From an uncultured Cytophagales bacterium (GTDB lineage Bacteria; Bacteroidota; Bacteroidia; Cytophagales; Thermonemataceae): a stretch of DNA of 64,000 nt. Below are positions 1 through 64,000 of the stretch, piece by piece. The position numbers were made by a program, and so were the translations under genes. Each line of letters begins with the position of its first letter. The stretch's first letter is position 1. Below the pieces are notes generated by a model. It worked only from the letters and a program-made list of their open reading frames with translations, did not search any database and was not told the origin of the DNA. The stretch is taken from NCBI GenBank assembly GCA_938002655.1, contig CALLAC010000001.1:1-64000 (forward strand), read 5' to 3'.

Positions 1-1
1 A

Positions 2-340
2 GACACGGTAATTATCCGCTCTAATGCTGCGAATGCCCCCGAATTCCGTTTCTTGGTATCGGCTGGTGGGGTGGTTTCTGCCCTAGATTTTAGCCAAGCC
101 GAGCTACAAATCAGCCCTAATCCAAGCAATGGTATCTTCAAACTGCAAATCAATAATCCAATTTACAATCAAATAAATGCAGTAGTGTACGATGTAGCAG
201 GTAAAGAAGTGCAAAGATACAACGTAGAAAAATTTAATGGCTCAATGAATATCGATTTGAGTAGATTCGATAAAGGTACATACATACTGCTTATAGAAAG
301 CAACGGAGAACGCATAGCACGAAAACTGATAAAGCAGTAA
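2..340 (+). CDS. C-terminal end of a secreted protein with a type IX secretion (Por) sorting domain; 5' truncated by window edge
   Basis: Frame is open from base 2; tail 'ISPNPSNGIFKLQI...VVYDVAGKEV...IDLSRFDKGTYILLIESNGERIARKLIKQ' is a typical type-A T9SS CTD. Confidence 0.85.
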   Translation, partial: DTVIIRSNAANAPEFRFLVSAGGVVSALDFSQAELQISPNPSNGIFKLQINNPIYNQINAVVYDVAGKEVQRYNVEKFNGSMNIDLSRFDKGTYILLIESNGERIARKLIKQ

Positions 341-351
341 GTAGAGCTTTC

Positions 352-386
352 AAAATCCTGAAAGAGTACTCTTTCAGGATTTTTTT
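352..386 (+). terminator. Intrinsic terminator
   Basis: Perfect palindrome AAAATCCTGAAAGAGTACTCTTTCAGGATTTT followed by a T-run, 12 nt after the stop codon. Confidence 0.85.
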
Positions 387-425
387 TAAGCCTTGTAGAG
401 AGCACTTATCTTAAATATCAACTTT

Positions 426-833
426 TTATTCCAAAAACTTTTTCCTTATTTGGGGAGTAGGAAGCATACATTCCCTTTTTTTACCAAACCACCTGTACCG
501 ATTTTTTGCAACAAAATCATATACAGTATCTCGTAAAGGTTTAGGAACAAACCAAAAAATCTCCCACAATCGCCAAATCCCTCCCAAATAGCCGCACACT
601 TTTAGTGCTGCCGAGGAGCGTAAGTAAATCTTTTCGCCTACTATTAGTACAAACGAATCATAGGTTTGTGTAGGTAAATTAAACTTTTTCAGTAGTTCTT
701 GCCCTATTCTAGACTGAAGAGAAGCAAAACGTAAAACATCTTTCTTATCTTTACGTATAAGAAACATCACTGAGGCTTCACAAAGATTACAAACACCATC
801 AAAAAGCACTATCGGATTTTGCATTTCAAACAA
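426..833 (-). CDS. DCC-family thiol-disulfide oxidoreductase (DUF393)
   Basis: 'PIVLFDGVCNLCEASVMFLIRKDKKDVLRFASLQS' motif. Confidence 0.85.
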   Translation of the reverse strand: MFEMQNPIVLFDGVCNLCEASVMFLIRKDKKDVLRFASLQSRIGQELLKKFNLPTQTYDSFVLIVGEKIYLRSSAALKVCGYLGGIWRLWEIFWFVPKPLRDTVYDFVAKNRYRWFGKKRECMLPTPQIRKKFLE

Positions 834-957
834 AATAAATTGCTAAAAAATCATTTTAATCAAATATTCAAACCCAGAAAATCGTTTTAACTTTGGCTTA
901 ACTTTGGTGCGATTTTTGCTTGTAAAATTAACAAAGGTTTTGCAGAAATCAGAAAGA

Positions 958-1761
958 ATGCTGAAAAATTGTTTGACCATATTTTTGTTGCTTTTAAGCT
1001 ATTCAAGCATTCAGGCTCAAAGTAGCTATACCGACTACAAACCCGAATACAAGAAATGGCACCCCGATTATATGATTGATAAAATTGATTACACCGAAAA
1101 CCGAATGATTATTCATTTTCGCTATGTAGCCAATTCTATGCCCAAAGAAACCAAATCCTTATTCAAAAACTTTTATACCATTACAAAAGTTACTTTTTTT
1201 GGCAAATATCATCGTGAAAAATGGTATATGGAAAATCATTTCAACCCTGACGAGACTTTTCATTTCATAGATATTAAAAACATTCGCCGTAATGGTATTC
1301 TAATGGCAAGCTCTATTGCGGGTAGTAGGCAGTTAGATTACGAAGATATAGTAGCCAATGAAGTTTTCACTTGTGAAATACATTTCAATCGTTTGCCCAA
1401 GCACGTCAAACGTGTCAATTTGTTTGAAGGAGAAGAGTACAAACACGACCAAAACCACTTTCACGTTTTGCAAATCAAAGTAAAACAAGAAAATGACCCC
1501 GAGCTGGGCGATTTTTTGGATATGGTGAACAAAGTACAAGATTTTGAACGTAAACTCACAGGCATGCCACGTAGTACCTTTTCTGTACCTAAAAAAGAAA
1601 ACAAACCTGTTATCATTAAGAAAGAAGAAAAAACACCTATTCCTGCTCCAACACCTGCACTCGTAAAAAAGCAAGAAAAACCACAACCTACTCCAACACC
1701 TCGCTTACATAGTCCGCCTGTTCCTCCTACTTATCAGCAAGAAGCTCAGGCTCGCATGTAA
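958..1761 (+). CDS. Hypothetical secreted protein with Pro/Lys-rich C-terminus
   Basis: Signal peptide MLKNCLTIFLLLLSYSSIQAQ; start moved from 904 to internal ATG. Confidence 0.6.
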   Translation: MLKNCLTIFLLLLSYSSIQAQSSYTDYKPEYKKWHPDYMIDKIDYTENRMIIHFRYVANSMPKETKSLFKNFYTITKVTFFGKYHREKWYMENHFNPDETFHFIDIKNIRRNGILMASSIAGSRQLDYEDIVANEVFTCEIHFNRLPKHVKRVNLFEGEEYKHDQNHFHVLQIKVKQENDPELGDFLDMVNKVQDFERKLTGMPRSTFSVPKKENKPVIIKKEEKTPIPAPTPALVKKQEKPQPTPTPRLHSPPVPPTYQQEAQARM

Positions 1762-1812
1762 AGCATTTGGCTGAAATAGCAGAAAATCTTAACTTGCCAG
1801 CAAAAAGTAGCG

Positions 1813-2772
1813 TTGAAAATATTAGTTATTCGTTTTTCGTCTATTGGGGATTGTATTTGGGTAACGCCCATCTTGCGAGGTCTGAAAACTCAACTTGCTT
1901 GTCAAGTACATTTTGTAACCAAAAAGCAATATGCACCGCTTTTTGAGGCAAATCCTAACATTGATACCTTGCATCTGCTTGGTGAAAAAAGCCTTTCCGA
2001 ACTTATCAGCCTTTGGCGTAAAGAAAAATTTGATTATATCATTGATTTACATAACAATCTGCGAACTTTTTACATCAAACTTTCTTTGAGGAATATTCCT
2101 GCCAGAAGTTATCGGAAATTGCGTTGGCAAAAGTGGCTACTTGTGAATTTCAAAATCAACAAAATGCCGGCAAATCATGTTGTAGATAGATATTTTGAAA
2201 CCATTGCACCCTTAGGCGTACAACCTGATAGCCAAGGTTTAGAATTGCATATTCCTGAAAAATATCATTTGAGCAAAGATTTCTTTCCGTCAGTTTTTCA
2301 GGAAAAATTTATTGCTTTTGTCATAGGAGCCAGTTATGCCACTAAAAAAATGCCTACTACGAAAATTATTGAATTTTGCAAGCAAATGCCTTTGCCTGTT
2401 ATTTTGATAGGTGGCAAAGAAGATGAAGCGGCAGGAGATGCAATTGAACGTTATTTTTCAGAAAATCCAACTAATTTTGTATGGAATTTGTGCGGTAAAT
2501 TAAGCTTGATGCAATCGGCTTGGATAGTGAGCCAAGCCGCAATAGTCTACGGACACGATACAGGACTTACACACATTGCCGCTTGTTTTCAAAAAAAAGT
2601 GTATATGATTTTTGGCAGTACTACGCCCGAATTAGGATTGTATCCATATCAAACTTCCTATCGAATTATTGAAAATAAGCAACTTGCATGTCGTCCTTGC
2701 TCACGCTTGGGCAAACACGCCTGCCCCCAAAAGCATTTTAAATGTATGAACGATTTGAAGTTTGAAATTTAA
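1813..2772 (+). CDS. Glycosyltransferase family 9 (lipopolysaccharide heptosyltransferase-like)
   Basis: 'MKILVIRFSSIGDCIWVTPILRGLK' and 'YGHDTGLTHIAACFQKKVYMIFGSTTPELG' motifs. Confidence 0.85.
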   Translation: MKILVIRFSSIGDCIWVTPILRGLKTQLACQVHFVTKKQYAPLFEANPNIDTLHLLGEKSLSELISLWRKEKFDYIIDLHNNLRTFYIKLSLRNIPARSYRKLRWQKWLLVNFKINKMPANHVVDRYFETIAPLGVQPDSQGLELHIPEKYHLSKDFFPSVFQEKFIAFVIGASYATKKMPTTKIIEFCKQMPLPVILIGGKEDEAAGDAIERYFSENPTNFVWNLCGKLSLMQSAWIVSQAAIVYGHDTGLTHIAACFQKKVYMIFGSTTPELGLYPYQTSYRIIENKQLACRPCSRLGKHACPQKHFKCMNDLKFEI

Positions 2773-2848
2773 CCCTTTCAGCCCAAACCATTTTCTTGCC
2801 AAGAGTGTTTAATAAAAGAGAAATCACCCTCACCCAAACAGCAAATCC

Positions 2849-3955
2849 ATGATTGGCTATCGTTTTACCGAATATACCCCCGATGAGCAAATACAGCAAG
2901 GCAAAGCTAAATTTGATTCTTTGCTCAAACTTTTTTTAGAGCTTGTCAGTATGACAGGAGGCAATGTAGCCGAAGCTCTGGCTTGGCTTAATAACTTAGA
3001 TAAAAAATACCAACTCACCGATGATAGCTACGGCATAGGCGACTTTATTGAAGATTTGAAGCGAAAAGGTTACATAGAAGAAAATCCGCAAGAAATAGGT
3101 GTTCTGCAAATTACCCCTAAAAGCGAACAAACGATTCGCCGTAATGCTTTGGAAGAAATTTTTGGAAAGCTCAAAAAAGCAAAACCGGGTAATCACCAAA
3201 CCAAAAAGTCAGGAATGGGCGATGAAAAAGGTGTAGAAAGACGCAAGTTTGAATTTGGTGACGAATTGGATAATATTGCCTTTACAGAATCTATTCGTAA
3301 TGCACAAATCAATCATGGCTACGAAGATTTTTTCCTTACGCACGAAGATTTGGAAATTATTGAAACAGAATACAAAGCTCAAACTTCCACAGTGCTAATG
3401 ATAGATATTTCGCATTCAATGATTTTGTATGGCGAAGATAGGATTACACCTGCCAAAAAAGTGGCTATGGCTCTTGCCGAACTCATCACCACCAAGTATC
3501 CCAAAGATACCTTGGATATTATTGTATTTGGAAATGATGCTTGGCAGATTTCTATCAAAGATTTGCCTTATTTGCAAGTGGGTCCCTATCATACCAATAC
3601 TGTTGCGGGTTTGGAGTTGGCAATGGATTTGCTCCGAAGACGCAAAAATGCCAATAAGCAGATTTTTATGATAACCGATGGCAAACCTACTTGCCTGAAA
3701 GAAGGCTTGCGATACTACAAAAATAGCTTTGGCTTGGATAGAAAAATTTTGAACCGAACACTCAATCTGGCGGCTCAATGTCGTAGGCTCAAAATCCCTA
3801 TCACTACTTTTATGATTGCCTCTGACCCTTACCTGCAAGAGTTTGTCAGAGAATTTACGCAAGTAAATCAGGGAAGAGCCTACTATAGCTCCCTGAAAGG
3901 ACTTGGACACTATATTTTTGAAGATTATCAGCGAAATCGGAAGAAAAATATCTGA
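2849..3955 (+). CDS. VWA domain-containing protein
   Basis: MIDAS motif 'VLMIDISHSM', 'IFMITDGKPT'. Confidence 0.8.
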   Translation: MIGYRFTEYTPDEQIQQGKAKFDSLLKLFLELVSMTGGNVAEALAWLNNLDKKYQLTDDSYGIGDFIEDLKRKGYIEENPQEIGVLQITPKSEQTIRRNALEEIFGKLKKAKPGNHQTKKSGMGDEKGVERRKFEFGDELDNIAFTESIRNAQINHGYEDFFLTHEDLEIIETEYKAQTSTVLMIDISHSMILYGEDRITPAKKVAMALAELITTKYPKDTLDIIVFGNDAWQISIKDLPYLQVGPYHTNTVAGLELAMDLLRRRKNANKQIFMITDGKPTCLKEGLRYYKNSFGLDRKILNRTLNLAAQCRRLKIPITTFMIASDPYLQEFVREFTQVNQGRAYYSSLKGLGHYIFEDYQRNRKKNI

Positions 3956-3956
3956 T

Positions 3957-4757
3957 TTACAAATCTTTTTTCTCAAACTTCCAAAATGTAAACACCCAAA
4001 GCAAGGTGCTTTCAAGTATTGTGTAAAATATCTGTTCTTGAATGGCTTCACTTCTTTTTTCGTACTCTTCGGGCGAAAAAATCTTAAGAATTTCAGGCGG
4101 TAGAATCAATCTATCAGAAACTTCAAAAGGTAGAAAAGGTACAAGGAAATCCCAACCATACTTTTTCAAAAACAATATAAGTAGCGGCTCGGCGATAAGC
4201 ATATAGGCGATAAATATTGTTACTGCCAGTACAGAGCGTTTTATCCATAAACCCAATGCAAAAGCTATGCTTAATTGTGCGAAAATTAAAAGAGCAAAAT
4301 AAAAGATGGTATTGGAAATTTCCCATTCTCCTGAAGCTACCCATACATTAGCAGTTACATAGAAAAAAGTAAATACCACCGTAAGTACTAAAAGCCATAT
4401 AAATTTTGAGAGCAAAAACTCTTTTCTGCTGAGCCCTTCTATGATATGTTGGCGAAGCATCTTGCTACTCCATTCGTTGTTGATATTCAAAATTACTAAA
4501 ATAGCCGAAAGCGGTACAAGAAATGAAAGGAAAAAAGCCGAAGTCTGCCAAATTTGAGGGTATTGGAATGGTTTATCCAAAAAAGTTTCTAATACTTCTA
4601 ATTTTCCATCTTCTACTTTTTCATGAGTTGCAGACCGATATGAATTGGCAATAACTTGCAAAAAGCCCACAAAGGCAAGTAAATTTAAGATTAAAATAAC
4701 CCAAAACGCCCTGTTGGTGCGTATTTTATACCATTCTAGTTGTAAAAATCTTAACAT
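3957..4757 (-). CDS. ABC transporter permease
   Basis: Multi-TM protein immediately downstream of an ABC ATPase on the same strand. Confidence 0.75.
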   Translation of the reverse strand: MLRFLQLEWYKIRTNRAFWVILILNLLAFVGFLQVIANSYRSATHEKVEDGKLEVLETFLDKPFQYPQIWQTSAFFLSFLVPLSAILVILNINNEWSSKMLRQHIIEGLSRKEFLLSKFIWLLVLTVVFTFFYVTANVWVASGEWEISNTIFYFALLIFAQLSIAFALGLWIKRSVLAVTIFIAYMLIAEPLLILFLKKYGWDFLVPFLPFEVSDRLILPPEILKIFSPEEYEKRSEAIQEQIFYTILESTLLWVFTFWKFEKKDL

Positions 4758-4760
4758 AGT

Positions 4761-5651
4761 TTAGTTTTCGGTTAGCTCCAAAAATGCAGTTTCGAGAGTT
4801 TTTTTTCGTAGAGCAAGATGATGCAACAGGATGCCATTTTGAAAACAAGACTGGTTCAAGGAAGCTAAATCAACGCTGTCGGTTTCAAGAACTAACTGCA
4901 ATACTTCATTTTCTTTTTTGATAATCGCTTGTGGAAATTGACGTTGTAGAAAATTGGCAAGTTCTGTCAGAGAATTACTTGCTATTTCAATAGTTAAGCC
5001 TTTTCCTAAAATTTTATCAACCTTACCATAAGATAGCAATTTACCTTGTTTAAGAATGGCAGTATGAGTGCAAACTTTTTCAACTTCATCAAGTAGGTGG
5101 CTTGCTAAAATAATAGTGTAGTTTTGCTTACGGAGCTCTAAAATCAAATCACGAATTTCTACAATGCCTATGGGATCTAACCCATTAGTGGGCTCATCTA
5201 AAATGAGAACTTGGGGCTTGCCGAGCAAAGAGGCGGCAATGGCAAGTCTTTGTTTCATTCCCAAGCTGTATGTTTTGACAGATGATTGGGCTCTTTCGGA
5301 AAGTTTTACTAATTCCAAAACTGCTTGAATTTCTTTGGGCGAGCCTCTCTGATGGATTTTTTGCCGTAGCAGTAGATTGTCGTATCCTGAAAGATAAGCA
5401 TAAAAATTGGGTGTTTCTAAGATAGTACCAATTTGCTTACGAGTAGCGGCATTAGAAGGCTTACCGAACCAAAAGAAGTTGCCTGTAGTAGGCTTCAAAA
5501 CGTCTGTTACAATACTTAAAAGCGTAGTTTTTCCACTGCCATTAGGTCCGAGTATGCCAAAAACACTGCCTTGAGGTATTTCAAAAGAAACATTACGTAA
5601 TGCTTGAATTCTACCAAAGTTTTTGGAGATTTGATTAACTTTTAAGATATT
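4761..5651 (-). CDS. ABC transporter ATP-binding protein
   Basis: Walker A GPNGSGKTT, signature YSLGMKQRLAIAASLL, Walker B VLILDEPTNGLD; start set at MNILKVNQ. Confidence 0.9.
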   Translation of the reverse strand, partial: NILKVNQISKNFGRIQALRNVSFEIPQGSVFGILGPNGSGKTTLLSIVTDVLKPTTGNFFWFGKPSNAATRKQIGTILETPNFYAYLSGYDNLLLRQKIHQRGSPKEIQAVLELVKLSERAQSSVKTYSLGMKQRLAIAASLLGKPQVLILDEPTNGLDPIGIVEIRDLILELRKQNYTIILASHLLDEVEKVCTHTAILKQGKLLSYGKVDKILGKGLTIEIASNSLTELANFLQRQFPQAIIKKENEVLQLVLETDSVDLASLNQSCFQNGILLHHLALRKKTLETAFLELTEN

Positions 5652-5882
5652 CATAAGCGAATTTAGCAGTAGCGTTATACTCAAAACAATTGCATCAAAC
5701 CCAACCTGATAGGCTTTAAAAATAGGTATAAGTATGTAGTGTTTGGAGTAAGCAAGCTATAAGATTTTTTAAAATCTAACAGTTTTGTAAGTTTGACTAT
5801 TGCAAATTTTAGCCATGTACGTTCGAAGTATAAGAGTTTGAGATATAGAGCTATGTGCCTGTGTCATCAAATTTACTAAAAT

Positions 5883-6236
5883 TTATTCTTTTGGAGATTT
5901 TTCTTTGCTTGGATATTTGGCTTTTCCTGAAAAAGTATGCCAATCTTCTTTGTTGCGGGCTCGGTGCTGGTGCCAATTGAAATTTTTGTACTTCAAACCA
6001 TTTTCGGTATAATAATTTTTTTTGAAAAGCCTACGATACCAAGGCATACCCGAAACTACTTGTAAATTGCCTTCTTGCAAGGCTTCTTCTTTGGTAGCCA
6101 TTCTGCCATCGCTACGTTGGGCACCGAAAAAATGCACGTGGTCGTGTATCATTTTGCAACCTTGTACCTTGCAAGGCTTTACACAACCCGAAAAGCCTAT
6201 CAGTAAGAGCCAACACAAGCAAACATTACGAAACAT
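5883..6236 (-). CDS. Small hypothetical lipoprotein, Cys/His-rich N-terminus
   Basis: Signal peptide with lipobox-like 'LIGFSGC', then VKPCKVQGCKMIHDHVHFFG. Confidence 0.6.
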   Translation of the reverse strand: MFRNVCLCWLLLIGFSGCVKPCKVQGCKMIHDHVHFFGAQRSDGRMATKEEALQEGNLQVVSGMPWYRRLFKKNYYTENGLKYKNFNWHQHRARNKEDWHTFSGKAKYPSKEKSPKE

Positions 6237-6385
6237 TTATTTCCAATTTTTACAAAGGTAAAAATCATTCGCCACAATAACAACAGTAAAGTCATTTTTA
6301 AAAAATTTTTTACGAAATTTTGCAGAAAAGCAAATTATATATAACTTTATGGAGTTTTTATATTTTATTCAAAAAAACAATATGT

Positions 6386-6829
6386 ATGGCAGGCGTAAAT
6401 AAAGTAATTTTGATTGGCAATGTAGGTAAAGATCCTGACATTATCTCTTTTGATTCGAGTAGAAAGGCCACTTTTCCGCTGGCAACCTCAGAAAAATACA
6501 AAGACCGCGAAGGAAAGTCGGTGGAAAAAACAGAATGGCATAATATCGTATTTTGGGGTCCTGTGGTTGATATTATTGAAAAATACGTAAAAAAAGGAAA
6601 ACAAGTTTTTATTGAAGGTAAGCTGGCTACCCGCTCTTACGAAAAAGATGGACAAACTCGCTATATTACCGAAGTGATAGGACAAAACCTGACACTTTTG
6701 GGTAGTGGCTTGGGTGGTGGCAATTATACACCGAATACAGAAAGCAACGCTTCGAGTAATCAGGAAGATAATACTCCTTACATGCCACCTACCGTAGAAA
6801 GTAGTCCTAGCGACGATTTACCTTTCTAA
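6386..6829 (+). CDS. ssb: Single-stranded DNA-binding protein
   Basis: 'MAGVNKVILIGNVGKDPDI', acidic C-terminal tip DDLPF; start set at ATG 6386. Confidence 0.92.
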   Translation: MAGVNKVILIGNVGKDPDIISFDSSRKATFPLATSEKYKDREGKSVEKTEWHNIVFWGPVVDIIEKYVKKGKQVFIEGKLATRSYEKDGQTRYITEVIGQNLTLLGSGLGGGNYTPNTESNASSNQEDNTPYMPPTVESSPSDDLPF

Positions 6830-6951
6830 TTTTGGTAGTATTTAGCAAGTAAGGCTGTTTGAATGATGAAACAAGGCTCATTTTCCCAAAGAATGCCTTT
6901 TGGGGGCTAAAATTATAGAAAAACTATAAGTTTTTATACCCAAACTAAAAA

Positions 6952-6998
6952 ATGCATCCAACCTGATAGGTTCTTAAAACCTATCAGGTTGGATGCAT
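6952..6998. repeat. Perfect 21-bp inverted repeat (dispersed palindrome family)
   Basis: ATGCATCCAACCTGATAGGTT-CTTAA-AACCTATCAGGTTGGATGCAT between ssb and hemH. Confidence 0.9.
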
Positions 6999-7170
6999 AA
7001 TACTAATGAGCATTACATACCTAACACTGTCCTAATTTTGGGGCTAATATTTTCAAAAATCATCTTTTTACAAACTTTCTTTGCAAAAAGAGGGTTTTGT
7101 ATTCAGATTGAAAAAGGTTCAAAGGTTCAAAGCTTTTCGCCTTCGATATAGAAGCAACAACCAATTATTT

Positions 7171-8271
7171 ATGCAATTTTCAACTCCTCGCTATGGTGTA
7201 TTGCTAGTTAATTTAGGCACTCCTGATTCGCCACGTGTGCCTGATGTACGCAGGTATTTGCGTGAGTTTCTGATGGATAAGCGTGTCATAGATATTCCTT
7301 TTCTTTCGCGTTGGCTATTGGTAAATCTGATAATAGCTAATTTTAGAGCTCCTAAATCTGCAAAGGCTTATCAAAAAGTTTGGACCCAAGAAGGCTCACC
7401 GCTCAAATATTATGGTTTTCGTACGCAAGAGCTTTTGCAAGAAGCTTTGGGCCAAGAATATCTTGTCAGAATTGCAATGCGTTACCAAAAGCCCAGCATC
7501 AAGGCTGTTTTGAAAGAATTGGAGGGCAAACATTGGGAAAAACTTATCGTAATTCCTTTGTTTCCGCAATATGCTTCGGCTACCACAGGTTCAGTAAAAG
7601 AAGCTGTAATGAAAGAATTAGCTGGTTGGCAAACAATTCCTGCGGTAGAATTTGTGCAACAATTCTATCAGCACCCTCTTTTTATCAAGGCATTTGCCGA
7701 ACTTGGCAAGAAATACATTGAAGCCCACCCTTACGACCACTACCTTTTCACCTATCACGGCTTGCCTGAAAGACAAATTCGTAAGGCAGATAAGCATAAT
7801 TATTGCCTTACATACACTAACCCTGCCGAAATAGGTTGTTGTAGTTTGCTACAAGATAAGAATGCCGCTTGTTACCGAAGCCAATGCTTTGCTACTACAA
7901 GACTACTGGCAAAAGCTCTAAATTTGCCCGAAGGTAGTTATAGTACGGCTTTTCAGTCGCGTTTGGGAAAAGCCGTTTGGATACAACCATATACCGAAGA
8001 CATCGTAAAGAAACTTGCCCAAGAAGGAAAAAATAATGTGCTTGTTTTCTCTCCTTCTTTTGTAGCCGATTGCCTAGAAACTACCATTGAAGTAGGTGAA
8101 GAGTATAAAGAACTTTTTGAAAAATACGGTGGTAAGCATTGGAGGCTTGTGGAAAGCCTCAACGATAGCCCTACCTGGATAGAACTGCTACGACAGATGG
8201 TTCTTGAACGTACTACCAAACCCAAAGCACTAGATTTAATGATGCAGGTAATTGCCGAAGAAAAAGAATAA
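7171..8271 (+). CDS. hemH: Ferrochelatase
   Basis: 'GVLLVNLGTPDSP', 'FTYHGLPERQIRKADKH', 'FSPSFVADCLETTIEV'; start set at ATG 7171. Confidence 0.93.
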   Translation: MQFSTPRYGVLLVNLGTPDSPRVPDVRRYLREFLMDKRVIDIPFLSRWLLVNLIIANFRAPKSAKAYQKVWTQEGSPLKYYGFRTQELLQEALGQEYLVRIAMRYQKPSIKAVLKELEGKHWEKLIVIPLFPQYASATTGSVKEAVMKELAGWQTIPAVEFVQQFYQHPLFIKAFAELGKKYIEAHPYDHYLFTYHGLPERQIRKADKHNYCLTYTNPAEIGCCSLLQDKNAACYRSQCFATTRLLAKALNLPEGSYSTAFQSRLGKAVWIQPYTEDIVKKLAQEGKNNVLVFSPSFVADCLETTIEVGEEYKELFEKYGGKHWRLVESLNDSPTWIELLRQMVLERTTKPKALDLMMQVIAEEKE

Positions 8272-8326
8272 ATTTTGATTTACCATAAACACGCTAACAA
8301 AACCTTTGCTTGAAATTTTTTTGGCT

Positions 8327-8680
8327 ATGAGCAAACTAATAGAAGAATTCAATGCTTACCGAAGCAAAATGAACCAAAAAATCCTTGATGCCGATAACTT
8401 GGTTATCAAACGGATTTTCAATTTAGATATAAATGCCTACGGCGAAGGAAATTTGAGCGTAGCTACCAAAGAAATGATTGGGCTGGCTTGCTCTATGGTT
8501 TTGCGTTGCGACGATTGCGTGAGGTATCATTTGGGCAAGTGTAAAGAATTAGGATTAAGTACCCAAGAGGTTTTTGAAGTTTTTGCCATAGCCAACCTTA
8601 TCGGTGGAACAATCGTTATTCCACACCTTCGCAGAGCAGTAGAGTATTGGGAAGCCCTGCAAGAAGATGCAAGTTCATAG
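8327..8680 (+). CDS. Carboxymuconolactone decarboxylase / AhpD-like family protein
   Basis: 'MVLRCDDCVRYHLGKCKELGLS' CxxC-x3-H motif. Confidence 0.85.
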   Translation: MSKLIEEFNAYRSKMNQKILDADNLVIKRIFNLDINAYGEGNLSVATKEMIGLACSMVLRCDDCVRYHLGKCKELGLSTQEVFEVFAIANLIGGTIVIPHLRRAVEYWEALQEDASS

Positions 8681-8683
8681 AAT

Positions 8684-9775
8684 TTGTTTCAAGGTTTGGC
8701 AAACTTATGCAAGTTCTTTGTATCTTTGGCAAAAAATTGCTTGAAAACCTTGAAAATCGGTTTTACTACTTGGCTGATACTTTTTGCCCTGCATCCGCTT
8801 TCAGCACAAATTGGAGGCAGGAACTCTTTTGAATTTTTAGATATTTCTGCTAATCCGCGTACAATGGGATTGGGAGGAGCAAATGTGAGTTTAGCTCAGG
8901 AAGATGTGAACATGTTTCTCAACAATCCTGCTGTACTCGATAGCTCAATGGCAGGTATTGCCTCACTGAATTATAGCCCTTTTTTTGGCAGAACGCCCCA
9001 TTTCTTGCTCACGTATGCCCATAATTTTGAAGGGAAAATAGGTTTGCTTGCGGCAGGTTTGCAGTATATTCGTTATGGTAAAATTCAAGAAACTGACGAG
9101 GTAGGTAATATCATAGGCGAATTTTTAGCCGCCGATTATGCCCTTACAATCGGTAAATCTTTTCGGGCAGATAATTTTCGGTTTGGAGTAAATTTGAAAT
9201 TAGTTGGCTCACAAATAGCTTCTTACAATGCCTTCGGTGTAGCCACTGATTTAGGGGTAAGTTTCAAACATCCTGAAAATGATTTTAGAGCAGGCCTAAT
9301 AATAACGAATTTGGGTGGTGTTTTCAAAAAATATTTGCCCAATTACCCTTTGCGAATGCCTTTTGATGCACGTTTGGGGGTATCTTTCAAACCCTATAAA
9401 ATGCCTTTCCGCTTTTCAGTTACGGCTTATCATTTATACCGTTGGGATATTGCATACAATGACCCCGCTTTTGCTACTACCACCGACCCCTTTACAGGGC
9501 AAACACAAACCAAGAAAATCAGCTTTGCTAACAACTTGTTTCGGCATTTTGTATTCGGAACCGAAATTATCTTCCACAAAAACTTTCACTTACGTTTGGG
9601 ATACAATCATTTACGCAACCAAGAGCTCAAATTTAAAGAAATAACGGCACTAGCAGGCTTTTCGGGAGGTTTGGCTTTCAGGGTAAAAGGTTATGAAGTC
9701 GCTTTTACAAGAGCAGGCTTTGCTCGCAAAGGGCTTACCTGCCTAGCTATTAGCAAAAATCTGAAAGAATGGTAA
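8684..9775 (+). CDS. porQ: Type IX secretion system protein PorQ
   Basis: Signal peptide, then 'GGRNSFEFLDISANPRTMGLGGANVSLAQEDVNMFLNNPA'; beta-barrel-like. Confidence 0.8.
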   Translation: MFQGLANLCKFFVSLAKNCLKTLKIGFTTWLILFALHPLSAQIGGRNSFEFLDISANPRTMGLGGANVSLAQEDVNMFLNNPAVLDSSMAGIASLNYSPFFGRTPHFLLTYAHNFEGKIGLLAAGLQYIRYGKIQETDEVGNIIGEFLAADYALTIGKSFRADNFRFGVNLKLVGSQIASYNAFGVATDLGVSFKHPENDFRAGLIITNLGGVFKKYLPNYPLRMPFDARLGVSFKPYKMPFRFSVTAYHLYRWDIAYNDPAFATTTDPFTGQTQTKKISFANNLFRHFVFGTEIIFHKNFHLRLGYNHLRNQELKFKEITALAGFSGGLAFRVKGYEVAFTRAGFARKGLTCLAISKNLKEW

Positions 9776-9805
9776 AAATACTGCACAATCATTTGCTTTT
9801 TCTTT

Positions 9806-10606
9806 ATGCTTGTAGATGCATATCAAATTTCAGAAATTATTCATTTAAAGCGTTTTCGAAACGATTTCTTGCACGAACCCGTTCATGCCAGCAGTTGGGA
9901 TATTTTTTATGTAGAAGAAGAAGAAAAACGCTTTCTGCACATTTTTAGCTATGGTGTTGTAGTTTTTGTAGGGTATGATGCCGTGAGCAAGAGCAATTTG
10001 TTAGAATTTATCAAGAAATATGCCGAAAACCTTGTCAATCTGGATGTTAACGATTATTTCACTCTTTTAGTAGATAAATCTTTACCCAAAGCCCTTGTAA
10101 AAAATGATTCTATCACCCTTCCGCAAATTCAGTTAGATGCTATTCGTATCATTACGCTCAATGTAGCACAATCGGTAGCAATGGATTACTACGAAATCAT
10201 AAGTCTTGAAATTCTCAATGCCAGTAAAGTTTATATTGACCAACTCGAACAATTTGGCAAGGTAAAAATCTCTAAACGCGATTTACTCAAATTTATTGGT
10301 AAAGTTAAAAACATCAAAAACAGCATTATTGATAACCTGTATATCCTTGATGACCCCAACATCGTTTGGGATAACGAAGCCTTGCAACGCCTTCACCGAC
10401 AGCTCAAAGATAATTTTGATATCAGTCCGCGTTTTCGCGATTTAGATTACCGATTGCGAATTGTAGAAGAAAACTTAGTTTTACTTACCGATTTGCTCCA
10501 ACACCGCGAAAGTTCTCGTCTCGAATGGATTATCATCATACTGATTTTGGTAGAAGTTTTGAATGTATTTTTCAGTGAATGGCTTCGCAAATTATGGTCG
10601 CACTAA
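9806..10606 (+). CDS. RMD1/DUF155-family protein with C-terminal TM helix
   Basis: 'FLHIFSYGVVVFVGYD', 'HRESSRLEWIIIILILVEVL'. Confidence 0.7.
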   Translation: MLVDAYQISEIIHLKRFRNDFLHEPVHASSWDIFYVEEEEKRFLHIFSYGVVVFVGYDAVSKSNLLEFIKKYAENLVNLDVNDYFTLLVDKSLPKALVKNDSITLPQIQLDAIRIITLNVAQSVAMDYYEIISLEILNASKVYIDQLEQFGKVKISKRDLLKFIGKVKNIKNSIIDNLYILDDPNIVWDNEALQRLHRQLKDNFDISPRFRDLDYRLRIVEENLVLLTDLLQHRESSRLEWIIIILILVEVLNVFFSEWLRKLWSH

Positions 10607-10624
10607 AAAACTATGTACGTTTGT

Positions 10625-11899
10625 ATGAATATTTTACTTTTAGGTTCAGGAGGCAGAGAACATGCTTTTGCTTGGAAAATTACACAAAGTCCTCTTTGTG
10701 AGAAGTTGTTTGTTGCTACAGGCAATGCAGGTACCGCCCAAATTGCTGAAAATGTGCCTATCAAGCCCACAGATTTTCCTGCTTTGGCTTCTTTTTGCAG
10801 AGAAAAAAATATACAAATGCTTGTAGTTGGCAATGAAGAACCATTAGTTGCAGGCATTTGGGATTTTTTCAAACAACAAAAAGATTTAACACATATCCAC
10901 CTGATTGCCCCTTCAAAAGAAGGAGCAAGGTTGGAAGGAAGTAAAAATTTTGCCAAGCAACTGATGTTTGAATATCAAATTCCAACAGCAAGTTATCATT
11001 CTTTTGGGGTAGAGGATTTTGAGAAAGCCATTACATACATTTACAACCATTCTTTACCCATTGTACTCAAAGCCGATGGGCTTGCCGCAGGCAAAGGTGT
11101 ACTGATTTGCCCCACGTATAGCCAAGCCGAAAAAGCTCTGAAAGAAATGCTATTGGATAAAAAATTTGGCAAGGCAAGCGAAAAAATCGTAATTGAGCAA
11201 TTTTTAGAAGGTACTGAACTTTCAGTTTTTGTACTGACAGACGGCAAAAACTATAAAATTCTGCCCGAAGCCAAAGACTACAAACGTATAGGCGAAAAAG
11301 ATACAGGCTTGAATACAGGCGGAATGGGAGCTGTTTCTCCTGTTCCTTTTGCTGATACGGCTTTCATGCAAAAAGTAGAACAGAAAATCATTATACCTAC
11401 CTTGCAGGCTTTGCAGAAAAAAAATATTGCTTATGTTGGATTTTTGTTTATTGGCTTGATGAAAGTGGGAAATGAGCCCTATGTAATTGAATTTAACTGC
11501 CGAATGGGTGACCCTGAAACACAAGTGGTTCTCCCAAGAATTGAAAACGACCTTGTAGAACTGCTCTTGGCTACTGCTACCCAAAAACTTGATACAATAG
11601 AGCTGAAAATAAAGCCTGAAACCGCAGTTACAACAATTGTAGTATCGGCAGGCTATCCTGAAACTTACGAAATAGGTAAGGAGATTAAGCATTTAGAAAA
11701 AGTTGAAAATGCTCTTATTTTCCATGCAGGTACCAAACTAGAAAACAACCAACTTCTTACAAATGGTGGTAGGGTAATGGCTTTCACTGTTCTTGCTAAA
11801 ACTTTACCCGAAGCCATTGAAAAATCTCAAAAAGCCGCCGAGTCTGTTTTCTTTGAAAACAAATATTTTCGCAGAGATATTGGGAAAGATTTGTTCTAA
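10625..11899 (+). CDS. purD: Phosphoribosylamine--glycine ligase
   Basis: 'MNILLLGSGGREHAFAWKI', 'VLKADGLAAGKGV', 'EFNCRMGDPETQVVLPR'. Confidence 0.95.
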   Translation: MNILLLGSGGREHAFAWKITQSPLCEKLFVATGNAGTAQIAENVPIKPTDFPALASFCREKNIQMLVVGNEEPLVAGIWDFFKQQKDLTHIHLIAPSKEGARLEGSKNFAKQLMFEYQIPTASYHSFGVEDFEKAITYIYNHSLPIVLKADGLAAGKGVLICPTYSQAEKALKEMLLDKKFGKASEKIVIEQFLEGTELSVFVLTDGKNYKILPEAKDYKRIGEKDTGLNTGGMGAVSPVPFADTAFMQKVEQKIIIPTLQALQKKNIAYVGFLFIGLMKVGNEPYVIEFNCRMGDPETQVVLPRIENDLVELLLATATQKLDTIELKIKPETAVTTIVVSAGYPETYEIGKEIKHLEKVENALIFHAGTKLENNQLLTNGGRVMAFTVLAKTLPEAIEKSQKAAESVFFENKYFRRDIGKDLF

Positions 11900-11973
11900 A
11901 AAAATATCGGTTTGTTTAAACTTTTGCTGTCTGTGTGTGTCAAAGCAATACATTTACCAAACATCTAAATTCT

Positions 11974-12495
11974 ATGAAAAAGAAAATTTTCAGCCTGTTT
12001 CTTATATCCTTTGCCTTTTTGTTTTTGGCAGAAGCTCAAAGAGGTCCAATGCATCAAAGAAAAATAAGAGACCCCAAAACTCCCGAGCAGAGGGCTACAG
12101 CTATCACCAACCGACTTACCAAGCGTTTGGGACTTAATGGCGAGCAAAAGCAACAAATTTATAAAGTAAATGTACAAACTGCCCAAAAGATAGATGAACT
12201 GCGTACCGAAGCCAAAGCCAAACGTGAAAGAGGTGAAAAACCTGAAAAAGGTTTTTATGCCAAACAAATCAGAGAATTAAATCAGCAAAGAGACCAAAGC
12301 ATTTTGGCCGTACTCAGTGCCGAACAAAAAACTGAATACGAAAAGCTTAAAACAGAACAAAAAGAGCGTATGAGAAAAAGAATAGAAAAACGCCAAAAGT
12401 TTCGTAAAAAAATGAATAAGCAAGATACAGGCTTTCTTGAAAATGATGACGATTTTGAAAACATGTTGCTTGACGAAGCCGAAGACGAAATTTAG
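11974..12495 (+). CDS. Small periplasmic Spy/DUF4890-like protein
   Basis: Signal peptide, then charged helical region with 'LGLNGEQKQQIYKVN' and 'VLSAEQKTEYEKLK'. Confidence 0.6.
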   Translation: MKKKIFSLFLISFAFLFLAEAQRGPMHQRKIRDPKTPEQRATAITNRLTKRLGLNGEQKQQIYKVNVQTAQKIDELRTEAKAKRERGEKPEKGFYAKQIRELNQQRDQSILAVLSAEQKTEYEKLKTEQKERMRKRIEKRQKFRKKMNKQDTGFLENDDDFENMLLDEAEDEI

Positions 12496-12510
12496 AAACT
12501 TACTGCAATC

Positions 12511-12550
12511 AAGAAAGTGCCCTCCATTAGGTTGAAGGGCATCTTTCTTT
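12511..12550 (+). terminator. Intrinsic terminator after the Spy-like gene
   Basis: AAGAAAGtGCCCTcc...GAAGGGCatCTTTCTT stem-loop. Confidence 0.7.
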
Positions 12551-12571
12551 ACAAATTAAAAAAACAGCAAT

Positions 12572-12763
12572 TTATGCTTTACTTACAGAACAAGCTACTG
12601 CTTTATCGTTATCTCTCTCTTCAATGGATGTACCACAATGTTTATCGTCTAAATCGGGGCGAGTTTCTACGATAAAGGCTTCGCTATACGCTTGGTTTTG
12701 CACCATCACATCTATACCGAGCCAAATTGTAGGGCATTTGTTGGATTTGATTAAGTTTTCCAT
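12572..12763 (-). CDS. Small hypothetical protein (63 aa)
   Basis: Uninterrupted ORF in otherwise empty space, no signal peptide; family not recognised. Confidence 0.4.
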   Translation of the reverse strand: MENLIKSNKCPTIWLGIDVMVQNQAYSEAFIVETRPDLDDKHCGTSIEERDNDKAVACSVSKA

Positions 12764-12791
12764 AGCGGTAACATTTAAGGGTGAAACAAAA

Positions 12792-12818
12792 AAACCTGAA
12801 CTTTAAGTGGTTCAGGCT
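12792..12818 (-). terminator. Putative intrinsic terminator (minus strand)
   Basis: CCTGAAC..GTTCAGG stem followed on the minus strand by TTTTTTT. Confidence 0.6.
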
Positions 12819-13057
12819 TGCTTTTGTGAGTAAAGGTTTTTATTCCAAGTACATCAGCAGTTTCCTGAACCAAAAGGTGAGCCAAAAGGCATAAACACCT
12901 CACGTTTTGAAGTCTTGTAAATACTTTTGGCAATATGATTACAGCGTTTTAGCATTTGTTTCATTTTTTGGGCAATTTTGTAAATTTTATTTCAAAAAAA
13001 CAAATTTTTTACAAATTTTTTTTGCAAAAAAGCTCTATTTTTGTAAAAACAAACATT

Positions 13058-13960
13058 ATGCCAAACACTTGGAATTACTTAGATATTCTGGAAGCAGAAG
13101 CCATTCATATAATCAGAGAAGTAGCAGGACAATTTCAAAAACCAGCATTACTTTTTTCAGGAGGTAAAGATTCTATTACTTTGGTTCATCTGATACAAAA
13201 GGCTTTTTACCCTATGCCTTTTCCTTTCCCGCTTGTACATATAGATACAGGGCATAATTTCCCTGAAACCATTGTTTTTCGTGATAATTTGGTTAAAAAT
13301 ATTGGTGCAAAACTGATTGTAGGCTATGTTCAGGATTCTATTGATAGAGGCACAGTTGTAGAAAAAAAAGGAAAAGGAGCAAGTCGAAACACATTGCAAA
13401 GTATTACTTTGCTCGAAACCATTGAAAAATATGAATTAGATGCTTGTATAGGTGGTGCCAGACGCGACGAAGAAAAAGCCCGTGCCAAGGAGAGAGTTTT
13501 TTCGTTTCGTGACGAGTTCGGACAATGGAACCCCAGAAACCAGCGTCCTGAATTGTGGAATATTTACAACGGCAAACTCCACAAAGGCGAAAATATGCGT
13601 GTTTTCCCTTTGAGCAACTGGACAGAATTAGACGTTTGGCGGTATATTTTACGAGAAAATATCGCTTTGCCCTCGTTGTATTTTGCCCATAAACGCAAGT
13701 GCATCATTAGAGGTTCGCAAATTTTGCCTTATGCCGATTTTATTTTTACTGATAATGACGACATTTTGGCAGAAAAAAACGTCAGATTTCGTACCGTAGG
13801 CGATATGACCTGCACCGCTGCTATTGAAAGCAATGCTGATACTATTGAAAAAGTTATTGCAGAAATTGAAAGTCTTGCCATTTCGGAAAGAGGCTTGCGT
13901 ATGGACGATAAAATTTCGGAAACCGCCATGGAAGACAGAAAAAAAGAAGGGTATTTCTAA
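13058..13960 (+). CDS. cysD: Sulfate adenylyltransferase subunit 2-like (CysD family)
   Basis: PP-loop 'LLFSGGKDSITLVHL', 'GGARRDEEKARAKERVFSFRDEFGQWNP'; start set at MPNTWNYLD. Confidence 0.88.
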   Translation: MPNTWNYLDILEAEAIHIIREVAGQFQKPALLFSGGKDSITLVHLIQKAFYPMPFPFPLVHIDTGHNFPETIVFRDNLVKNIGAKLIVGYVQDSIDRGTVVEKKGKGASRNTLQSITLLETIEKYELDACIGGARRDEEKARAKERVFSFRDEFGQWNPRNQRPELWNIYNGKLHKGENMRVFPLSNWTELDVWRYILRENIALPSLYFAHKRKCIIRGSQILPYADFIFTDNDDILAEKNVRFRTVGDMTCTAAIESNADTIEKVIAEIESLAISERGLRMDDKISETAMEDRKKEGYF

Positions 13961-13964
13961 AAAC

Positions 13965-15146
13965 TCAAATTCTTTCTGCCCAAATGATTGTTTTTTTGTT
14001 GCTAACAAGAGTAGTGGCTATCAAAAAATCTTTTCCTCCCTCTTTGAGTTTGTATTTTTTACAAATTTCAGACACCGAAAGCGGGTAGTTTCGGGTAATG
14101 ATATTAAAAGCTGAACCAATTTCTGGTAGTTCTTTCTGCGGATTTTGCAAAATTTTTTTTATTCTATAAACCCTACCCGAAAAATTTTCCAATAATTCGC
14201 CTTGTGTGTATAGATGCGAGTTGCTGTGTAGTTTGTATAAGTTGAATTTTTCTGCTATGCTCCTGAAAAATCCTGCTTTGAGAATAGAACTATTAGGCTC
14301 ATACAAATATTCTTGTACCAAAGGGGCTAAATGGACTTTGGCTTTACTTTCTTTGGCAAAAGTACTTGTAAAAATCTGTGAGTTATTTTCAAGCAAATTG
14401 TAAGTATGAATGGGAATGTTTTGCCATTCGGGGCAAAAGTTTTTTTCTAAAAGATACAGCACTTCTTTGCACTCGTTCTGAACGCTTACTACATAAACAC
14501 CTGCCACATTAGGCAAAATTTTTAGAGCCTCTTTTATTTCAAACATAGGTGAGGTTTTGAGCAAAATTTTTTCTGTTTTATTAAAAAGTAGTGGCAGAAG
14601 TTCTAAAATGTTGGGTTCGGTTTCGGTAATTTGGGCAATGGATTTCCCTTGTGAATTTCGGCGAGCAGGGTCTAAATAAATATAATCAACAACTTCGGGA
14701 AAGTTTTGTAAGAAATGTTGAGCTTCTGCATTGTGTAGGGAAATATTTTTTATTCCCATGACTTCAAAATTGTACTTGGCAATTCGAAACAATTCAGGAT
14801 TTTTTTCTACATACCAGACTTTTTTAAATTGTTGAGCAAAAGCCCAAGTATCTACACCCAATCCGCCCGTGAGGTCAAGAATACTATTACCCGAAAGCAA
14901 TTGAGCTTTGAAAAAAGCCGTTTTCTCGGAAGAACTTTGCTCTAAATTTAGAGACGAAGGTAATAACAAGGTATCGTTTTCGTGCCAACGAGGGAGTTTG
15001 TTTTGGATTTTTTTTCTGCCCTCAATTTGTTGAATTATCCATTTACGCAAGAAGGTTGGGTATTTCTGCAAAGCAAAAGGCAGTTCTGAAAGAGGGACAT
15101 TTAAGTATTTTTTGAGTAATGTTTGAAGCTCGCTGAAATTTTGCAT
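13965..15146 (-). CDS. Class I SAM-dependent methyltransferase with THUMP-like domain
   Basis: 'ILDLTGGLGVDTWAFAQQFKKVWYVEKNPEL', 'VDYIYLDPARR'. Confidence 0.8.
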   Translation of the reverse strand: MQNFSELQTLLKKYLNVPLSELPFALQKYPTFLRKWIIQQIEGRKKIQNKLPRWHENDTLLLPSSLNLEQSSSEKTAFFKAQLLSGNSILDLTGGLGVDTWAFAQQFKKVWYVEKNPELFRIAKYNFEVMGIKNISLHNAEAQHFLQNFPEVVDYIYLDPARRNSQGKSIAQITETEPNILELLPLLFNKTEKILLKTSPMFEIKEALKILPNVAGVYVVSVQNECKEVLYLLEKNFCPEWQNIPIHTYNLLENNSQIFTSTFAKESKAKVHLAPLVQEYLYEPNSSILKAGFFRSIAEKFNLYKLHSNSHLYTQGELLENFSGRVYRIKKILQNPQKELPEIGSAFNIITRNYPLSVSEICKKYKLKEGGKDFLIATTLVSNKKTIIWAERI

Positions 15147-15161
15147 AAGTTTTTACAAGAA

Positions 15162-15185
15162 AAAACCTTCAAGTTTGAAGGTTTT
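15162..15185 (-). terminator. Putative intrinsic terminator
   Basis: AAAACCTTCAA-GT-TTGAAGGTTTT palindrome at the 3' end of the 15194-15469 gene. Confidence 0.65.
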
Positions 15186-15193
15186 CTGAGTTT

Positions 15194-15469
15194 TTACTGC
15201 ACTTTTTTGCTTGAGCAGCAACTGCTTTTCTTTTCGGAGGTGGTAGTAGAGCAAGATTTTCCATCTTTGTTTTCGGTAGTAGTAGCAGAAGCGTCTTTTT
15301 TCTTTTCGGCACTACATGATGATTGGCTTTCTGTTGTGCAACAAGAACCTTTTTTCTTTTTCTTTTTCTTGAAGATAAATTCGGTGTTTTCGGCACTGTT
15401 GAACATTGAGGCTACTACTGTTCCACTTACCAAAGCGAAAAGCGACAGAGCAAATACGAATTTTTTCAT
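15194..15469 (-). CDS. Small secreted Lys/Ser/Thr/Cys-rich protein
   Basis: Signal peptide MKKFVFALSLFALVSGTVVAS, then repeated CC/SC clusters; dedicated terminator. Confidence 0.6.
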   Translation of the reverse strand: MKKFVFALSLFALVSGTVVASMFNSAENTEFIFKKKKKKKGSCCTTESQSSCSAEKKKDASATTTENKDGKSCSTTTSEKKSSCCSSKKVQ

Positions 15470-15564
15470 AAGCGTACATTTTTTTAAAAAACGAAAAATT
15501 CGCTGTAAAAGTTCAAAATTTTCATAATTTTTTTATCGTACTTGTTGGGTTTGAAAATATTGTT

Positions 15565-16761
15565 TCAGATGATATTTTTGCTTTTGAGCTTTTCAATTTC
15601 GGAGGCAGAAAAGCCTATGTTTTGCAAAATATTTTCGGTATCTGCACCCATTTCGGGAGCTATATTTTGAGGAAAGGCAGGGGTTAGAGAAAATTTAATC
15701 GGAAAACCCAGAGAAAGAATTTCACCAATCTTGGGGTGTTGCATTTTTACGAACATATGGCGTTCTTGCAAGTGCTTATCTTGCTGAACCTCGTCTATTT
15801 CATACACAGGGCTGATGAGTAAATCGTGCTCTTGGCTCAATTTAAGCCAGTATTCTCTTTCTTGTGAAAGAAAGAAGGCTTGTAAAGCGGCTTTGTTCTT
15901 TTGCATTTGTTCTGATTCTTGGGGCATTGCAAAGCCTAAAAAATCAGGTTTTTGAACTATGTTGCAAAACTTTATCCAAAATTTGGGTTCTAATGCGGCA
16001 ATAGAGATATACTTTCCATCTTTACACATATAGACGTTGTAGTTGGGGAAAGCACCTGAGAGAGGTGTTTCGCCACGTTTTTGAGCTTGCCTTGTAGCTT
16101 GATAATGCGTGAAAGGGACTATGAGAAGCGGCATAACGCCTTCGGTCATTGAGATATCTACATGTTGCCCTTTGTGTGTATGGTTGCGAGCCTGCAAAGC
16201 GGCAAGTGTTCCGATAATTGCCATATAAGAGCCTCCTGCAATATCAGCAAGTTGTACAGCAGGAAGGGCGGGGGCTTTGCCTGCTTCACCAATCAAACCT
16301 AAAATACCCGAATAGCTTAAATAGTTGAGGTCGTGTCCTGCTAAATGGCTATAAGAGCCTGTTTGTCCGTAGCCTGTGATAGAAACGTAAATGATTTTTT
16401 CATTTATTTTTTGGGCTTGGCTGTAGCCTATAGCTAATTTATCCAAATATCCTGGGCGAAACTGCTCTACTACTACATCGGCAGTTTGCACAAGTTTCCA
16501 AAAAATCTCTCTGCCTTCGGGTTGGGTATAATCTAAGGTTAGGCTTTTTTTGGAGCGATTAAAAGCCAAGTAATTTGCTGAAAATTCTTTTCCTTCGGCT
16601 TCATAGACAGGGGGAAAGTTGCGTACATAGTCGGGCTGTGCAGGATTTTCGATTTTAATGACTTCTGCCCCCATATCAGCCATAAGCATAGTAGCCAGCG
16701 GACCAGGCAAGAGCCTGCTCAAATCTAAAATTCTAATGCCCTGTAACGGTCTTTTTTCCAT
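15565..16761 (-). CDS. CaiB/BaiF family CoA-transferase
   Basis: 'LQGIRILDLSRLLPGPLATMLMADMGAEVIKIE', 'YVSITGYGQTGSYSHLAGHDLNY'. Confidence 0.92.
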   Translation of the reverse strand: MEKRPLQGIRILDLSRLLPGPLATMLMADMGAEVIKIENPAQPDYVRNFPPVYEAEGKEFSANYLAFNRSKKSLTLDYTQPEGREIFWKLVQTADVVVEQFRPGYLDKLAIGYSQAQKINEKIIYVSITGYGQTGSYSHLAGHDLNYLSYSGILGLIGEAGKAPALPAVQLADIAGGSYMAIIGTLAALQARNHTHKGQHVDISMTEGVMPLLIVPFTHYQATRQAQKRGETPLSGAFPNYNVYMCKDGKYISIAALEPKFWIKFCNIVQKPDFLGFAMPQESEQMQKNKAALQAFFLSQEREYWLKLSQEHDLLISPVYEIDEVQQDKHLQERHMFVKMQHPKIGEILSLGFPIKFSLTPAFPQNIAPEMGADTENILQNIGFSASEIEKLKSKNII

Positions 16762-16763
16762 GA

Positions 16764-17795
16764 TTACTTCCACAAAAGTTTAGCTAGTTTTCCTTTATTT
16801 CCTATTGCCCAACCTATTTTTCCTTCACGAATAAAGCGTACAGTATGAAAGCCTTCGGTAGAAATATTTTCCCATTTTTTTCCGCCATCTTTGCTGATAT
16901 CTATGCCATTGGTTCCTACGGCAATATAGGTTTTCTTGCGTATGTACGAAACACAAGACCGATAACCTTTGGGAGGGACTTTGGCAATTTCCCAAGATTT
17001 TCCGCCATTTGAGGTATAAACGGCTGTTTTTTCTGCTAAATTAGGTTGGGTATAGTCTCCGCCTACGGCAATGCCATTTTTTAAGTCTTGAAAAACGATT
17101 GAAAAAATACCTTGCGATGCTTTCCCACTCAGAATAGGTACTTCTATGCTTTGCCAGGTATTTCCCAAATCAGAGGAAATGAGCACACGAGCCTTTTCGC
17201 TACCGCCTGTGCCTATCCAGATATGCGAAGGCTCACGAAAACGCATAATGGTACCACTTGCGGCAAAACCTACTTCATTTTTTTGAGCTTTGGGCAAATT
17301 TTTACCAATATTTACCCAAGTATTTCCTCCGTCCTCGGTTTTGAGTAAGGTAAAATTTCTTTCTTCGTCGGGGTCGCCAAAAACAAAGCCAATTTTTTCG
17401 CCGAAAAAGCCTATATCATTCAAAAAAGCAGTTTTAGAGGTATCTTGATAGACAACTTGCCAGCTTATACCCCCATCGAGGGTTTTGAGAATATAAGCAG
17501 GCGAACCCGCATTGATAACAAAAGCCCGTTTCTCATCAAAGGCTACAATATCCCGAAAATCTTTGTCTTCAAACCCTTTGATTTGTAAATTTTGCCAATT
17601 TTTCCCGCCATTGGTAGTTTTGAGAATAGTTCCTTTGGTGCCACTTGCCCAAACAACCTGTTCATCTACTATCCACAAGCCCCGAAAGTTGCTTTCTGAA
17701 ACAGTATTTTGTAAAAAAATTTCTATTTCTTGTGAAAAAGTTTTCTCTGTGAAAAAAAAGCAAACGAGAAGTAGAGAAAATAATGATTTTTGCAT
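16764..17795 (-). CDS. Secreted YCF48/BNR-repeat beta-propeller protein
   Basis: Repeated 'TTNGGKNWQ', 'TLDGGISWQ', 'TEDGGNTWV', 'SSDLGNTWQ', 'TSNGGKSWE', 'SKDGGKKWE'. Confidence 0.85.
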   Translation of the reverse strand: MQKSLFSLLLVCFFFTEKTFSQEIEIFLQNTVSESNFRGLWIVDEQVVWASGTKGTILKTTNGGKNWQNLQIKGFEDKDFRDIVAFDEKRAFVINAGSPAYILKTLDGGISWQVVYQDTSKTAFLNDIGFFGEKIGFVFGDPDEERNFTLLKTEDGGNTWVNIGKNLPKAQKNEVGFAASGTIMRFREPSHIWIGTGGSEKARVLISSDLGNTWQSIEVPILSGKASQGIFSIVFQDLKNGIAVGGDYTQPNLAEKTAVYTSNGGKSWEIAKVPPKGYRSCVSYIRKKTYIAVGTNGIDISKDGGKKWENISTEGFHTVRFIREGKIGWAIGNKGKLAKLLWK

Positions 17796-17956
17796 AGTTT
17801 TGTAATTCACCGATATACTTTTAGCCCAAAGAAAACTCTTGCAAATTAGCTTTTTTGTTTGAATTTTTCAAAATTTTGTAATTTTGAAAAATTAGGCTCA
17901 AAGAATTATCGAATTTTTTGAAGTTGTTGTAACTTTGAGCCGTAAATTTTCAACCA

Positions 17957-19708
17957 ATGAAAAAACTTTCAATTACTATTTTTTTGAGCTTTTTTTCGCT
18001 GTATGTGGTTGCCCAAGGCAAAAAGTTTGCAGAACAGTATCAGAAAGCCAAGACTTTTCTCAATAACAAAGATTATCCAGAAGCTATTTTAGCTTTCGAC
18101 CCCCTGCTGAAAAAATCGAAGGGAAATATCTATCGGGAACATGCGTATTACTATTCGGCATTATGCTATTTCTATCTGAAAAAATGGAAAGAAGCTGAAA
18201 GATTGCTTGAAAAACTTTCTGAACAGTTTCCTCAATGGGATAAAAACCAAGAGGTTTTATACCTGCAAGCCAATATTGCTTTTGAACGCAAAGAAGATAA
18301 TATTGCTTTGAGTTATGTAGAAAAAATCAAAGAGCCGCTGAAAGCCAAAGCCGAAGCAATGAAAGCTCATTATTTGGGTAAAAGAGAGGTTTCTGTACTG
18401 AAAAACTTACAGGCTGTTTATCCCAACGATAGAACCATAGCTCAAATTTTAGTAGATAAATTAGCCATCGAAGTTGATAACATCAAGGATTTGGAGTTTT
18501 TAGAGGAACTTATACAAAAATACAATTTGGAAAAGCCTGAAAAAGTACGTTTGCAAAGGGTAGAAAAGAATGTTTATCGTCGAAGGTCAGATACGTTGAA
18601 TATAGCCTTATTTTTGCCAATTAATTTCAAAGAATATAAAGACCCTAAGAAGCGTAGCCCTGCTACCAATCTTTCCATAGATTTTTATCAAGGAATGAGA
18701 ATAGCTCAACGTTTTCTGGATACTACGCTCAAAAAGCCTACTCGCCTTCTGGTATACGATGTGTATCAGAGCCCCGATACTTTAGCAATGATGTACAAAA
18801 ACAATGAATTTGTGAAAATAGATATGTTCGTAGGACCTTTCTACGATGAAGATTTTGCCAAAGCCCTCGAAATAGCTGAAAAAAAAGATATTCCTATCAT
18901 CAACCCTTTTCTGACTAGCCCCAAATTTTTGAAAAGCAAAAATGCGTATTTTTTGCAACCTTCCATAGAAACGCAAGGCAGGCAGTCGGCTCGGTTTGCG
19001 ATAAATACTTTTGGTAAAAATGCAATCATTTTTCATAGCGAATTGCCCGAAGAAATCAGATTGCTCAATGCTCATAAGAGTGAATTAGAAAAATTGGAAG
19101 GCAAAATCTTGCATCAGCATAAAATTTCAGTTGTTACTATCCCACAAATCGAGCAAATACTTTCCAATCCTGAATACAAAGACGTAAATTATATTTTCGT
19201 AACAAGTTCTAGCCAAGCCGCCGCCGAGAGAATAATGGAAATAATGAAAGAAAAACTGCCTCATGTACCTATTCTTACTACGTTTGCATGGCGTAAAATT
19301 TCCGAACTCAAACCTGCTGATTTAGAAAAGCAGAATGTTCATTTTATAGATGCCGATTACACTCGTTTGAGTGGCGATAGAGAGCCTTTCAGAGTAGAAT
19401 ACAATCAGAGAGTAAGATTTGTAGAAATATACAGCAATATGGTTGCTCCGCCTGTTGCCAGCCACAAAGGCTATGATGTAATGATTTCTTTCGTGAAATA
19501 TTTGCATCTTTATCCAAGAGATTTTCACAAAAAAGTTATCGAAAGTGAAGATTTCAAAAGAACTTTCAGGGGCTATCTTTTTACCGAAAGCGAAAGAGAT
19601 AACCAATACGTGCCTATTTTGAAGTTTGTAGATAAAAAATTGGTGGTGGCAAATCCTTTGAGTACCGAACCCGTTGAAGTAAAACCTAAAACTAAAAAGG
19701 CAAAGTAG
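17957..19708 (+). CDS. TPR plus periplasmic-binding-protein-like secreted protein (LpoA-like domain order)
   Basis: Signal peptide; TPR-like N-half; C-half 'LNIALFLPINFK...YQGMRIAQRFLD...DMFVGPFYDEDFAKALEIAEKKDIPIINPF' resembles PBP1 fold. Confidence 0.7.
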   Translation: MKKLSITIFLSFFSLYVVAQGKKFAEQYQKAKTFLNNKDYPEAILAFDPLLKKSKGNIYREHAYYYSALCYFYLKKWKEAERLLEKLSEQFPQWDKNQEVLYLQANIAFERKEDNIALSYVEKIKEPLKAKAEAMKAHYLGKREVSVLKNLQAVYPNDRTIAQILVDKLAIEVDNIKDLEFLEELIQKYNLEKPEKVRLQRVEKNVYRRRSDTLNIALFLPINFKEYKDPKKRSPATNLSIDFYQGMRIAQRFLDTTLKKPTRLLVYDVYQSPDTLAMMYKNNEFVKIDMFVGPFYDEDFAKALEIAEKKDIPIINPFLTSPKFLKSKNAYFLQPSIETQGRQSARFAINTFGKNAIIFHSELPEEIRLLNAHKSELEKLEGKILHQHKISVVTIPQIEQILSNPEYKDVNYIFVTSSSQAAAERIMEIMKEKLPHVPILTTFAWRKISELKPADLEKQNVHFIDADYTRLSGDREPFRVEYNQRVRFVEIYSNMVAPPVASHKGYDVMISFVKYLHLYPRDFHKKVIESEDFKRTFRGYLFTESERDNQYVPILKFVDKKLVVANPLSTEPVEVKPKTKKAK

Positions 19709-19716
19709 AGAATGAT

Positions 19717-20634
19717 ATGCTTTCTACCAGACACCTCTTGGGGATAAAAAACATTACGGAAAGAGATATTCAAACAATCTTTGAAACGGCTCGTTCGTTC
19801 AAAGAAGTTATCAATCGTCCTATCAAGAAAGTGCCTTCTTTGCGTGATATGACCATTGCCAATGTTTTTTTTGAAAATTCTACACGCACTCGTCTTTCTT
19901 TCGAGCTTGCTGAAAAGCGTCTTTCGGCTGATGTTATCAACTTTTCGGCTTCGGGCAGTTCAGTAAAAAAAGGAGAAACACTGCTCGATACAGTAAATAA
20001 CATTTTGGCAATGAAAGTAGATATGCTTGTGATGCGTCATAGTAGTGTAGGTTCACCTCATTTTTTGGCAAAGCATATCAAGGCTAATATTATCAATGCA
20101 GGTGATGGTACTCATGAGCATCCTACACAAGCTCTTTTAGATTGCTTTTCTATTCAAGAAAAGCTGGGTTCGGTGGCGGGTAGAAAGGTGGCAATTATTG
20201 GCGATATTCTGCATTCTCGTGTGGCTCTTTCCAATATTTTTGCTTTGCAAAAGTTGGGTGCAGAAATTATGCTTTGTGCTCCGGCTACGCTTATGCCCAA
20301 ATATGCTCAAGCATTGGGGGTAAAAATTACATACAATGTGCGTGAGGCTTTGCGTTGGTGCGAAGTAGCAAATGTGCTCCGTGTTCAGTTAGAAAGGCAA
20401 CAAATTCAGTATTTTCCTTCGTTGCGAGAATATACACTTTATTTTGGTATCAATAAAAAGCTATTGGAAGACTTGGATAAGGAAATTGTCATTATGCACC
20501 CAGGTCCTATCAACAGAGGCATAGAATTGAGCAGTGATGTAGCTGATAGCCCTCATTCTATTATTTTAGACCAAGTAGAAAATGGAGTAGCTATTCGTAT
20601 GGCAGTGCTGTACTTATTGGCTCAAAGCAATTGA
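19717..20634 (+). CDS. pyrB: Aspartate carbamoyltransferase catalytic subunit
   Basis: 'FFENSTRTRLSFELAEKRL', 'HEHPTQALLDCFSI', 'IMHPGPINRGIEL'. Confidence 0.95.
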   Translation: MLSTRHLLGIKNITERDIQTIFETARSFKEVINRPIKKVPSLRDMTIANVFFENSTRTRLSFELAEKRLSADVINFSASGSSVKKGETLLDTVNNILAMKVDMLVMRHSSVGSPHFLAKHIKANIINAGDGTHEHPTQALLDCFSIQEKLGSVAGRKVAIIGDILHSRVALSNIFALQKLGAEIMLCAPATLMPKYAQALGVKITYNVREALRWCEVANVLRVQLERQQIQYFPSLREYTLYFGINKKLLEDLDKEIVIMHPGPINRGIELSSDVADSPHSIILDQVENGVAIRMAVLYLLAQSN

Positions 20635-20646
20635 AATATAGCTATA

Positions 20647-20661
20647 AAACCTCATAGGTTT
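20647..20661. repeat. AAACCT-CAT-AGGTTT palindrome between convergent genes (dispersed palindrome family)
   Basis: Direct reading of the sequence. Confidence 0.6.
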
Positions 20662-21397
20662 AGGCAGTTCTTTGATATTCTTTAAAAAAGCTACTGATTT
20701 TCAGAGAAATAACTCCCCAAAAAGCCTCTTTGAAAATCTTGAAACTCATTTTAGAAACCCCTCGTTCTCTTTCTGTAAAAATAATGGGAATTTCTTTGAT
20801 ACGAAAGCCATATTTCCAAGTTTGGAACTTCATTTCAATCTGAAAGGCATAGCCTACAAATTTAATCTTTTCTAAATCAATAGTTTCTAAAACTTTTCGA
20901 CGATAACATTTAAAGCCTGCTGTGGGGTCGGAAATAGGCATACCTGTAATAAAACGCACATATTTGCCTGCAAAATAAGATATCAAAACTCGCTTCATAG
21001 GCCAATTTACGACATTTACACCTGAAATATAACGTGAACCTATGACCAAGTCGTAATTTTCTTGCGAGGCAGTATGGTACAAACGTATCAAATCATCGGG
21101 GTTGTGCGAAAAATCAGCATCCATTTCAAAAATATATTCGTAGTTTTTTTGCAAAGCCCAACGGAAGCCGTGAATATATGCAGTACCTAAACCCTGCTTG
21201 CCTGTGCGTTGTTCTAGAAAAAGCCTACCTGCAAATTCTGTTTGTAAATCTTTTACTTTTTCGGCGGTGCCATCAGGAGAACTATCATCTACAACAAGCA
21301 AATGAAAAGGGATTAAAAGCGAAAAAATTTTACGAATGATAGCTTCAATATTTTCAATTTCGTTGTACGTAGGAATAATTATCAGTGCATCAGACAT
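20660..21397 (-). CDS. Polyprenol monophosphomannose synthase-like glycosyltransferase family 2
   Basis: 'ALIIIPTYNEIENIEAII', 'VVDDSSPDGTAEKV', 'EMDADFSHNPDDL'. Confidence 0.9.
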   Translation of the reverse strand: MSDALIIIPTYNEIENIEAIIRKIFSLLIPFHLLVVDDSSPDGTAEKVKDLQTEFAGRLFLEQRTGKQGLGTAYIHGFRWALQKNYEYIFEMDADFSHNPDDLIRLYHTASQENYDLVIGSRYISGVNVVNWPMKRVLISYFAGKYVRFITGMPISDPTAGFKCYRRKVLETIDLEKIKFVGYAFQIEMKFQTWKYGFRIKEIPIIFTERERGVSKMSFKIFKEAFWGVISLKISSFFKEYQRTA

Positions 21398-21456
21398 TGA
21401 AAACAAACTTAGGTATGTTGGAGAAATTGAGTATTAAACTTTGACTGCCCAACTTT

Positions 21457-22134
21457 TTAGTATTTCCCTTTATTTTTATTGTTCCAATTTTTATGTTTCT
21501 TGTTGGTGTTGAAGGTATTCTTTTTGTTTTTTTTGTTAGGATTATTGCTATTTGTTGCAGACTTGAGGTTTTTAGTTTCTTGCGAGCTACTTACAATGGG
21601 GTTTTCATAGAGTTCATCAAGATTGAGTTGGATAGCTCCGTCCGAGAGTTCTCTGATTTGTTCAACGAGTACATTATCTTCAATATTATCTTTTTGCCAA
21701 GCCTGATGAAAAGATTTCATTAAATTGAAAAGGTGAGCTATTAGTTCTTTTTTTCTTTCCTCTTCGGGCAAGTGGGCTACTGTTTGTACAAGCAACTGGA
21801 TATTTTTGCCATAATGCCTAAACTTGATATTATTAGTGCTGTATGCTACGGGTTCAGGTCTTTTGCCGAGTACATTTTTTTCGGGCATAGGGTAAGGGGC
21901 ATCTATATCTAAATCAAATTGGGCAATAATGAACAAATCGTCCCAAAATTTACTGGGCGTTTCTTGAAATTCTTTAAAATTGGGGTGGATTTGTTTCATT
22001 ATTTCTACTACCAGATAGGCTTTTTCGGTGCGTTCTTGCCTATCGGGAATAGTTTTGAGATATTCCACCATTTTCTGAATGTTTCTGCCGTACTCTTTGA
22101 GTATTAAGGTATCACTGTTTGTGTATTGGTACAT
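21457..22134 (-). CDS. DUF4290 domain protein
   Basis: 'LILKEYGRNIQKMVEYLKTIPDRQERTEKAYLVVEIMKQIHPNFKE', Asn/Lys-rich tail. Confidence 0.8.
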   Translation of the reverse strand: MYQYTNSDTLILKEYGRNIQKMVEYLKTIPDRQERTEKAYLVVEIMKQIHPNFKEFQETPSKFWDDLFIIAQFDLDIDAPYPMPEKNVLGKRPEPVAYSTNNIKFRHYGKNIQLLVQTVAHLPEEERKKELIAHLFNLMKSFHQAWQKDNIEDNVLVEQIRELSDGAIQLNLDELYENPIVSSSQETKNLKSATNSNNPNKKNKKNTFNTNKKHKNWNNKNKGKY

Positions 22135-22208
22135 AACTTTATGGGTTTTAATGCTCAAACTTACAAGATTTAACGCAAAAAAAGAAATCTTGTTATGAGA
22201 TAGTTTAC

Positions 22209-23864
<1,656 letters not shown>

Positions 23865-23878
23865 TTACTATGGAGTGC

Positions 23879-23906
23879 AAAGTTAGGAGAAAATTAAATT
23901 CACAAA
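23879..23906 (-). promoter_or_regulatory. Bacteroidota-type promoter for pyrG
   Basis: TTG-N17-TAACTTTG on the minus strand. Confidence 0.6.
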
Positions 23907-23985
23907 AACCTTGTGGCAAATTTTTTATTTTGAATTTGAAAATCAAAGATTTGTTAAAAAAAATAAATTTTTTTTGCTGAAAGAT

Positions 23986-24016
23986 TTGGTCAAATATTTT
24001 TTTTATACTAAATTTG
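23986..24016 (+). promoter_or_regulatory. Bacteroidota-type promoter for tRNA-Gln
   Basis: TTG-N20-TAAATTTG about 17 nt before the tRNA 5' end. Confidence 0.75.
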
Positions 24017-24032
24017 CACCACAAAAAATGAT

Positions 24033-24103
24033 TGCCCGATCGTCTAATGGCAGGACTGCAGATTTTGGTTCTGCGTGTGTTGGTTCGAATCCAGCTCGGG
24101 CAA
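24033..24103 (+). tRNA. tRNA-Gln (anticodon TTG)
   Basis: Cloverleaf: acceptor TGCCCGA/TCGGGCA, anticodon arm GCAGA-TTTTGGT-TCTGC, T-arm GTTGG-TTCGAAT-CCAGC. Confidence 0.95.
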
Positions 24104-24104
24104 C

Positions 24105-24132
24105 AAAAAGCCTCTGCCAAAGAGGCTTTTTG
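24105..24132 (+). terminator. Intrinsic terminator after tRNA-Gln
   Basis: AAAAAGCCTCTgccaaAGAGGCTTTTT. Confidence 0.85.
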
Positions 24133-24157
24133 CTTTGAGTGCTTGTGGTGCGTATTC

Positions 24158-24790
24158 CTAAAATCTTGGAATATACACTACTTTTTTCGTTTCAAAGAAA
24201 GGTTCTTGGAAAAAATCAGAAAGATTGAAAATTTGATACTTGCGTTTGAGTCTGGATAGCTCTTCGGTCAAGTCGCCACCTTTGAGGTGCAGAATACCAT
24301 TTCGTAGCTGGTTGTACTGGTTTTTACTAAATTTATTTTTTACCCACTCCCAAAAAATATCGGCTTGTGTTACGGCACGGCTCAAAATAAAGTCGTACAT
24401 ATTGTTTTCTACTTGTTCGGCACGAATCTGACGATATTGCACATTTTCAAGAACAAGCTCTTTTACAATACTTTCTACGACTTTGATTTTCTTACCTATG
24501 GAATCAATCAGATGAAATTCTACATTTTCTTGCAGAATAGCAAGGGGTATGCCTGGAAAGCCACCGCCTGTGCCTACGTCAAGCACTATGGTCATAGGTT
24601 CAAAGGTTATTATTTTGGCAATTCCCAAAGAATGAAGGACATGATGCGTGTAGAATTCGTCCATATCTTTGCGTGAAATTACATTGATTTTAGCATTCCA
24701 TGCTTGGTAAAGTGGCAAAAGTGCTTCAAAACGTTTTTTTTGTTTTTCGGATAAATTTGGAAAATATTTTTCTATCAATGTAATAGCCAT
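24158..24790 (-). CDS. rsmG: 16S rRNA (guanine(527)-N(7))-methyltransferase
   Basis: 'NVISRKDMDEFYTHHVLHSLGIAK', 'VLDVGTGGGFPGIPLAI'. Confidence 0.92.
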   Translation of the reverse strand: MAITLIEKYFPNLSEKQKKRFEALLPLYQAWNAKINVISRKDMDEFYTHHVLHSLGIAKIITFEPMTIVLDVGTGGGFPGIPLAILQENVEFHLIDSIGKKIKVVESIVKELVLENVQYRQIRAEQVENNMYDFILSRAVTQADIFWEWVKNKFSKNQYNQLRNGILHLKGGDLTEELSRLKRKYQIFNLSDFFQEPFFETKKVVYIPRF

Positions 24791-24806
24791 ACAAATTTTG
24801 AAGGTT

Positions 24807-26114
24807 TCAAGAATTTTTTCTGAAAAACATATCTGCCATAGAATTATTTTCGTTTTCGGCGATACTGGCAAATACAAAACCGCAAACTACTTTCGGATAA
24901 AAATAAGTAGATTTTGGGGGCATTGTGTAGCCACTTTCACACACTTTTTTTACTTCTTCAATACTTACTCCTTGTGTAATGAGAGCAATTTGAGCTTTTT
25001 GATGCTCAATTTTTTCCAAACACTCGTGAAAGCTCCGAACAAAAGAAAGATATTTGCCTTGTTGCTGTTCTTCTTTGCTGATACCCAAAACTTTGTAAAG
25101 TAGAAAATAGTGTAAAACTGTCAAATCTAAGCGTTTTACTACTTCAGGGAATTGCCAGGTCATCTGCTCGAATACTTCGGGACGGAGGCGAATTTTGCAA
25201 GAAAGGTTTTGAGTAACAAGACCAAAAGTCCAAGATTTTCCTGCTATAACTTCTTCCAAAGTTTCGGGTTCAATAACAGGTTTTATATCAAAATATTGAT
25301 GCAGTTTATCAATAAGGTTTTGTTCGTTAAAATTGGGCAAATCTTGTACCAAGCGGTGGGTAGGTAAGATTTTTACATCATCGCTTTCGGTATTAGTAAA
25401 ATACATCAAATGGTAGTTGTACATTTCTTTGCCTGTATGATGGGGGTTTTTCTTTTGCATTTCTTTGGCATATTGCAAAGAACTGGTATAGCGATGATGC
25501 CCATCGGCAAGAATAATTTTAGTTTTAGCTATAACTTCCTGAAATTTGGCTATTACCTTAGCATCTTGTATTATGCTTAGTACATCTCTAACACCCTGAT
25601 AATCCTCAGTTTCATAAAGAGGAGCGAGCATACTTTCGTCCATAAAAGGTTCAAGTTCGTGAAGAGCATCGGTGTAAAGTCCGTGTGTAGGAGCAACATT
25701 CATTTGGGTAGCCCGCAGGAGTTCTATGCGGTCGCTAACCGAGTGGGAAAGTACGTTTTCGTGTCTTAAAATTTGGTTTTCGTTCCATTCATATACGCGT
25801 ACCATTGCGATAAAGCCTTTTCGACAAAAAGTTTTATTAGAATTAGGCAAAGAAAAATGTTGGTAATATACGTAGATAGCAGGCAATTTGTCTTGGTGAA
25901 GTATACCTTCTTTTTTCCATTTTTCTTGCAGAATAGCAATTTCTTTGTAACTAATTCCCATTACAGGCACAGAAAGATGAATGCTATTGAGTTCTTGGGC
26001 GTACAAAGCCTTAATTTGCTTTTCGGAAACAACATCAAAAAGGGGGGAAGTCAGTTCATCAATAGGCAAATGTGGGGCATATCGCCAAGCTCTGAAAGGT
26101 ATAATTTCAGCCAT
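24807..26114 (-). CDS. DUF1015 family protein
   Basis: 'AEIIPFRAWRYAP', 'ILADGHHRYTSSLQYAKEM'. Confidence 0.88.
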   Translation of the reverse strand: MAEIIPFRAWRYAPHLPIDELTSPLFDVVSEKQIKALYAQELNSIHLSVPVMGISYKEIAILQEKWKKEGILHQDKLPAIYVYYQHFSLPNSNKTFCRKGFIAMVRVYEWNENQILRHENVLSHSVSDRIELLRATQMNVAPTHGLYTDALHELEPFMDESMLAPLYETEDYQGVRDVLSIIQDAKVIAKFQEVIAKTKIILADGHHRYTSSLQYAKEMQKKNPHHTGKEMYNYHLMYFTNTESDDVKILPTHRLVQDLPNFNEQNLIDKLHQYFDIKPVIEPETLEEVIAGKSWTFGLVTQNLSCKIRLRPEVFEQMTWQFPEVVKRLDLTVLHYFLLYKVLGISKEEQQQGKYLSFVRSFHECLEKIEHQKAQIALITQGVSIEEVKKVCESGYTMPPKSTYFYPKVVCGFVFASIAENENNSMADMFFRKNS

Positions 26115-26130
26115 TTTGTAAGTTTTGAGG

Positions 26131-26162
26131 CAAAAATACAAAAAAGAAAAATGTTTCTTCAA
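26131..26162 (-). promoter_or_regulatory. Bacteroidota-type promoter for the DUF1015 gene
   Basis: TTG-N21-TATTTTTG on the minus strand. Confidence 0.6.
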
Positions 26163-26170
26163 ATATAAAC

Positions 26171-26202
26171 AAAAAAGGAAGCAATTTCTTAAAAATGCTT
26201 CC
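26171..26202 (-). terminator. Intrinsic terminator of the small-protein bicistron
   Basis: Minus strand: GGAAGCA-N12-TGCTTCC followed by TTTTTT. Confidence 0.8.
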
Positions 26203-26243
26203 AGCAATGAGTTATTGCTTAAATATGCTTGTAGTAAACTTTT

Positions 26244-26471
26244 TTAAGCGAGTACGCCTTCGGGAAGTTCTATCTGATACATTTCCTTGATAGAGTTTTT
26301 GATGGCAGTTATCATCGCTGCATCCAACATCATTGTTTCGTTGGGGCTATTAGCCTCTGTTATTCCCCAGCCTTTGGCTTTGAATAGGTCCAAATTTTTC
26401 ATTACTATTCTTTGCCAAGCCATAGGTGTAATGTTTGCATCACACCATTCTTTAATTTTAAGAGCATTCAT
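26244..26471 (-). CDS. Small protein of unknown family, paralogue of the 26484-26720 product (75 aa)
   Basis: Shares 'ALKIKxW...I.P.AWQRIV.K' and 'KE.YQ.E' with upstream neighbour. Confidence 0.8.
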   Translation of the reverse strand: MNALKIKEWCDANITPMAWQRIVMKNLDLFKAKGWGITEANSPNETMMLDAAMITAIKNSIKEMYQIELPEGVLA

Positions 26472-26483
26472 TTTTTATTGTTG

Positions 26484-26720
26484 TTAAGCGGTTACGAGTT
26501 CAGGTAAGACTTCGGTTTGATACAACTCTTTTACAGCGGCATCAATTGCTGCGAAAGCTTTTTCTGAAAACACAAGAGTTTCAGAAGGGTTCATCAAGGT
26601 GTTTAGCTCAAAGCCCATTTCTTTGAGTGTAGGCAAAGCCTTCAAAACAATTCTTTGCCAAGCAAGCGGCGAAATTACTTCTTCGCTCCAAGATTTTATT
26701 TTTAATGCAGACACTTTCAT
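26484..26720 (-). CDS. Small protein of unknown family, paralogue of the 26244-26471 product (78 aa)
   Basis: Same motif; 12-nt gap to the downstream paralogue; consensus promoter upstream. Confidence 0.8.
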   Translation of the reverse strand: MKVSALKIKSWSEEVISPLAWQRIVLKALPTLKEMGFELNTLMNPSETLVFSEKAFAAIDAAVKELYQTEVLPELVTA

Positions 26721-26761
26721 GACCGTAACAGTTTAGGAATTTTATAGTAAAAAATACAGTA

Positions 26762-26791
26762 CAAATATACCAAATTTTTTGTAAAAATCAA
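26762..26791 (-). promoter_or_regulatory. Bacteroidota-type promoter for the small-protein bicistron
   Basis: TTG-N19-TATATTTG on the minus strand. Confidence 0.75.
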
Positions 26792-26852
26792 ATTTTAGTA
26801 TACTGATTTTAATCATTTTTTCGATGAAATAGGTGATTTTCTCGACGAAGTT

Positions 26853-28706
26853 CTAGAATTGAAAGTAAATAAAAGGCTGATTTTGAGAAGAACGTACTTG
26901 ATAGTAGAAAAAAATAATCCATAAAGAAATGAAAATAGCTTTTGCCCACTCGGGGCTTTGAATAAATTTTTCTTGTAAAAAACTTTTCCATTTGGTAGGA
27001 AAAAAGTATAAAAAGTATGCAAAAACTATCGTTAAAAAGACTTTGTAATAAGCCAGAATGATAGCTTCCGTGTTTTCCCAGGCAAATTGTTTAGTGATTT
27101 TAAGCAGTATCGTTTGAGCTACTTCAAAGGCAGAAATTACTTTCCCATTACCTATTTCAATAGGATTTGCTCTAAAAAATATCCAAGTCAAGCATACAAA
27201 ATGAAATGTAAGAATTTGAGAAAGAAAGTTCCAAACTTTACTTTTTTGCAAAGCAAATTTTTTGGCAATAGGCATCCAAGATTTATGTACCCCCAAAGCC
27301 AAGCCGTGCATAGCTCCCCAAACAATAAAACGCAAGTCGGCTCCGTGCCACAGCCCCCCCAAGAGCATTGTGAGCATAAGATTAGCATCGGTACTGAGGC
27401 TAAGCCTTCGGCTATTGCTCCAAATAGCCGAAAGCCACATCAAAAACACAAACACAATGCTAAAAAAACTAATCAGGGCTTGTTGCGTATAAAGAAATCC
27501 TGCCCAAATTACTAAAATATGCAAACCTACATATCCCCAAATATTTTTGAATTTACGAAGCCATAAAAGCCAAAAAATAGCACTCAAACCTCCAAAAACA
27601 AGCGATGCGGGCTCTAATCCGTCTAAAAGCAGTGCAATGGCTATACCCACCCATAGCATAAGATAAGTGAAAAATGAAGCCTTTCGATTACCACCCAAAG
27701 AAATATACAAATAGTCGCGAAGCCAAGAGGATAGTGAAATATGCCAACGCCGCCAAAATTCTGTAATGTTACTGCTATGATAGGGCTTTAGAAAGTTCAA
27801 GGGCAAGCGGAAGCCCAAAAGTAAAGCCAAACCTGTTGCAATATCGGTATACCCTGAAAAATCAAAATAAATTTGCAAGGCAAAGCCGTACACGCCCAAA
27901 AGATGCTCAAAACCTGAATACGTGTAAGGGTTTTCAAAAGTGCGACTTGCCCAATTCAGACTAATATAATCGGCGAGAATTTTTTTTGTCATTCCTGCAA
28001 TAATCAGCCAAAAAGCCCGACCTATTTCTGTTTTTTCTACTGAATAAGGCTTTTGGATTTGAGGTAAAAACTCCGTAGCACGCACAATAGGACCTGCCAC
28101 CAACTGCGGAAAGAAACTCACAAAGAGGGCAAAATCTTGCAGATTTTGAGTAGCAGAGATTTTACCTCTATACACATCAATCGTATAACTTAAAGTTTGA
28201 AACACATAAAACGAAATGCCCACAGGTAAAAAAATCTGACTAATTTCAAAATTTGAGCCTGTAAGCACGTTTGAAAGTTCTGCCAAATAATCTTTGGCAA
28301 CCCAATTTGTTCCTAAAAGTCTATTCAAAAAATTAGTAAGCAAGTAGGCATACTTGTAGTAGGCCAAAATACCCAAATTACAAAGTATGCTCAAAAGTAA
28401 AAAAATATTTTTAGCGAAGCGTTTTTGGGCTTTTTCAATCCAAAGAGCCAAATAAAAATCGGTAATAGTACTAAAAATAAGAAGCCAAAAATAAAAGCCA
28501 CTGGATTTGTAGTAAAAGAAAAAACTAAATACAAGCAAAATAAAATTTCGTAAAGCAATGTTTCGGTAAGTGATAGAAAATAGCAGAAAAAATAAGCCAA
28601 AAGCTATCCAAAAACTTTCTTGCAGAAAGTCCCAAGGGGTGGTAGAATGGTAGGCGAAAAAGTTGAAAAAGTCTTGTAAAAGCAAGAAATTTATATTTTT
28701 TTGCAA
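26853..28706 (-). CDS. MBOAT family membrane-bound O-acyltransferase
   Basis: Multi-TM; 'YFDFSGYTDIATGLALLLGFRLPLNFLKPYHSSNITEFWRRWHISLSSWLRDYLYISLGGNRK'; 'LLGGLWHGADLRFIVWGAMHG'. Confidence 0.95.
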   Translation of the reverse strand: MQKNINFLLLQDFFNFFAYHSTTPWDFLQESFWIAFGLFFLLFSITYRNIALRNFILLVFSFFFYYKSSGFYFWLLIFSTITDFYLALWIEKAQKRFAKNIFLLLSILCNLGILAYYKYAYLLTNFLNRLLGTNWVAKDYLAELSNVLTGSNFEISQIFLPVGISFYVFQTLSYTIDVYRGKISATQNLQDFALFVSFFPQLVAGPIVRATEFLPQIQKPYSVEKTEIGRAFWLIIAGMTKKILADYISLNWASRTFENPYTYSGFEHLLGVYGFALQIYFDFSGYTDIATGLALLLGFRLPLNFLKPYHSSNITEFWRRWHISLSSWLRDYLYISLGGNRKASFFTYLMLWVGIAIALLLDGLEPASLVFGGLSAIFWLLWLRKFKNIWGYVGLHILVIWAGFLYTQQALISFFSIVFVFLMWLSAIWSNSRRLSLSTDANLMLTMLLGGLWHGADLRFIVWGAMHGLALGVHKSWMPIAKKFALQKSKVWNFLSQILTFHFVCLTWIFFRANPIEIGNGKVISAFEVAQTILLKITKQFAWENTEAIILAYYKVFLTIVFAYFLYFFPTKWKSFLQEKFIQSPEWAKAIFISLWIIFFYYQVRSSQNQPFIYFQF

Positions 28707-28783
28707 AAATCAATTATCTAAAATCTTGTTTTTTGTGTTCTGTTTCCTATTGCAAATGAGATTTTTATGATTATCAAATTTTG

Positions 28784-29380
28784 CTACATTTTCAGGGCTA
28801 ATTTGATAAGCTCTTCTACGGTAGCATTGCCATCTTTGAGTTTGAGAATAGCTTCTACATTTTTTTCGGCAACGTTGCGAGCAAGCCCTAACACAACAAG
28901 TGCTGTAATAGCTTCTTCTTTTACAGACTTATAAAAAGGCACGGGTTGGGCAGTTTTTCCGCTTTCTGCTAGAAAATCTTTTTTCATTTTGTCTTTAAGT
29001 TCCAAAACTACTCTTTGAGCTGTTTTAGCCCCTATGCCCTTGATAGCTTGTAAGGTTTTAATATCTTCATTAGCAATAGCTTGCTGAATTTCGGTAGGAG
29101 TTGCCGAGGAGAGCATCACCAAAGCTGTATTAGCACCAATACCTGAAATGTTGATGAGTTCTAAAAAAAGTTTCTTTTCTGAAAGTTCTGCAAAGCCAAA
29201 AAGATTATGAGCGTTTTCTTGTACCTGCAAATATGTATGTAAAAAGGCTTCTTGTTCTACTTCACCAAGCAAGCCATAAGTATGTAAAGAAATTCTGATA
29301 AGATATCCTATGCCCGCAGTTTCAAGGATAACGTGTGTATGTTCTTTGTGTGTTAGTATTCCACGAATATAGGCAAACAT
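28784..29380 (-). CDS. ruvA: Holliday junction branch migration protein RuvA
   Basis: 'MFAYIRGIL', 'ISGIGANTALVMLS', 'IKGIGAKTAQRVVLELKDK'. Confidence 0.95.
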   Translation of the reverse strand: MFAYIRGILTHKEHTHVILETAGIGYLIRISLHTYGLLGEVEQEAFLHTYLQVQENAHNLFGFAELSEKKLFLELINISGIGANTALVMLSSATPTEIQQAIANEDIKTLQAIKGIGAKTAQRVVLELKDKMKKDFLAESGKTAQPVPFYKSVKEEAITALVVLGLARNVAEKNVEAILKLKDGNATVEELIKLALKM

Positions 29381-29432
29381 TGTAGGTAGAGAGTTTGAAG
29401 TTTTAGTGTTCAAATTTGAAAATTGAAGGTTA

Positions 29433-31727
29433 CTACTGATTTTTCAGGTTAGGAATAACGAAATAAATTTTAGTTCCTTTGCCAAGTTCTGACTCCAAAG
29501 AGATTTCACCGCCCAATTTGTTGATAGCTTCTTTTACAATATACAAGCCCAAGCCCGAACCAGCGAGCATGTCATTGGCTCTGTAAAACATATTAAACAC
29601 TTTATCCAAGTGATTTTTATGAATACCTATGCCATTATCTTGTATACTTACTTTGGCTTGCTTGCGTGTAACTTCTATTTTTACTTTGATGAAAGGCTTT
29701 TGCTGACGCATATTGGCGTATTTGATAGCATTGGAAAGCAAATTGTTGAAAATGATATTCAAACGGCTTTTATCGGAGTAGAAGGGAATTTTACTCTTGA
29801 TTTCAACGAGTTTTGAAATATGTTTGGAATTTTCCATATAATTGTACTGCTCAAAGCAGTTTTCAATCAGTTCTTGAAATTGAATATTTTCGGGCTGAAT
29901 ATCCAAACGAGCATTGCGAGAGTAGTCTAAAATATCTTTGATAAAATTATCCAGACGGCGAATACTTTTTTCTTGCAAACTCAAATATTCTTGAATTTGG
30001 GATATATCGTCGGTCATTCGGGCAAGCTGAATAAGTCCTAAAAGCGAAGAAATAGGGGCTCGTAAGTCATGAGAAACACTGTACACAAATCTATCTAATT
30101 CTGAATTGGCTTTACTCAGTTCTTCGTTGGCTTTGCGTATTTTCTCTTCTGCTATTTTTCTTTCGTGAATATCTAACGTAACGCCTGAAACACCTTGTAA
30201 TTTTCCATTTTCCTTGATAGCTTGTGCTTTGGTAAGAAACCATTTGTAATTGCCTGTATCTTTTTGATACTGACGCAGTTCTAGTTCATAGTTATCAATT
30301 TCTCCTGCAACCAACTTATCAAAATATTCGGCGAGTTTCTCTCTGTCTTCGGGATGAATGTATTCTTTGAGTTCTTGGCGGTTTTTAGGAACTTCATCGG
30401 TATCAGGGTTCATTCCGAATGAAATAAAAGTTTGCTTTGACCAAAAGATTTCACCTGTTTGGGTATTGGTATACCAAGACCCCATTTTAGCGAAGGTTTG
30501 GGCGTCTTCAAGTACTTGATTGGCTTTTTTGAGTTCATTTTCTTTTTGGCGAACTAGTTCCAAAGTATTTTTCAGGCGTTCTTCGCGTTTGGCAAGTTCT
30601 TCATTGAGCCGTTTTTCAGTTTCGAGTGCTTGAATAATTTTCTCTTCTGCCAGGGTTTGTTGGGTTACGTTATGTATAATTACCAGAACAGCATTGATAG
30701 TAGGCTCACGGAGCAGATTTTTAGCTTTGATTTCCATCCAATGAGCAGAGTTATCTTTATAGACAATGCGGAAAGTAGTACGAAAGAGTTTTCGGCGGGT
30801 ATTGATTACCTCGAAAAAGATTTTTTGAGCAAGTGAAGAGTCGTAAGGGTGTACTAGATCGAAAAAATTCTCGCCGTGTAGTTCGTTGCTCTGAAAGCCC
30901 CAACTCTTGTGAGCCGCAGGCGAAGCGTATAGAATAGTAGCGGCTTCGTCAAGCAAAAGTACCGAATCTTCTAAATTTTCAATGAGCAATTGGAATTTTT
31001 TGTTTTGGCTATCCAACAACTCTTCTACAAATTTATCCTGACTGCTAATATCTCGGAAAATCACATAAATATAAGCTTCTCCGTCATTTTCATCATAAAA
31101 GATTTCAGCTTTTACAGGTATTGTAGAGCCATCTTTTTGTAAAAAAAGTGAAATCATCTCGTAAGGCTCGGGGCTACGCTGTTTCACTTCAATCAGAAAG
31201 CGTTTCCAAGCATTAGGATTTTTTTGTTGGGCTAAATCGTTTTCTATTTCTAAAAATTTTTTGTTACGTATTTCTTCTAAACTATTGTAATGCAAATATT
31301 TGAGGGCAGAATGATTGGCTTGTAAAATATTACTGTTTTCTATATCTACAAACAAAATGCCTTCGCTTATTTCTTGGAGAACTTTTTGCAATTTGGGGGC
31401 AATATAGCTTCCTGCTTCCGAAATTTGCGAGTAAACAGTCCAAAGCCATTGATTTTGCTCTGCAAAAGGAATTATCTGCGAAAAGAGGGGTTTTTCAGAA
31501 ATCTTGTAATTCACATCGCCTATCCAAGTTTGTTGAGGAAGTTTTTCTACAAAAACATCGTTGAGACAATTATCTAAAAAATTGAATTTACCGAAATTTT
31601 TGCTTGAAATCTGAAAAAGACGTTGGGCTATGTTATTAGCTTGTAGAAGGATTCCTTTTTCGTTGATAATTATCCCTGCACACGTATCTCCTAATAAATT
31701 GAGCATATATTCTGCTACTGAAAGCAT
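29433..31727 (-). CDS. Multi-PAS sensor histidine kinase
   Basis: PAS-like segments; 'SVSHDLRAPISSLLGLIQLA' H-box; 'IFNNLLSNAIKYAN', 'GSGLGLYIVKEAI'. Confidence 0.93.
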   Translation of the reverse strand: MLSVAEYMLNLLGDTCAGIIINEKGILLQANNIAQRLFQISSKNFGKFNFLDNCLNDVFVEKLPQQTWIGDVNYKISEKPLFSQIIPFAEQNQWLWTVYSQISEAGSYIAPKLQKVLQEISEGILFVDIENSNILQANHSALKYLHYNSLEEIRNKKFLEIENDLAQQKNPNAWKRFLIEVKQRSPEPYEMISLFLQKDGSTIPVKAEIFYDENDGEAYIYVIFRDISSQDKFVEELLDSQNKKFQLLIENLEDSVLLLDEAATILYASPAAHKSWGFQSNELHGENFFDLVHPYDSSLAQKIFFEVINTRRKLFRTTFRIVYKDNSAHWMEIKAKNLLREPTINAVLVIIHNVTQQTLAEEKIIQALETEKRLNEELAKREERLKNTLELVRQKENELKKANQVLEDAQTFAKMGSWYTNTQTGEIFWSKQTFISFGMNPDTDEVPKNRQELKEYIHPEDREKLAEYFDKLVAGEIDNYELELRQYQKDTGNYKWFLTKAQAIKENGKLQGVSGVTLDIHERKIAEEKIRKANEELSKANSELDRFVYSVSHDLRAPISSLLGLIQLARMTDDISQIQEYLSLQEKSIRRLDNFIKDILDYSRNARLDIQPENIQFQELIENCFEQYNYMENSKHISKLVEIKSKIPFYSDKSRLNIIFNNLLSNAIKYANMRQQKPFIKVKIEVTRKQAKVSIQDNGIGIHKNHLDKVFNMFYRANDMLAGSGLGLYIVKEAINKLGGEISLESELGKGTKIYFVIPNLKNQ

Positions 31728-31863
31728 AGCAAGGTTTGTTTATGGTGTTTTGAAATAATTTTGTGGCTTTTTTTACACGATTTTTTTCAAAATCTGCTGA
31801 AAAAGCCTTTAATTTGGCACTAAAATACAAATTTTTTGGAAAAGCAACCATAAAATTTCAGTT

Positions 31864-33825
31864 ATGGGACACGACCAAAAAGACCTACATAAGTTTTCCG
31901 TAGCAGGAACATTGGTGACATTGGGCATTGTTTTTGGGGATATTGGTACTTCGCCTTTGTACGTAATGTCAGCAGTAATCAGTACTATTGAAAAACATGG
32001 GGGGGTGCTCAATAAGGATTTCATCTTTGGTGTAGTATCGGCAGTTTTCTGGACGCTCACAATGCAAACTACACTCAAATACGTGGTAATTACGTTACGA
32101 GCCGATAACAAAGGCGAAGGCGGGATATTTTCACTTTATACCCTGGTACGTAGGCGTGCCAAATGGCTGGTGGTAGTGGCTATGATAGGCGGTTCTATGC
32201 TTCTTGCCGAAGGAATTATCACGCCTCCGATTTCTGTGGTTTCAGCCATTGAAGGTTTGCGTCAAATCAATCCTAATATAGAGGAAAAGCATATTTTACT
32301 TCTTGCAACGCTGATTATTACTTTTATATTTTTTCTGCAACGCTTCGGAACTTCTTTTGTGGGCAAAAGTTTTGGTCCCATTATGCTTGTTTGGTTCAGT
32401 ATGCTGGGGGTTTTGGGAATTTTTCAAATTTTGCGTTATCCTGAAATCTTGAAGGCTGTCAATCCATACTATGCCTATCAAATGCTTACTAAAATGCCCA
32501 ATGGTTTTTGGATACTTGGGGCAGTATTTCTCTGTACTACTGGGGCAGAGGCTTTGTATTCAGATTTAGGCCATTGTGGGAGGGGAAATGTACGGGTAAG
32601 TTGGAGCTTTGTAAAAACAATGCTTTTACTAAATTACTTCGGACAAGGTTCTTGGCTTATTTCTCAAACAAAAATCAAGACTGGAATCAATCCTTTTTAT
32701 GGTATTATGCCTGATTGGTTTGTATTTACAGGGATAATTATTGCTACATTTGCGGCAATTATTGCCAGCCAAGCCCTTATTTCAGGCTCATTTACGCTTG
32801 TCAGCGAGGCAATACGGCTCAACCTTTTTCCCAAACTGAAAATCAATTATCCTTCCAAATTTAAGGGGCAACTTTATATTCCGAGTGTGAATACGATGCT
32901 ATACATAGGTTGTATGGGTGTGGTTTGGTTTTTCAAAGAATCGTCGGCGATGGAAGCGGCTTACGGGCTTTCGGTAAATACTACAATGCTGATGACCACC
33001 ATTCTGCTTGCATATTTTTTACAATCAAGAGGTTTACCTGCTTGGGGAGTTGCTATTTTTCTGATAATTTATCTTTCCATAGAATTATCTTTTTATTCGA
33101 CAAACCTCGTTAAGTTTGCTCATGGGGGGTATGTAACATTTGCAATTGCTTCGGCGATAGTTTTTGTAATGTGGGTGCGTAGCCGTGCCGTTGAAATCAA
33201 ACGCAGGCTTACTGAATACGTAAAAATTACTGATTATTTGGAGCAAATTAAAGAATTGAGTAAAGATGTTAGTGTACCCAAATATGCTACGCATCTTGTT
33301 TTTTTGAGTACAATGCGAAGTGATGATAAAGTAGAGCAGAAAATCATTTATTCTATTTTGCAAAAACAGCCCAAACGTGCCGATATTTACTGGTTTGTAC
33401 ACATTGAAGTAACTGACGAGCCTTATACAATGGAATACCGAGCTAAAATTATTGCCGACAACGATTTGGTGAAAGTAGAATTTCGTTTAGGCTTCCGCAT
33501 AGAGCAGAAAGTAAGTTTATTTCTGAGGCTAGTCATTCAGGATATGGTACGCAATGGCGAAATAGACGTACGCAGTCGTTATTATTCGCTCAAAGGTAGA
33601 AACATAATAGGGGATTTTCGTTTTGTAATTCTAGAAGAAGTACTTTCTTCAGATAATGACTTGCCTTTTATCGAGCAATTTATTCTCAATACTGATATAA
33701 GCATCAAAAATCTGACAGCTTCACCTGAAAAATGGTTTGGCTTGGATACCAGCCTTGTAACTATTGAAAAAGTGCCGCTTGTTATCAATCCTATTCGTGA
33801 TATAACCCTGACAAGGGTGCAGTAA
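31864..33825 (+). CDS. kup: KUP/HAK/KT family potassium transporter
   Basis: 'GIVFGDIGTSPLYVMSAV', 'RADNKGEGGIFSLYTLVRRRAKW', 'GAEALYSDLGHCGRGNVRVSW'. Confidence 0.95.
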   Translation: MGHDQKDLHKFSVAGTLVTLGIVFGDIGTSPLYVMSAVISTIEKHGGVLNKDFIFGVVSAVFWTLTMQTTLKYVVITLRADNKGEGGIFSLYTLVRRRAKWLVVVAMIGGSMLLAEGIITPPISVVSAIEGLRQINPNIEEKHILLLATLIITFIFFLQRFGTSFVGKSFGPIMLVWFSMLGVLGIFQILRYPEILKAVNPYYAYQMLTKMPNGFWILGAVFLCTTGAEALYSDLGHCGRGNVRVSWSFVKTMLLLNYFGQGSWLISQTKIKTGINPFYGIMPDWFVFTGIIIATFAAIIASQALISGSFTLVSEAIRLNLFPKLKINYPSKFKGQLYIPSVNTMLYIGCMGVVWFFKESSAMEAAYGLSVNTTMLMTTILLAYFLQSRGLPAWGVAIFLIIYLSIELSFYSTNLVKFAHGGYVTFAIASAIVFVMWVRSRAVEIKRRLTEYVKITDYLEQIKELSKDVSVPKYATHLVFLSTMRSDDKVEQKIIYSILQKQPKRADIYWFVHIEVTDEPYTMEYRAKIIADNDLVKVEFRLGFRIEQKVSLFLRLVIQDMVRNGEIDVRSRYYSLKGRNIIGDFRFVILEEVLSSDNDLPFIEQFILNTDISIKNLTASPEKWFGLDTSLVTIEKVPLVINPIRDITLTRVQ

Positions 33826-33862
33826 AAACAAAGCCTCTGCTACAAGCAGAGGCTTTGTTTTT
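33823..33862. terminator. Bidirectional terminator between convergent kup and rplT
   Basis: TAAAAACAAAGCCTCTGCtacaaGCAGAGGCTTTGTTTTTA; overlaps the rplT stop codon. Confidence 0.9.
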
Positions 33863-34214
33863 ATGCTGATTGCTTTACTTTATCCACAACTGCCTTGAAG
33901 GCTTCGGGATGGTTCATGGCCAAATCAGCAAGCACCTTTCTGTTCATTGCCAAACCTACCTTGTTGTACATACCCATAAAACGCGAGTAGGAAAGCCCAT
34001 ATTGGCGAACACCCGCATTGATACGAGCTATCCAAAGGCGGCGAAAATCTCTTTTGCGTTGCTTTCTATCGCGATACGCATATTGCCAAGCTCTTTCTAC
34101 GGCATTTTTGGCAATAGTCCAAACGTTTTTACGTCTGCCAAAAAAACCTTTGGCAAACTTCATCATTTTTTTTCTTTTAGCACGAGAGGCTACTACATTT
34201 ACTGAACGTGGCAT
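33861..34214 (-). CDS. rplT: 50S ribosomal protein L20
   Basis: '[62 protein letters not shown]'. Confidence 0.97.
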
Positions 34215-34309
34215 AATTTTCTGTTGTTTTTGATTTTTGGCGTTGCCAAAGCAAACTTTTAGCCAAGAAATCGGGTGAAACCATAGAACCAAATAAAATT
34301 TTGTGTGAA

Positions 34310-34504
34310 TTATAAATTCAAAAGAGCCTTCACACGGGGCATATCGGCAGGGGAAACGAGTGTAAAATGCGACAAACGACGCTTCTGTTTGGTTTCTTTT
34401 TTGGTAAGAATGTGGTTTTTGTAAGCGTGCTTACGACGAACTTTACCTGTGCCTGTGAGGCGAAAACGCTTTTTTGCTCCCGAATTAGTTTTTACTTTGG
34501 GCAT
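34310..34504 (-). CDS. rpmI: 50S ribosomal protein L35
   Basis: '[44 protein letters not shown]'. Confidence 0.97.
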
Positions 34505-34541
34505 TTTCGTATAAGTTTAGTTGAACAGAAATTTTAGGGGG

Positions 34542-34571
34542 CAAATTTAGTAAAATTTTTCCTTTTACCAA
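34542..34571 (-). promoter_or_regulatory. Bacteroidota-type promoter for rpmI-rplT
   Basis: TTG-N19-TAAATTTG on the minus strand. Confidence 0.75.
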
Positions 34572-34585
34572 AATCTCAAAAAAGA

Positions 34586-35014
34586 TTATTTCGGCAAAAG
34601 GTTGAGCATATTAGACGTAGCTTGAGAAATCAGCGTACCATCAAGGTGTACGATTTCTCCCTTCATCTGAATGATTTGCCTGCCTTTCCGAATAGTAGAG
34701 GCTTTGGCAACAATGGTATCACCTTTTTGAGCCTTTCCAACAAAATCTACTACCAAATTGATAGAAACCGAAGGATAAGGTTTTTCCATTGCCGCTACTG
34801 TTATGCCAATTATTTCATCTAAAATGAGTGCTTGTATACCTCCGTGCAATAGCCCCAAAGGGTTGCACATATCTTCTCGCACCAAAATGTGCATCTCGGC
34901 AGAGCCTTCTTCTATATGCTTGAGCGTCCCATTTATCCATTTGAGGACTGGTGGAGCAAAATCAGGTACAGGTTGATTGATAAAACTTTGGAGCGTCTGT
35001 AAAATCGAATTCAT
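34586..35014 (-). CDS. PaaI-like hotdog thioesterase
   Basis: 'MCNPLGLLHGGIQALILDEIIGI', 'SINLVVDFVGKAQKGDTI'. Confidence 0.85.
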   Translation of the reverse strand: MNSILQTLQSFINQPVPDFAPPVLKWINGTLKHIEEGSAEMHILVREDMCNPLGLLHGGIQALILDEIIGITVAAMEKPYPSVSINLVVDFVGKAQKGDTIVAKASTIRKGRQIIQMKGEIVHLDGTLISQATSNMLNLLPK

Positions 35015-35141
35015 ATATCTGAAAATATTACAAGGGCAAAGGTAAGAAAAATCCTAAGTAAGTTTTACAAAAAAGTATGATTAAAATCATCTGTTTTTAT
35101 TTGGATTTTTTCTAAATAGCTTTTATCTTTGTTGAAAATTT

Positions 35142-35519
35142 GTGAAAATGGAAAGTAAAGCATCGTGGATAGAGCTGTATCGCAATAAAAAGGGGGCCAT
35201 CTATCAGTGTGAAAATACCCATCGTTTTGTGATAGAATTTGGTGGTACAAGCACTTTTTTCACATTTCAGCAATTCAAAGATTTTGGGCGGGTGATTGCT
35301 CAAATCAATTTGAATGTAATGCTGGAACGTATAGAACGAGCTTTTGATGTAGAAATTATCTATCTGCCCCAAAATGACCAAATCTATCAGTTAGAAATTT
35401 GTGAAGTGTATTATCTGAAAGATTTGCTTGCAGGAGCAAAGGCTTTTTTGGAGCTAAATAGCCTTTTGCACGAACTTGCTATCAATGCTTTTGAAACAGA
35501 ACGTTGTTCTACTGCTTAA
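35142..35519 (+). CDS. Conserved-looking hypothetical protein (125 aa)
   Basis: ORF with likely ATG start, followed closely by the ferredoxin-like gene. Confidence 0.65.
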   Translation: MKMESKASWIELYRNKKGAIYQCENTHRFVIEFGGTSTFFTFQQFKDFGRVIAQINLNVMLERIERAFDVEIIYLPQNDQIYQLEICEVYYLKDLLAGAKAFLELNSLLHELAINAFETERCSTA

Positions 35520-35529
35520 AAATTTGAGA

Positions 35530-35802
35530 ATGAGCAAAAAATATGAACTACCTGCCCAAGTAGTATGTATGTGTATGGGAAGCAAATGCCGAAAGTATAA
35601 CAAAGACTATTATAAAGATTTGAAAGATGCTCTTAAAAAGAAGAGCCTGCACTATCAGATAGAAATTTTGAAAACAGATTGCACAGGACGCTGTAAGTCG
35701 GCTCCTGTGGTTTGCTTTCAGCCTCAAAATCGTTGGCTCATTGATTTTTCTGAAAAAGAGTGGCAAAAAAATATTCAAGATTTATTTGAAATAGAGCTAT
35801 AA
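35530..35802 (+). CDS. Thioredoxin-like [2Fe-2S] ferredoxin family protein
   Basis: 'VVCMCMGSKCRKYN...LKTDCTGRCKSAPVVCFQPQNRW'; start set at 35530. Confidence 0.8.
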   Translation: MSKKYELPAQVVCMCMGSKCRKYNKDYYKDLKDALKKKSLHYQIEILKTDCTGRCKSAPVVCFQPQNRWLIDFSEKEWQKNIQDLFEIEL

Positions 35803-35844
35803 AGCAAAAAAGGAGACAGTAGAAAAGCCTCTTTTTACTGAATA

Positions 35845-37992
35845 TCAATTTTGTGAAAGAAAGCTATCGCCTTTATTGAGCATAGCCATCTCTTCTTGCG
35901 AAAGTTCGTTGAATAAGAACACATAAAAGATTTTTCGTTCTACTTCCAATTTTCCTGCCAGCATTTGCACAAGGGTTTGCTTGCCGAACGGGTCAATAAT
36001 TTTTCCTGTGGTACGCCTATTGAAAACTTTGGAGTTGAGTTGGAACTTGCGGTCTTTGAGGTCAATGATATTTTTGTAGTCAGTTTCTATGAGTACATCT
36101 ACAGGGTAACCTTCCAACTGGCTTCGTTTGTAGCGGAATTTTCGCAAAATAAAGTTATTTACTTTCAGAATAGTAAATTTCTCGTCTGTAACAATAATGC
36201 CATCGTAGATTTTACTTAAAATCATTTGGAAAACAGCCGATTCTTCGGAGACGACATTGAGTTTAGCTTCAAATTCTCGCATCCAAGTATCATATTCTTT
36301 CACGCGTTTTTGCAATTCTAATTCTTTTTCTTCAATTTGTTTGTTGAAATCTTGTGCTTCTGCAAGTAGTTTGAGATTTTTCTCGTTAGCTTTTACAGCG
36401 GCAATGTTGGTAGCAATACGGCGAGAAAGACGCTCAACGAAGTCAATTACGTATTGTTCGTATACCTGCATAGAGGCAAGTTCCAGAACACCTTCGATTT
36501 TCTCATCAGTTTTGATAGGTACAATCAAGATAGCAGTAGGTTTGAGGATACCTGTTCCGGATTTGATGAAAGTGTAATTTTCGGGAATATCGGTAATGAG
36601 TTTGGTATCGCCTTCACGCCAAGTTTCGCCGATAAGTCCTTCGCCGAAATTAACGCGTTTTTTCAAATATTTTTGCCTTTCGTAAGCATAAGCGGCTGTG
36701 AGTTCTAGAAAGGGGGCTTGTGGATTATCATCATTTACAATAAATAAGCCTCCTTGTACGGAACCAGTACGCTTGGTAAGTTCGGTAATAATTTCGTAAG
36801 ATTGCTTAACGATGTTGTCGCTGTTGTTTTTGAGAATTTCACCGAATATTGCAAAGCCTTCGTTTTCCCAACTGCGTTGCTTTTCTTGGTTGATAAATTC
36901 TTGGAGTTGTTTGTTGCGTTGTTCAGCTTCTTGAATGCTGTCTCTCAGCTTTTGAAGCATAATTTTGAAGTTTTTGGCAAGGTCGCCTACTTCGTCATCT
37001 GTGGTTACTCTGTCCAAGAATTCGTCTTGGCTACGCAAACCTTTTACAACCGATTTAGCAACTCTATCCAATACAATAATAGGTTGCGAAATACTGAAAG
37101 AGAAATACACTGCAAAAAAACCACCTGTAAGAAGCATAATGATAAGAGCGGCAATCACAATGAGGCGAGCTCTAAAAATAAGCCCTTCAATATAAAAAGA
37201 AATTACCTCAAAAATCGATTGTACTTCGGTATTGATTTGTTCGTAGATTTTTGTTAGCTCTCCACGCAAGCCTTTTTTGCTATCAAAGCCAATTTCTTGC
37301 TCTATTTCTACGATTCTATCAAACATTTTTTCATAGTCGGCGACATATTCTAGGAAAGTTTCTTTGCGTTTACTGTCTAGGGGGCTATCTGTAATTTTTC
37401 GTTTGAGCTTATCGGCAGTTTGGTGGAGTTTGGTTTTATAGTCTAGCTCTTTACGCAAGAAGAAATCTTTTTCATGCCTACGAAGTTGTAAAACGAGTTC
37501 TTTATCTACGTCTACTTTTTCCAAGAAATGTGCATAATCCCTCATTCTGCCCTCCATACCAAAGTTTTTAAATCCTCTTTCTCTAATTCTTTTGCGAAGC
37601 AATTCAAAAAGGCGATTATATTTTTCACGCATTTCTTTGAGGGTTTGAATTTTTTGGTTAAAATTAAATTCTTTGGTAGTAGAGCTTTCGTTTAGACGGG
37701 CAAATAATTTTTTACTTTCTCTGATATTCGTTTCAATGCTTGTAATATTTTTACTTTTTCCACTTGCCATAAAAGCCTCATTTCGGGCATCTACTACAAG
37801 AAAATCTTTCTGTAAAACATCTATTTGAGCCATAAGATGTCTTAGTTCGTTCAAATCGTCTTTGTAGGCTTGGTAACGATTGATGCTTCCCTGATACAAA
37901 AAGGTAATCCCCCCGATTACTCCTGCTAATGTGATAAGCAGCAAAAAAGAAAGCAAAATTTTCGTTTGAATTTTTCGAAAAGATATTTTCAT
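35845..37992 (-). CDS. Membrane sensor with HAMP, GAF and PAS-like segments, no recognisable output domain
   Basis: Two TM segments; GAF-like 'GGLFIVNDD...YLKKRVNFGEGLIGETWREGDTKLITDIP'; PAS-like C-terminus. Confidence 0.8.
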   Translation of the reverse strand: MKISFRKIQTKILLSFLLLITLAGVIGGITFLYQGSINRYQAYKDDLNELRHLMAQIDVLQKDFLVVDARNEAFMASGKSKNITSIETNIRESKKLFARLNESSTTKEFNFNQKIQTLKEMREKYNRLFELLRKRIRERGFKNFGMEGRMRDYAHFLEKVDVDKELVLQLRRHEKDFFLRKELDYKTKLHQTADKLKRKITDSPLDSKRKETFLEYVADYEKMFDRIVEIEQEIGFDSKKGLRGELTKIYEQINTEVQSIFEVISFYIEGLIFRARLIVIAALIIMLLTGGFFAVYFSFSISQPIIVLDRVAKSVVKGLRSQDEFLDRVTTDDEVGDLAKNFKIMLQKLRDSIQEAEQRNKQLQEFINQEKQRSWENEGFAIFGEILKNNSDNIVKQSYEIITELTKRTGSVQGGLFIVNDDNPQAPFLELTAAYAYERQKYLKKRVNFGEGLIGETWREGDTKLITDIPENYTFIKSGTGILKPTAILIVPIKTDEKIEGVLELASMQVYEQYVIDFVERLSRRIATNIAAVKANEKNLKLLAEAQDFNKQIEEKELELQKRVKEYDTWMREFEAKLNVVSEESAVFQMILSKIYDGIIVTDEKFTILKVNNFILRKFRYKRSQLEGYPVDVLIETDYKNIIDLKDRKFQLNSKVFNRRTTGKIIDPFGKQTLVQMLAGKLEVERKIFYVFLFNELSQEEMAMLNKGDSFLSQN

Positions 37993-38561
37993 ATTTTTCC
38001 TTGTTGATAATTTTTAGGAACTTCTTCTTCTTCTTCTAAACTAAATGCATAGAGATGGCTATCTAATTGAAAAGTTCCTTCTTGATAACTCCTGACGAAA
38101 TTTTCAATTTCAGTTTTATCTATTTTATCTCTGTTTAGTGCTATGGTCATTAGTACGAAAGCATCTTCGGCTTGGTAGTCTTCATCGTCGTATTCTATAA
38201 ATTCTTGTACTTTTATTTCGCCTTCGGATTCTAGCTCTGCGATAATTTCAGCTTTGTACTCCCAGATTTCTTCCCAACGTTTTTCTGATAGTTTACTTTC
38301 GTAGCCTTTGTAGTCGGGAAAAATTTTTTGAGCTTCTTCATCTGCTTTTTCTTCCAAAACGGCCATATAATGCAGATACAAAGGCATCAGAGCTACATCA
38401 AACAAAACTTCTTTTTCTTTATATTTTCCTACAAAAAAGAAGTAAGCGGTTTCTTCGTCTGAGTCTTCGTTGGGGTTGTAGACCCAACGTAAGTTATTTT
38501 CTTTCAGATATTTCTTGATACTCAAAGCGTCGTTTGCGTCAAAATAGGCTTTATGTTTCAT
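37989..38561 (-). CDS. Acidic hypothetical protein
   Basis: 190-aa ORF whose stop overlaps the ATG of the downstream sensor (37989/37992). Confidence 0.65.
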   Translation of the reverse strand: MKHKAYFDANDALSIKKYLKENNLRWVYNPNEDSDEETAYFFFVGKYKEKEVLFDVALMPLYLHYMAVLEEKADEEAQKIFPDYKGYESKLSEKRWEEIWEYKAEIIAELESEGEIKVQEFIEYDDEDYQAEDAFVLMTIALNRDKIDKTEIENFVRSYQEGTFQLDSHLYAFSLEEEEEVPKNYQQGKI

Positions 38562-38620
38562 CTTTCAAAGATAAATTTTTGTAAGCAAAAAACAAATTTT
38601 ATTTCTTGAAAAGTTCAAGA

Positions 38621-38650
38621 AAACTGCTTATTATTTCTGATAAGCAGTTT
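38621..38650 (-). terminator. Intrinsic terminator after the DUF4476 gene
   Basis: AAACTGCTTAT-N8-ATAAGCAGTTT stem-loop. Confidence 0.65.
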
Positions 38651-38661
38651 TTAGGTGTATT

Positions 38662-39798
38662 TTATCTGCCTTTTTGCGAATTGATAAATTCTTGTAGTTC
38701 TTCGCGAGTACTGCTGAACGAAAACTCATTGGCTACCATAAAATATCGGCGACGCTCTTCGATGGCAGTGTATTCGTAAAGAAATTTGGCAATTTCGAGG
38801 CGTTGCTCGTCAAAATTAAAAAGTTTAACGATACCTCGCACCTGTTCTACTGAAAAGCAGTTGTAGTTGCGTGTAATATTTTTGGCAACTCTCATTCGGG
38901 TATCGGATATATTTTCGCGACGAATAGATTGCATAATATTGGTATAATCGTTGTTGCTTACGGCACAAGCAGTAGCGGGCAAGGTATTGTTATTGGGGTT
39001 ATTGAGCTGATTTTGTTGCAAAAATGCTTCCCATTGCTGATAATTAACCTGACTTTGAAAAACTTGTGAGGCGGTAAGCAGATTACCAACATCATAGATG
39101 TTGGAATAAGAAAGACGCATAGCATCTAGGCGGTTGTTTTCGTTATTAAGCAGACAGACAAGTCGCATGAGTTGCGAAACTGCCAAGCAATTGTTTTGTA
39201 CTGCTTGCCGAACGGCATTGAAACGCATATTTTCATTTTGTAAGCTACGAATACGAACCGCAATACTCTGGAACATACTTTCAGGAATGGGAGCAGAGCA
39301 ATTTTTAGCTCCCCAATAAATCTGATAGTCAGGGTAATTGTAAGGTGGATAACCTGTAAAATTGGATGTATTGGAATGGGAAGGATTATCGGGATTAGTA
39401 GGGTTGGTGGGAGTATTGGGATAAATATTGATAGGTGTGCCCCCTTTGTTGATGAAGTCGTACAACATTACTACCGAAGAAAATTTGGTAAATCCGTCAT
39501 ATACTATGTAGTAGTTTTCGGGGTCAAAGATGGTGGCGTAAGCATTTTCGGCAAGAGCAAGGCGGTTTTGCTCTTCACGAAATAAAGACATCAGCTCGCG
39601 AATCTGCTCAGCAGAAAGGCAGTTGTCTTGCGTAAAACGTACTGCCTCTTGCAATTTACGGGCTTCGTTGGCTATGGCACTTATTTGTTGTTTGCGTTGT
39701 TGAAACAGGCTATTTGCTAGCGGGCGAGCACAGCGAGTTTGAGCTTGTGTAGTAGCAATGCTCAAAAAAAACATTGAAACAAGTAAAAACTTTTTCAT
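38662..39798 (-). CDS. Secreted protein with three DUF4476-like repeats
   Basis: Signal peptide; three ~100-aa repeats with 'NCLSAEQIRELM', 'NCLAVSQLMRLV', 'NCFSVEQVRGIV'. Confidence 0.8.
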   Translation of the reverse strand: MKKFLLVSMFFLSIATTQAQTRCARPLANSLFQQRKQQISAIANEARKLQEAVRFTQDNCLSAEQIRELMSLFREEQNRLALAENAYATIFDPENYYIVYDGFTKFSSVVMLYDFINKGGTPINIYPNTPTNPTNPDNPSHSNTSNFTGYPPYNYPDYQIYWGAKNCSAPIPESMFQSIAVRIRSLQNENMRFNAVRQAVQNNCLAVSQLMRLVCLLNNENNRLDAMRLSYSNIYDVGNLLTASQVFQSQVNYQQWEAFLQQNQLNNPNNNTLPATACAVSNNDYTNIMQSIRRENISDTRMRVAKNITRNYNCFSVEQVRGIVKLFNFDEQRLEIAKFLYEYTAIEERRRYFMVANEFSFSSTREELQEFINSQKGR

Positions 39799-39873
39799 AT
39801 AATTGCAGAGTTAGAATTAAAAGATAACAAGCAACTGGCGTGTAAGTGTAACACGCTTCTCTTTCAAAGACAA

Positions 39874-40566
39874 TTAGCTTGCCAAAGTGGTACTTTTCTG
39901 TGTAATCTTTTCAAAATCGTCGCTTAAAGAAAACTCGTCTTCGCATTCTTTCGCACTGATTTTCAGAACTTTGGCAAGAGAAAGAAGTACCAAAGTACGA
40001 GAAGCAGTTTTAGCTGAAATTCCTGCAATTTTAGAAAATTGTTTTACGGTAATAATTGAGTGCGAAGCCAAGTATTGCATCAGTTTATGCTCTTTTTCGC
40101 CGTAATGAAAGCGATAATTTTTATTTTTTTTGCGTTCTTTCAGATAATTACGCATTTCTTTGCTGGCTTGTATGCTTTGTTCGCCTACGCGTACGTATAC
40201 TTTGCCCTTATCTTCGCCTTTGATAATCTGATGAGGTAGGTTTTCACTTTTAGGAATATGAAACAACAGAACTTCACGTTCAGAGTCTTCATCAAGGGGT
40301 AAACGTTCTATTTGATAAGAAATCTCGGGAGAGCAGTATTCGGCAATGGCTTTTTTCAAGATGTACTCATCTTCTTCGGGGAATTTTGCACCAATAATTT
40401 GCCTATTATCACTTACGCCAATGATAAGCACTCCTCCCTCGGTATTGGCAAAGGCAACTACCTCACGAACAATTTTTTCGGGGTGATTGGTTTTGAGTTT
40501 GAACTCTACGTTCAATCCTTCACCTTGCCTGACAATTTTGCGGAGCGTTGCTAAATCCGTTTGCAT
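39874..40566 (-). CDS. AlbA_2/Schlafen-type putative DNA-binding domain protein
   Basis: 'EGLNVEFKLKTNHPEKIVREVVAFANTEGGVLIIGVSDN'. Confidence 0.85.
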   Translation of the reverse strand: MQTDLATLRKIVRQGEGLNVEFKLKTNHPEKIVREVVAFANTEGGVLIIGVSDNRQIIGAKFPEEDEYILKKAIAEYCSPEISYQIERLPLDEDSEREVLLFHIPKSENLPHQIIKGEDKGKVYVRVGEQSIQASKEMRNYLKERKKNKNYRFHYGEKEHKLMQYLASHSIITVKQFSKIAGISAKTASRTLVLLSLAKVLKISAKECEDEFSLSDDFEKITQKSTTLAS

Positions 40567-40692
40567 TTCCGCTACATTTAGCTACCTGCAATTAAAACAT
40601 TTTTTCCGAAAAAACGTTAAAAAACTCTAAAATTATTCTTGAATTATCTTGAAAGATGCTCAATTATCAGTAAAATATTTATTTTTGCAAAG

Positions 40693-40728
40693 CAATTTTG
40701 TATCAGAAGAAACTCCGATACAAAATTG
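40693..40728 (+). promoter_or_regulatory. 12-bp stem-loop in the ribH leader
   Basis: CAATTTTGTATC-N12-GATACAAAATTG, just after a TATTTTTG -7-like element (40680-40687) and 23 nt before the ribH ATG. Confidence 0.6.
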
Positions 40729-40751
40729 TGCAAGTATAATTCTACGCATTT

Positions 40752-41228
40752 ATGGCAACTCACCTAAAAAATTTGAGCGAATATTCACAAATAAATGTGG
40801 CAGATGTGAGCCACAGGCGTTTTGGAATAGTAGTAGCAGAGTGGAACAGCGAAGTTACAGAGATACTTTTGAAAGGAGCCTTAGAAACCTTGCAAAAGTA
40901 TGGTGCTCAATCAGAAAACATTGTCATCAAACGAGTACCAGGGAGCTTTGAATTGCCTCTTGCTTCGCAAAAACTTGCTCAAATTCCTACTATTGATGCA
41001 GTCATTGCAATTGGATGCCTTATACAAGGCGAAACACGTCATTTTAATTTTATTGCCCAAGCCGTTGCCGAAGGCATTATGCAAGTAGGCTTGAAGTGCA
41101 ACAAACCTGTGGTTTTTGGTGTTCTTACGACCAATAATTTGGAACAAGCTCTTGAAAGAGCAGGAGGTAAATACGGCAATAAAGGTGAGGAAGCCGCTAT
41201 TACAGCTATAAAGATGATAAATATTTAA
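40752..41228 (+). CDS. ribH: 6,7-dimethyl-8-ribityllumazine synthase
   Basis: 'RFGIVVAEWNSEVT', 'VPGSFELPLASQKLA', 'IGCLIQGETRHFNFIAQAVAEGIM'. Confidence 0.95.
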   Translation: MATHLKNLSEYSQINVADVSHRRFGIVVAEWNSEVTEILLKGALETLQKYGAQSENIVIKRVPGSFELPLASQKLAQIPTIDAVIAIGCLIQGETRHFNFIAQAVAEGIMQVGLKCNKPVVFGVLTTNNLEQALERAGGKYGNKGEEAAITAIKMINI

Positions 41229-41241
41229 GGGTTTGGCAGTT

Positions 41242-41853
41242 ATGATAAAAAATATTTATCTTATTCGCCATGGCGAAACTGACTACAATCGCCGAGGAAT
41301 AGTACAAGGTAGAGGTATCGATGCCGATTTGAACGATACAGGCAGAAGGCAAGCACAATATTTTTTTCAAAAATATCAACATCTACCACTTGAAAAGATT
41401 TATTATTCTACATTGAAAAGGAGCTATCAGACCGTCCTGCCTTTTATAGAAAAGGGGATTGCTCATGCAAGCCACGAAGGTTTAGACGAAATCAGTTGGG
41501 GAATACACGAAGGCAAACCTTTTACGCAAGAAGCACACGCAGAGTATTTGCATTATGTACACGAGTGGCGAGCAGGTAATACCAATGTAGCCATAGCACA
41601 AGCCGAAACGCCTGAAGAGGTACGCCAAAGACAAGAAAAATTTACAGAAATCTTGCTTCAAAGCCCTGAAAAGCACGTGCTTATCTGTTCGCATGGCAGA
41701 GCTATGCGTATTTTATTGGCATGGTGGCTGGGGTATCCGCTTTCGCAAATGGATATTTTTCAGCATTTTAATCTTTCTTTGTATCATCTACAATATACAG
41801 GCTCAATGTTTCGGATTATCCAATACAATAGCCTTGAACACTTGAAAAAGTAG
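41242..41853 (+). CDS. Histidine phosphatase family protein
   Basis: 'IYLIRHGETDYNRRGIVQGRG'. Confidence 0.9.
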   Translation: MIKNIYLIRHGETDYNRRGIVQGRGIDADLNDTGRRQAQYFFQKYQHLPLEKIYYSTLKRSYQTVLPFIEKGIAHASHEGLDEISWGIHEGKPFTQEAHAEYLHYVHEWRAGNTNVAIAQAETPEEVRQRQEKFTEILLQSPEKHVLICSHGRAMRILLAWWLGYPLSQMDIFQHFNLSLYHLQYTGSMFRIIQYNSLEHLKK

Positions 41854-41862
41854 GATAGTTTC

Positions 41863-42639
41863 TCATAAATCCCATTGCGAAATGGCAGGAAAGCTCTCGT
41901 AGCAAGTCATATCAAAACGACAGGGAACAATAGAAATATAGCCGTTATCCAATGCCCAAACATCGGTATCTTGCCCGGGGTCTTCATTGATAAAATCGCC
42001 TACAAGCCAATAGTATAGCCTGCCGTGAGGGTCTTTGCGTTCATCGAAATTTTCTTGCCAGCGAGCCCGAGCTTGGCGGCAAATCTTAATTCCCTTGATT
42101 TCTCCTTGCATAATAGAAGGAAAGTTCACATTCAGGGCTACATATTTGGGAATTCCATTGCGAAGAGCTTCGGAAGCTATGCGTTTTACGTAGCCTCGTA
42201 TGTGCGAAAAATCGGCATTATAGGCATAGTCGCAAAGTGAAAAGCCAATGGCAGGTAATCCTTCGATAGCGGCTTCTATTGCCGCCGACATAGTGCCCGA
42301 ATACAATACGTTTATCGAGACATTACTACCATGATTGATGCCACTCACTACTAAATGAGGTTTTTTATCTTTGAGAACATGATGTTTGGCAAGTTTGACA
42401 CAATCGGCAGGAGTACCCGAGCACTCGTAAGCCTCTACGCCTAAATCTTCAAAAACGTCTGTTTTGTACAAACGCAGGCTTTCATGTACCGTGATAGCGT
42501 GCCCCATTCCCGATTGAGGCTTATCAGGAGCTACTACTACTACTTTACCTAATTCAGACATAAGCTCTACGAGTGTTCTTATTCCTTTTGAAGCAATGCC
42601 ATCATCATTTGAAACTAAAATCAAAGGTTTGGTTTTCAT
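41863..42639 (-). CDS. surE: 5'-nucleotidase SurE
   Basis: 'ILVSNDDGIASKGIRTL', 'SGTPADCVKLA', 'VSGINHGSNVSINVLYSGTMSAAIEA'. Confidence 0.95.
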   Translation of the reverse strand: MKTKPLILVSNDDGIASKGIRTLVELMSELGKVVVVAPDKPQSGMGHAITVHESLRLYKTDVFEDLGVEAYECSGTPADCVKLAKHHVLKDKKPHLVVSGINHGSNVSINVLYSGTMSAAIEAAIEGLPAIGFSLCDYAYNADFSHIRGYVKRIASEALRNGIPKYVALNVNFPSIMQGEIKGIKICRQARARWQENFDERKDPHGRLYYWLVGDFINEDPGQDTDVWALDNGYISIVPCRFDMTCYESFPAISQWDL

Positions 42640-42701
42640 TAGCTTTTGATTTGAATTGTTGAAAATTAAAGAAATGCAACGAAGGCTTAGTTATTTGCTT
42701 T

Positions 42702-43502
42702 TTATTTCTGGCTCTTTGTTTCAAAGCCGATGTTTAAGAGTTTTTTCATAAAAGTAGGCACACTTTTTTCCAAATCGGTATTTTGTTCTATGTGCTTGAT
42801 AAAAGCACTTCCAACAATGGCACCATTGGCATATTTACAAGCTTTTTGGAAACTCTCATTATCTGAAATTCCAAAGCCAACAAGTAAAGGATTGTTCAGG
42901 TTCATTGCCTGAATTTTTGCAAAATAACGCTCTTGCTCTTCGCTGATGCCTGTTTTGGTGCCTGTGGTAGTAGCCTGCGAAACTAAATATACAAAGCCTC
43001 GACTTAGCCTGTCTATAGTTCGGATACGTTGGGGAGATGTCTGAGGAGTAATCAGGAATATCTTATGTAATCTATATTTTTCAAAAATACATTGGTATTC
43101 ACTCTGATATACTTGCAAAGGCAAGTCAGGAAGTATGAGACCATCTATGCCTATTTGAGCACAACTTTGACAGAACTTTTCTATACCGAATTGAATAACG
43201 GGGTTTAGATATCCCATGAGCACTATGGGTATTTGTACTTTGGAGCGTATATTTTGCAATTGCTCAAAAAGCATAGCAATTGACATGCCGTTTTCCAGGG
43301 CTTTCTGACTACTTTTTTGGATAGTTTTGCCATCGGCGAGCGGGTCTGAAAAGGGTATACCAATTTCTACCATATCTGCTCCGTTTTGAGCAAGAAGTTC
43401 TAAAATAGGCACAGTACTGTGCAAATCAGGAAAGCCTGCTGTAAAATAAATGCTAAGAATATTGTTTTTTTTCTGCTGAAAAAGCTCGTCTATACGATTC
43501 AC
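42702..43502 (-). CDS. trpA: Tryptophan synthase alpha chain
   Basis: 'YFTAGFPDLHSTVPILELLAQNGADMVEIGIPFSDPLADG', 'DGLILPDLPL'. Confidence 0.95.
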   Translation of the reverse strand: MNRIDELFQQKKNNILSIYFTAGFPDLHSTVPILELLAQNGADMVEIGIPFSDPLADGKTIQKSSQKALENGMSIAMLFEQLQNIRSKVQIPIVLMGYLNPVIQFGIEKFCQSCAQIGIDGLILPDLPLQVYQSEYQCIFEKYRLHKIFLITPQTSPQRIRTIDRLSRGFVYLVSQATTTGTKTGISEEQERYFAKIQAMNLNNPLLVGFGISDNESFQKACKYANGAIVGSAFIKHIEQNTDLEKSVPTFMKKLLNIGFETKSQK

Positions 43503-43717
43503 AATAAGAAGCTTGTTGTTGTTTTAAAAATCGGGCAAAGATAGAAAATTTTATTTAACAAAAAGTCTTAAAAACGAAGGTATCGCTAAATAAGATGTAA
43601 TTGTTGGATATGAAAACATGGATAATTGATTATCACCAATATAATTCTGCAAAAAATATCCATGTAGTATTTTAGCAATATCTTCTAACGAGGGTTTTCG
43701 GCGGTCTCTCGTTATTG

Positions 43718-44977
43718 TCAAGCATCTAATTCGCCTGCAATTACATTGAGGCTACTCATAATCATAATGGCATCGGAGATTTGCTGTCCTTTGCACATTT
43801 CGGTATAAGCCTGATAATAAATAAAGCAAGGACGGCGGAAATGCAAACGATAAGGGGTTCTACCACCATCAGAAATCAAATAGAAGCCTAATTCGCCGTT
43901 ACCTCCTTCTACACAGTGATAGACCTCGCCTACGGGGGCATCAATTTCTCCCATTACAATTTTGAAGTGATAAATGAGAGCTTCCATGTTTTTATAGACT
44001 TCTTGTTTGGGTGGCAGGTAGTAGCGGGGGTCATTGGCATGGTAGCTACCTTCGGCTTTGGGGAGTTTATCCATAGCTTGCTGAATAATACGCAGGCTTT
44101 GCCACATTTCTTCGTTGCGTACCATAAAGCGGTCGTAGGTATCGCCATTTTCACCTACGGGAATATCGAATTCAAAATCTTGATAACCTGAATAAGGCTC
44201 ATTGACGCGTACGTCATAATCTACACCGCAAGCACGCAAATTGGGTCCTGTAAAGCCATAGTTCAAAGCTCTTTCAGCAGAAATAGCCCCAACGCCTATG
44301 GTTCTGTCCATGAAGATACGATTACGATTGAAAAGAGTTTCAAACTCTTTGAGTACAGGGGGAAATTCTTTGAGCAGTTTCTTGATGCCTGCAATAGCTT
44401 TTTGAGAAAAATCTCTTTCCAAGCCGCCAATTCTGCCCATATTGGTAGTGAGCCTTGCTCCACAAACTTCTTCGTAGATGTCGTAAATATGCTCACGCCA
44501 TTGGTAGATATACAAAAATCCTGAAAAAGCCCCGCTATCTACTCCCAAAATACCATTGCAAATGATGTGGTCGGCTATGCGAGCCAATTCCATCAAGATT
44601 ACTCGCATATATTGAGCCTTTTGGGGTACTTCTACACCCAAAAGTTTCTCTACGGTCATCCACCAGCCCATATTGTTGATAGGGGAGGAGCAGTAGTTCA
44701 TTCTATCGGTGAGGGTAGTAATCTGATAGAAAGGTCTTTGTTCAGCAATTTTTTCAAAAGCTCTGTGAATATACCCTATGGTAGATTCGCCTGCTACGAT
44801 TTTTTCGCCGTCCATTAGGAGTACATTCTGAAAAATGCCATGTGTGGCAGGGTGCGTAGGACCCAAATTGAGCGTGATTAGCTCATTCATATACATTGCG
44901 TCCTCAATTTTGGTGCTTTTATAGCCAATGTTATCCAAGAGTTGAGGATCTTTTTCCACAGGAACTATGTTAGCCAT
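43718..44977 (-). CDS. nuoD: NADH-quinone oxidoreductase subunit D
   Basis: 'LNLGPTHPATHGIFQ', 'GYIHRAFEKIAEQRPFYQITTLTDRMNY', 'GELGFYLISDGGRTPYRLHFRRP'. Confidence 0.95.
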   Translation of the reverse strand: MANIVPVEKDPQLLDNIGYKSTKIEDAMYMNELITLNLGPTHPATHGIFQNVLLMDGEKIVAGESTIGYIHRAFEKIAEQRPFYQITTLTDRMNYCSSPINNMGWWMTVEKLLGVEVPQKAQYMRVILMELARIADHIICNGILGVDSGAFSGFLYIYQWREHIYDIYEEVCGARLTTNMGRIGGLERDFSQKAIAGIKKLLKEFPPVLKEFETLFNRNRIFMDRTIGVGAISAERALNYGFTGPNLRACGVDYDVRVNEPYSGYQDFEFDIPVGENGDTYDRFMVRNEEMWQSLRIIQQAMDKLPKAEGSYHANDPRYYLPPKQEVYKNMEALIYHFKIVMGEIDAPVGEVYHCVEGGNGELGFYLISDGGRTPYRLHFRRPCFIYYQAYTEMCKGQQISDAIMIMSSLNVIAGELDA

Positions 44978-45277
44978 ATATTTTCAGATATGAGTACGAA
45001 ATACAAAAACAAGAGAATTTTTTTATTCAACCTCAATATTAGTAAATATGTTTGTAGTAGCCAAAATAAATTTAGATTTTTAGTATTTTGGAGTAGCAGG
45101 TAAAAAGCGGGGTCAAGAAATAAAAAGCAGGCTATAACGAAATTTTTTCGTAATTATTTACGTTCAAAAAGGGTAGATGTTAAGCCGTTTGCGGTAAAAG
45201 TTTTACTTTGTCTACAACGTTGTCAATCCTGTTTCTATGTTACAAATTTAGACTTAAACAGTTACATTTTTTTGATA

Positions 45278-45934
45278 TTAGCTTTTAGGCTTGAATTTAG
45301 GTTTGAAAACGACTTTGTCTTTGCTTTCGGTTTGGTGATGTTCTTTTTGAGTTTTTTCTTTGGCAGTTTGCTTTTTAGTTTCTTCTTTTTCTTGGAGATA
45401 TTTTTCGTAGAGGGCTTTTTTTTCAGCTATTTCGGCTTGGCTCATATTAGCAAAATGAAAGTTGTGCAGAGTAATATCTGAAACGGTGTAATCGTACTCG
45501 TCTGTCATAATGAGGCATTCGGTAGGGCAGACCGTAGTGCAAAGCCCGCAGAAACAGCACTTTGCCATATCAATATCAAATTTGGCAGCGTAGATGCGTT
45601 TACTTGTGCCGTCGGAGGTTTTACCGAATTCTTCGGTAGCCTTAATAGGCTCAATTTCAATACAATTTACAGGACAAATTTTGGCACATTTATCACAAAC
45701 AATGCAGTCGTCTATTTCATTGTACAGTTTGTAGCGTCCTATTTCAGGGGTTGGGAGTTTTTCTTTGGGATACTCTAGGGTTACTCTACCTGTATTTTGC
45801 TGAAAATAGGTATTTTCAGTAATAAACACAGGTTTTTGCTTTCGAAAAGCCTTACGAAAGTGGCTGAAAGTAACTTGAAAGCCTTTCCAAGTTGTTTTGA
45901 TAGCTTGTAGGATATTTTTGAAGTAAGAGTTCAT
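45278..45934 (-). CDS. nuoI: NADH-quinone oxidoreductase subunit I
   Basis: Two 4Fe-4S motifs 'CIVCDKCAKICP' and 'CCFCGLCTTVCP'; Lys-rich C-terminal tail; start set at MNSYFKN. Confidence 0.88.
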   Translation of the reverse strand: MNSYFKNILQAIKTTWKGFQVTFSHFRKAFRKQKPVFITENTYFQQNTGRVTLEYPKEKLPTPEIGRYKLYNEIDDCIVCDKCAKICPVNCIEIEPIKATEEFGKTSDGTSKRIYAAKFDIDMAKCCFCGLCTTVCPTECLIMTDEYDYTVSDITLHNFHFANMSQAEIAEKKALYEKYLQEKEETKKQTAKEKTQKEHHQTESKDKVVFKPKFKPKS

Positions 45935-46596
45935 TGCATCATGTATACAAAGCCTAACCAAGTTCCTGTAACAATCATAGCCATAATCACAACACCCATT
46001 GTCAGATACAAGGCAAGACGAATCGCATTTGCTTCTTGGATAGATTCTTTTCGCAATTTTTCACCAATTTTCAGTTGTACATCGGTAATACGATGAATAG
46101 GTTCAATAATTTTTTTAAATTCTTCTGATGCTTCGGTACTGAACAAGGTTCTTGCTGATTCGGCATCGGTGGCAAAAAGTTTAACTATTTCACTTTCTAA
46201 TTGTTTGTATTTGAAAATTTCTTTTCGGTAGTTTACCAGAAAACGATTTTCTTCTTCTACCAAATGGCTTTCAGCATATTTAGAGGCAATAGAATCGATA
46301 CTTTTATGGTTTTTCTCAATTTTTTCAAGAATATCTTTTTGCATAAACGGATTATCAAGATAGAGATATTCTTCTAAAAACAAGCGGTTTTCGTAAAGTT
46401 TTTCAGTCAGATTAGCCATTTCTACGGCGGGCAACAGTCGGTTGTAGTAGAGGCTGTTTATGTCTTCTGCTACCCGATTGATACCCATAATGCCGATGAG
46501 CGAGACGGTCATGATAATGCCTGTGATAACAGCAAAAATTGCAAAAACTTGTCTACGAATGCCGGTTTTTTTGTACCAATCAGTTTTAAGAGTCAT
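45931..46596 (-). CDS. 4HB/MCP-type sensor domain protein with two TM helices and no cytoplasmic output domain
   Basis: TM1 'VFAIFAVITGIIMTVSLIGIM', ~150-aa helical domain, TM2 'LALYLTMGVVIMAMIVTGTWLGFVYM' at the extreme C-terminus. Confidence 0.75.
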   Translation of the reverse strand: MTLKTDWYKKTGIRRQVFAIFAVITGIIMTVSLIGIMGINRVAEDINSLYYNRLLPAVEMANLTEKLYENRLFLEEYLYLDNPFMQKDILEKIEKNHKSIDSIASKYAESHLVEEENRFLVNYRKEIFKYKQLESEIVKLFATDAESARTLFSTEASEEFKKIIEPIHRITDVQLKIGEKLRKESIQEANAIRLALYLTMGVVIMAMIVTGTWLGFVYMMQ

Positions 46597-46686
46597 TTTT
46601 CAGAGATTTTCAGCCAAAACTACTAAAAAGTTTGAAAGTTCAAAAGTTGCCTGTTTCAAAAGTTTGTACGAGTATGGCTGGGTTTG

Positions 46687-49600
46687 CTATTCTTTATTTG
46701 TAATTAGAGGCAATTCAATGAAAAAGCAAGTTCCCATATCTTTTTCGGTTTCGAACCAAATTTTTCCGCCTGCGTGTTCTATGCCTTGTTTGGCAAGGGC
46801 AAGTCCTATGCCTGAGCCTGTAAATTTGGTACTAAAATTGGGTTGAAATACTTTGGATTGAATTTCTTCGGGGATACCACTGCCATTATCTCGAATTTCT
46901 ATGCGTACGCAATTGTTTTCATTTTTGTAAAGAGCCACTAAAATTTCGGGGGTTCTTTCATTGGGTACTGCTTGTTTGGCATTAAGTATTAGATTGGTAA
47001 ATATTTGCATCATTAGTTGGCTGTCACCTTTTACGATGAATTTTCCTTTTTCAATATGCCGAATCAGGTGGATATCTGTATCGTTTTCATAAAGGAGTAG
47101 TGTTTGCTTGAGCGTGTGAGCTATGTCAAATTCTTTACTTTCGGGCTCTTTCATGCGAGCAAAAGCACTGAAAGAGGAGGCGATACTGCTGAGTAAATCA
47201 ATTTGTGTAAGTACGGTTTCAAAAGGTTTTTCAATAATTTCTTTCATTTCAGGGTAATTTTTGTAGATTTTATACATGAGATGTTCTAAGGTGAGTTTCA
47301 TAGGTGTCAGTGGATTTTTGATTTCGTGAGCCACTTGCTTTGCCATTTGCCGCCAGGCGGCTTCTTTTTCCGATTGGGCGAGAGCCTTTTTGCTAGCTTC
47401 TAGTTTGATAAGCATTTTATTGTACTCATTTACCAGCAAACCTATTTCATCATCAGAATCCCATTGCAAGGGTTCGTTGGTGGTTTGTAGGGTTGTACGG
47501 CGAATTTTTTGGGTAATAATCGCCAAAGGTTCGGTGAGCAGGTTGGAGGTAAAGTAAGAAGTAATTACAAAAATGAGGAAAATAATCGTGAAAATATTGA
47601 TAATAGTGGTAAAAATACCTGTTAGCTTTTTATCTCTTTCATCTTCGGCATCAAAGAATGGGATATTGAGGATAGCGAGCAGTTGGTTATTTTCGAAAGA
47701 GCGAATTGCCCAATATACAGCCTTGTAGTTGAGATTACCGATGTTTTCGGCAAGCATAGTGCTGGTTTCTTTCCTTTCTACGATTTGCCACAAGGCTTCG
47801 GGGGCTATATTTTTAGAAAGCAAACGACTATCATAAATACTAGGTTGGCTGGTTACGAGTAGTTTTCCTTGTATATCAAAAACGTTCAAATCTGACTGGG
47901 CATATAAAGCTACACTATTTACCTCATTGAGCAATTCTTTTTTAGTTTTCATTCTAGATATAGTATCGTATTCGGATTTATTCAAATCATTTTTATAGTT
48001 TTGTATTACGCTCAAGAGGCTATTAGAGGCTTTCTCTGCTTTTTGTAAAAAATTCTGATTCAAATCATTTTCGTAAGAGCTACTTACTACTTGCAAAGTA
48101 ATGATACTGAAAATAATGAGAGGAAAGAAAAAGGCGAGATTTAAAAATATTTGAATACGTGTAGCAAGTGTAATTTTTTTGCGTTGATAATAGTTGATGA
48201 GCCCATATGTCGAAAGAATAAGAGCTATCAAGGTAACAAGAAAAAGAAACAAAATCGAAAAGTTGGCAAAAGTATTTTTGAAATCGTATTCGGGCAATGA
48301 AACAACTACTACTTTCCCATTTTCGCCTCGGAAGGCAAAATGCTTGTATCCCTGAAAATCATAGCCTTGTTGATATAATTTTTGAATGCTTAAAAGTCCT
48401 TCTTTGAAATTTTTGTAGTAATTGCAATCTCCTTGCGAGTAAATAAGTTGTTGATTTTTTTGTTCAGAATTGTCAGAAATTCTGAAAATAGCATAGGATA
48501 AATCACTAATCTTTATATCTTCTTGAATTTTTTCGTTGCGAAGCAGTACAGGATACACCTTGAAAGAAGTAGTTTTTCGTTTTTTAAGTGTAAGAATTAC
48601 ATAACCCAAAGTTTGCCCTGATTGCTTGATTTCTACGAAATCAATATACATTTTAAAGAGATTAAAGTCGATTTTTTGTTCTATGGCTTGAGCTTCGTTG
48701 ATAAAAAAGCGGTCAATTTTATCTGTTTTGAATACAGGGTCTTGGTAAGTTTTTACCCAATCGTCATATTTTATTTGTGTATTGTTGCTGATAGGATATC
48801 CTTCACTATCAAACACTAAAACTTCAACTTCATAATCTGGAAATTCATTTTTTATGTATTGCTTGCGAATACGTTTTTCGATAATATTTTTATCTACTAT
48901 CGATAGCGAGGCTTTGAAAAAAAATTTGAGCGGCAAATCCAACTGAATTTCTTCAATGATATTATCCAGAATATGTTCCGTTTTAAAGTCTCTGGATACG
49001 AGTAAATTTTCGCCAAATCTGCGTATTTCTTTGTTTTGGGCTTGTGTAGAAAAATAACGTAGAGCATATGTTCCTGCGATGGCACACCACAGCGAACCTA
49101 TCAGCAGATACAAAATGGAAATATTACGAAAACGATATAAAAATTGAGGCAAACGGAAAAAGTACAAAATCAGTAAATATATGCCATTGAGTAAGATTAA
49201 AAATGCTTCGAAATTGCCGGTAAAATAGGTAATAGAAGAATGCAAAATGGTTGCAATTCCAAAAATAAGAGTAAATATAGGGTAGTGGTTGTCTAGAAAA
49301 CGTATCAGGAGGCGTCCTATCAGGTGTAAAAGCAGAAAATAAATCGTAGAAAGCAATACAAATACTCCAAAAGCCGCCCAATGAGGCAAATGAAAATGAA
49401 TATTTTTTGAAATATCTAATACGAGCTGTGAGTTGGTAAAAATAGTACTAAATATGCCAAAAATCTCATAAAACGAAACATAACTCAAAAAAATAAGTAG
49501 TAGCGAAACCCAATATTTAGCCCAAATTTCTTTCTTTGGACTAACCTTCTGAAAAATAAAGGTTTTTGGGAAATTTCTTTGTATAAGAAATACTATCCAA

Positions 49601-50526
49601 AGTGCTACGAGTAGGTTTATGAGCAAATCGCCCAACGAAGGTGACCACGATGAGGACGCATAAAATTGTGGATTGAACAAATCAGTTTCCCAAAAACTAT
49701 GAGGAATTTGATTTCTGAGCATCAGCCATCGTACCAAAAGCCAATAGAATGCAAAAATCAGAAGGAAAATTTCGTAATATTTTTTTCTCTGAAAGAAATC
49801 TTGCCATTTCCAAACAAAAACAAAGAGCATCAGAAAAGCTCCTACAAAGCACACAAGCGAAACAGCAAGCCAATATAAATGAGGAGGTTCTTTCTTGATA
49901 CAATAAGCCAGCGAGAATAGATATTCGTTTTCTGCTGTGACAATCTGTTTTTTCGGGATAAATGTTTTGCTGATTTCAAGTTGTTTATCAGGAAAAATAC
50001 GGGGATTAACTTGTGGGGTTAGGTATTTGTTTTGCAGGCTATAACGCACTTGCAGAGGCAGATAAGTGAAAATCTCAATTTTGTTTTCTTCTTTATTAGT
50101 TTTGAAAAAATCTCTGTGAAAGATGTAGTATCCGTTTTGTAGCTCAAAGAATTTGATGGTGTAATTGCCTGCAATCAAATCATAATCAGGAATAAAGCGA
50201 TTATCTGACCAAAAGAGAAGCTTTTCATTTTTGAATATTACACAAGGATATTGATGTTTTTTTTTGATTTCAACAAGGCTGATAACATTATCTTCCTGAA
50301 AGATTTCTTCAATTTCTTTACTTTCAGCTTTTAAGACTTCTATTTCACGGATAACGTTGTTCTGAATACTTGCTTGGTACTTTTCGTCGATGCTTACAGG
50401 GGCTTGATTTTGGTGGATTAAGAAAGCTATCTTGCCGAGCAAAAACAAGCCCACTGCCCATAAAAGGCTATGTAAGTAATAACGAGAAAGAAAATTATGC
50501 AGTTTGTTGAAGAGCATACATCCCAA
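46687..50526 (-). CDS. Large multi-TM HAMP sensor histidine kinase (1279 aa)
   Basis: 'QVAHEIKNPLTPMKLTLEHL' H-box; 'IFTNLILNAKQAV', 'FSTKFTGSGIGLALAKQGIEHAGG'. Confidence 0.92.
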   Translation of the reverse strand: MGCMLFNKLHNFLSRYYLHSLLWAVGLFLLGKIAFLIHQNQAPVSIDEKYQASIQNNVIREIEVLKAESKEIEEIFQEDNVISLVEIKKKHQYPCVIFKNEKLLFWSDNRFIPDYDLIAGNYTIKFFELQNGYYIFHRDFFKTNKEENKIEIFTYLPLQVRYSLQNKYLTPQVNPRIFPDKQLEISKTFIPKKQIVTAENEYLFSLAYCIKKEPPHLYWLAVSLVCFVGAFLMLFVFVWKWQDFFQRKKYYEIFLLIFAFYWLLVRWLMLRNQIPHSFWETDLFNPQFYASSSWSPSLGDLLINLLVALWIVFLIQRNFPKTFIFQKVSPKKEIWAKYWVSLLLIFLSYVSFYEIFGIFSTIFTNSQLVLDISKNIHFHLPHWAAFGVFVLLSTIYFLLLHLIGRLLIRFLDNHYPIFTLIFGIATILHSSITYFTGNFEAFLILLNGIYLLILYFFRLPQFLYRFRNISILYLLIGSLWCAIAGTYALRYFSTQAQNKEIRRFGENLLVSRDFKTEHILDNIIEEIQLDLPLKFFFKASLSIVDKNIIEKRIRKQYIKNEFPDYEVEVLVFDSEGYPISNNTQIKYDDWVKTYQDPVFKTDKIDRFFINEAQAIEQKIDFNLFKMYIDFVEIKQSGQTLGYVILTLKKRKTTSFKVYPVLLRNEKIQEDIKISDLSYAIFRISDNSEQKNQQLIYSQGDCNYYKNFKEGLLSIQKLYQQGYDFQGYKHFAFRGENGKVVVVSLPEYDFKNTFANFSILFLFLVTLIALILSTYGLINYYQRKKITLATRIQIFLNLAFFFPLIIFSIITLQVVSSSYENDLNQNFLQKAEKASNSLLSVIQNYKNDLNKSEYDTISRMKTKKELLNEVNSVALYAQSDLNVFDIQGKLLVTSQPSIYDSRLLSKNIAPEALWQIVERKETSTMLAENIGNLNYKAVYWAIRSFENNQLLAILNIPFFDAEDERDKKLTGIFTTIINIFTIIFLIFVITSYFTSNLLTEPLAIITQKIRRTTLQTTNEPLQWDSDDEIGLLVNEYNKMLIKLEASKKALAQSEKEAAWRQMAKQVAHEIKNPLTPMKLTLEHLMYKIYKNYPEMKEIIEKPFETVLTQIDLLSSIASSFSAFARMKEPESKEFDIAHTLKQTLLLYENDTDIHLIRHIEKGKFIVKGDSQLMMQIFTNLILNAKQAVPNERTPEILVALYKNENNCVRIEIRDNGSGIPEEIQSKVFQPNFSTKFTGSGIGLALAKQGIEHAGGKIWFETEKDMGTCFFIELPLITNKE

Positions 50527-50577
50527 AACTTCCCGAAAATTAAAAACTTTCAGGAAGTTAGTGAAATTTGTTCAAAA

Positions 50578-52242
50578 TTATACCAACTTTTTATATTTGA
50601 TACGTTTAGGAGCATCGTTGCCCAATCGTTTCTTACGATTTTCTTCATACTCGCTGTAATTGCCTTCGAAGAAATACACTTGCGAGTTTCCTTCAAAAGC
50701 GAGAATATGTGTGCAAATTCTGTCCAAAAACCACCTGTCGTGAGAAATAATGACAGCACAGCCACCAAAATTTTCCAAAGCCTCTTCCAAAGCACGTAAA
50801 GTATTTACGTCCAAGTCGTTGGTGGGTTCGTCCAGCAGTAGCAAGTTTCCTCCTTCTTTGAGGGTCATTGCTAGATGTACTCTATTTCTTTCGCCTCCTG
50901 AAAGTACGCCGATTTTCTTTTCTTGGTCGTTACCTGTAAAGTTAAATTTGCTTACGTAAGCTCTTGCATTGACTTGCGTACTTCCGAGCTGTATCCACTC
51001 ATTTCCTTCCGAAATTGCCTGATAGACGGTTTTTTCGGGGTCTAAATTATCGTGTTCTTGGTCTACGTAAGCAATTTTTACAGTTTCTCCGATTTCAAAT
51101 GTACCGCTATCGGGTTTTTCTTTGCCTGTAATGAGTTTGAAAAGTGTAGTTTTTCCTGCTCCGTTGGGTCCTATCACGCCTACGATGCCTGCGGGAGGGA
51201 GTGTAAAGCTCAGATTTTCAAACAAGAGTTTATCGCCATAAGATTTGCTCACATGGTTTGCGATAATGACTTTATTTCCCAGGCGTGGTCCGGGGGGAAT
51301 GTATAGTTCTAATTTAGCCTCTTTTTCTTTACTTTCTTCTGAAAGCAGTTTCTCATAGGCATTTAGGCGTGCTTTTGATTTTGCCTGACGAGCTTTGGGA
51401 GCCATTCGTACCCATTCAAGTTCTCTTTCAAGGGTTTTCATACGTTTGGTTTCGGTTTTTTCTTCTTGTGCCAAGCGTTTTTGTTTTTGCTCTAGCCAAG
51501 AAGAATAATTACCTTTCCAAGGAATACCTTCACCTCTATCAAGTTCTAAAATCCAGCCTGCTACGTTATCTAGGAAGTAGCGGTCGTGGGTTACAGCAAT
51601 CACAGTACCTTTGTATTCTTGCAAATGTCTTTCAAGCCATTGTACTGATTCTGCATCTAGATGGTTGGTGGGCTCGTCGAGCAAAAGTATATCGGGTTGT
51701 TGTAAAAGCAAACGGCATAGAGCTACACGGCGTTTTTCTCCTCCTGAAAGGTTGGCTATGATGGCATCGGGAGGAGGGCAACGCAGAGCGTCCATGGCTT
51801 TTTCTAAGCGAGCATCTAATGTCCAAGCGTCCAAGTGGTCAAGTTTTTCTTGTATTTCGGCTTGTTGAGCAATGAGTTTATCAAAATCGGCATCGGGTTC
51901 AGCAAAAGCCGCATTAATTTTGTCAAATTCTTTGAGTAATCTGACTGTTTCGGCAACGCCTTCTTCTACAACTTGGCGTACTGTTTTAGATTTATCAAAA
52001 TCAGGTTCTTGGGGCAAATAGCCTACGGTATAATTGCCGTTAAAGACTACTTCGCCCTGGTAGTCCTTATCTAAACCTGCAATAATTTTCATCAACGTAG
52101 ATTTCCCCGAACCATTGAGCCCAAGAATCCCAATTTTGGCACCATAGAAAAATGAAAGATAGATATTTTTCAAAACTTGCTTATTAGGTGGAAAAATTTT
52201 ATTCACACCCGCCATAGAAAAGATGATTTTTTCGTCTTGCAT
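50578..52242 (-). CDS. ettA: Energy-dependent translational throttle protein EttA-like ABC-F ATPase
   Basis: Two Walker A sites (GLNGSGKST, GPNGAGKTT) and two LSGGE signatures; EttA-like length. Confidence 0.92.
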   Translation of the reverse strand: MQDEKIIFSMAGVNKIFPPNKQVLKNIYLSFFYGAKIGILGLNGSGKSTLMKIIAGLDKDYQGEVVFNGNYTVGYLPQEPDFDKSKTVRQVVEEGVAETVRLLKEFDKINAAFAEPDADFDKLIAQQAEIQEKLDHLDAWTLDARLEKAMDALRCPPPDAIIANLSGGEKRRVALCRLLLQQPDILLLDEPTNHLDAESVQWLERHLQEYKGTVIAVTHDRYFLDNVAGWILELDRGEGIPWKGNYSSWLEQKQKRLAQEEKTETKRMKTLERELEWVRMAPKARQAKSKARLNAYEKLLSEESKEKEAKLELYIPPGPRLGNKVIIANHVSKSYGDKLLFENLSFTLPPAGIVGVIGPNGAGKTTLFKLITGKEKPDSGTFEIGETVKIAYVDQEHDNLDPEKTVYQAISEGNEWIQLGSTQVNARAYVSKFNFTGNDQEKKIGVLSGGERNRVHLAMTLKEGGNLLLLDEPTNDLDVNTLRALEEALENFGGCAVIISHDRWFLDRICTHILAFEGNSQVYFFEGNYSEYEENRKKRLGNDAPKRIKYKKLV

Positions 52243-52413
52243 AAAACTTTCTTTTGAATTGCAGGCAAAAGTAAAACATTTTGGTTAATTTTATACATTT
52301 TTTGAAAGAGCTTTTGGTTAAATATTTACTATTTGTTGTTTTTTTCTTGTATTTTTGTTGAGTTGTTTTGTCTATTTCCAAATAGTTGGGTAAGTAGGCA
52401 ACAAAAATCGTCA

Positions 52414-52448
52414 AAACCTATAAGGTTTTAAAAAAACCTTATAGGTTT
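52414..52448. repeat. AAACCTATAAGGTTTT-AAA-AAAACCTTATAGGTTT inverted repeat (dispersed palindrome family)
   Basis: Perfect 16-bp arms between divergent ettA and the CAP-domain gene. Confidence 0.85.
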
Positions 52449-52477
52449 GGCAGGTACTGGTTAAAAGCTATTTTATT

Positions 52478-53035
52478 ATGAAAAAAATTTTTTTATTTTT
52501 CCTTTGGCTGATTATCAGTAGTGTACGAGCTCAGAATAATGGTGTAAAAGAGGCTTTTGAGTATTTGAATAAAATCCGAAAAAATCCTGCTTGGTATAGC
52601 AAGGAAATAGGTATTGATTTATCTGCCCTGCAAGCTCGGCATGCTTTACAATGGAATGATACACTGGCTCGTGTAGCACAAGCTAAGGCAGAAGATATGC
52701 TCAAACGTAAGTATTTTGCCCATACCAATCCCGAAGGCAAAGGCATCAATATCCTGATGTATGAGGCAGGTTACGGCATACCCAAAGAATGGACAGAGCC
52801 TATTAGTAGCAATTATTTTGAGTCTATTGTTGCAGGGGTTACTACACCCAAGGAGGGGATAATTTATTTGCTAAAAGATAAAGGCGAAATAGACCATCGG
52901 AAGGCAGGGCATCGCAGTCATTTGTTGGGAGTAGATAAGTTCTATGCCAATCTGACCGATATAGGCATAGGTTGGGCGAAAGGAGGGAGTTTAGGCTCTT
53001 ATCTGTGTGTAATCATTGCTAAAAAAAAATGGTGA
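52478..53035 (+). CDS. Secreted CAP/SCP-domain protein
   Basis: Signal peptide; 'ALQWNDTLARVAQAKAEDMLKRKYFAHTNPEGKGIN'. Confidence 0.85.
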   Translation: MKKIFLFFLWLIISSVRAQNNGVKEAFEYLNKIRKNPAWYSKEIGIDLSALQARHALQWNDTLARVAQAKAEDMLKRKYFAHTNPEGKGINILMYEAGYGIPKEWTEPISSNYFESIVAGVTTPKEGIIYLLKDKGEIDHRKAGHRSHLLGVDKFYANLTDIGIGWAKGGSLGSYLCVIIAKKKW

Positions 53036-53095
53036 AGGCAAAACTAACACAAAACTTGGTATAAAATTTGTTTTTTTTTTGATTTACAAATATTT

Positions 53096-54670
53096 TTGCA
53101 AAAAGTTTCTTTTTTCAGAAAGCCCATGCATCTTTACAGAAGCATGATTTTAAACTATTTAAGAATGAAGCAACTTTTACTTGTTTATATTTTTACGTTT
53201 TTTTTGTATAACCTTGCTTTTTCGCAGGGTTTGCCTAATACGCCCTTTCATTTGCATAATTTCAACAATTATCATTTGCTCAATCCGGCGGCGGCAGGGT
53301 TGCAGCCTGTGTTTGGTTCAGGGGAAGATCCGCTTTTTTTCTTTACTTTCCACAGGCAACAAATTGGCTCTTTTCAGAATGTGCCTACTTACGCTTCGTT
53401 GAGTTTTAATAAGTACATCTACAAAAGAGGTGCTCCCAAATTAGATGAATACGGCAGACAACTTCGTGATAAAAAAGGTAATCCTCTTTATGAAGAAGAG
53501 CTTACTGCCAATGCTATTGGGGGGAATGTCTATAATTTTTCTCGAAGTATTTGGCGTACTACGGGGCTATGGTTTTCGTATGCACGTGAAGTGAAGGTGA
53601 AGTTTATGGAAAGCCTCTTTGGAATACCCGTAGAAAATTTGCGTCTTGGCTTGGCAATGGGGATGGAAAACGACGGCTTCAATCTGCCTGATAATGGTAC
53701 AATCAATGACCCTATTCTGTTGAACAGACGCGATCGATTTGCCCGTCCCGTAGGGCAATTTGGTTTGATGTACGTGTTTGGTGGTAAATCTGGACCTTTT
53801 AGTGCTTGGGAATTGGGAGCAGGTTTGCCTCGCTTGTTCAAACCTTCTTCTACATACAATTATGAGGGATTTTTTCCCATAGCCAACTGGTTCGTTTCAT
53901 TAGCTCGGCAATTTAGCTCCGATAAAGTTATGTTCTGGAGTATGAAGCCCATGCTTATTTTCCGAAGGTTTGATAATCAGACTTCTACGCTTGAAATCAA
54001 CAATACTTTCAATTATGTGAACGATAAGAAACAACATTGGTTTGGAGCAAGTTGGATTAAAGACTACGGCTTTGCCGTGATGGCAGGCACTAAATTTTAC
54101 TACTCCAAATTTGGGATTAGCTATACCTTCAAATTTAATGATGAACAAGCGGGTTTCAATAAAAACCCTGTTCACGAAATACAGCTCATTTATAACCTCC
54201 GTAAACTTTCTAGCCTGGATACTTCTTTCATCAATATGGAGCCACCACCTCAGGATACTACACTCTATGATGATGAAGTTGCCTTAGAAGAAATTATTAT
54301 CAAAGATACCGTTACTGAAAAAGATAGTGTCATCATAGAAACAGAGTTTCCTGTACATCCCGATACACTTTCGGAAGCCTCTCGTGAGCAGTTGCGTCAG
54401 AAGTATTATCGCAGTTATGTGATTTTTGGCTCTTTTATGATCAAAGAAAATGCCGAACGCCGTCAAAAAGAGTTAATAAGCCGTTACAAATTTAATGCAA
54501 AAATACGACAGAGCCCAATCAATAAATTTTACGAGGTGTATGTGATGGCTTCGGATAATTTTGATAAAGCCGATAAGTTCGCTTTGCAACTTCAAAAACG
54601 TTTCAACGATAGAACTATCTGGATTTTGTGTGTACCAAGAAAGCCCGAAGAGCAGAAAGAAGATGAGTAG
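53096..54670 (+). CDS. PorP/SprF family type IX secretion membrane protein with C-terminal SPOR-like extension
   Basis: 'FHLHNFNNYHLLNPAAAGL...FFTFHRQQIGSFQNVPTYASLSF' typical PorP/SprF start; C-terminal 'YRSYVIFGSFMIKENAERRQKELISRYKFNAKIRQSPINKFYEVYV'. Confidence 0.8.
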   Translation: MQKVSFFRKPMHLYRSMILNYLRMKQLLLVYIFTFFLYNLAFSQGLPNTPFHLHNFNNYHLLNPAAAGLQPVFGSGEDPLFFFTFHRQQIGSFQNVPTYASLSFNKYIYKRGAPKLDEYGRQLRDKKGNPLYEEELTANAIGGNVYNFSRSIWRTTGLWFSYAREVKVKFMESLFGIPVENLRLGLAMGMENDGFNLPDNGTINDPILLNRRDRFARPVGQFGLMYVFGGKSGPFSAWELGAGLPRLFKPSSTYNYEGFFPIANWFVSLARQFSSDKVMFWSMKPMLIFRRFDNQTSTLEINNTFNYVNDKKQHWFGASWIKDYGFAVMAGTKFYYSKFGISYTFKFNDEQAGFNKNPVHEIQLIYNLRKLSSLDTSFINMEPPPQDTTLYDDEVALEEIIIKDTVTEKDSVIIETEFPVHPDTLSEASREQLRQKYYRSYVIFGSFMIKENAERRQKELISRYKFNAKIRQSPINKFYEVYVMASDNFDKADKFALQLQKRFNDRTIWILCVPRKPEEQKEDE

Positions 54671-54673
54671 CGT

Positions 54674-55027
54674 TTAAAAGCAATCCTGAAAATGTTCTAT
54701 TTCGCCGTTTTCAATGATTGCCACAATATCGAAGCGAATATTTCCTTGCCAATTTTTCTGAAAAATAAAATTTTCGGCTGTTTGGCGAATTAGAGTTTTT
54801 TTCTTTGCTGAAATGCTTTGTTCAGGGTAGCCGAAATCTGCATTTTTACGATAGCGAACTTCTACAAATACAAGCCAATTATTTTGTTGGGCAATTAAGT
54901 CTATTTCGCCTTTACCAAAACGATAGTTTTGAGCAAGAATTTCGTAGCCCTTTTCTTGCAGAAAAGTTTTCGCTTGATTTTCGTAAAAAAAGCCTTTTTC
55001 AAGTGCTTTCAGGCTTCTTTGGCTCAT
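54674..55027 (-). CDS. yraN: YraN family (UPF0102) protein
   Basis: 'GFFYENQAKTFLQEKGYEILAQNYRFGKGEIDLIAQQNNWLVFVEVRYRK'. Confidence 0.92.
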   Translation of the reverse strand: MSQRSLKALEKGFFYENQAKTFLQEKGYEILAQNYRFGKGEIDLIAQQNNWLVFVEVRYRKNADFGYPEQSISAKKKTLIRQTAENFIFQKNWQGNIRFDIVAIIENGEIEHFQDCF

Positions 55028-56135
55028 CGTTTTTTACAAAAACGGTTTGTGTAGGGAAGGCAAATTCAGCACCATTGCGAGTAACAATTTCATGAATTTT
55101 AAAGTTGATTTCATCTTTTACTCGCATAAAGTCAAAAAAGTCGTTGGTAACAACGAAATAATAAATCTGAATTTTAAGAGCATGGCTACCGAATTCAGAG
55201 AAAAATACCTGGCTGTTTTGATCGGTACGAGTATGTTGGTGCAAATAATCATAGATCTCGTCACGAATAGCTTTTAGTACAGGCATGGGGGTTTGGTAGG
55301 TGAGGTCTAACTCAAACATAGCTCGCCAAGTAACTCGGTTTGTCAGGTTATCTACGGGCTTATCAACCATTGTTTTGTTGGGCAAAGTAACAATAGAACG
55401 CTCAATAGTGCGTATGCGTGTAGTACGAAAACCTACTTTTTCCACTCTGCCAGTGATGTTATCTACTCTTACCAAATCACCTGTGATAAAGGGTTTATCT
55501 AAAAAAATAGTAAACGAAGCAAAAAGGTTTTCGAGGGTTTCTTTCCCTGCTAGGGCTACTGCCAATCCACCAATGCCTAACCCTGTAATAATAGCATTTA
55601 CATTGAAATTCAGAATGTTGCTTAAAGTAAAAATAAAAATCACCAGTACTGTCAGCACTTTGCTAACTTCTTTTAGGTATGGAATCAGATGGTCATCCAT
55701 ACGTGATTCTGTAAGACGGGCTTTTTCCTGAAAGTATAAGCCCCAAAAGTTGATAACTCGGAGTACAAAAAGTGTAAAAAGCACTATCAAAAAAACTTGG
55801 TAAGACTTATTTAGTAAGAAATGCAGTCCGAATTCGTTGCGAGGGGCTAAATTCCAACTTTGTGGAAAATTAAGTTGTTGTAAGGCAATGTAGAAGAATA
55901 GAAATACCAAAAATCGTTTGATAGATTTTTGTGTAAACAGAATAAAACTGCTCAACACATTTTTATCGCTTTTGATTTTTCGGATGAATATTTTAGAGAT
56001 AAGGCGTAAAATAAGAGGAGCCAAAATACCTTTGAATAGTATGGCCATTAAAACAAAAGCCAAAAAAGCCGCAATCTGAGAAGGTTTATTTTCTAAAATG
56101 GTGTATGAAAAATAGCGATTTACCCATTCAAACAT
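54999..56135 (-). CDS. Mechanosensitive ion channel family protein (MscS)
   Basis: 'ITGLGIGGLAVALAGKETLENLFASFTIFLDKPFITGDLVRV'. Confidence 0.92.
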   Translation of the reverse strand: MFEWVNRYFSYTILENKPSQIAAFLAFVLMAILFKGILAPLILRLISKIFIRKIKSDKNVLSSFILFTQKSIKRFLVFLFFYIALQQLNFPQSWNLAPRNEFGLHFLLNKSYQVFLIVLFTLFVLRVINFWGLYFQEKARLTESRMDDHLIPYLKEVSKVLTVLVIFIFTLSNILNFNVNAIITGLGIGGLAVALAGKETLENLFASFTIFLDKPFITGDLVRVDNITGRVEKVGFRTTRIRTIERSIVTLPNKTMVDKPVDNLTNRVTWRAMFELDLTYQTPMPVLKAIRDEIYDYLHQHTRTDQNSQVFFSEFGSHALKIQIYYFVVTNDFFDFMRVKDEINFKIHEIVTRNGAEFAFPTQTVFVKNDEPKKPEST

Positions 56136-56383
56136 AATCTTAAAAGCTTGGTTTTCGATGCTAAATTAACAAAACATTGCCTTTGAGAAGTTTTTTTTGC
56201 AAAAAATCTAAACAAATTTCCTGGACTTTGGTTTACAGTATCAGAAACCAAAGTTTTTCAACAAGCGTCTATCTGAAAAGATGTGCCTAGGTGTGCAATA
56301 CAGGGCAGTGATGGGAAGACCTCTGTAAGCACACTAAAAATAGGCACATCAAGATTTTTATGCAAGTCAAAAAATGAAAACAT

Positions 56384-56767
56384 TTAAGTACTATTGTGAG
56401 AATTGCGTACATAAGTGATAAAATCGCTTTGCACTCCCCAATCTTTGGCTATTTTAAGAAGCGAAGCGGCTTCGATCTCGCTCACATAGCCTTTGCTACG
56501 ATTAGCCTCCCAAATCTGACGTATGATTTCTAGCCTTTGTTCTTTGGTAAACTCAGCTATAACTGTATTGAAAAATCCTCGGGCTCTATCGAAGGCACTC
56601 AAATCATCTTGCAGAATAAATTCGTTCACCCATTGAAGTTCTTCTGTAGCATTCATTTTTTCAGCAGTTTCTTTGAGAATTTTTTGCTCATGTTCATCTA
56701 ATCCGTGATAGTTGAAAATGACCGATTTGAGCAAAAGCAAAACTTTCTTGTAATGGGAGCTAAGCAT
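56384..56767 (-). CDS. TerB-like helical domain protein
   Basis: 'LDEHEQKILKETAEKMNATEELQWVNEFILQDDLSAFDRARGFFNTVIAEFTKEQRLEIIRQIWEANRSKGYVSEIE'; start uncertain. Confidence 0.6.
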   Translation of the reverse strand: MLSSHYKKVLLLLKSVIFNYHGLDEHEQKILKETAEKMNATEELQWVNEFILQDDLSAFDRARGFFNTVIAEFTKEQRLEIIRQIWEANRSKGYVSEIEAASLLKIAKDWGVQSDFITYVRNSHNST

Positions 56768-56870
56768 CAGGGTAAATTTAGCACTTATGTACACCAACCG
56801 CAATTTAATGCGATTTTTTTTATCAAAAAAGAGTTTTTTAATAAAAGTAAAGAAATCTTGAAAAAAGATA

Positions 56871-57692
56871 TTAAGGGAATTTGGGATATTTTTGAAAATT
56901 GGGCTTTCGTTTTTCGAGGAAAGCATTTTTACCTTCTTGGGCTTCTTCGGTAAGATAGTAAAGCAAAGTAGCATTTCCTGCCAGTTCTTGAATACCTGCT
57001 TGTCCATCAAGCTCGGCATTCAGTCCTACTTTAATCATTCGTATTGCCAGTGGGCTCAATTGCTGAATTTCTCTGCACCATTGTACAACTTCTTCTTCCA
57101 ATTTTTCCAAAGGCACTACGGCATTGACAAGCCCCATTTCCAGTGCTTGCTGAGCATTGTATTGCCTACACAAAAACCAAATTTCGCGTGCTTTTTTCTG
57201 CCCTACGATACGAGCCAGATACGAAGCTCCAAAGCCTGCATCAAAGCTCCCTACTCGAGGACCTGTTTGTCCGAAAATGGCATTGTCAGAGGCTATGCTC
57301 AAATCGCATACTACATGAAGTACATGCCCACCGCCAATAGCATACCCATTGACCATAGCAATAACTGGCTTGGGCAGAGAGCGGATTTTTTTTTGTAAAT
57401 CTAAAACATTCAGACGAGGAATGCCATCTTCACCTACGTAGCCGCCGATGCCTTTTACGTTTTGGTCGCCACCGCTACAAAAGGCTTTATCTCCTTCGCC
57501 TGTAAGCACTACTACATTGATTTTGTTGCTATAACGGCAATAATCTACTGCTTCAATCATTTGCATTACTGTTTCGGGGCGAAAAGCATTCCGATAACGA
57601 GGGCGATTGATAGTAATTTTACCGATACCTTCAAAATACTCAAATTTGATATCGCTGTATTCTTGAATAGTTTCCCAAGGAAATTTTGACAT
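56871..57692 (-). CDS. menB: 1,4-dihydroxy-2-naphthoyl-CoA synthase
   Basis: '[17 protein letters not shown]', '[30 protein letters not shown]', '[32 protein letters not shown]'. Confidence 0.94.
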
Positions 57693-57790
57693 AGCTTTCG
57701 AGGTTAAATGGTACAAAAATAAAACTAATCAATCTACGCATATGGTATAGCTTATAGAAAACTTTTGTCCAAAAAATTTGTTTGCAGAAT

Positions 57791-58504
57791 TTAGATTTCA
57801 ATGCTTTTGGCGGGTAGGCGGTTTACTTCCAAGATTTTTGTTGTAGCTAGTTGTAAAACGTATTCTACTTGCTCGTCGATAGTCATATAAGTAGTATCGA
57901 GAAAGTGAGCATCTTCTGCTTTTCGTAAGGGGCTTTCGGCTCGCGTAGTATCGATGCGGTCGCGAGTTTGCAGATTTTCAATAATTTTGTCTAAATCTAC
58001 GATTTCATCTTTTTCGATGAGTTCTTTTTGCCTGCGAATGGCACGTATGTACAGGTCGGCTGTCATAAAAACTTTTACTTCGGCATCGGGGAAAACTACT
58101 GTACCAATATCTCTGCCGTCCATAACAATTCCTCTTTTTTTTCCCATTTTTTGTTGCAGTCGTACCATTGCTTTTCTTACTTCAGGAATAGCACTGACTT
58201 GGCTTACTCTTTCAGAGATGTACATTTTTCTGATTTCTTCTTCTACATTCAAATTGTTGAGGAAAGTATCTGATTTTTGGGTGTTGGGGTTAAAGTGGAA
58301 AGAGATTTCAATATTTTCAAGAGCTTCGGAAATTGCTTTGGGGTTGGTGAGTTCTACATAATTTTCATAAAAATAAAGTGTAACGGCTCGGTACATTGCC
58401 CCTGTATCAATGTAGTTGTAGCCCAAAGCAGAGGCAACCAGTTTTGCCGTTGAACTCTTACCACAAGCTGAATAGCCGTCGAGTGCTATGATAATTTTTC
58501 GCAT
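57791..58504 (-). CDS. cmk: Cytidylate kinase
   Basis: 'IIALDGYSACGKSSTAKLVASALGYNYIDTGAMYRAV', 'MDGRDIGTVVFPDAEVK'. Confidence 0.95.
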   Translation of the reverse strand: MRKIIIALDGYSACGKSSTAKLVASALGYNYIDTGAMYRAVTLYFYENYVELTNPKAISEALENIEISFHFNPNTQKSDTFLNNLNVEEEIRKMYISERVSQVSAIPEVRKAMVRLQQKMGKKRGIVMDGRDIGTVVFPDAEVKVFMTADLYIRAIRRQKELIEKDEIVDLDKIIENLQTRDRIDTTRAESPLRKAEDAHFLDTTYMTIDEQVEYVLQLATTKILEVNRLPAKSIEI

Positions 58505-58517
58505 AAAAGTATAAATT

Positions 58518-58551
58518 AAAACCTACAAGGAATAAAGCCTTATAGGTCTTT
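58518..58551 (-). terminator. Palindrome/terminator after the small lipoprotein cluster (dispersed palindrome family)
   Basis: Minus strand ACCTATAAGG-CTTTATT-CCTTGTAGGTTTT; one mismatch in the stem. Confidence 0.55.
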
Positions 58552-58561
58552 TGTTTATGTG

Positions 58562-58723
58562 CTAACAATCTTTGATGGGGCAAGGTATTCGCCCTGATTT
58601 AGGCATTTTTCCGTTTCTTCTGCGTGGTGGTGCCTTGTAGCTTTGGCAAGCCTCTATGGTAAAAATCAACAACATTCCTGCTATGCAAGGCAATAAGCAA
58701 ATTTTTCTCAAAAACTTTAGCAT
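58562..58723 (-). CDS. Tiny putative lipoprotein (53 aa), absent from the ORF track
   Basis: Translation MLKFLRKICLLPCIAGMLLIFTIEACQSYKAPPRRRNGKMPKSGRIPCPIKDC*; lipobox-like IEAC; 5 nt after the upstream lipoprotein stop. Confidence 0.6.
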   Translation of the reverse strand: MLKFLRKICLLPCIAGMLLIFTIEACQSYKAPPRRRNGKMPKSGRIPCPIKDC

Positions 58724-58728
58724 TATTA

Positions 58729-58920
58729 CTATCTTCTACTCCTTGGATAACCTGTATAAGTTCGGAAATTGATGTCTTGCGAACGTTTAGTATAACGTAC
58801 CCAGGTTTGGCTATCGTAGCCTCCATGCCTGCGGCGATAGGCATAGCCATCTGTAGTACAAGATGCGGCAATAAGTGCCAAAAATGCAAAAAAAAGAAAA
58901 TAAATTACAGACTTTTTCAT
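58729..58920 (-). CDS. Small lipoprotein with YAYRRRHGGYDSQTW motif
   Basis: MKKSVIYFLFFAFLALIAASC lipobox; start set at MKKSVIY. Confidence 0.75.
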   Translation of the reverse strand: MKKSVIYFLFFAFLALIAASCTTDGYAYRRRHGGYDSQTWVRYTKRSQDINFRTYTGYPRSRR

Positions 58921-58933
58921 ATTCAAATTTTTT

Positions 58934-59098
58934 TTAACGAGCTTTCTTGTTGTACCAATAAGGGTAATGCTTTTTGGGTATCCAAGTTTGGCTATCATAG
59001 CCGCCGTACTTACGACGATACGCATAACTATTACTCCCACAGGAAGATAAAGCTATTATGCAAGCCAAACACAATAAAACAAGCCACAACTTTTGCAT
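58934..59098 (-). CDS. Small lipoprotein with YAYRRKYGGYDSQTW motif
   Basis: MQKLWLVLLCLACIIALSSC lipobox; paralogue of the next gene. Confidence 0.75.
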   Translation of the reverse strand: MQKLWLVLLCLACIIALSSCGSNSYAYRRKYGGYDSQTWIPKKHYPYWYNKKAR

Positions 59099-59198
59099 AA
59101 AATTCAGATTTTTCACAAATATTCAGATTTTTTGAGAAAAAGTCAAAACTTCTTGCTAAAATTTTATGAAAAAAGCATAAAAAATGCTAAATTTGCTC

Positions 59199-59574
59199 GC
59201 TACAAGTCGTCTTATCGCTTGGGAAAACCAAGAGGAAAGTCCGGGCAACACAGAGCAACCTGCTTCCTAACAGGAAGGCAGTAGGCTTGCCTACTGACAG
59301 AAAGTGCCACAGAAAACAAACCGCCTTGCTTATTAGCAAGGTAAGGGTGAAAAGGTGGTGTAAGAGACCACCGCTTTGCTGGTGACAGCAAAGGCAAGGC
59401 AAACCTCAGGTGTTGAAAGACCAAATAAGTTGGCATTAGCAATACACTTGCTACAAAGGTGGCTCGCCTGTAGCCAACGGGTAGGTCGATAGAGGCTTAT
59501 TGCGAAATATGCCCTAGATAAATGATAAGACGTGCCCAACAAGCACGACAGAACCCGGCTTACAGACTTGTAGC
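59199..59574 (+). ncRNA. rnpB: RNase P RNA, bacterial class A
   Basis: P1 arms GCTACAAGTC/GACTTGTAGC; conserved 'GAGGAAAGTCCGGGC', 'ACAGAAAG', 'GGTAAGGGTGAAAAGGTGGTGTAAGAGACCACC', 'AACCCGGCTTA'. Confidence 0.96.
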
Positions 59575-59666
59575 TTTTTTTGAAAAAATCTTCTTACCCC
59601 AAATTGCCAACCTCTGACCCTACAAAGAAAGATAACCCAAAACGCAAAAATATTTTTCTTAAATCT

Positions 59667-59696
59667 TTGATAGTAAGAAAAAAACTCCTACCTTTG
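59667..59696 (+). promoter_or_regulatory. Bacteroidota-type promoter for rpsA
   Basis: TTG-N19-TACCTTTG. Confidence 0.7.
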
Positions 59697-59771
59697 CACT
59701 CCTAAAAATTAATGTTCAACTAAATTTCAGCTTGCTTGCCCCGCAGGCTGATGTAAAAAGGGCAAAACGTT

Positions 59772-61586
59772 ATGAATCAAACTAACACAGATTTTAATTG
59801 GGACATTGTAGAAGGCAACAAGGGCTTTGGTAGCAACTACTCCGAAGCCGAACGCAAACAAATGCTCGAAATGTACGGCTCTACACTTGCCGAAGTAGAA
59901 GAAGGCAAAGTAGTAAAAGGTAGAGTAGTTACAATTACCGACCGCGAAGTACTCGTAGATATTGGTTTTAAAGCGGATGGTACTATTCCTCGTTCCGAAT
60001 TCAGAGATACCCCCGAACTCAAAGTGGGCGATGAAATTGATGTGTATGTAGAAAAAAGAGAAAGTAAAACAGGACAAATAGAGCTTTCTCGCAAAAAAGC
60101 TAAACTCCTAATTGCTTGGGAAAAAATCAAAGAAGCCTATGAAAATGATCTGGTGATTGAAGGCTTTGTGAAAAGACGCACCAAAGGCGGTTTGGTTGTT
60201 GATTTGTTCGGAATAGAATCTTTCTTGCCTGGCTCACAAATTGATGTAAAGCCCATTCGCGATTTTGATGTGTTTGTAGGCAAGAAAATGGAAGTCAAAG
60301 TTGTAAAAATTAACTATTCTAACGATAACGTTGTCGTTTCGCATAAAGTACTCATTGAAAAAGACCTTGAAGAGCAACGCAGTCAAATTCTGGCTAACCT
60401 TGAAAGAGGACAGGTGCTAGAGGGCGTTATCAAGAATATGACAAACTTTGGCGTATTTATCGATTTGGGAGGCGTTGATGGTCTTTTGCATATTACTGAT
60501 ATTTCTTGGGGCAGAATTTCGCACCCCGAAGAAATGCTTTCCCTTGACCAAAAAGTGCGTGTGGTTGTGCTTGATTTTGACGAGGATAAAAAACGCATCT
60601 CTTTGGGAATGAAGCAACTTACCCCTCATCCTTGGGAATCATTAGACCCTTCTATTGAGGTAGGTTCACGGGTAAAAGGAAAAATTGTGAATGTAGCAGA
60701 CTACGGTGCTTTCCTTGAAATTATGCCCGGTGTAGAAGGGCTTATCCATGTTTCGGAAATGTCTTGGTCGCAACATTTGCGTAACCCACAAGATTTCTTG
60801 AAAATTGGTGATGAAGTAGAGGCTGTTGTACTTGCCCTAGACCGCGAAGAGCGTAAAATGTCGCTAGGAATTAAGCAACTTACCGAAGATCCTTGGACCA
60901 AACCCGACATGGCTGTCAAATATGCCGTAGGCACCGTGCACAAAGGTGTGGTACGTAATCTTACCAATTTTGGTTTATTCTTAGAACTCGAAGAAGGTAT
61001 AGATGGACTTGTGCACGTTTCGGATCTTTCTTGGACAAAGAAAATCAAAAGCCCTTCTGAATTTGTAAAAGTAGGTGATGAGCTAGAAGTGAAAGTGTTG
61101 GAACTTGATTTAGAAAATCGCCGTTTAGCTCTTGGGCACAAACAATTAGAGGAAAATCCTTGGGATACTTTTGAAACTATCTTTACCGAAGGTTCTGTGC
61201 ATCAATGCACCATTCAAGCCAAAACTGATAAAGGTGCAGTTTTAGAGCTTCCTTACGGTATTGAAGGTTTCTGCAATACCAAAAATTTAGTAAAAGCTGA
61301 CGGTACGCAACCCGAAGTAGGTGAAACCTTAGATTTCAAAGTAGTAGAGTTTGTGAAAGGAGAAAAGAAAATCGTTCTTTCGCACCTTGCTACCTATGCC
61401 GAAGAAAAGAAAGAGAAAAAAGGTAAAACCAAAGAAAAAGAACAAGAAGCAGAAGCAAATGTTACTTTGGAAAGTTTGCCTGCTGAAACACTCGCTGATA
61501 CCGCAGTAGTAGAAGAAACCAAAAAGAAAAGAGGAAGAAAGAAAAAATCAGAAACCGAAAGCTCGGAAGAAAATACAACCTCATAA
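59772..61586 (+). CDS. rpsA: 30S ribosomal protein S1
   Basis: Multiple S1 domains ('GVIKNMTNFGVFIDLGGVDGLLHITDISWGRISHPEEM'); Lys/Glu-rich tail. Confidence 0.96.
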   Translation: MNQTNTDFNWDIVEGNKGFGSNYSEAERKQMLEMYGSTLAEVEEGKVVKGRVVTITDREVLVDIGFKADGTIPRSEFRDTPELKVGDEIDVYVEKRESKTGQIELSRKKAKLLIAWEKIKEAYENDLVIEGFVKRRTKGGLVVDLFGIESFLPGSQIDVKPIRDFDVFVGKKMEVKVVKINYSNDNVVVSHKVLIEKDLEEQRSQILANLERGQVLEGVIKNMTNFGVFIDLGGVDGLLHITDISWGRISHPEEMLSLDQKVRVVVLDFDEDKKRISLGMKQLTPHPWESLDPSIEVGSRVKGKIVNVADYGAFLEIMPGVEGLIHVSEMSWSQHLRNPQDFLKIGDEVEAVVLALDREERKMSLGIKQLTEDPWTKPDMAVKYAVGTVHKGVVRNLTNFGLFLELEEGIDGLVHVSDLSWTKKIKSPSEFVKVGDELEVKVLELDLENRRLALGHKQLEENPWDTFETIFTEGSVHQCTIQAKTDKGAVLELPYGIEGFCNTKNLVKADGTQPEVGETLDFKVVEFVKGEKKIVLSHLATYAEEKKEKKGKTKEKEQEAEANVTLESLPAETLADTAVVEETKKKRGRKKKSETESSEENTTS

Positions 61587-61597
61587 CACTTATCTCA

Positions 61598-61627
61598 AAA
61601 GGGCGGCACATAAATCTGCCCTTTTTT
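61598..61627 (+). terminator. Intrinsic terminator after rpsA
   Basis: AAAGGGC..GCCCTTTTTTT. Confidence 0.75.
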
Positions 61628-61745
61628 TCATATCAAATACTGACTTTTCTCATAGCAATTTTATTTCTCGATGCGTTACTTGCAGTCTGTTAGCTGTCGG
61701 AAAACACAGCTAATACCTGACATTTATAGCCTAATATTCTAAAAT

Positions 61746-62414
61746 ATGCTAAGTTTAGCCTTTCTCACAGGACTTTTCGGCAGTTTGCATTGTGTAGGAA
61801 TGTGCGGTGCAATAGCTCTTACGCTTCCTTCTCGCAGTTTTTTAGGAAATTTTTTGTATAATACAGGGCGAGTAATTTCTTATAGCTTTATAGGTTTTTT
61901 GCTGGGTAGTTTTGGCAAAGGGCTCTCGATTATAGGATTTCAGCAAGGTTTGGCGATTGTAGCGGGGAGTATAGTTATTTTAATTGCTATTTTCCCCCAA
62001 TTAGCTCGTTTTGCGTGGTTCAATGAAGGATTTACAAGGCTCAAACAATTCTTCAAACCTTTTTACCAACGTAAAAATTACTTTTCTTTGCTGATGATAG
62101 GTGTTTTGAACGGATTGTTGCCTTGTGGGCTGGTATATATGGCAGTAATGGCTTCGTTGGTTTTAGCTGATGCCTGGCAAGGAATGCTCTATATGTTTTT
62201 CTTCGGTTTAGGAACTATTCTAATGATGCAGAGCCTATCTGTTTACAAGAATTTGCTTTCTCAGCAATGGAGATTGAAACTTTTTAAGTTCTTACCTGCT
62301 TTTGCCGTAATAGTGGGGGTACTGATGATTTTAAGAGGCTTGAATTTGGGTATTCCGTACCTAAGCCCCCATTTTGAAAAAGAAAGTACCGTAGAGTGTC
62401 ATTCTACAAAATAG
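61746..62414 (+). CDS. Sulfite exporter TauE/SafE-family (DsbD-like TM) protein
   Basis: 'FLTGLFGSLHCVGMCGAIALTLP', 'GVLNGLLPCGLVYMAV'. Confidence 0.9.
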   Translation: MLSLAFLTGLFGSLHCVGMCGAIALTLPSRSFLGNFLYNTGRVISYSFIGFLLGSFGKGLSIIGFQQGLAIVAGSIVILIAIFPQLARFAWFNEGFTRLKQFFKPFYQRKNYFSLLMIGVLNGLLPCGLVYMAVMASLVLADAWQGMLYMFFFGLGTILMMQSLSVYKNLLSQQWRLKLFKFLPAFAVIVGVLMILRGLNLGIPYLSPHFEKESTVECHSTK

Positions 62415-62419
62415 ACAAC

Positions 62420-62685
62420 TTAATATTGCCCTGTTTGTAGAATATAATCGTACCACTCAGACTGATTGGCTCTGCCTACATACAAGGTAATAATATGAAT
62501 ATCTGCAAAAATCTGCGTTTTATCTTGTATAACTTTCTGCCCAAATACCTCCCTTTTTTTATTTCCACCAAAACAACCAGGTAAGCTCTTTGTAAAAGCA
62601 TTTGAGCCGCCATATATGCATGGCGTTCGGGATTAGGGGTTGCTCCTAAAATGAGCGTTTTTTGCTTTCTAAATCCAAAAGCTAC
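62420..62685 (-). pseudogene. Decayed CoA-binding domain protein (COG1832-like), frameshifted and truncated
   Basis: Frame A 'KQKTLILGATPNPERHAYMAAQMLLQRAYLVVLVEIKKG', then frame B 'REVFGQKVIQDKTQIFADIHIITLYVGRANQSEWYDYILQTGQY*'; frame switch at the A7G3 run (62551-62560). Confidence 0.7.
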
Positions 62686-62731
62686 ATCTTAATTGTTTAA
62701 GAAAATTTTTTGCGTCAATTTTAGGACAAAA

Positions 62732-63781
62732 TCAATCAATTTCAATAACGACATCATCAGAAAGCGGGTGAGCTACGCAAGTAAGCACTACACCGTCTTT
62801 AATTTCTTGCTCGGTGAGGCAGTCGTCTTCGGTCATCATTATTTTTCCTGAAATACACTTACCCATACAAGCCGTACAAAGCCCACTTTGGCAAGAATAG
62901 GGCAAATCAATATCCAAAGCCAAAGCCGCATCTAAAATACTCTGATTAGGAGCAACTTTGAAATGGTAGGTTTCGCCGTTATACTTCACTGTAACTTCTC
63001 TTTCTATTATTCGGTTGTCATTTTCTTCAATTTTTCTTTGAGCCGACTCTTCAATGGAAGCTGTGAAACTTTCTTTTTTGGGCAGAGTTAAGTTTTTCTC
63101 TTTGCAAACTGCCTCAATGGTTTGCATCATACCCGCAGGTCCGCACATCCATTGCGAGAGTGGTAAATCTTGGGGAAGTTGGGCAAAAATTTGCTCAATT
63201 TTGTCTTTATCTAGCCTTCCTGTGAAGCCTTTCCAGCAGTTGAGTGGTTGGCTAAGAACATGTAAAACTCGCAGTCGGTTAGCATTTTGAGCCTCTAAAC
63301 GATTGAGTTCTTGTTTGAAAATAATGCTCTCTTCGTTTCGGCTTGCATAAACGAGCAAAATTCTGCTTTGCTGTTCAACGTGTAAAATAGATTTTATCAT
63401 TGAAATAATTGGAGTAATACCGCTACCACCTGCCCAAAATACATATTGAAAAGCATTTTCAGGCTTGATTTCAGGCGTAAAAACCCCCATAGGTTCAAGG
63501 CTTTCTAGAATATCACCTACTTGCAGGCTATCGTTGAGCAGGTTAGAGATTTTGCCGTCTTTTACGCGTTTGATAGCAATTTTGAGGTTTTTATCTGTAA
63601 AAGGCGAACTTGCCAGCGAGTAGGCTCGGCGAATGGTTTCACCGCCAAGATGCAGATTGAGCGTGAGAAATTGTCCTGCTTTGTAAGAAATAGCTTCGGG
63701 ACTAATATTTTCAAAAACTACACTGATAGTATCCGAGGTTTCGTGGATAATTTCTTGTACTTTGAGCTGATATTTTTTCAT
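62732..63781 (-). CDS. PaaE-like ferredoxin reductase with C-terminal 2Fe-2S domain
   Basis: 'RRAYSLASSP', 'FWAGGSGITPIISMIKSIL', 'LPYSCQSGLCTACMGKCISGKIMM'. Confidence 0.88.
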   Translation of the reverse strand: MKKYQLKVQEIIHETSDTISVVFENISPEAISYKAGQFLTLNLHLGGETIRRAYSLASSPFTDKNLKIAIKRVKDGKISNLLNDSLQVGDILESLEPMGVFTPEIKPENAFQYVFWAGGSGITPIISMIKSILHVEQQSRILLVYASRNEESIIFKQELNRLEAQNANRLRVLHVLSQPLNCWKGFTGRLDKDKIEQIFAQLPQDLPLSQWMCGPAGMMQTIEAVCKEKNLTLPKKESFTASIEESAQRKIEENDNRIIEREVTVKYNGETYHFKVAPNQSILDAALALDIDLPYSCQSGLCTACMGKCISGKIMMTEDDCLTEQEIKDGVVLTCVAHPLSDDVVIEID

Positions 63782-63917
63782 TGCTTCAAGTTTTTTGCAA
63801 GAAAACTCTTGTGAAGGAATTTTTGTTGCAATTTAAAATTTTGTACAGAACTTGTAAATCGTTTTGTAAGTTTTGTTTTTAGAGAATTTTTGCATAGATT
63901 TGTCAAAATATACTCCT

Positions 63918-64000
63918 ATGCTTCGCAGCGTTTGGCTTTTCTGTTTGTTTTATTCTTTATCGAGCACAGCTCAAGATAATCGGGTGCTTACTATTTCGGG
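63918..64000 (+). CDS. 5' end of a secreted protein (3' truncated by window)
   Basis: MLRSVWLFCLFYSLSSTAQDNRVLTISG signal-peptide-like start. Confidence 0.6.
   Translation, partial: MLRSVWLFCLFYSLSSTAQDNRVLTIS

What the first reader, a model, noticed from the sequence alone, without database searches (positions are those of the whole stretch)
26171..26791. Autonomous bicistron of two paralogous ~75-aa proteins of unknown family
Seen directly: two adjacent minus-strand ORFs (78 and 75 aa, 12-nt gap) share ALKIKxWxxxxIxPxAWQRIVxKxLxxxKxxG...PxET...I..xxKExYQxExxPE. No signal peptide or TM segment is evident. The pair has its own near-consensus promoter (TTG-N19-TATATTTG, 26762-26791) and its own terminator (26171-26202). 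I do not recognise the family. A tandem-duplicated small cytosolic protein with a dedicated promoter suggests a highly expressed accessory or regulatory function, or a peptide/RiPP-like or heteromeric pair (inference).
Basis: partly seen in the sequence, partly recalled or inferred. Interest (0 to 1): 0.68.

Follow-up and report, generated by a model that had tools for sequence, protein, structure and literature searches.

The report
Paired small proteins tied to phosphatase signalling
Two neighbouring ~75-residue helical proteins of a hot-spring bacterium (Raineya group, Bacteroidota) belong to an unnamed family found here only in the order Cytophagales, whose relatives sit next to, or are fused to, a class of signalling phosphatase; they are most likely small adaptor proteins of that signalling pathway rather than peptides, toxins or enzymes.

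Summary
ORF-A (26244-26471, 75 aa) and ORF-B (26484-26720, 78 aa), 12 nt apart on the minus strand, are paralogues (43% identity, E=5e-21) under purifying selection (dN/dS 0.09-0.16), with an exact Bacteroidota promoter and a terminator conserved in one of two congeners. No Pfam, NCBIfam, PHROG or PADLOC family and no solved structure matches convincingly. Both fold confidently as a compact helical domain (pLDDT 94).

Relatives occur in 20 of 292 sampled genomes of the order and in no other genome among 396 drawn across the phylum. All eight sampled genomes of the window's family carry them, usually as tandem pairs. Relatives lie 9-50 nt from genes for response regulators with a SpoIIE-type PP2C phosphatase output in three lineages (1.1 kb in a fourth), with a histidine kinase and sometimes SiaB/SiaC. 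One is the N-terminal domain of a SpoIIE phosphatase; others go with a V4R-like protein. The window's genome has 16 SpoIIE domains, and the orthologous regulator lies 149 kb away.

Best explanation: adaptor proteins of two-component/PP2C partner-switching signalling (about 0.6). Both models resemble the helical half of H-NOX gas sensors, but fold and profile scores are not significant.

The parts
26762..26792 (-). Bacteroidota-type promoter TTTG-N19-TATATTTG of the pair
   Evidence: exact consensus match; motif enriched in the window, 20 vs 4.9 expected; partly conserved in R. orbicola
26484..26720 (-). ORF-B, 78-aa helical protein, first gene of the pair
   Evidence: dN/dS 0.10-0.13; AlphaFold pLDDT 93.6, pTM 0.83
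26244..26471 (-). ORF-A, 75-aa helical protein, second gene of the pair
   Evidence: dN/dS 0.09-0.16; AlphaFold pLDDT 93.9, pTM 0.81
26171..26202 (-). Terminator-like stem-loop with T6 tail after ORF-A
   Evidence: seen in sequence; conserved in R. orbicola, not in Raineya sp. SKYG86

Best explanation
The pair are small cytosolic adaptor (regulatory partner) proteins of a Cytophagales signalling pathway that runs histidine kinase -> response regulator with a SpoIIE-type PP2C phosphatase output -> dephosphorylation of partner-switch proteins (SiaC type). Shown: the same domain is found immediately beside response-regulator/SpoIIE genes in several lineages, in clusters with a histidine kinase and SiaB or SiaC genes, and as the N-terminal domain of one SpoIIE phosphatase. 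Inferred: the free-standing form binds the regulatory part of the phosphatase (or its kinase) and switches or scaffolds it, much as RsbT does for RsbU; ORF-A and ORF-B act as two specialised versions or as a heteromer, working in trans on the response-regulator/SpoIIE protein encoded about 149 kb away on the same contig.
For: Fusion: in G005 the domain is the N-terminus of a 379-aa protein with a SpoIIE domain, PF07228 E=8e-22. Adjacency: 9 and 12 nt from a response-regulator/SpoIIE gene in G268 and G250, 32-33 nt in two Reichenbachiella species, 50 nt (convergent) in G004, 1.1 kb in G002; receiver and SpoIIE domains confirmed for the G004 protein. Kinase and SiaB/SiaC genes are in the same clusters. 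With one SpoIIE gene per ~165 kb (16 in 2.64 Mb), adjacency within 1 kb is expected about 2% of the time by chance (my estimate). The window's genome has 16 SpoIIE, 5 SiaB-type and 7 SiaC-type matches and the orthologous regulator at G000:C1:175274-176509, 60% identical to the G002 one. All eight sampled f1 genomes have both. ORF-A groups with the copy in the G002 response-regulator/SpoIIE cluster, support 82/67. Both proteins are conserved and confidently folded.
Against: In Raineya itself the pair sits between MBOAT and DUF1015-type genes, not beside a signalling gene; Thermonema pairs are also not beside SpoIIE genes. Response-regulator/SpoIIE homologues occur without the family in f4 and f2 genomes. 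One subfamily goes with V4R-like proteins instead, so the partner may be more general than SpoIIE. No physical interaction or activity was tested; tree supports are modest.
Confidence: 0.6

Rival explanations
1. The family is a detached, heme-less version of the N-terminal helical subdomain of H-NOX gas sensors, which relays or competes with H-NOX or globin signals to the kinase-phosphatase pathway (a more specific form of the best explanation).
For: PDB fold searches of both models return H-NOX/sGC N-terminal subdomains repeatedly, TM 0.47-0.57, best probabilities 0.51 and 0.54. One profile comparison puts the invariant W on the conserved W of H-NOX with P=0.0048; 60 shuffles scored lower. 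An H-NOX gene lies between histidine kinase and response-regulator/SpoIIE genes in G007 (Thermonema) and globin genes lie beside SpoIIE genes in the window's genome.
Against: No fold E-value below 0.48; H-NOX structures are numerous in the PDB. Other H-NOX alignments give P 0.04-0.14 and an unrelated family reached 0.003. The heme-binding half is absent.
Confidence: 0.22
2. A general protein-interaction domain with no special tie to SpoIIE; Cytophagales use it to dimerise or localise many proteins, and in Raineya the pair serves a process related to its neighbours.
For: A second subfamily is linked with V4R-like and 101-aa proteins; the Raineya and Thermonema pairs lie among varied genes.
Against: Neighbours of the pair are housekeeping genes and change: in SKYG86 an ATPase-like gene intervenes. 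The non-V4R subfamily is repeatedly tied to SpoIIE.
Confidence: 0.2
3. A RiPP-like peptide pair, bacteriocin pair or toxin-antitoxin pair.
For: Two small adjacent genes with their own promoter.
Against: Conservation spans the whole protein; the two genes are paralogues; both fold as globular domains; the domain is fused to larger proteins; no modification genes nearby; no phage or plasmid relatives; no convincing PADLOC match.
Confidence: 0.04

Closest known systems
RsbT/RsbU control of a PP2C phosphatase (Bacillus partner switching)
   Same: A separate protein, or an N-terminal domain, controls a SpoIIE-family phosphatase; RsbT raises RsbU kcat and lowers its Mn2+ requirement (PMC8080068); in G005 our domain is N-terminal to the phosphatase
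   Different: No sequence match to RsbT or to the RsbU N-terminal domain in Pfam; control here is not shown
SiaABC(D) partner switch (Pseudomonas aeruginosa)
   Same: SiaB/SiaC-type genes lie in the same clusters in G268, G250 and (SiaB) Reichenbachiella; in P. aeruginosa SiaA (PP2C) and SiaB (kinase) set SiaC phosphorylation (PMC7647112)
   Different: The small family has no counterpart in the Sia system that I know of; it is not SiaA, SiaB or SiaC by Pfam
H-NOX (HNOB, PF07700) N-terminal helical subdomain
   Same: Similar length, helix order and a W in the second helix; bacterial stand-alone H-NOX proteins partner with histidine kinases or diguanylate cyclases (PMC8196705); an H-NOX gene lies in a related operon in Thermonema
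   Different: Lacks the heme-binding C-terminal half; similarity not statistically significant

Membership tests
H-NOX (PF07700) | Pfam HNOB profile match | tested here: not met
   no HNOB match at E up to 10 for any of 23 members; a true H-NOX from Thermonema scores 1e-34
H-NOX (PF07700) | C-terminal heme half with proximal His and YxSxR | tested here: not met
   proteins end at 75-78 aa, before that half begins
H-NOX (PF07700) | N-terminal helical subdomain fold | tested here: inconclusive
   recurrent best family in fold search but E >= 0.48; profile P 0.0048 to 0.14 depending on the alignment
RsbU N-terminal domain (RsbT binding) | Pfam profile match | tested here: not met
   no such match in Pfam at E up to 10
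RsbU N-terminal domain (RsbT binding) | located N-terminal to a SpoIIE-type PP2C domain | tested here: met
   G005 fusion, PF07228 at residues 180-378; free-standing in the window
Regulator of PP2C phosphatase (functional class) | binds the phosphatase and changes its activity | not testable with these tools
   needs biochemistry; only gene context is available
SiaC or STAS partner-switch substrate | SiaC (PF09345) or STAS profile match | tested here: not met
   no Pfam match
RiPP precursor | leader/core layout with variable core and maturation genes nearby | tested here: not met
   globular folds, conserved to the last helix, housekeeping neighbours

The most novel reading that the evidence does not exclude
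A new lineage-specific signalling domain: the N-terminal helical half of an H-NOX gas sensor, split from its heme half, kept as heterotypic tandem pairs and used as adaptor or input domain for two-component-driven PP2C phosphatases and V4R-like sensors.
Probability: 0.22. Interest if true: 0.72.

Novelty: new variant of a known kind. Interest (0 to 1): 0.5.

Why it matters
The genomes of this bacterial family carry 15-32 SpoIIE-type phosphatase domains each, and I found no paper on how their inputs are wired. A small, well-folded family that repeatedly travels with and fuses to these phosphatases, in thermophiles that should give well-behaved protein, offers a direct handle on that question. 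If the H-NOX resemblance is real, it would also show half of a gas sensor reused as a heme-free adaptor.

Tried and rejected
Pfam, NCBIfam, PHROGs, PADLOC and PDB-sequence searches of the pair, and Pfam and PDB searches with a 23-member alignment: nothing convincing; weak RpoN and 2kob matches are partial and non-significant. Fold search against viral models: nothing. Phage and plasmid tblastn: no match. H-NOX homology looked good in one profile comparison (P=0.0048) but fell to P 0.04-0.14 with other alignments, and an unrelated family reached 0.003, so it is kept only as a lead. Acyl carrier protein, the other recurrent fold match for ORF-A, gave P 0.12. Response-regulator/SpoIIE loci of genomes without the family beside them were read for a hidden family gene or an H-NOX gene: none seen. 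Literature searches for H-NOX plus SpoIIE and for SpoIIE signalling in Bacteroidetes gave nothing on this family. Rfam: nothing at the locus.

Full report
What is there. Two minus-strand ORFs, ORF-B (26484-26720, 78 aa) and ORF-A (26244-26471, 75 aa), lie 12 nt apart. They align over their whole length with 33/76 identities, E=5e-21. An exact Bacteroidota promoter motif, TTTG-N19-TATATTTG, ends about 40 nt upstream of the ORF-B start (26762-26792); the motif is four-fold enriched in the window over shuffled sequence, 20 versus 4.9. A stem-loop plus T6 follows ORF-A (26171-26202), and the next gene downstream (DUF1015-type by my recognition, not scanned) has its own promoter-like site (26131-26163). 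In Raineya orbicola the layout is the same, including the terminator. In Raineya sp. SKYG86 the pair is intact, but the terminator is not conserved and a 556-aa ATPase-like gene lies between the pair and the next gene. Pairwise dN/dS among the three genomes is 0.09-0.16 for ORF-A and 0.10-0.13 for ORF-B. These are real, selected proteins in their own transcription unit.

Which organism. The closest named genome is Raineya orbicola (88% identity for ORF-A), a slightly thermophilic hot-spring bacterium for which Raineyaceae was described (PMC5982127). Thermonema falls in the same sampled family (f1) and also carries the genes.

What family. No Pfam, NCBIfam, PHROG, PADLOC or PDB-sequence match is convincing for the pair, nor, in Pfam and the PDB sequences, for a 23-member alignment of relatives. 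Profile searches of whole genomes find the family in 20 of 292 genomes of the order, including all eight sampled members of the window's family, and in one (the window's own) of 396 genomes drawn across the phylum. Conserved positions in ORF-A numbering are K7, W9, P16, A18, W19, Q20, R21 and Y65; W19 is invariant. AlphaFold models made with 14 sequences are confident: ORF-A pLDDT 93.9, pTM 0.81; ORF-B pLDDT 93.6, pTM 0.83; essentially all-helical.

The pair is a recurrent arrangement. Tandem heterotypic pairs occur in all four sampled genera of f1: Raineya and G002 (g1), G004 (g2), G005 (g3) and Thermonema (g4, with pairs at two loci in G007). In a tree of 33 members, ORF-A groups with the G002 copy in the response-regulator/SpoIIE cluster (82/67) and ORF-B with the other G002 copy at the equivalent MBOAT locus (89/61), so the A/B split is older than the split within the genus; supports are modest. 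That second G002 copy has a broken frame before its last helix.

The company the family keeps. (1) In G005 the domain is the N-terminal ~75 residues of a 379-aa protein whose C-terminus is a SpoIIE-type PP2C phosphatase, PF07228 E=8e-22. (2) Members lie beside response-regulator/SpoIIE genes: 32-33 nt downstream in two Reichenbachiella species, in an operon with a SiaB-like gene, a coiled-coil membrane protein and a histidine kinase; 9-12 nt in G268 and G250, with a histidine kinase and, divergently, SiaB (PF19788) and SiaC (PF09345) genes; 50 nt, convergent, in G004, with a histidine kinase behind the regulator; 1.1 kb in G002, past two tandem small proteins that I read as STAS-like (Pfam gives only a sub-threshold unrelated hit), in a cluster with a very large PAS histidine kinase. 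(3) A second subfamily, lacking about three residues before the last long helix, is followed by a ~420-aa V4R-like protein (V4R sub-threshold, E=0.001-0.015) in G002, G028, G042, G072, G098 and G108 (a ~101-aa protein follows in the complete operons), and is fused to it in G128; the G002 version carries the domain twice and lies in the same cluster as the SpoIIE-linked copy. (4) In G268 another member overlaps a globin gene.

The partner in the window's genome. This genome has 16 SpoIIE, five SiaB-type and seven SiaC-type matches. The response-regulator/SpoIIE protein at G000:C1:175274-176509 is 60% identical to the one beside the family gene in G002 and 53% to that in G004; it lies about 149 kb from the pair on the same contig, with no kinase or family gene beside it. 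All eight f1 genomes have both this homologue and the family. Several f4 genomes have the regulator with no family member found, so the family is an optional addition to the pathway.

How it probably works. Established elsewhere: SpoIIE-type PP2C phosphatases are controlled through N-terminal regulatory regions, and RsbT raises the kcat of RsbU and lowers its Mn2+ requirement (PMC8080068); SiaA (PP2C) and SiaB (kinase) set the phosphorylation of SiaC in P. aeruginosa (PMC7647112). Inference: the family domain is an input or adaptor domain that contacts the regulatory part of such phosphatases, covalently in G005 and in trans elsewhere; the A and B forms are either two specialised adaptors or one heteromer. 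Which partner they touch, the signal and the output are not shown.

The H-NOX lead. PDB fold searches of both models return H-NOX/sGC N-terminal subdomains repeatedly (TM 0.47-0.57 for the better ones, best probabilities 0.51 and 0.54), but no E-value is below 0.48 and H-NOX structures are numerous in the PDB. Profile alignment places the invariant W on the conserved W of H-NOX with P=0.0048 for one diverse set, but 0.04-0.14 for others, and an unrelated family reached 0.003. H-NOX and globin genes also flank phosphatase genes of this kind (Thermonema; two places in the window's genome), which makes the idea attractive; statistically it is unproven. The proteins are in any case not H-NOX proteins: the heme half is absent.

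Verdict. A real, unnamed, lineage-specific family of small helical proteins tied to signalling genes. Biochemistry is needed to go further.

Noticed in passing
G000 (the window's whole genome): A 2.6 Mb genome with 16 SpoIIE-type phosphatase, 5 DUF6272/SiaB and 7 SiaC matches: an unusually dense partner-switching network.
   Followed up: partly
G000:C8:27892-28545 (L127 5893-7030): A SpoIIE domain without its receiver domain, 71% identical to the C-terminal half of the response-regulator/SpoIIE protein, followed by a globin gene; looks like an N-terminally truncated copy. A globin gene also precedes a response-regulator/SpoIIE gene at G000:C41.
   Followed up: partly
L111 4923-8731 (G007, Thermonema): Histidine kinase, H-NOX (PF07700 E=1e-34) and response-regulator/SpoIIE genes in a row, suggesting a gas-sensing input to this phosphatase pathway.
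   Followed up: partly
L065 4088-6084; L066 3178-5031; L072 5189-7334; L073 4883-6707; L054 9921-12046; L069 6019-7825: Uncharacterised three-part operon: a member of this family, a ~420-aa V4R-like protein with the motif FHCHHYN, and a ~101-aa protein; first two fused in L069.
   Followed up: partly
L055 4858-5143 (G002): The upstream (B-type) copy of the pair in G002 has a broken reading frame before its last helix; the C-terminal residues continue in another frame.
   Followed up: yes
window, whole: The Bacteroidota promoter motif TTTG-N17-21-TAnnTTTG occurs 20 times against 4.9 expected, useful for marking transcription starts elsewhere in the window.
   Followed up: no
window 29433-31727 (-): A 764-aa protein that reads like a multi-PAS histidine kinase, two genes upstream of the pair and conserved in R. 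orbicola; possible but untested partner.
   Followed up: no
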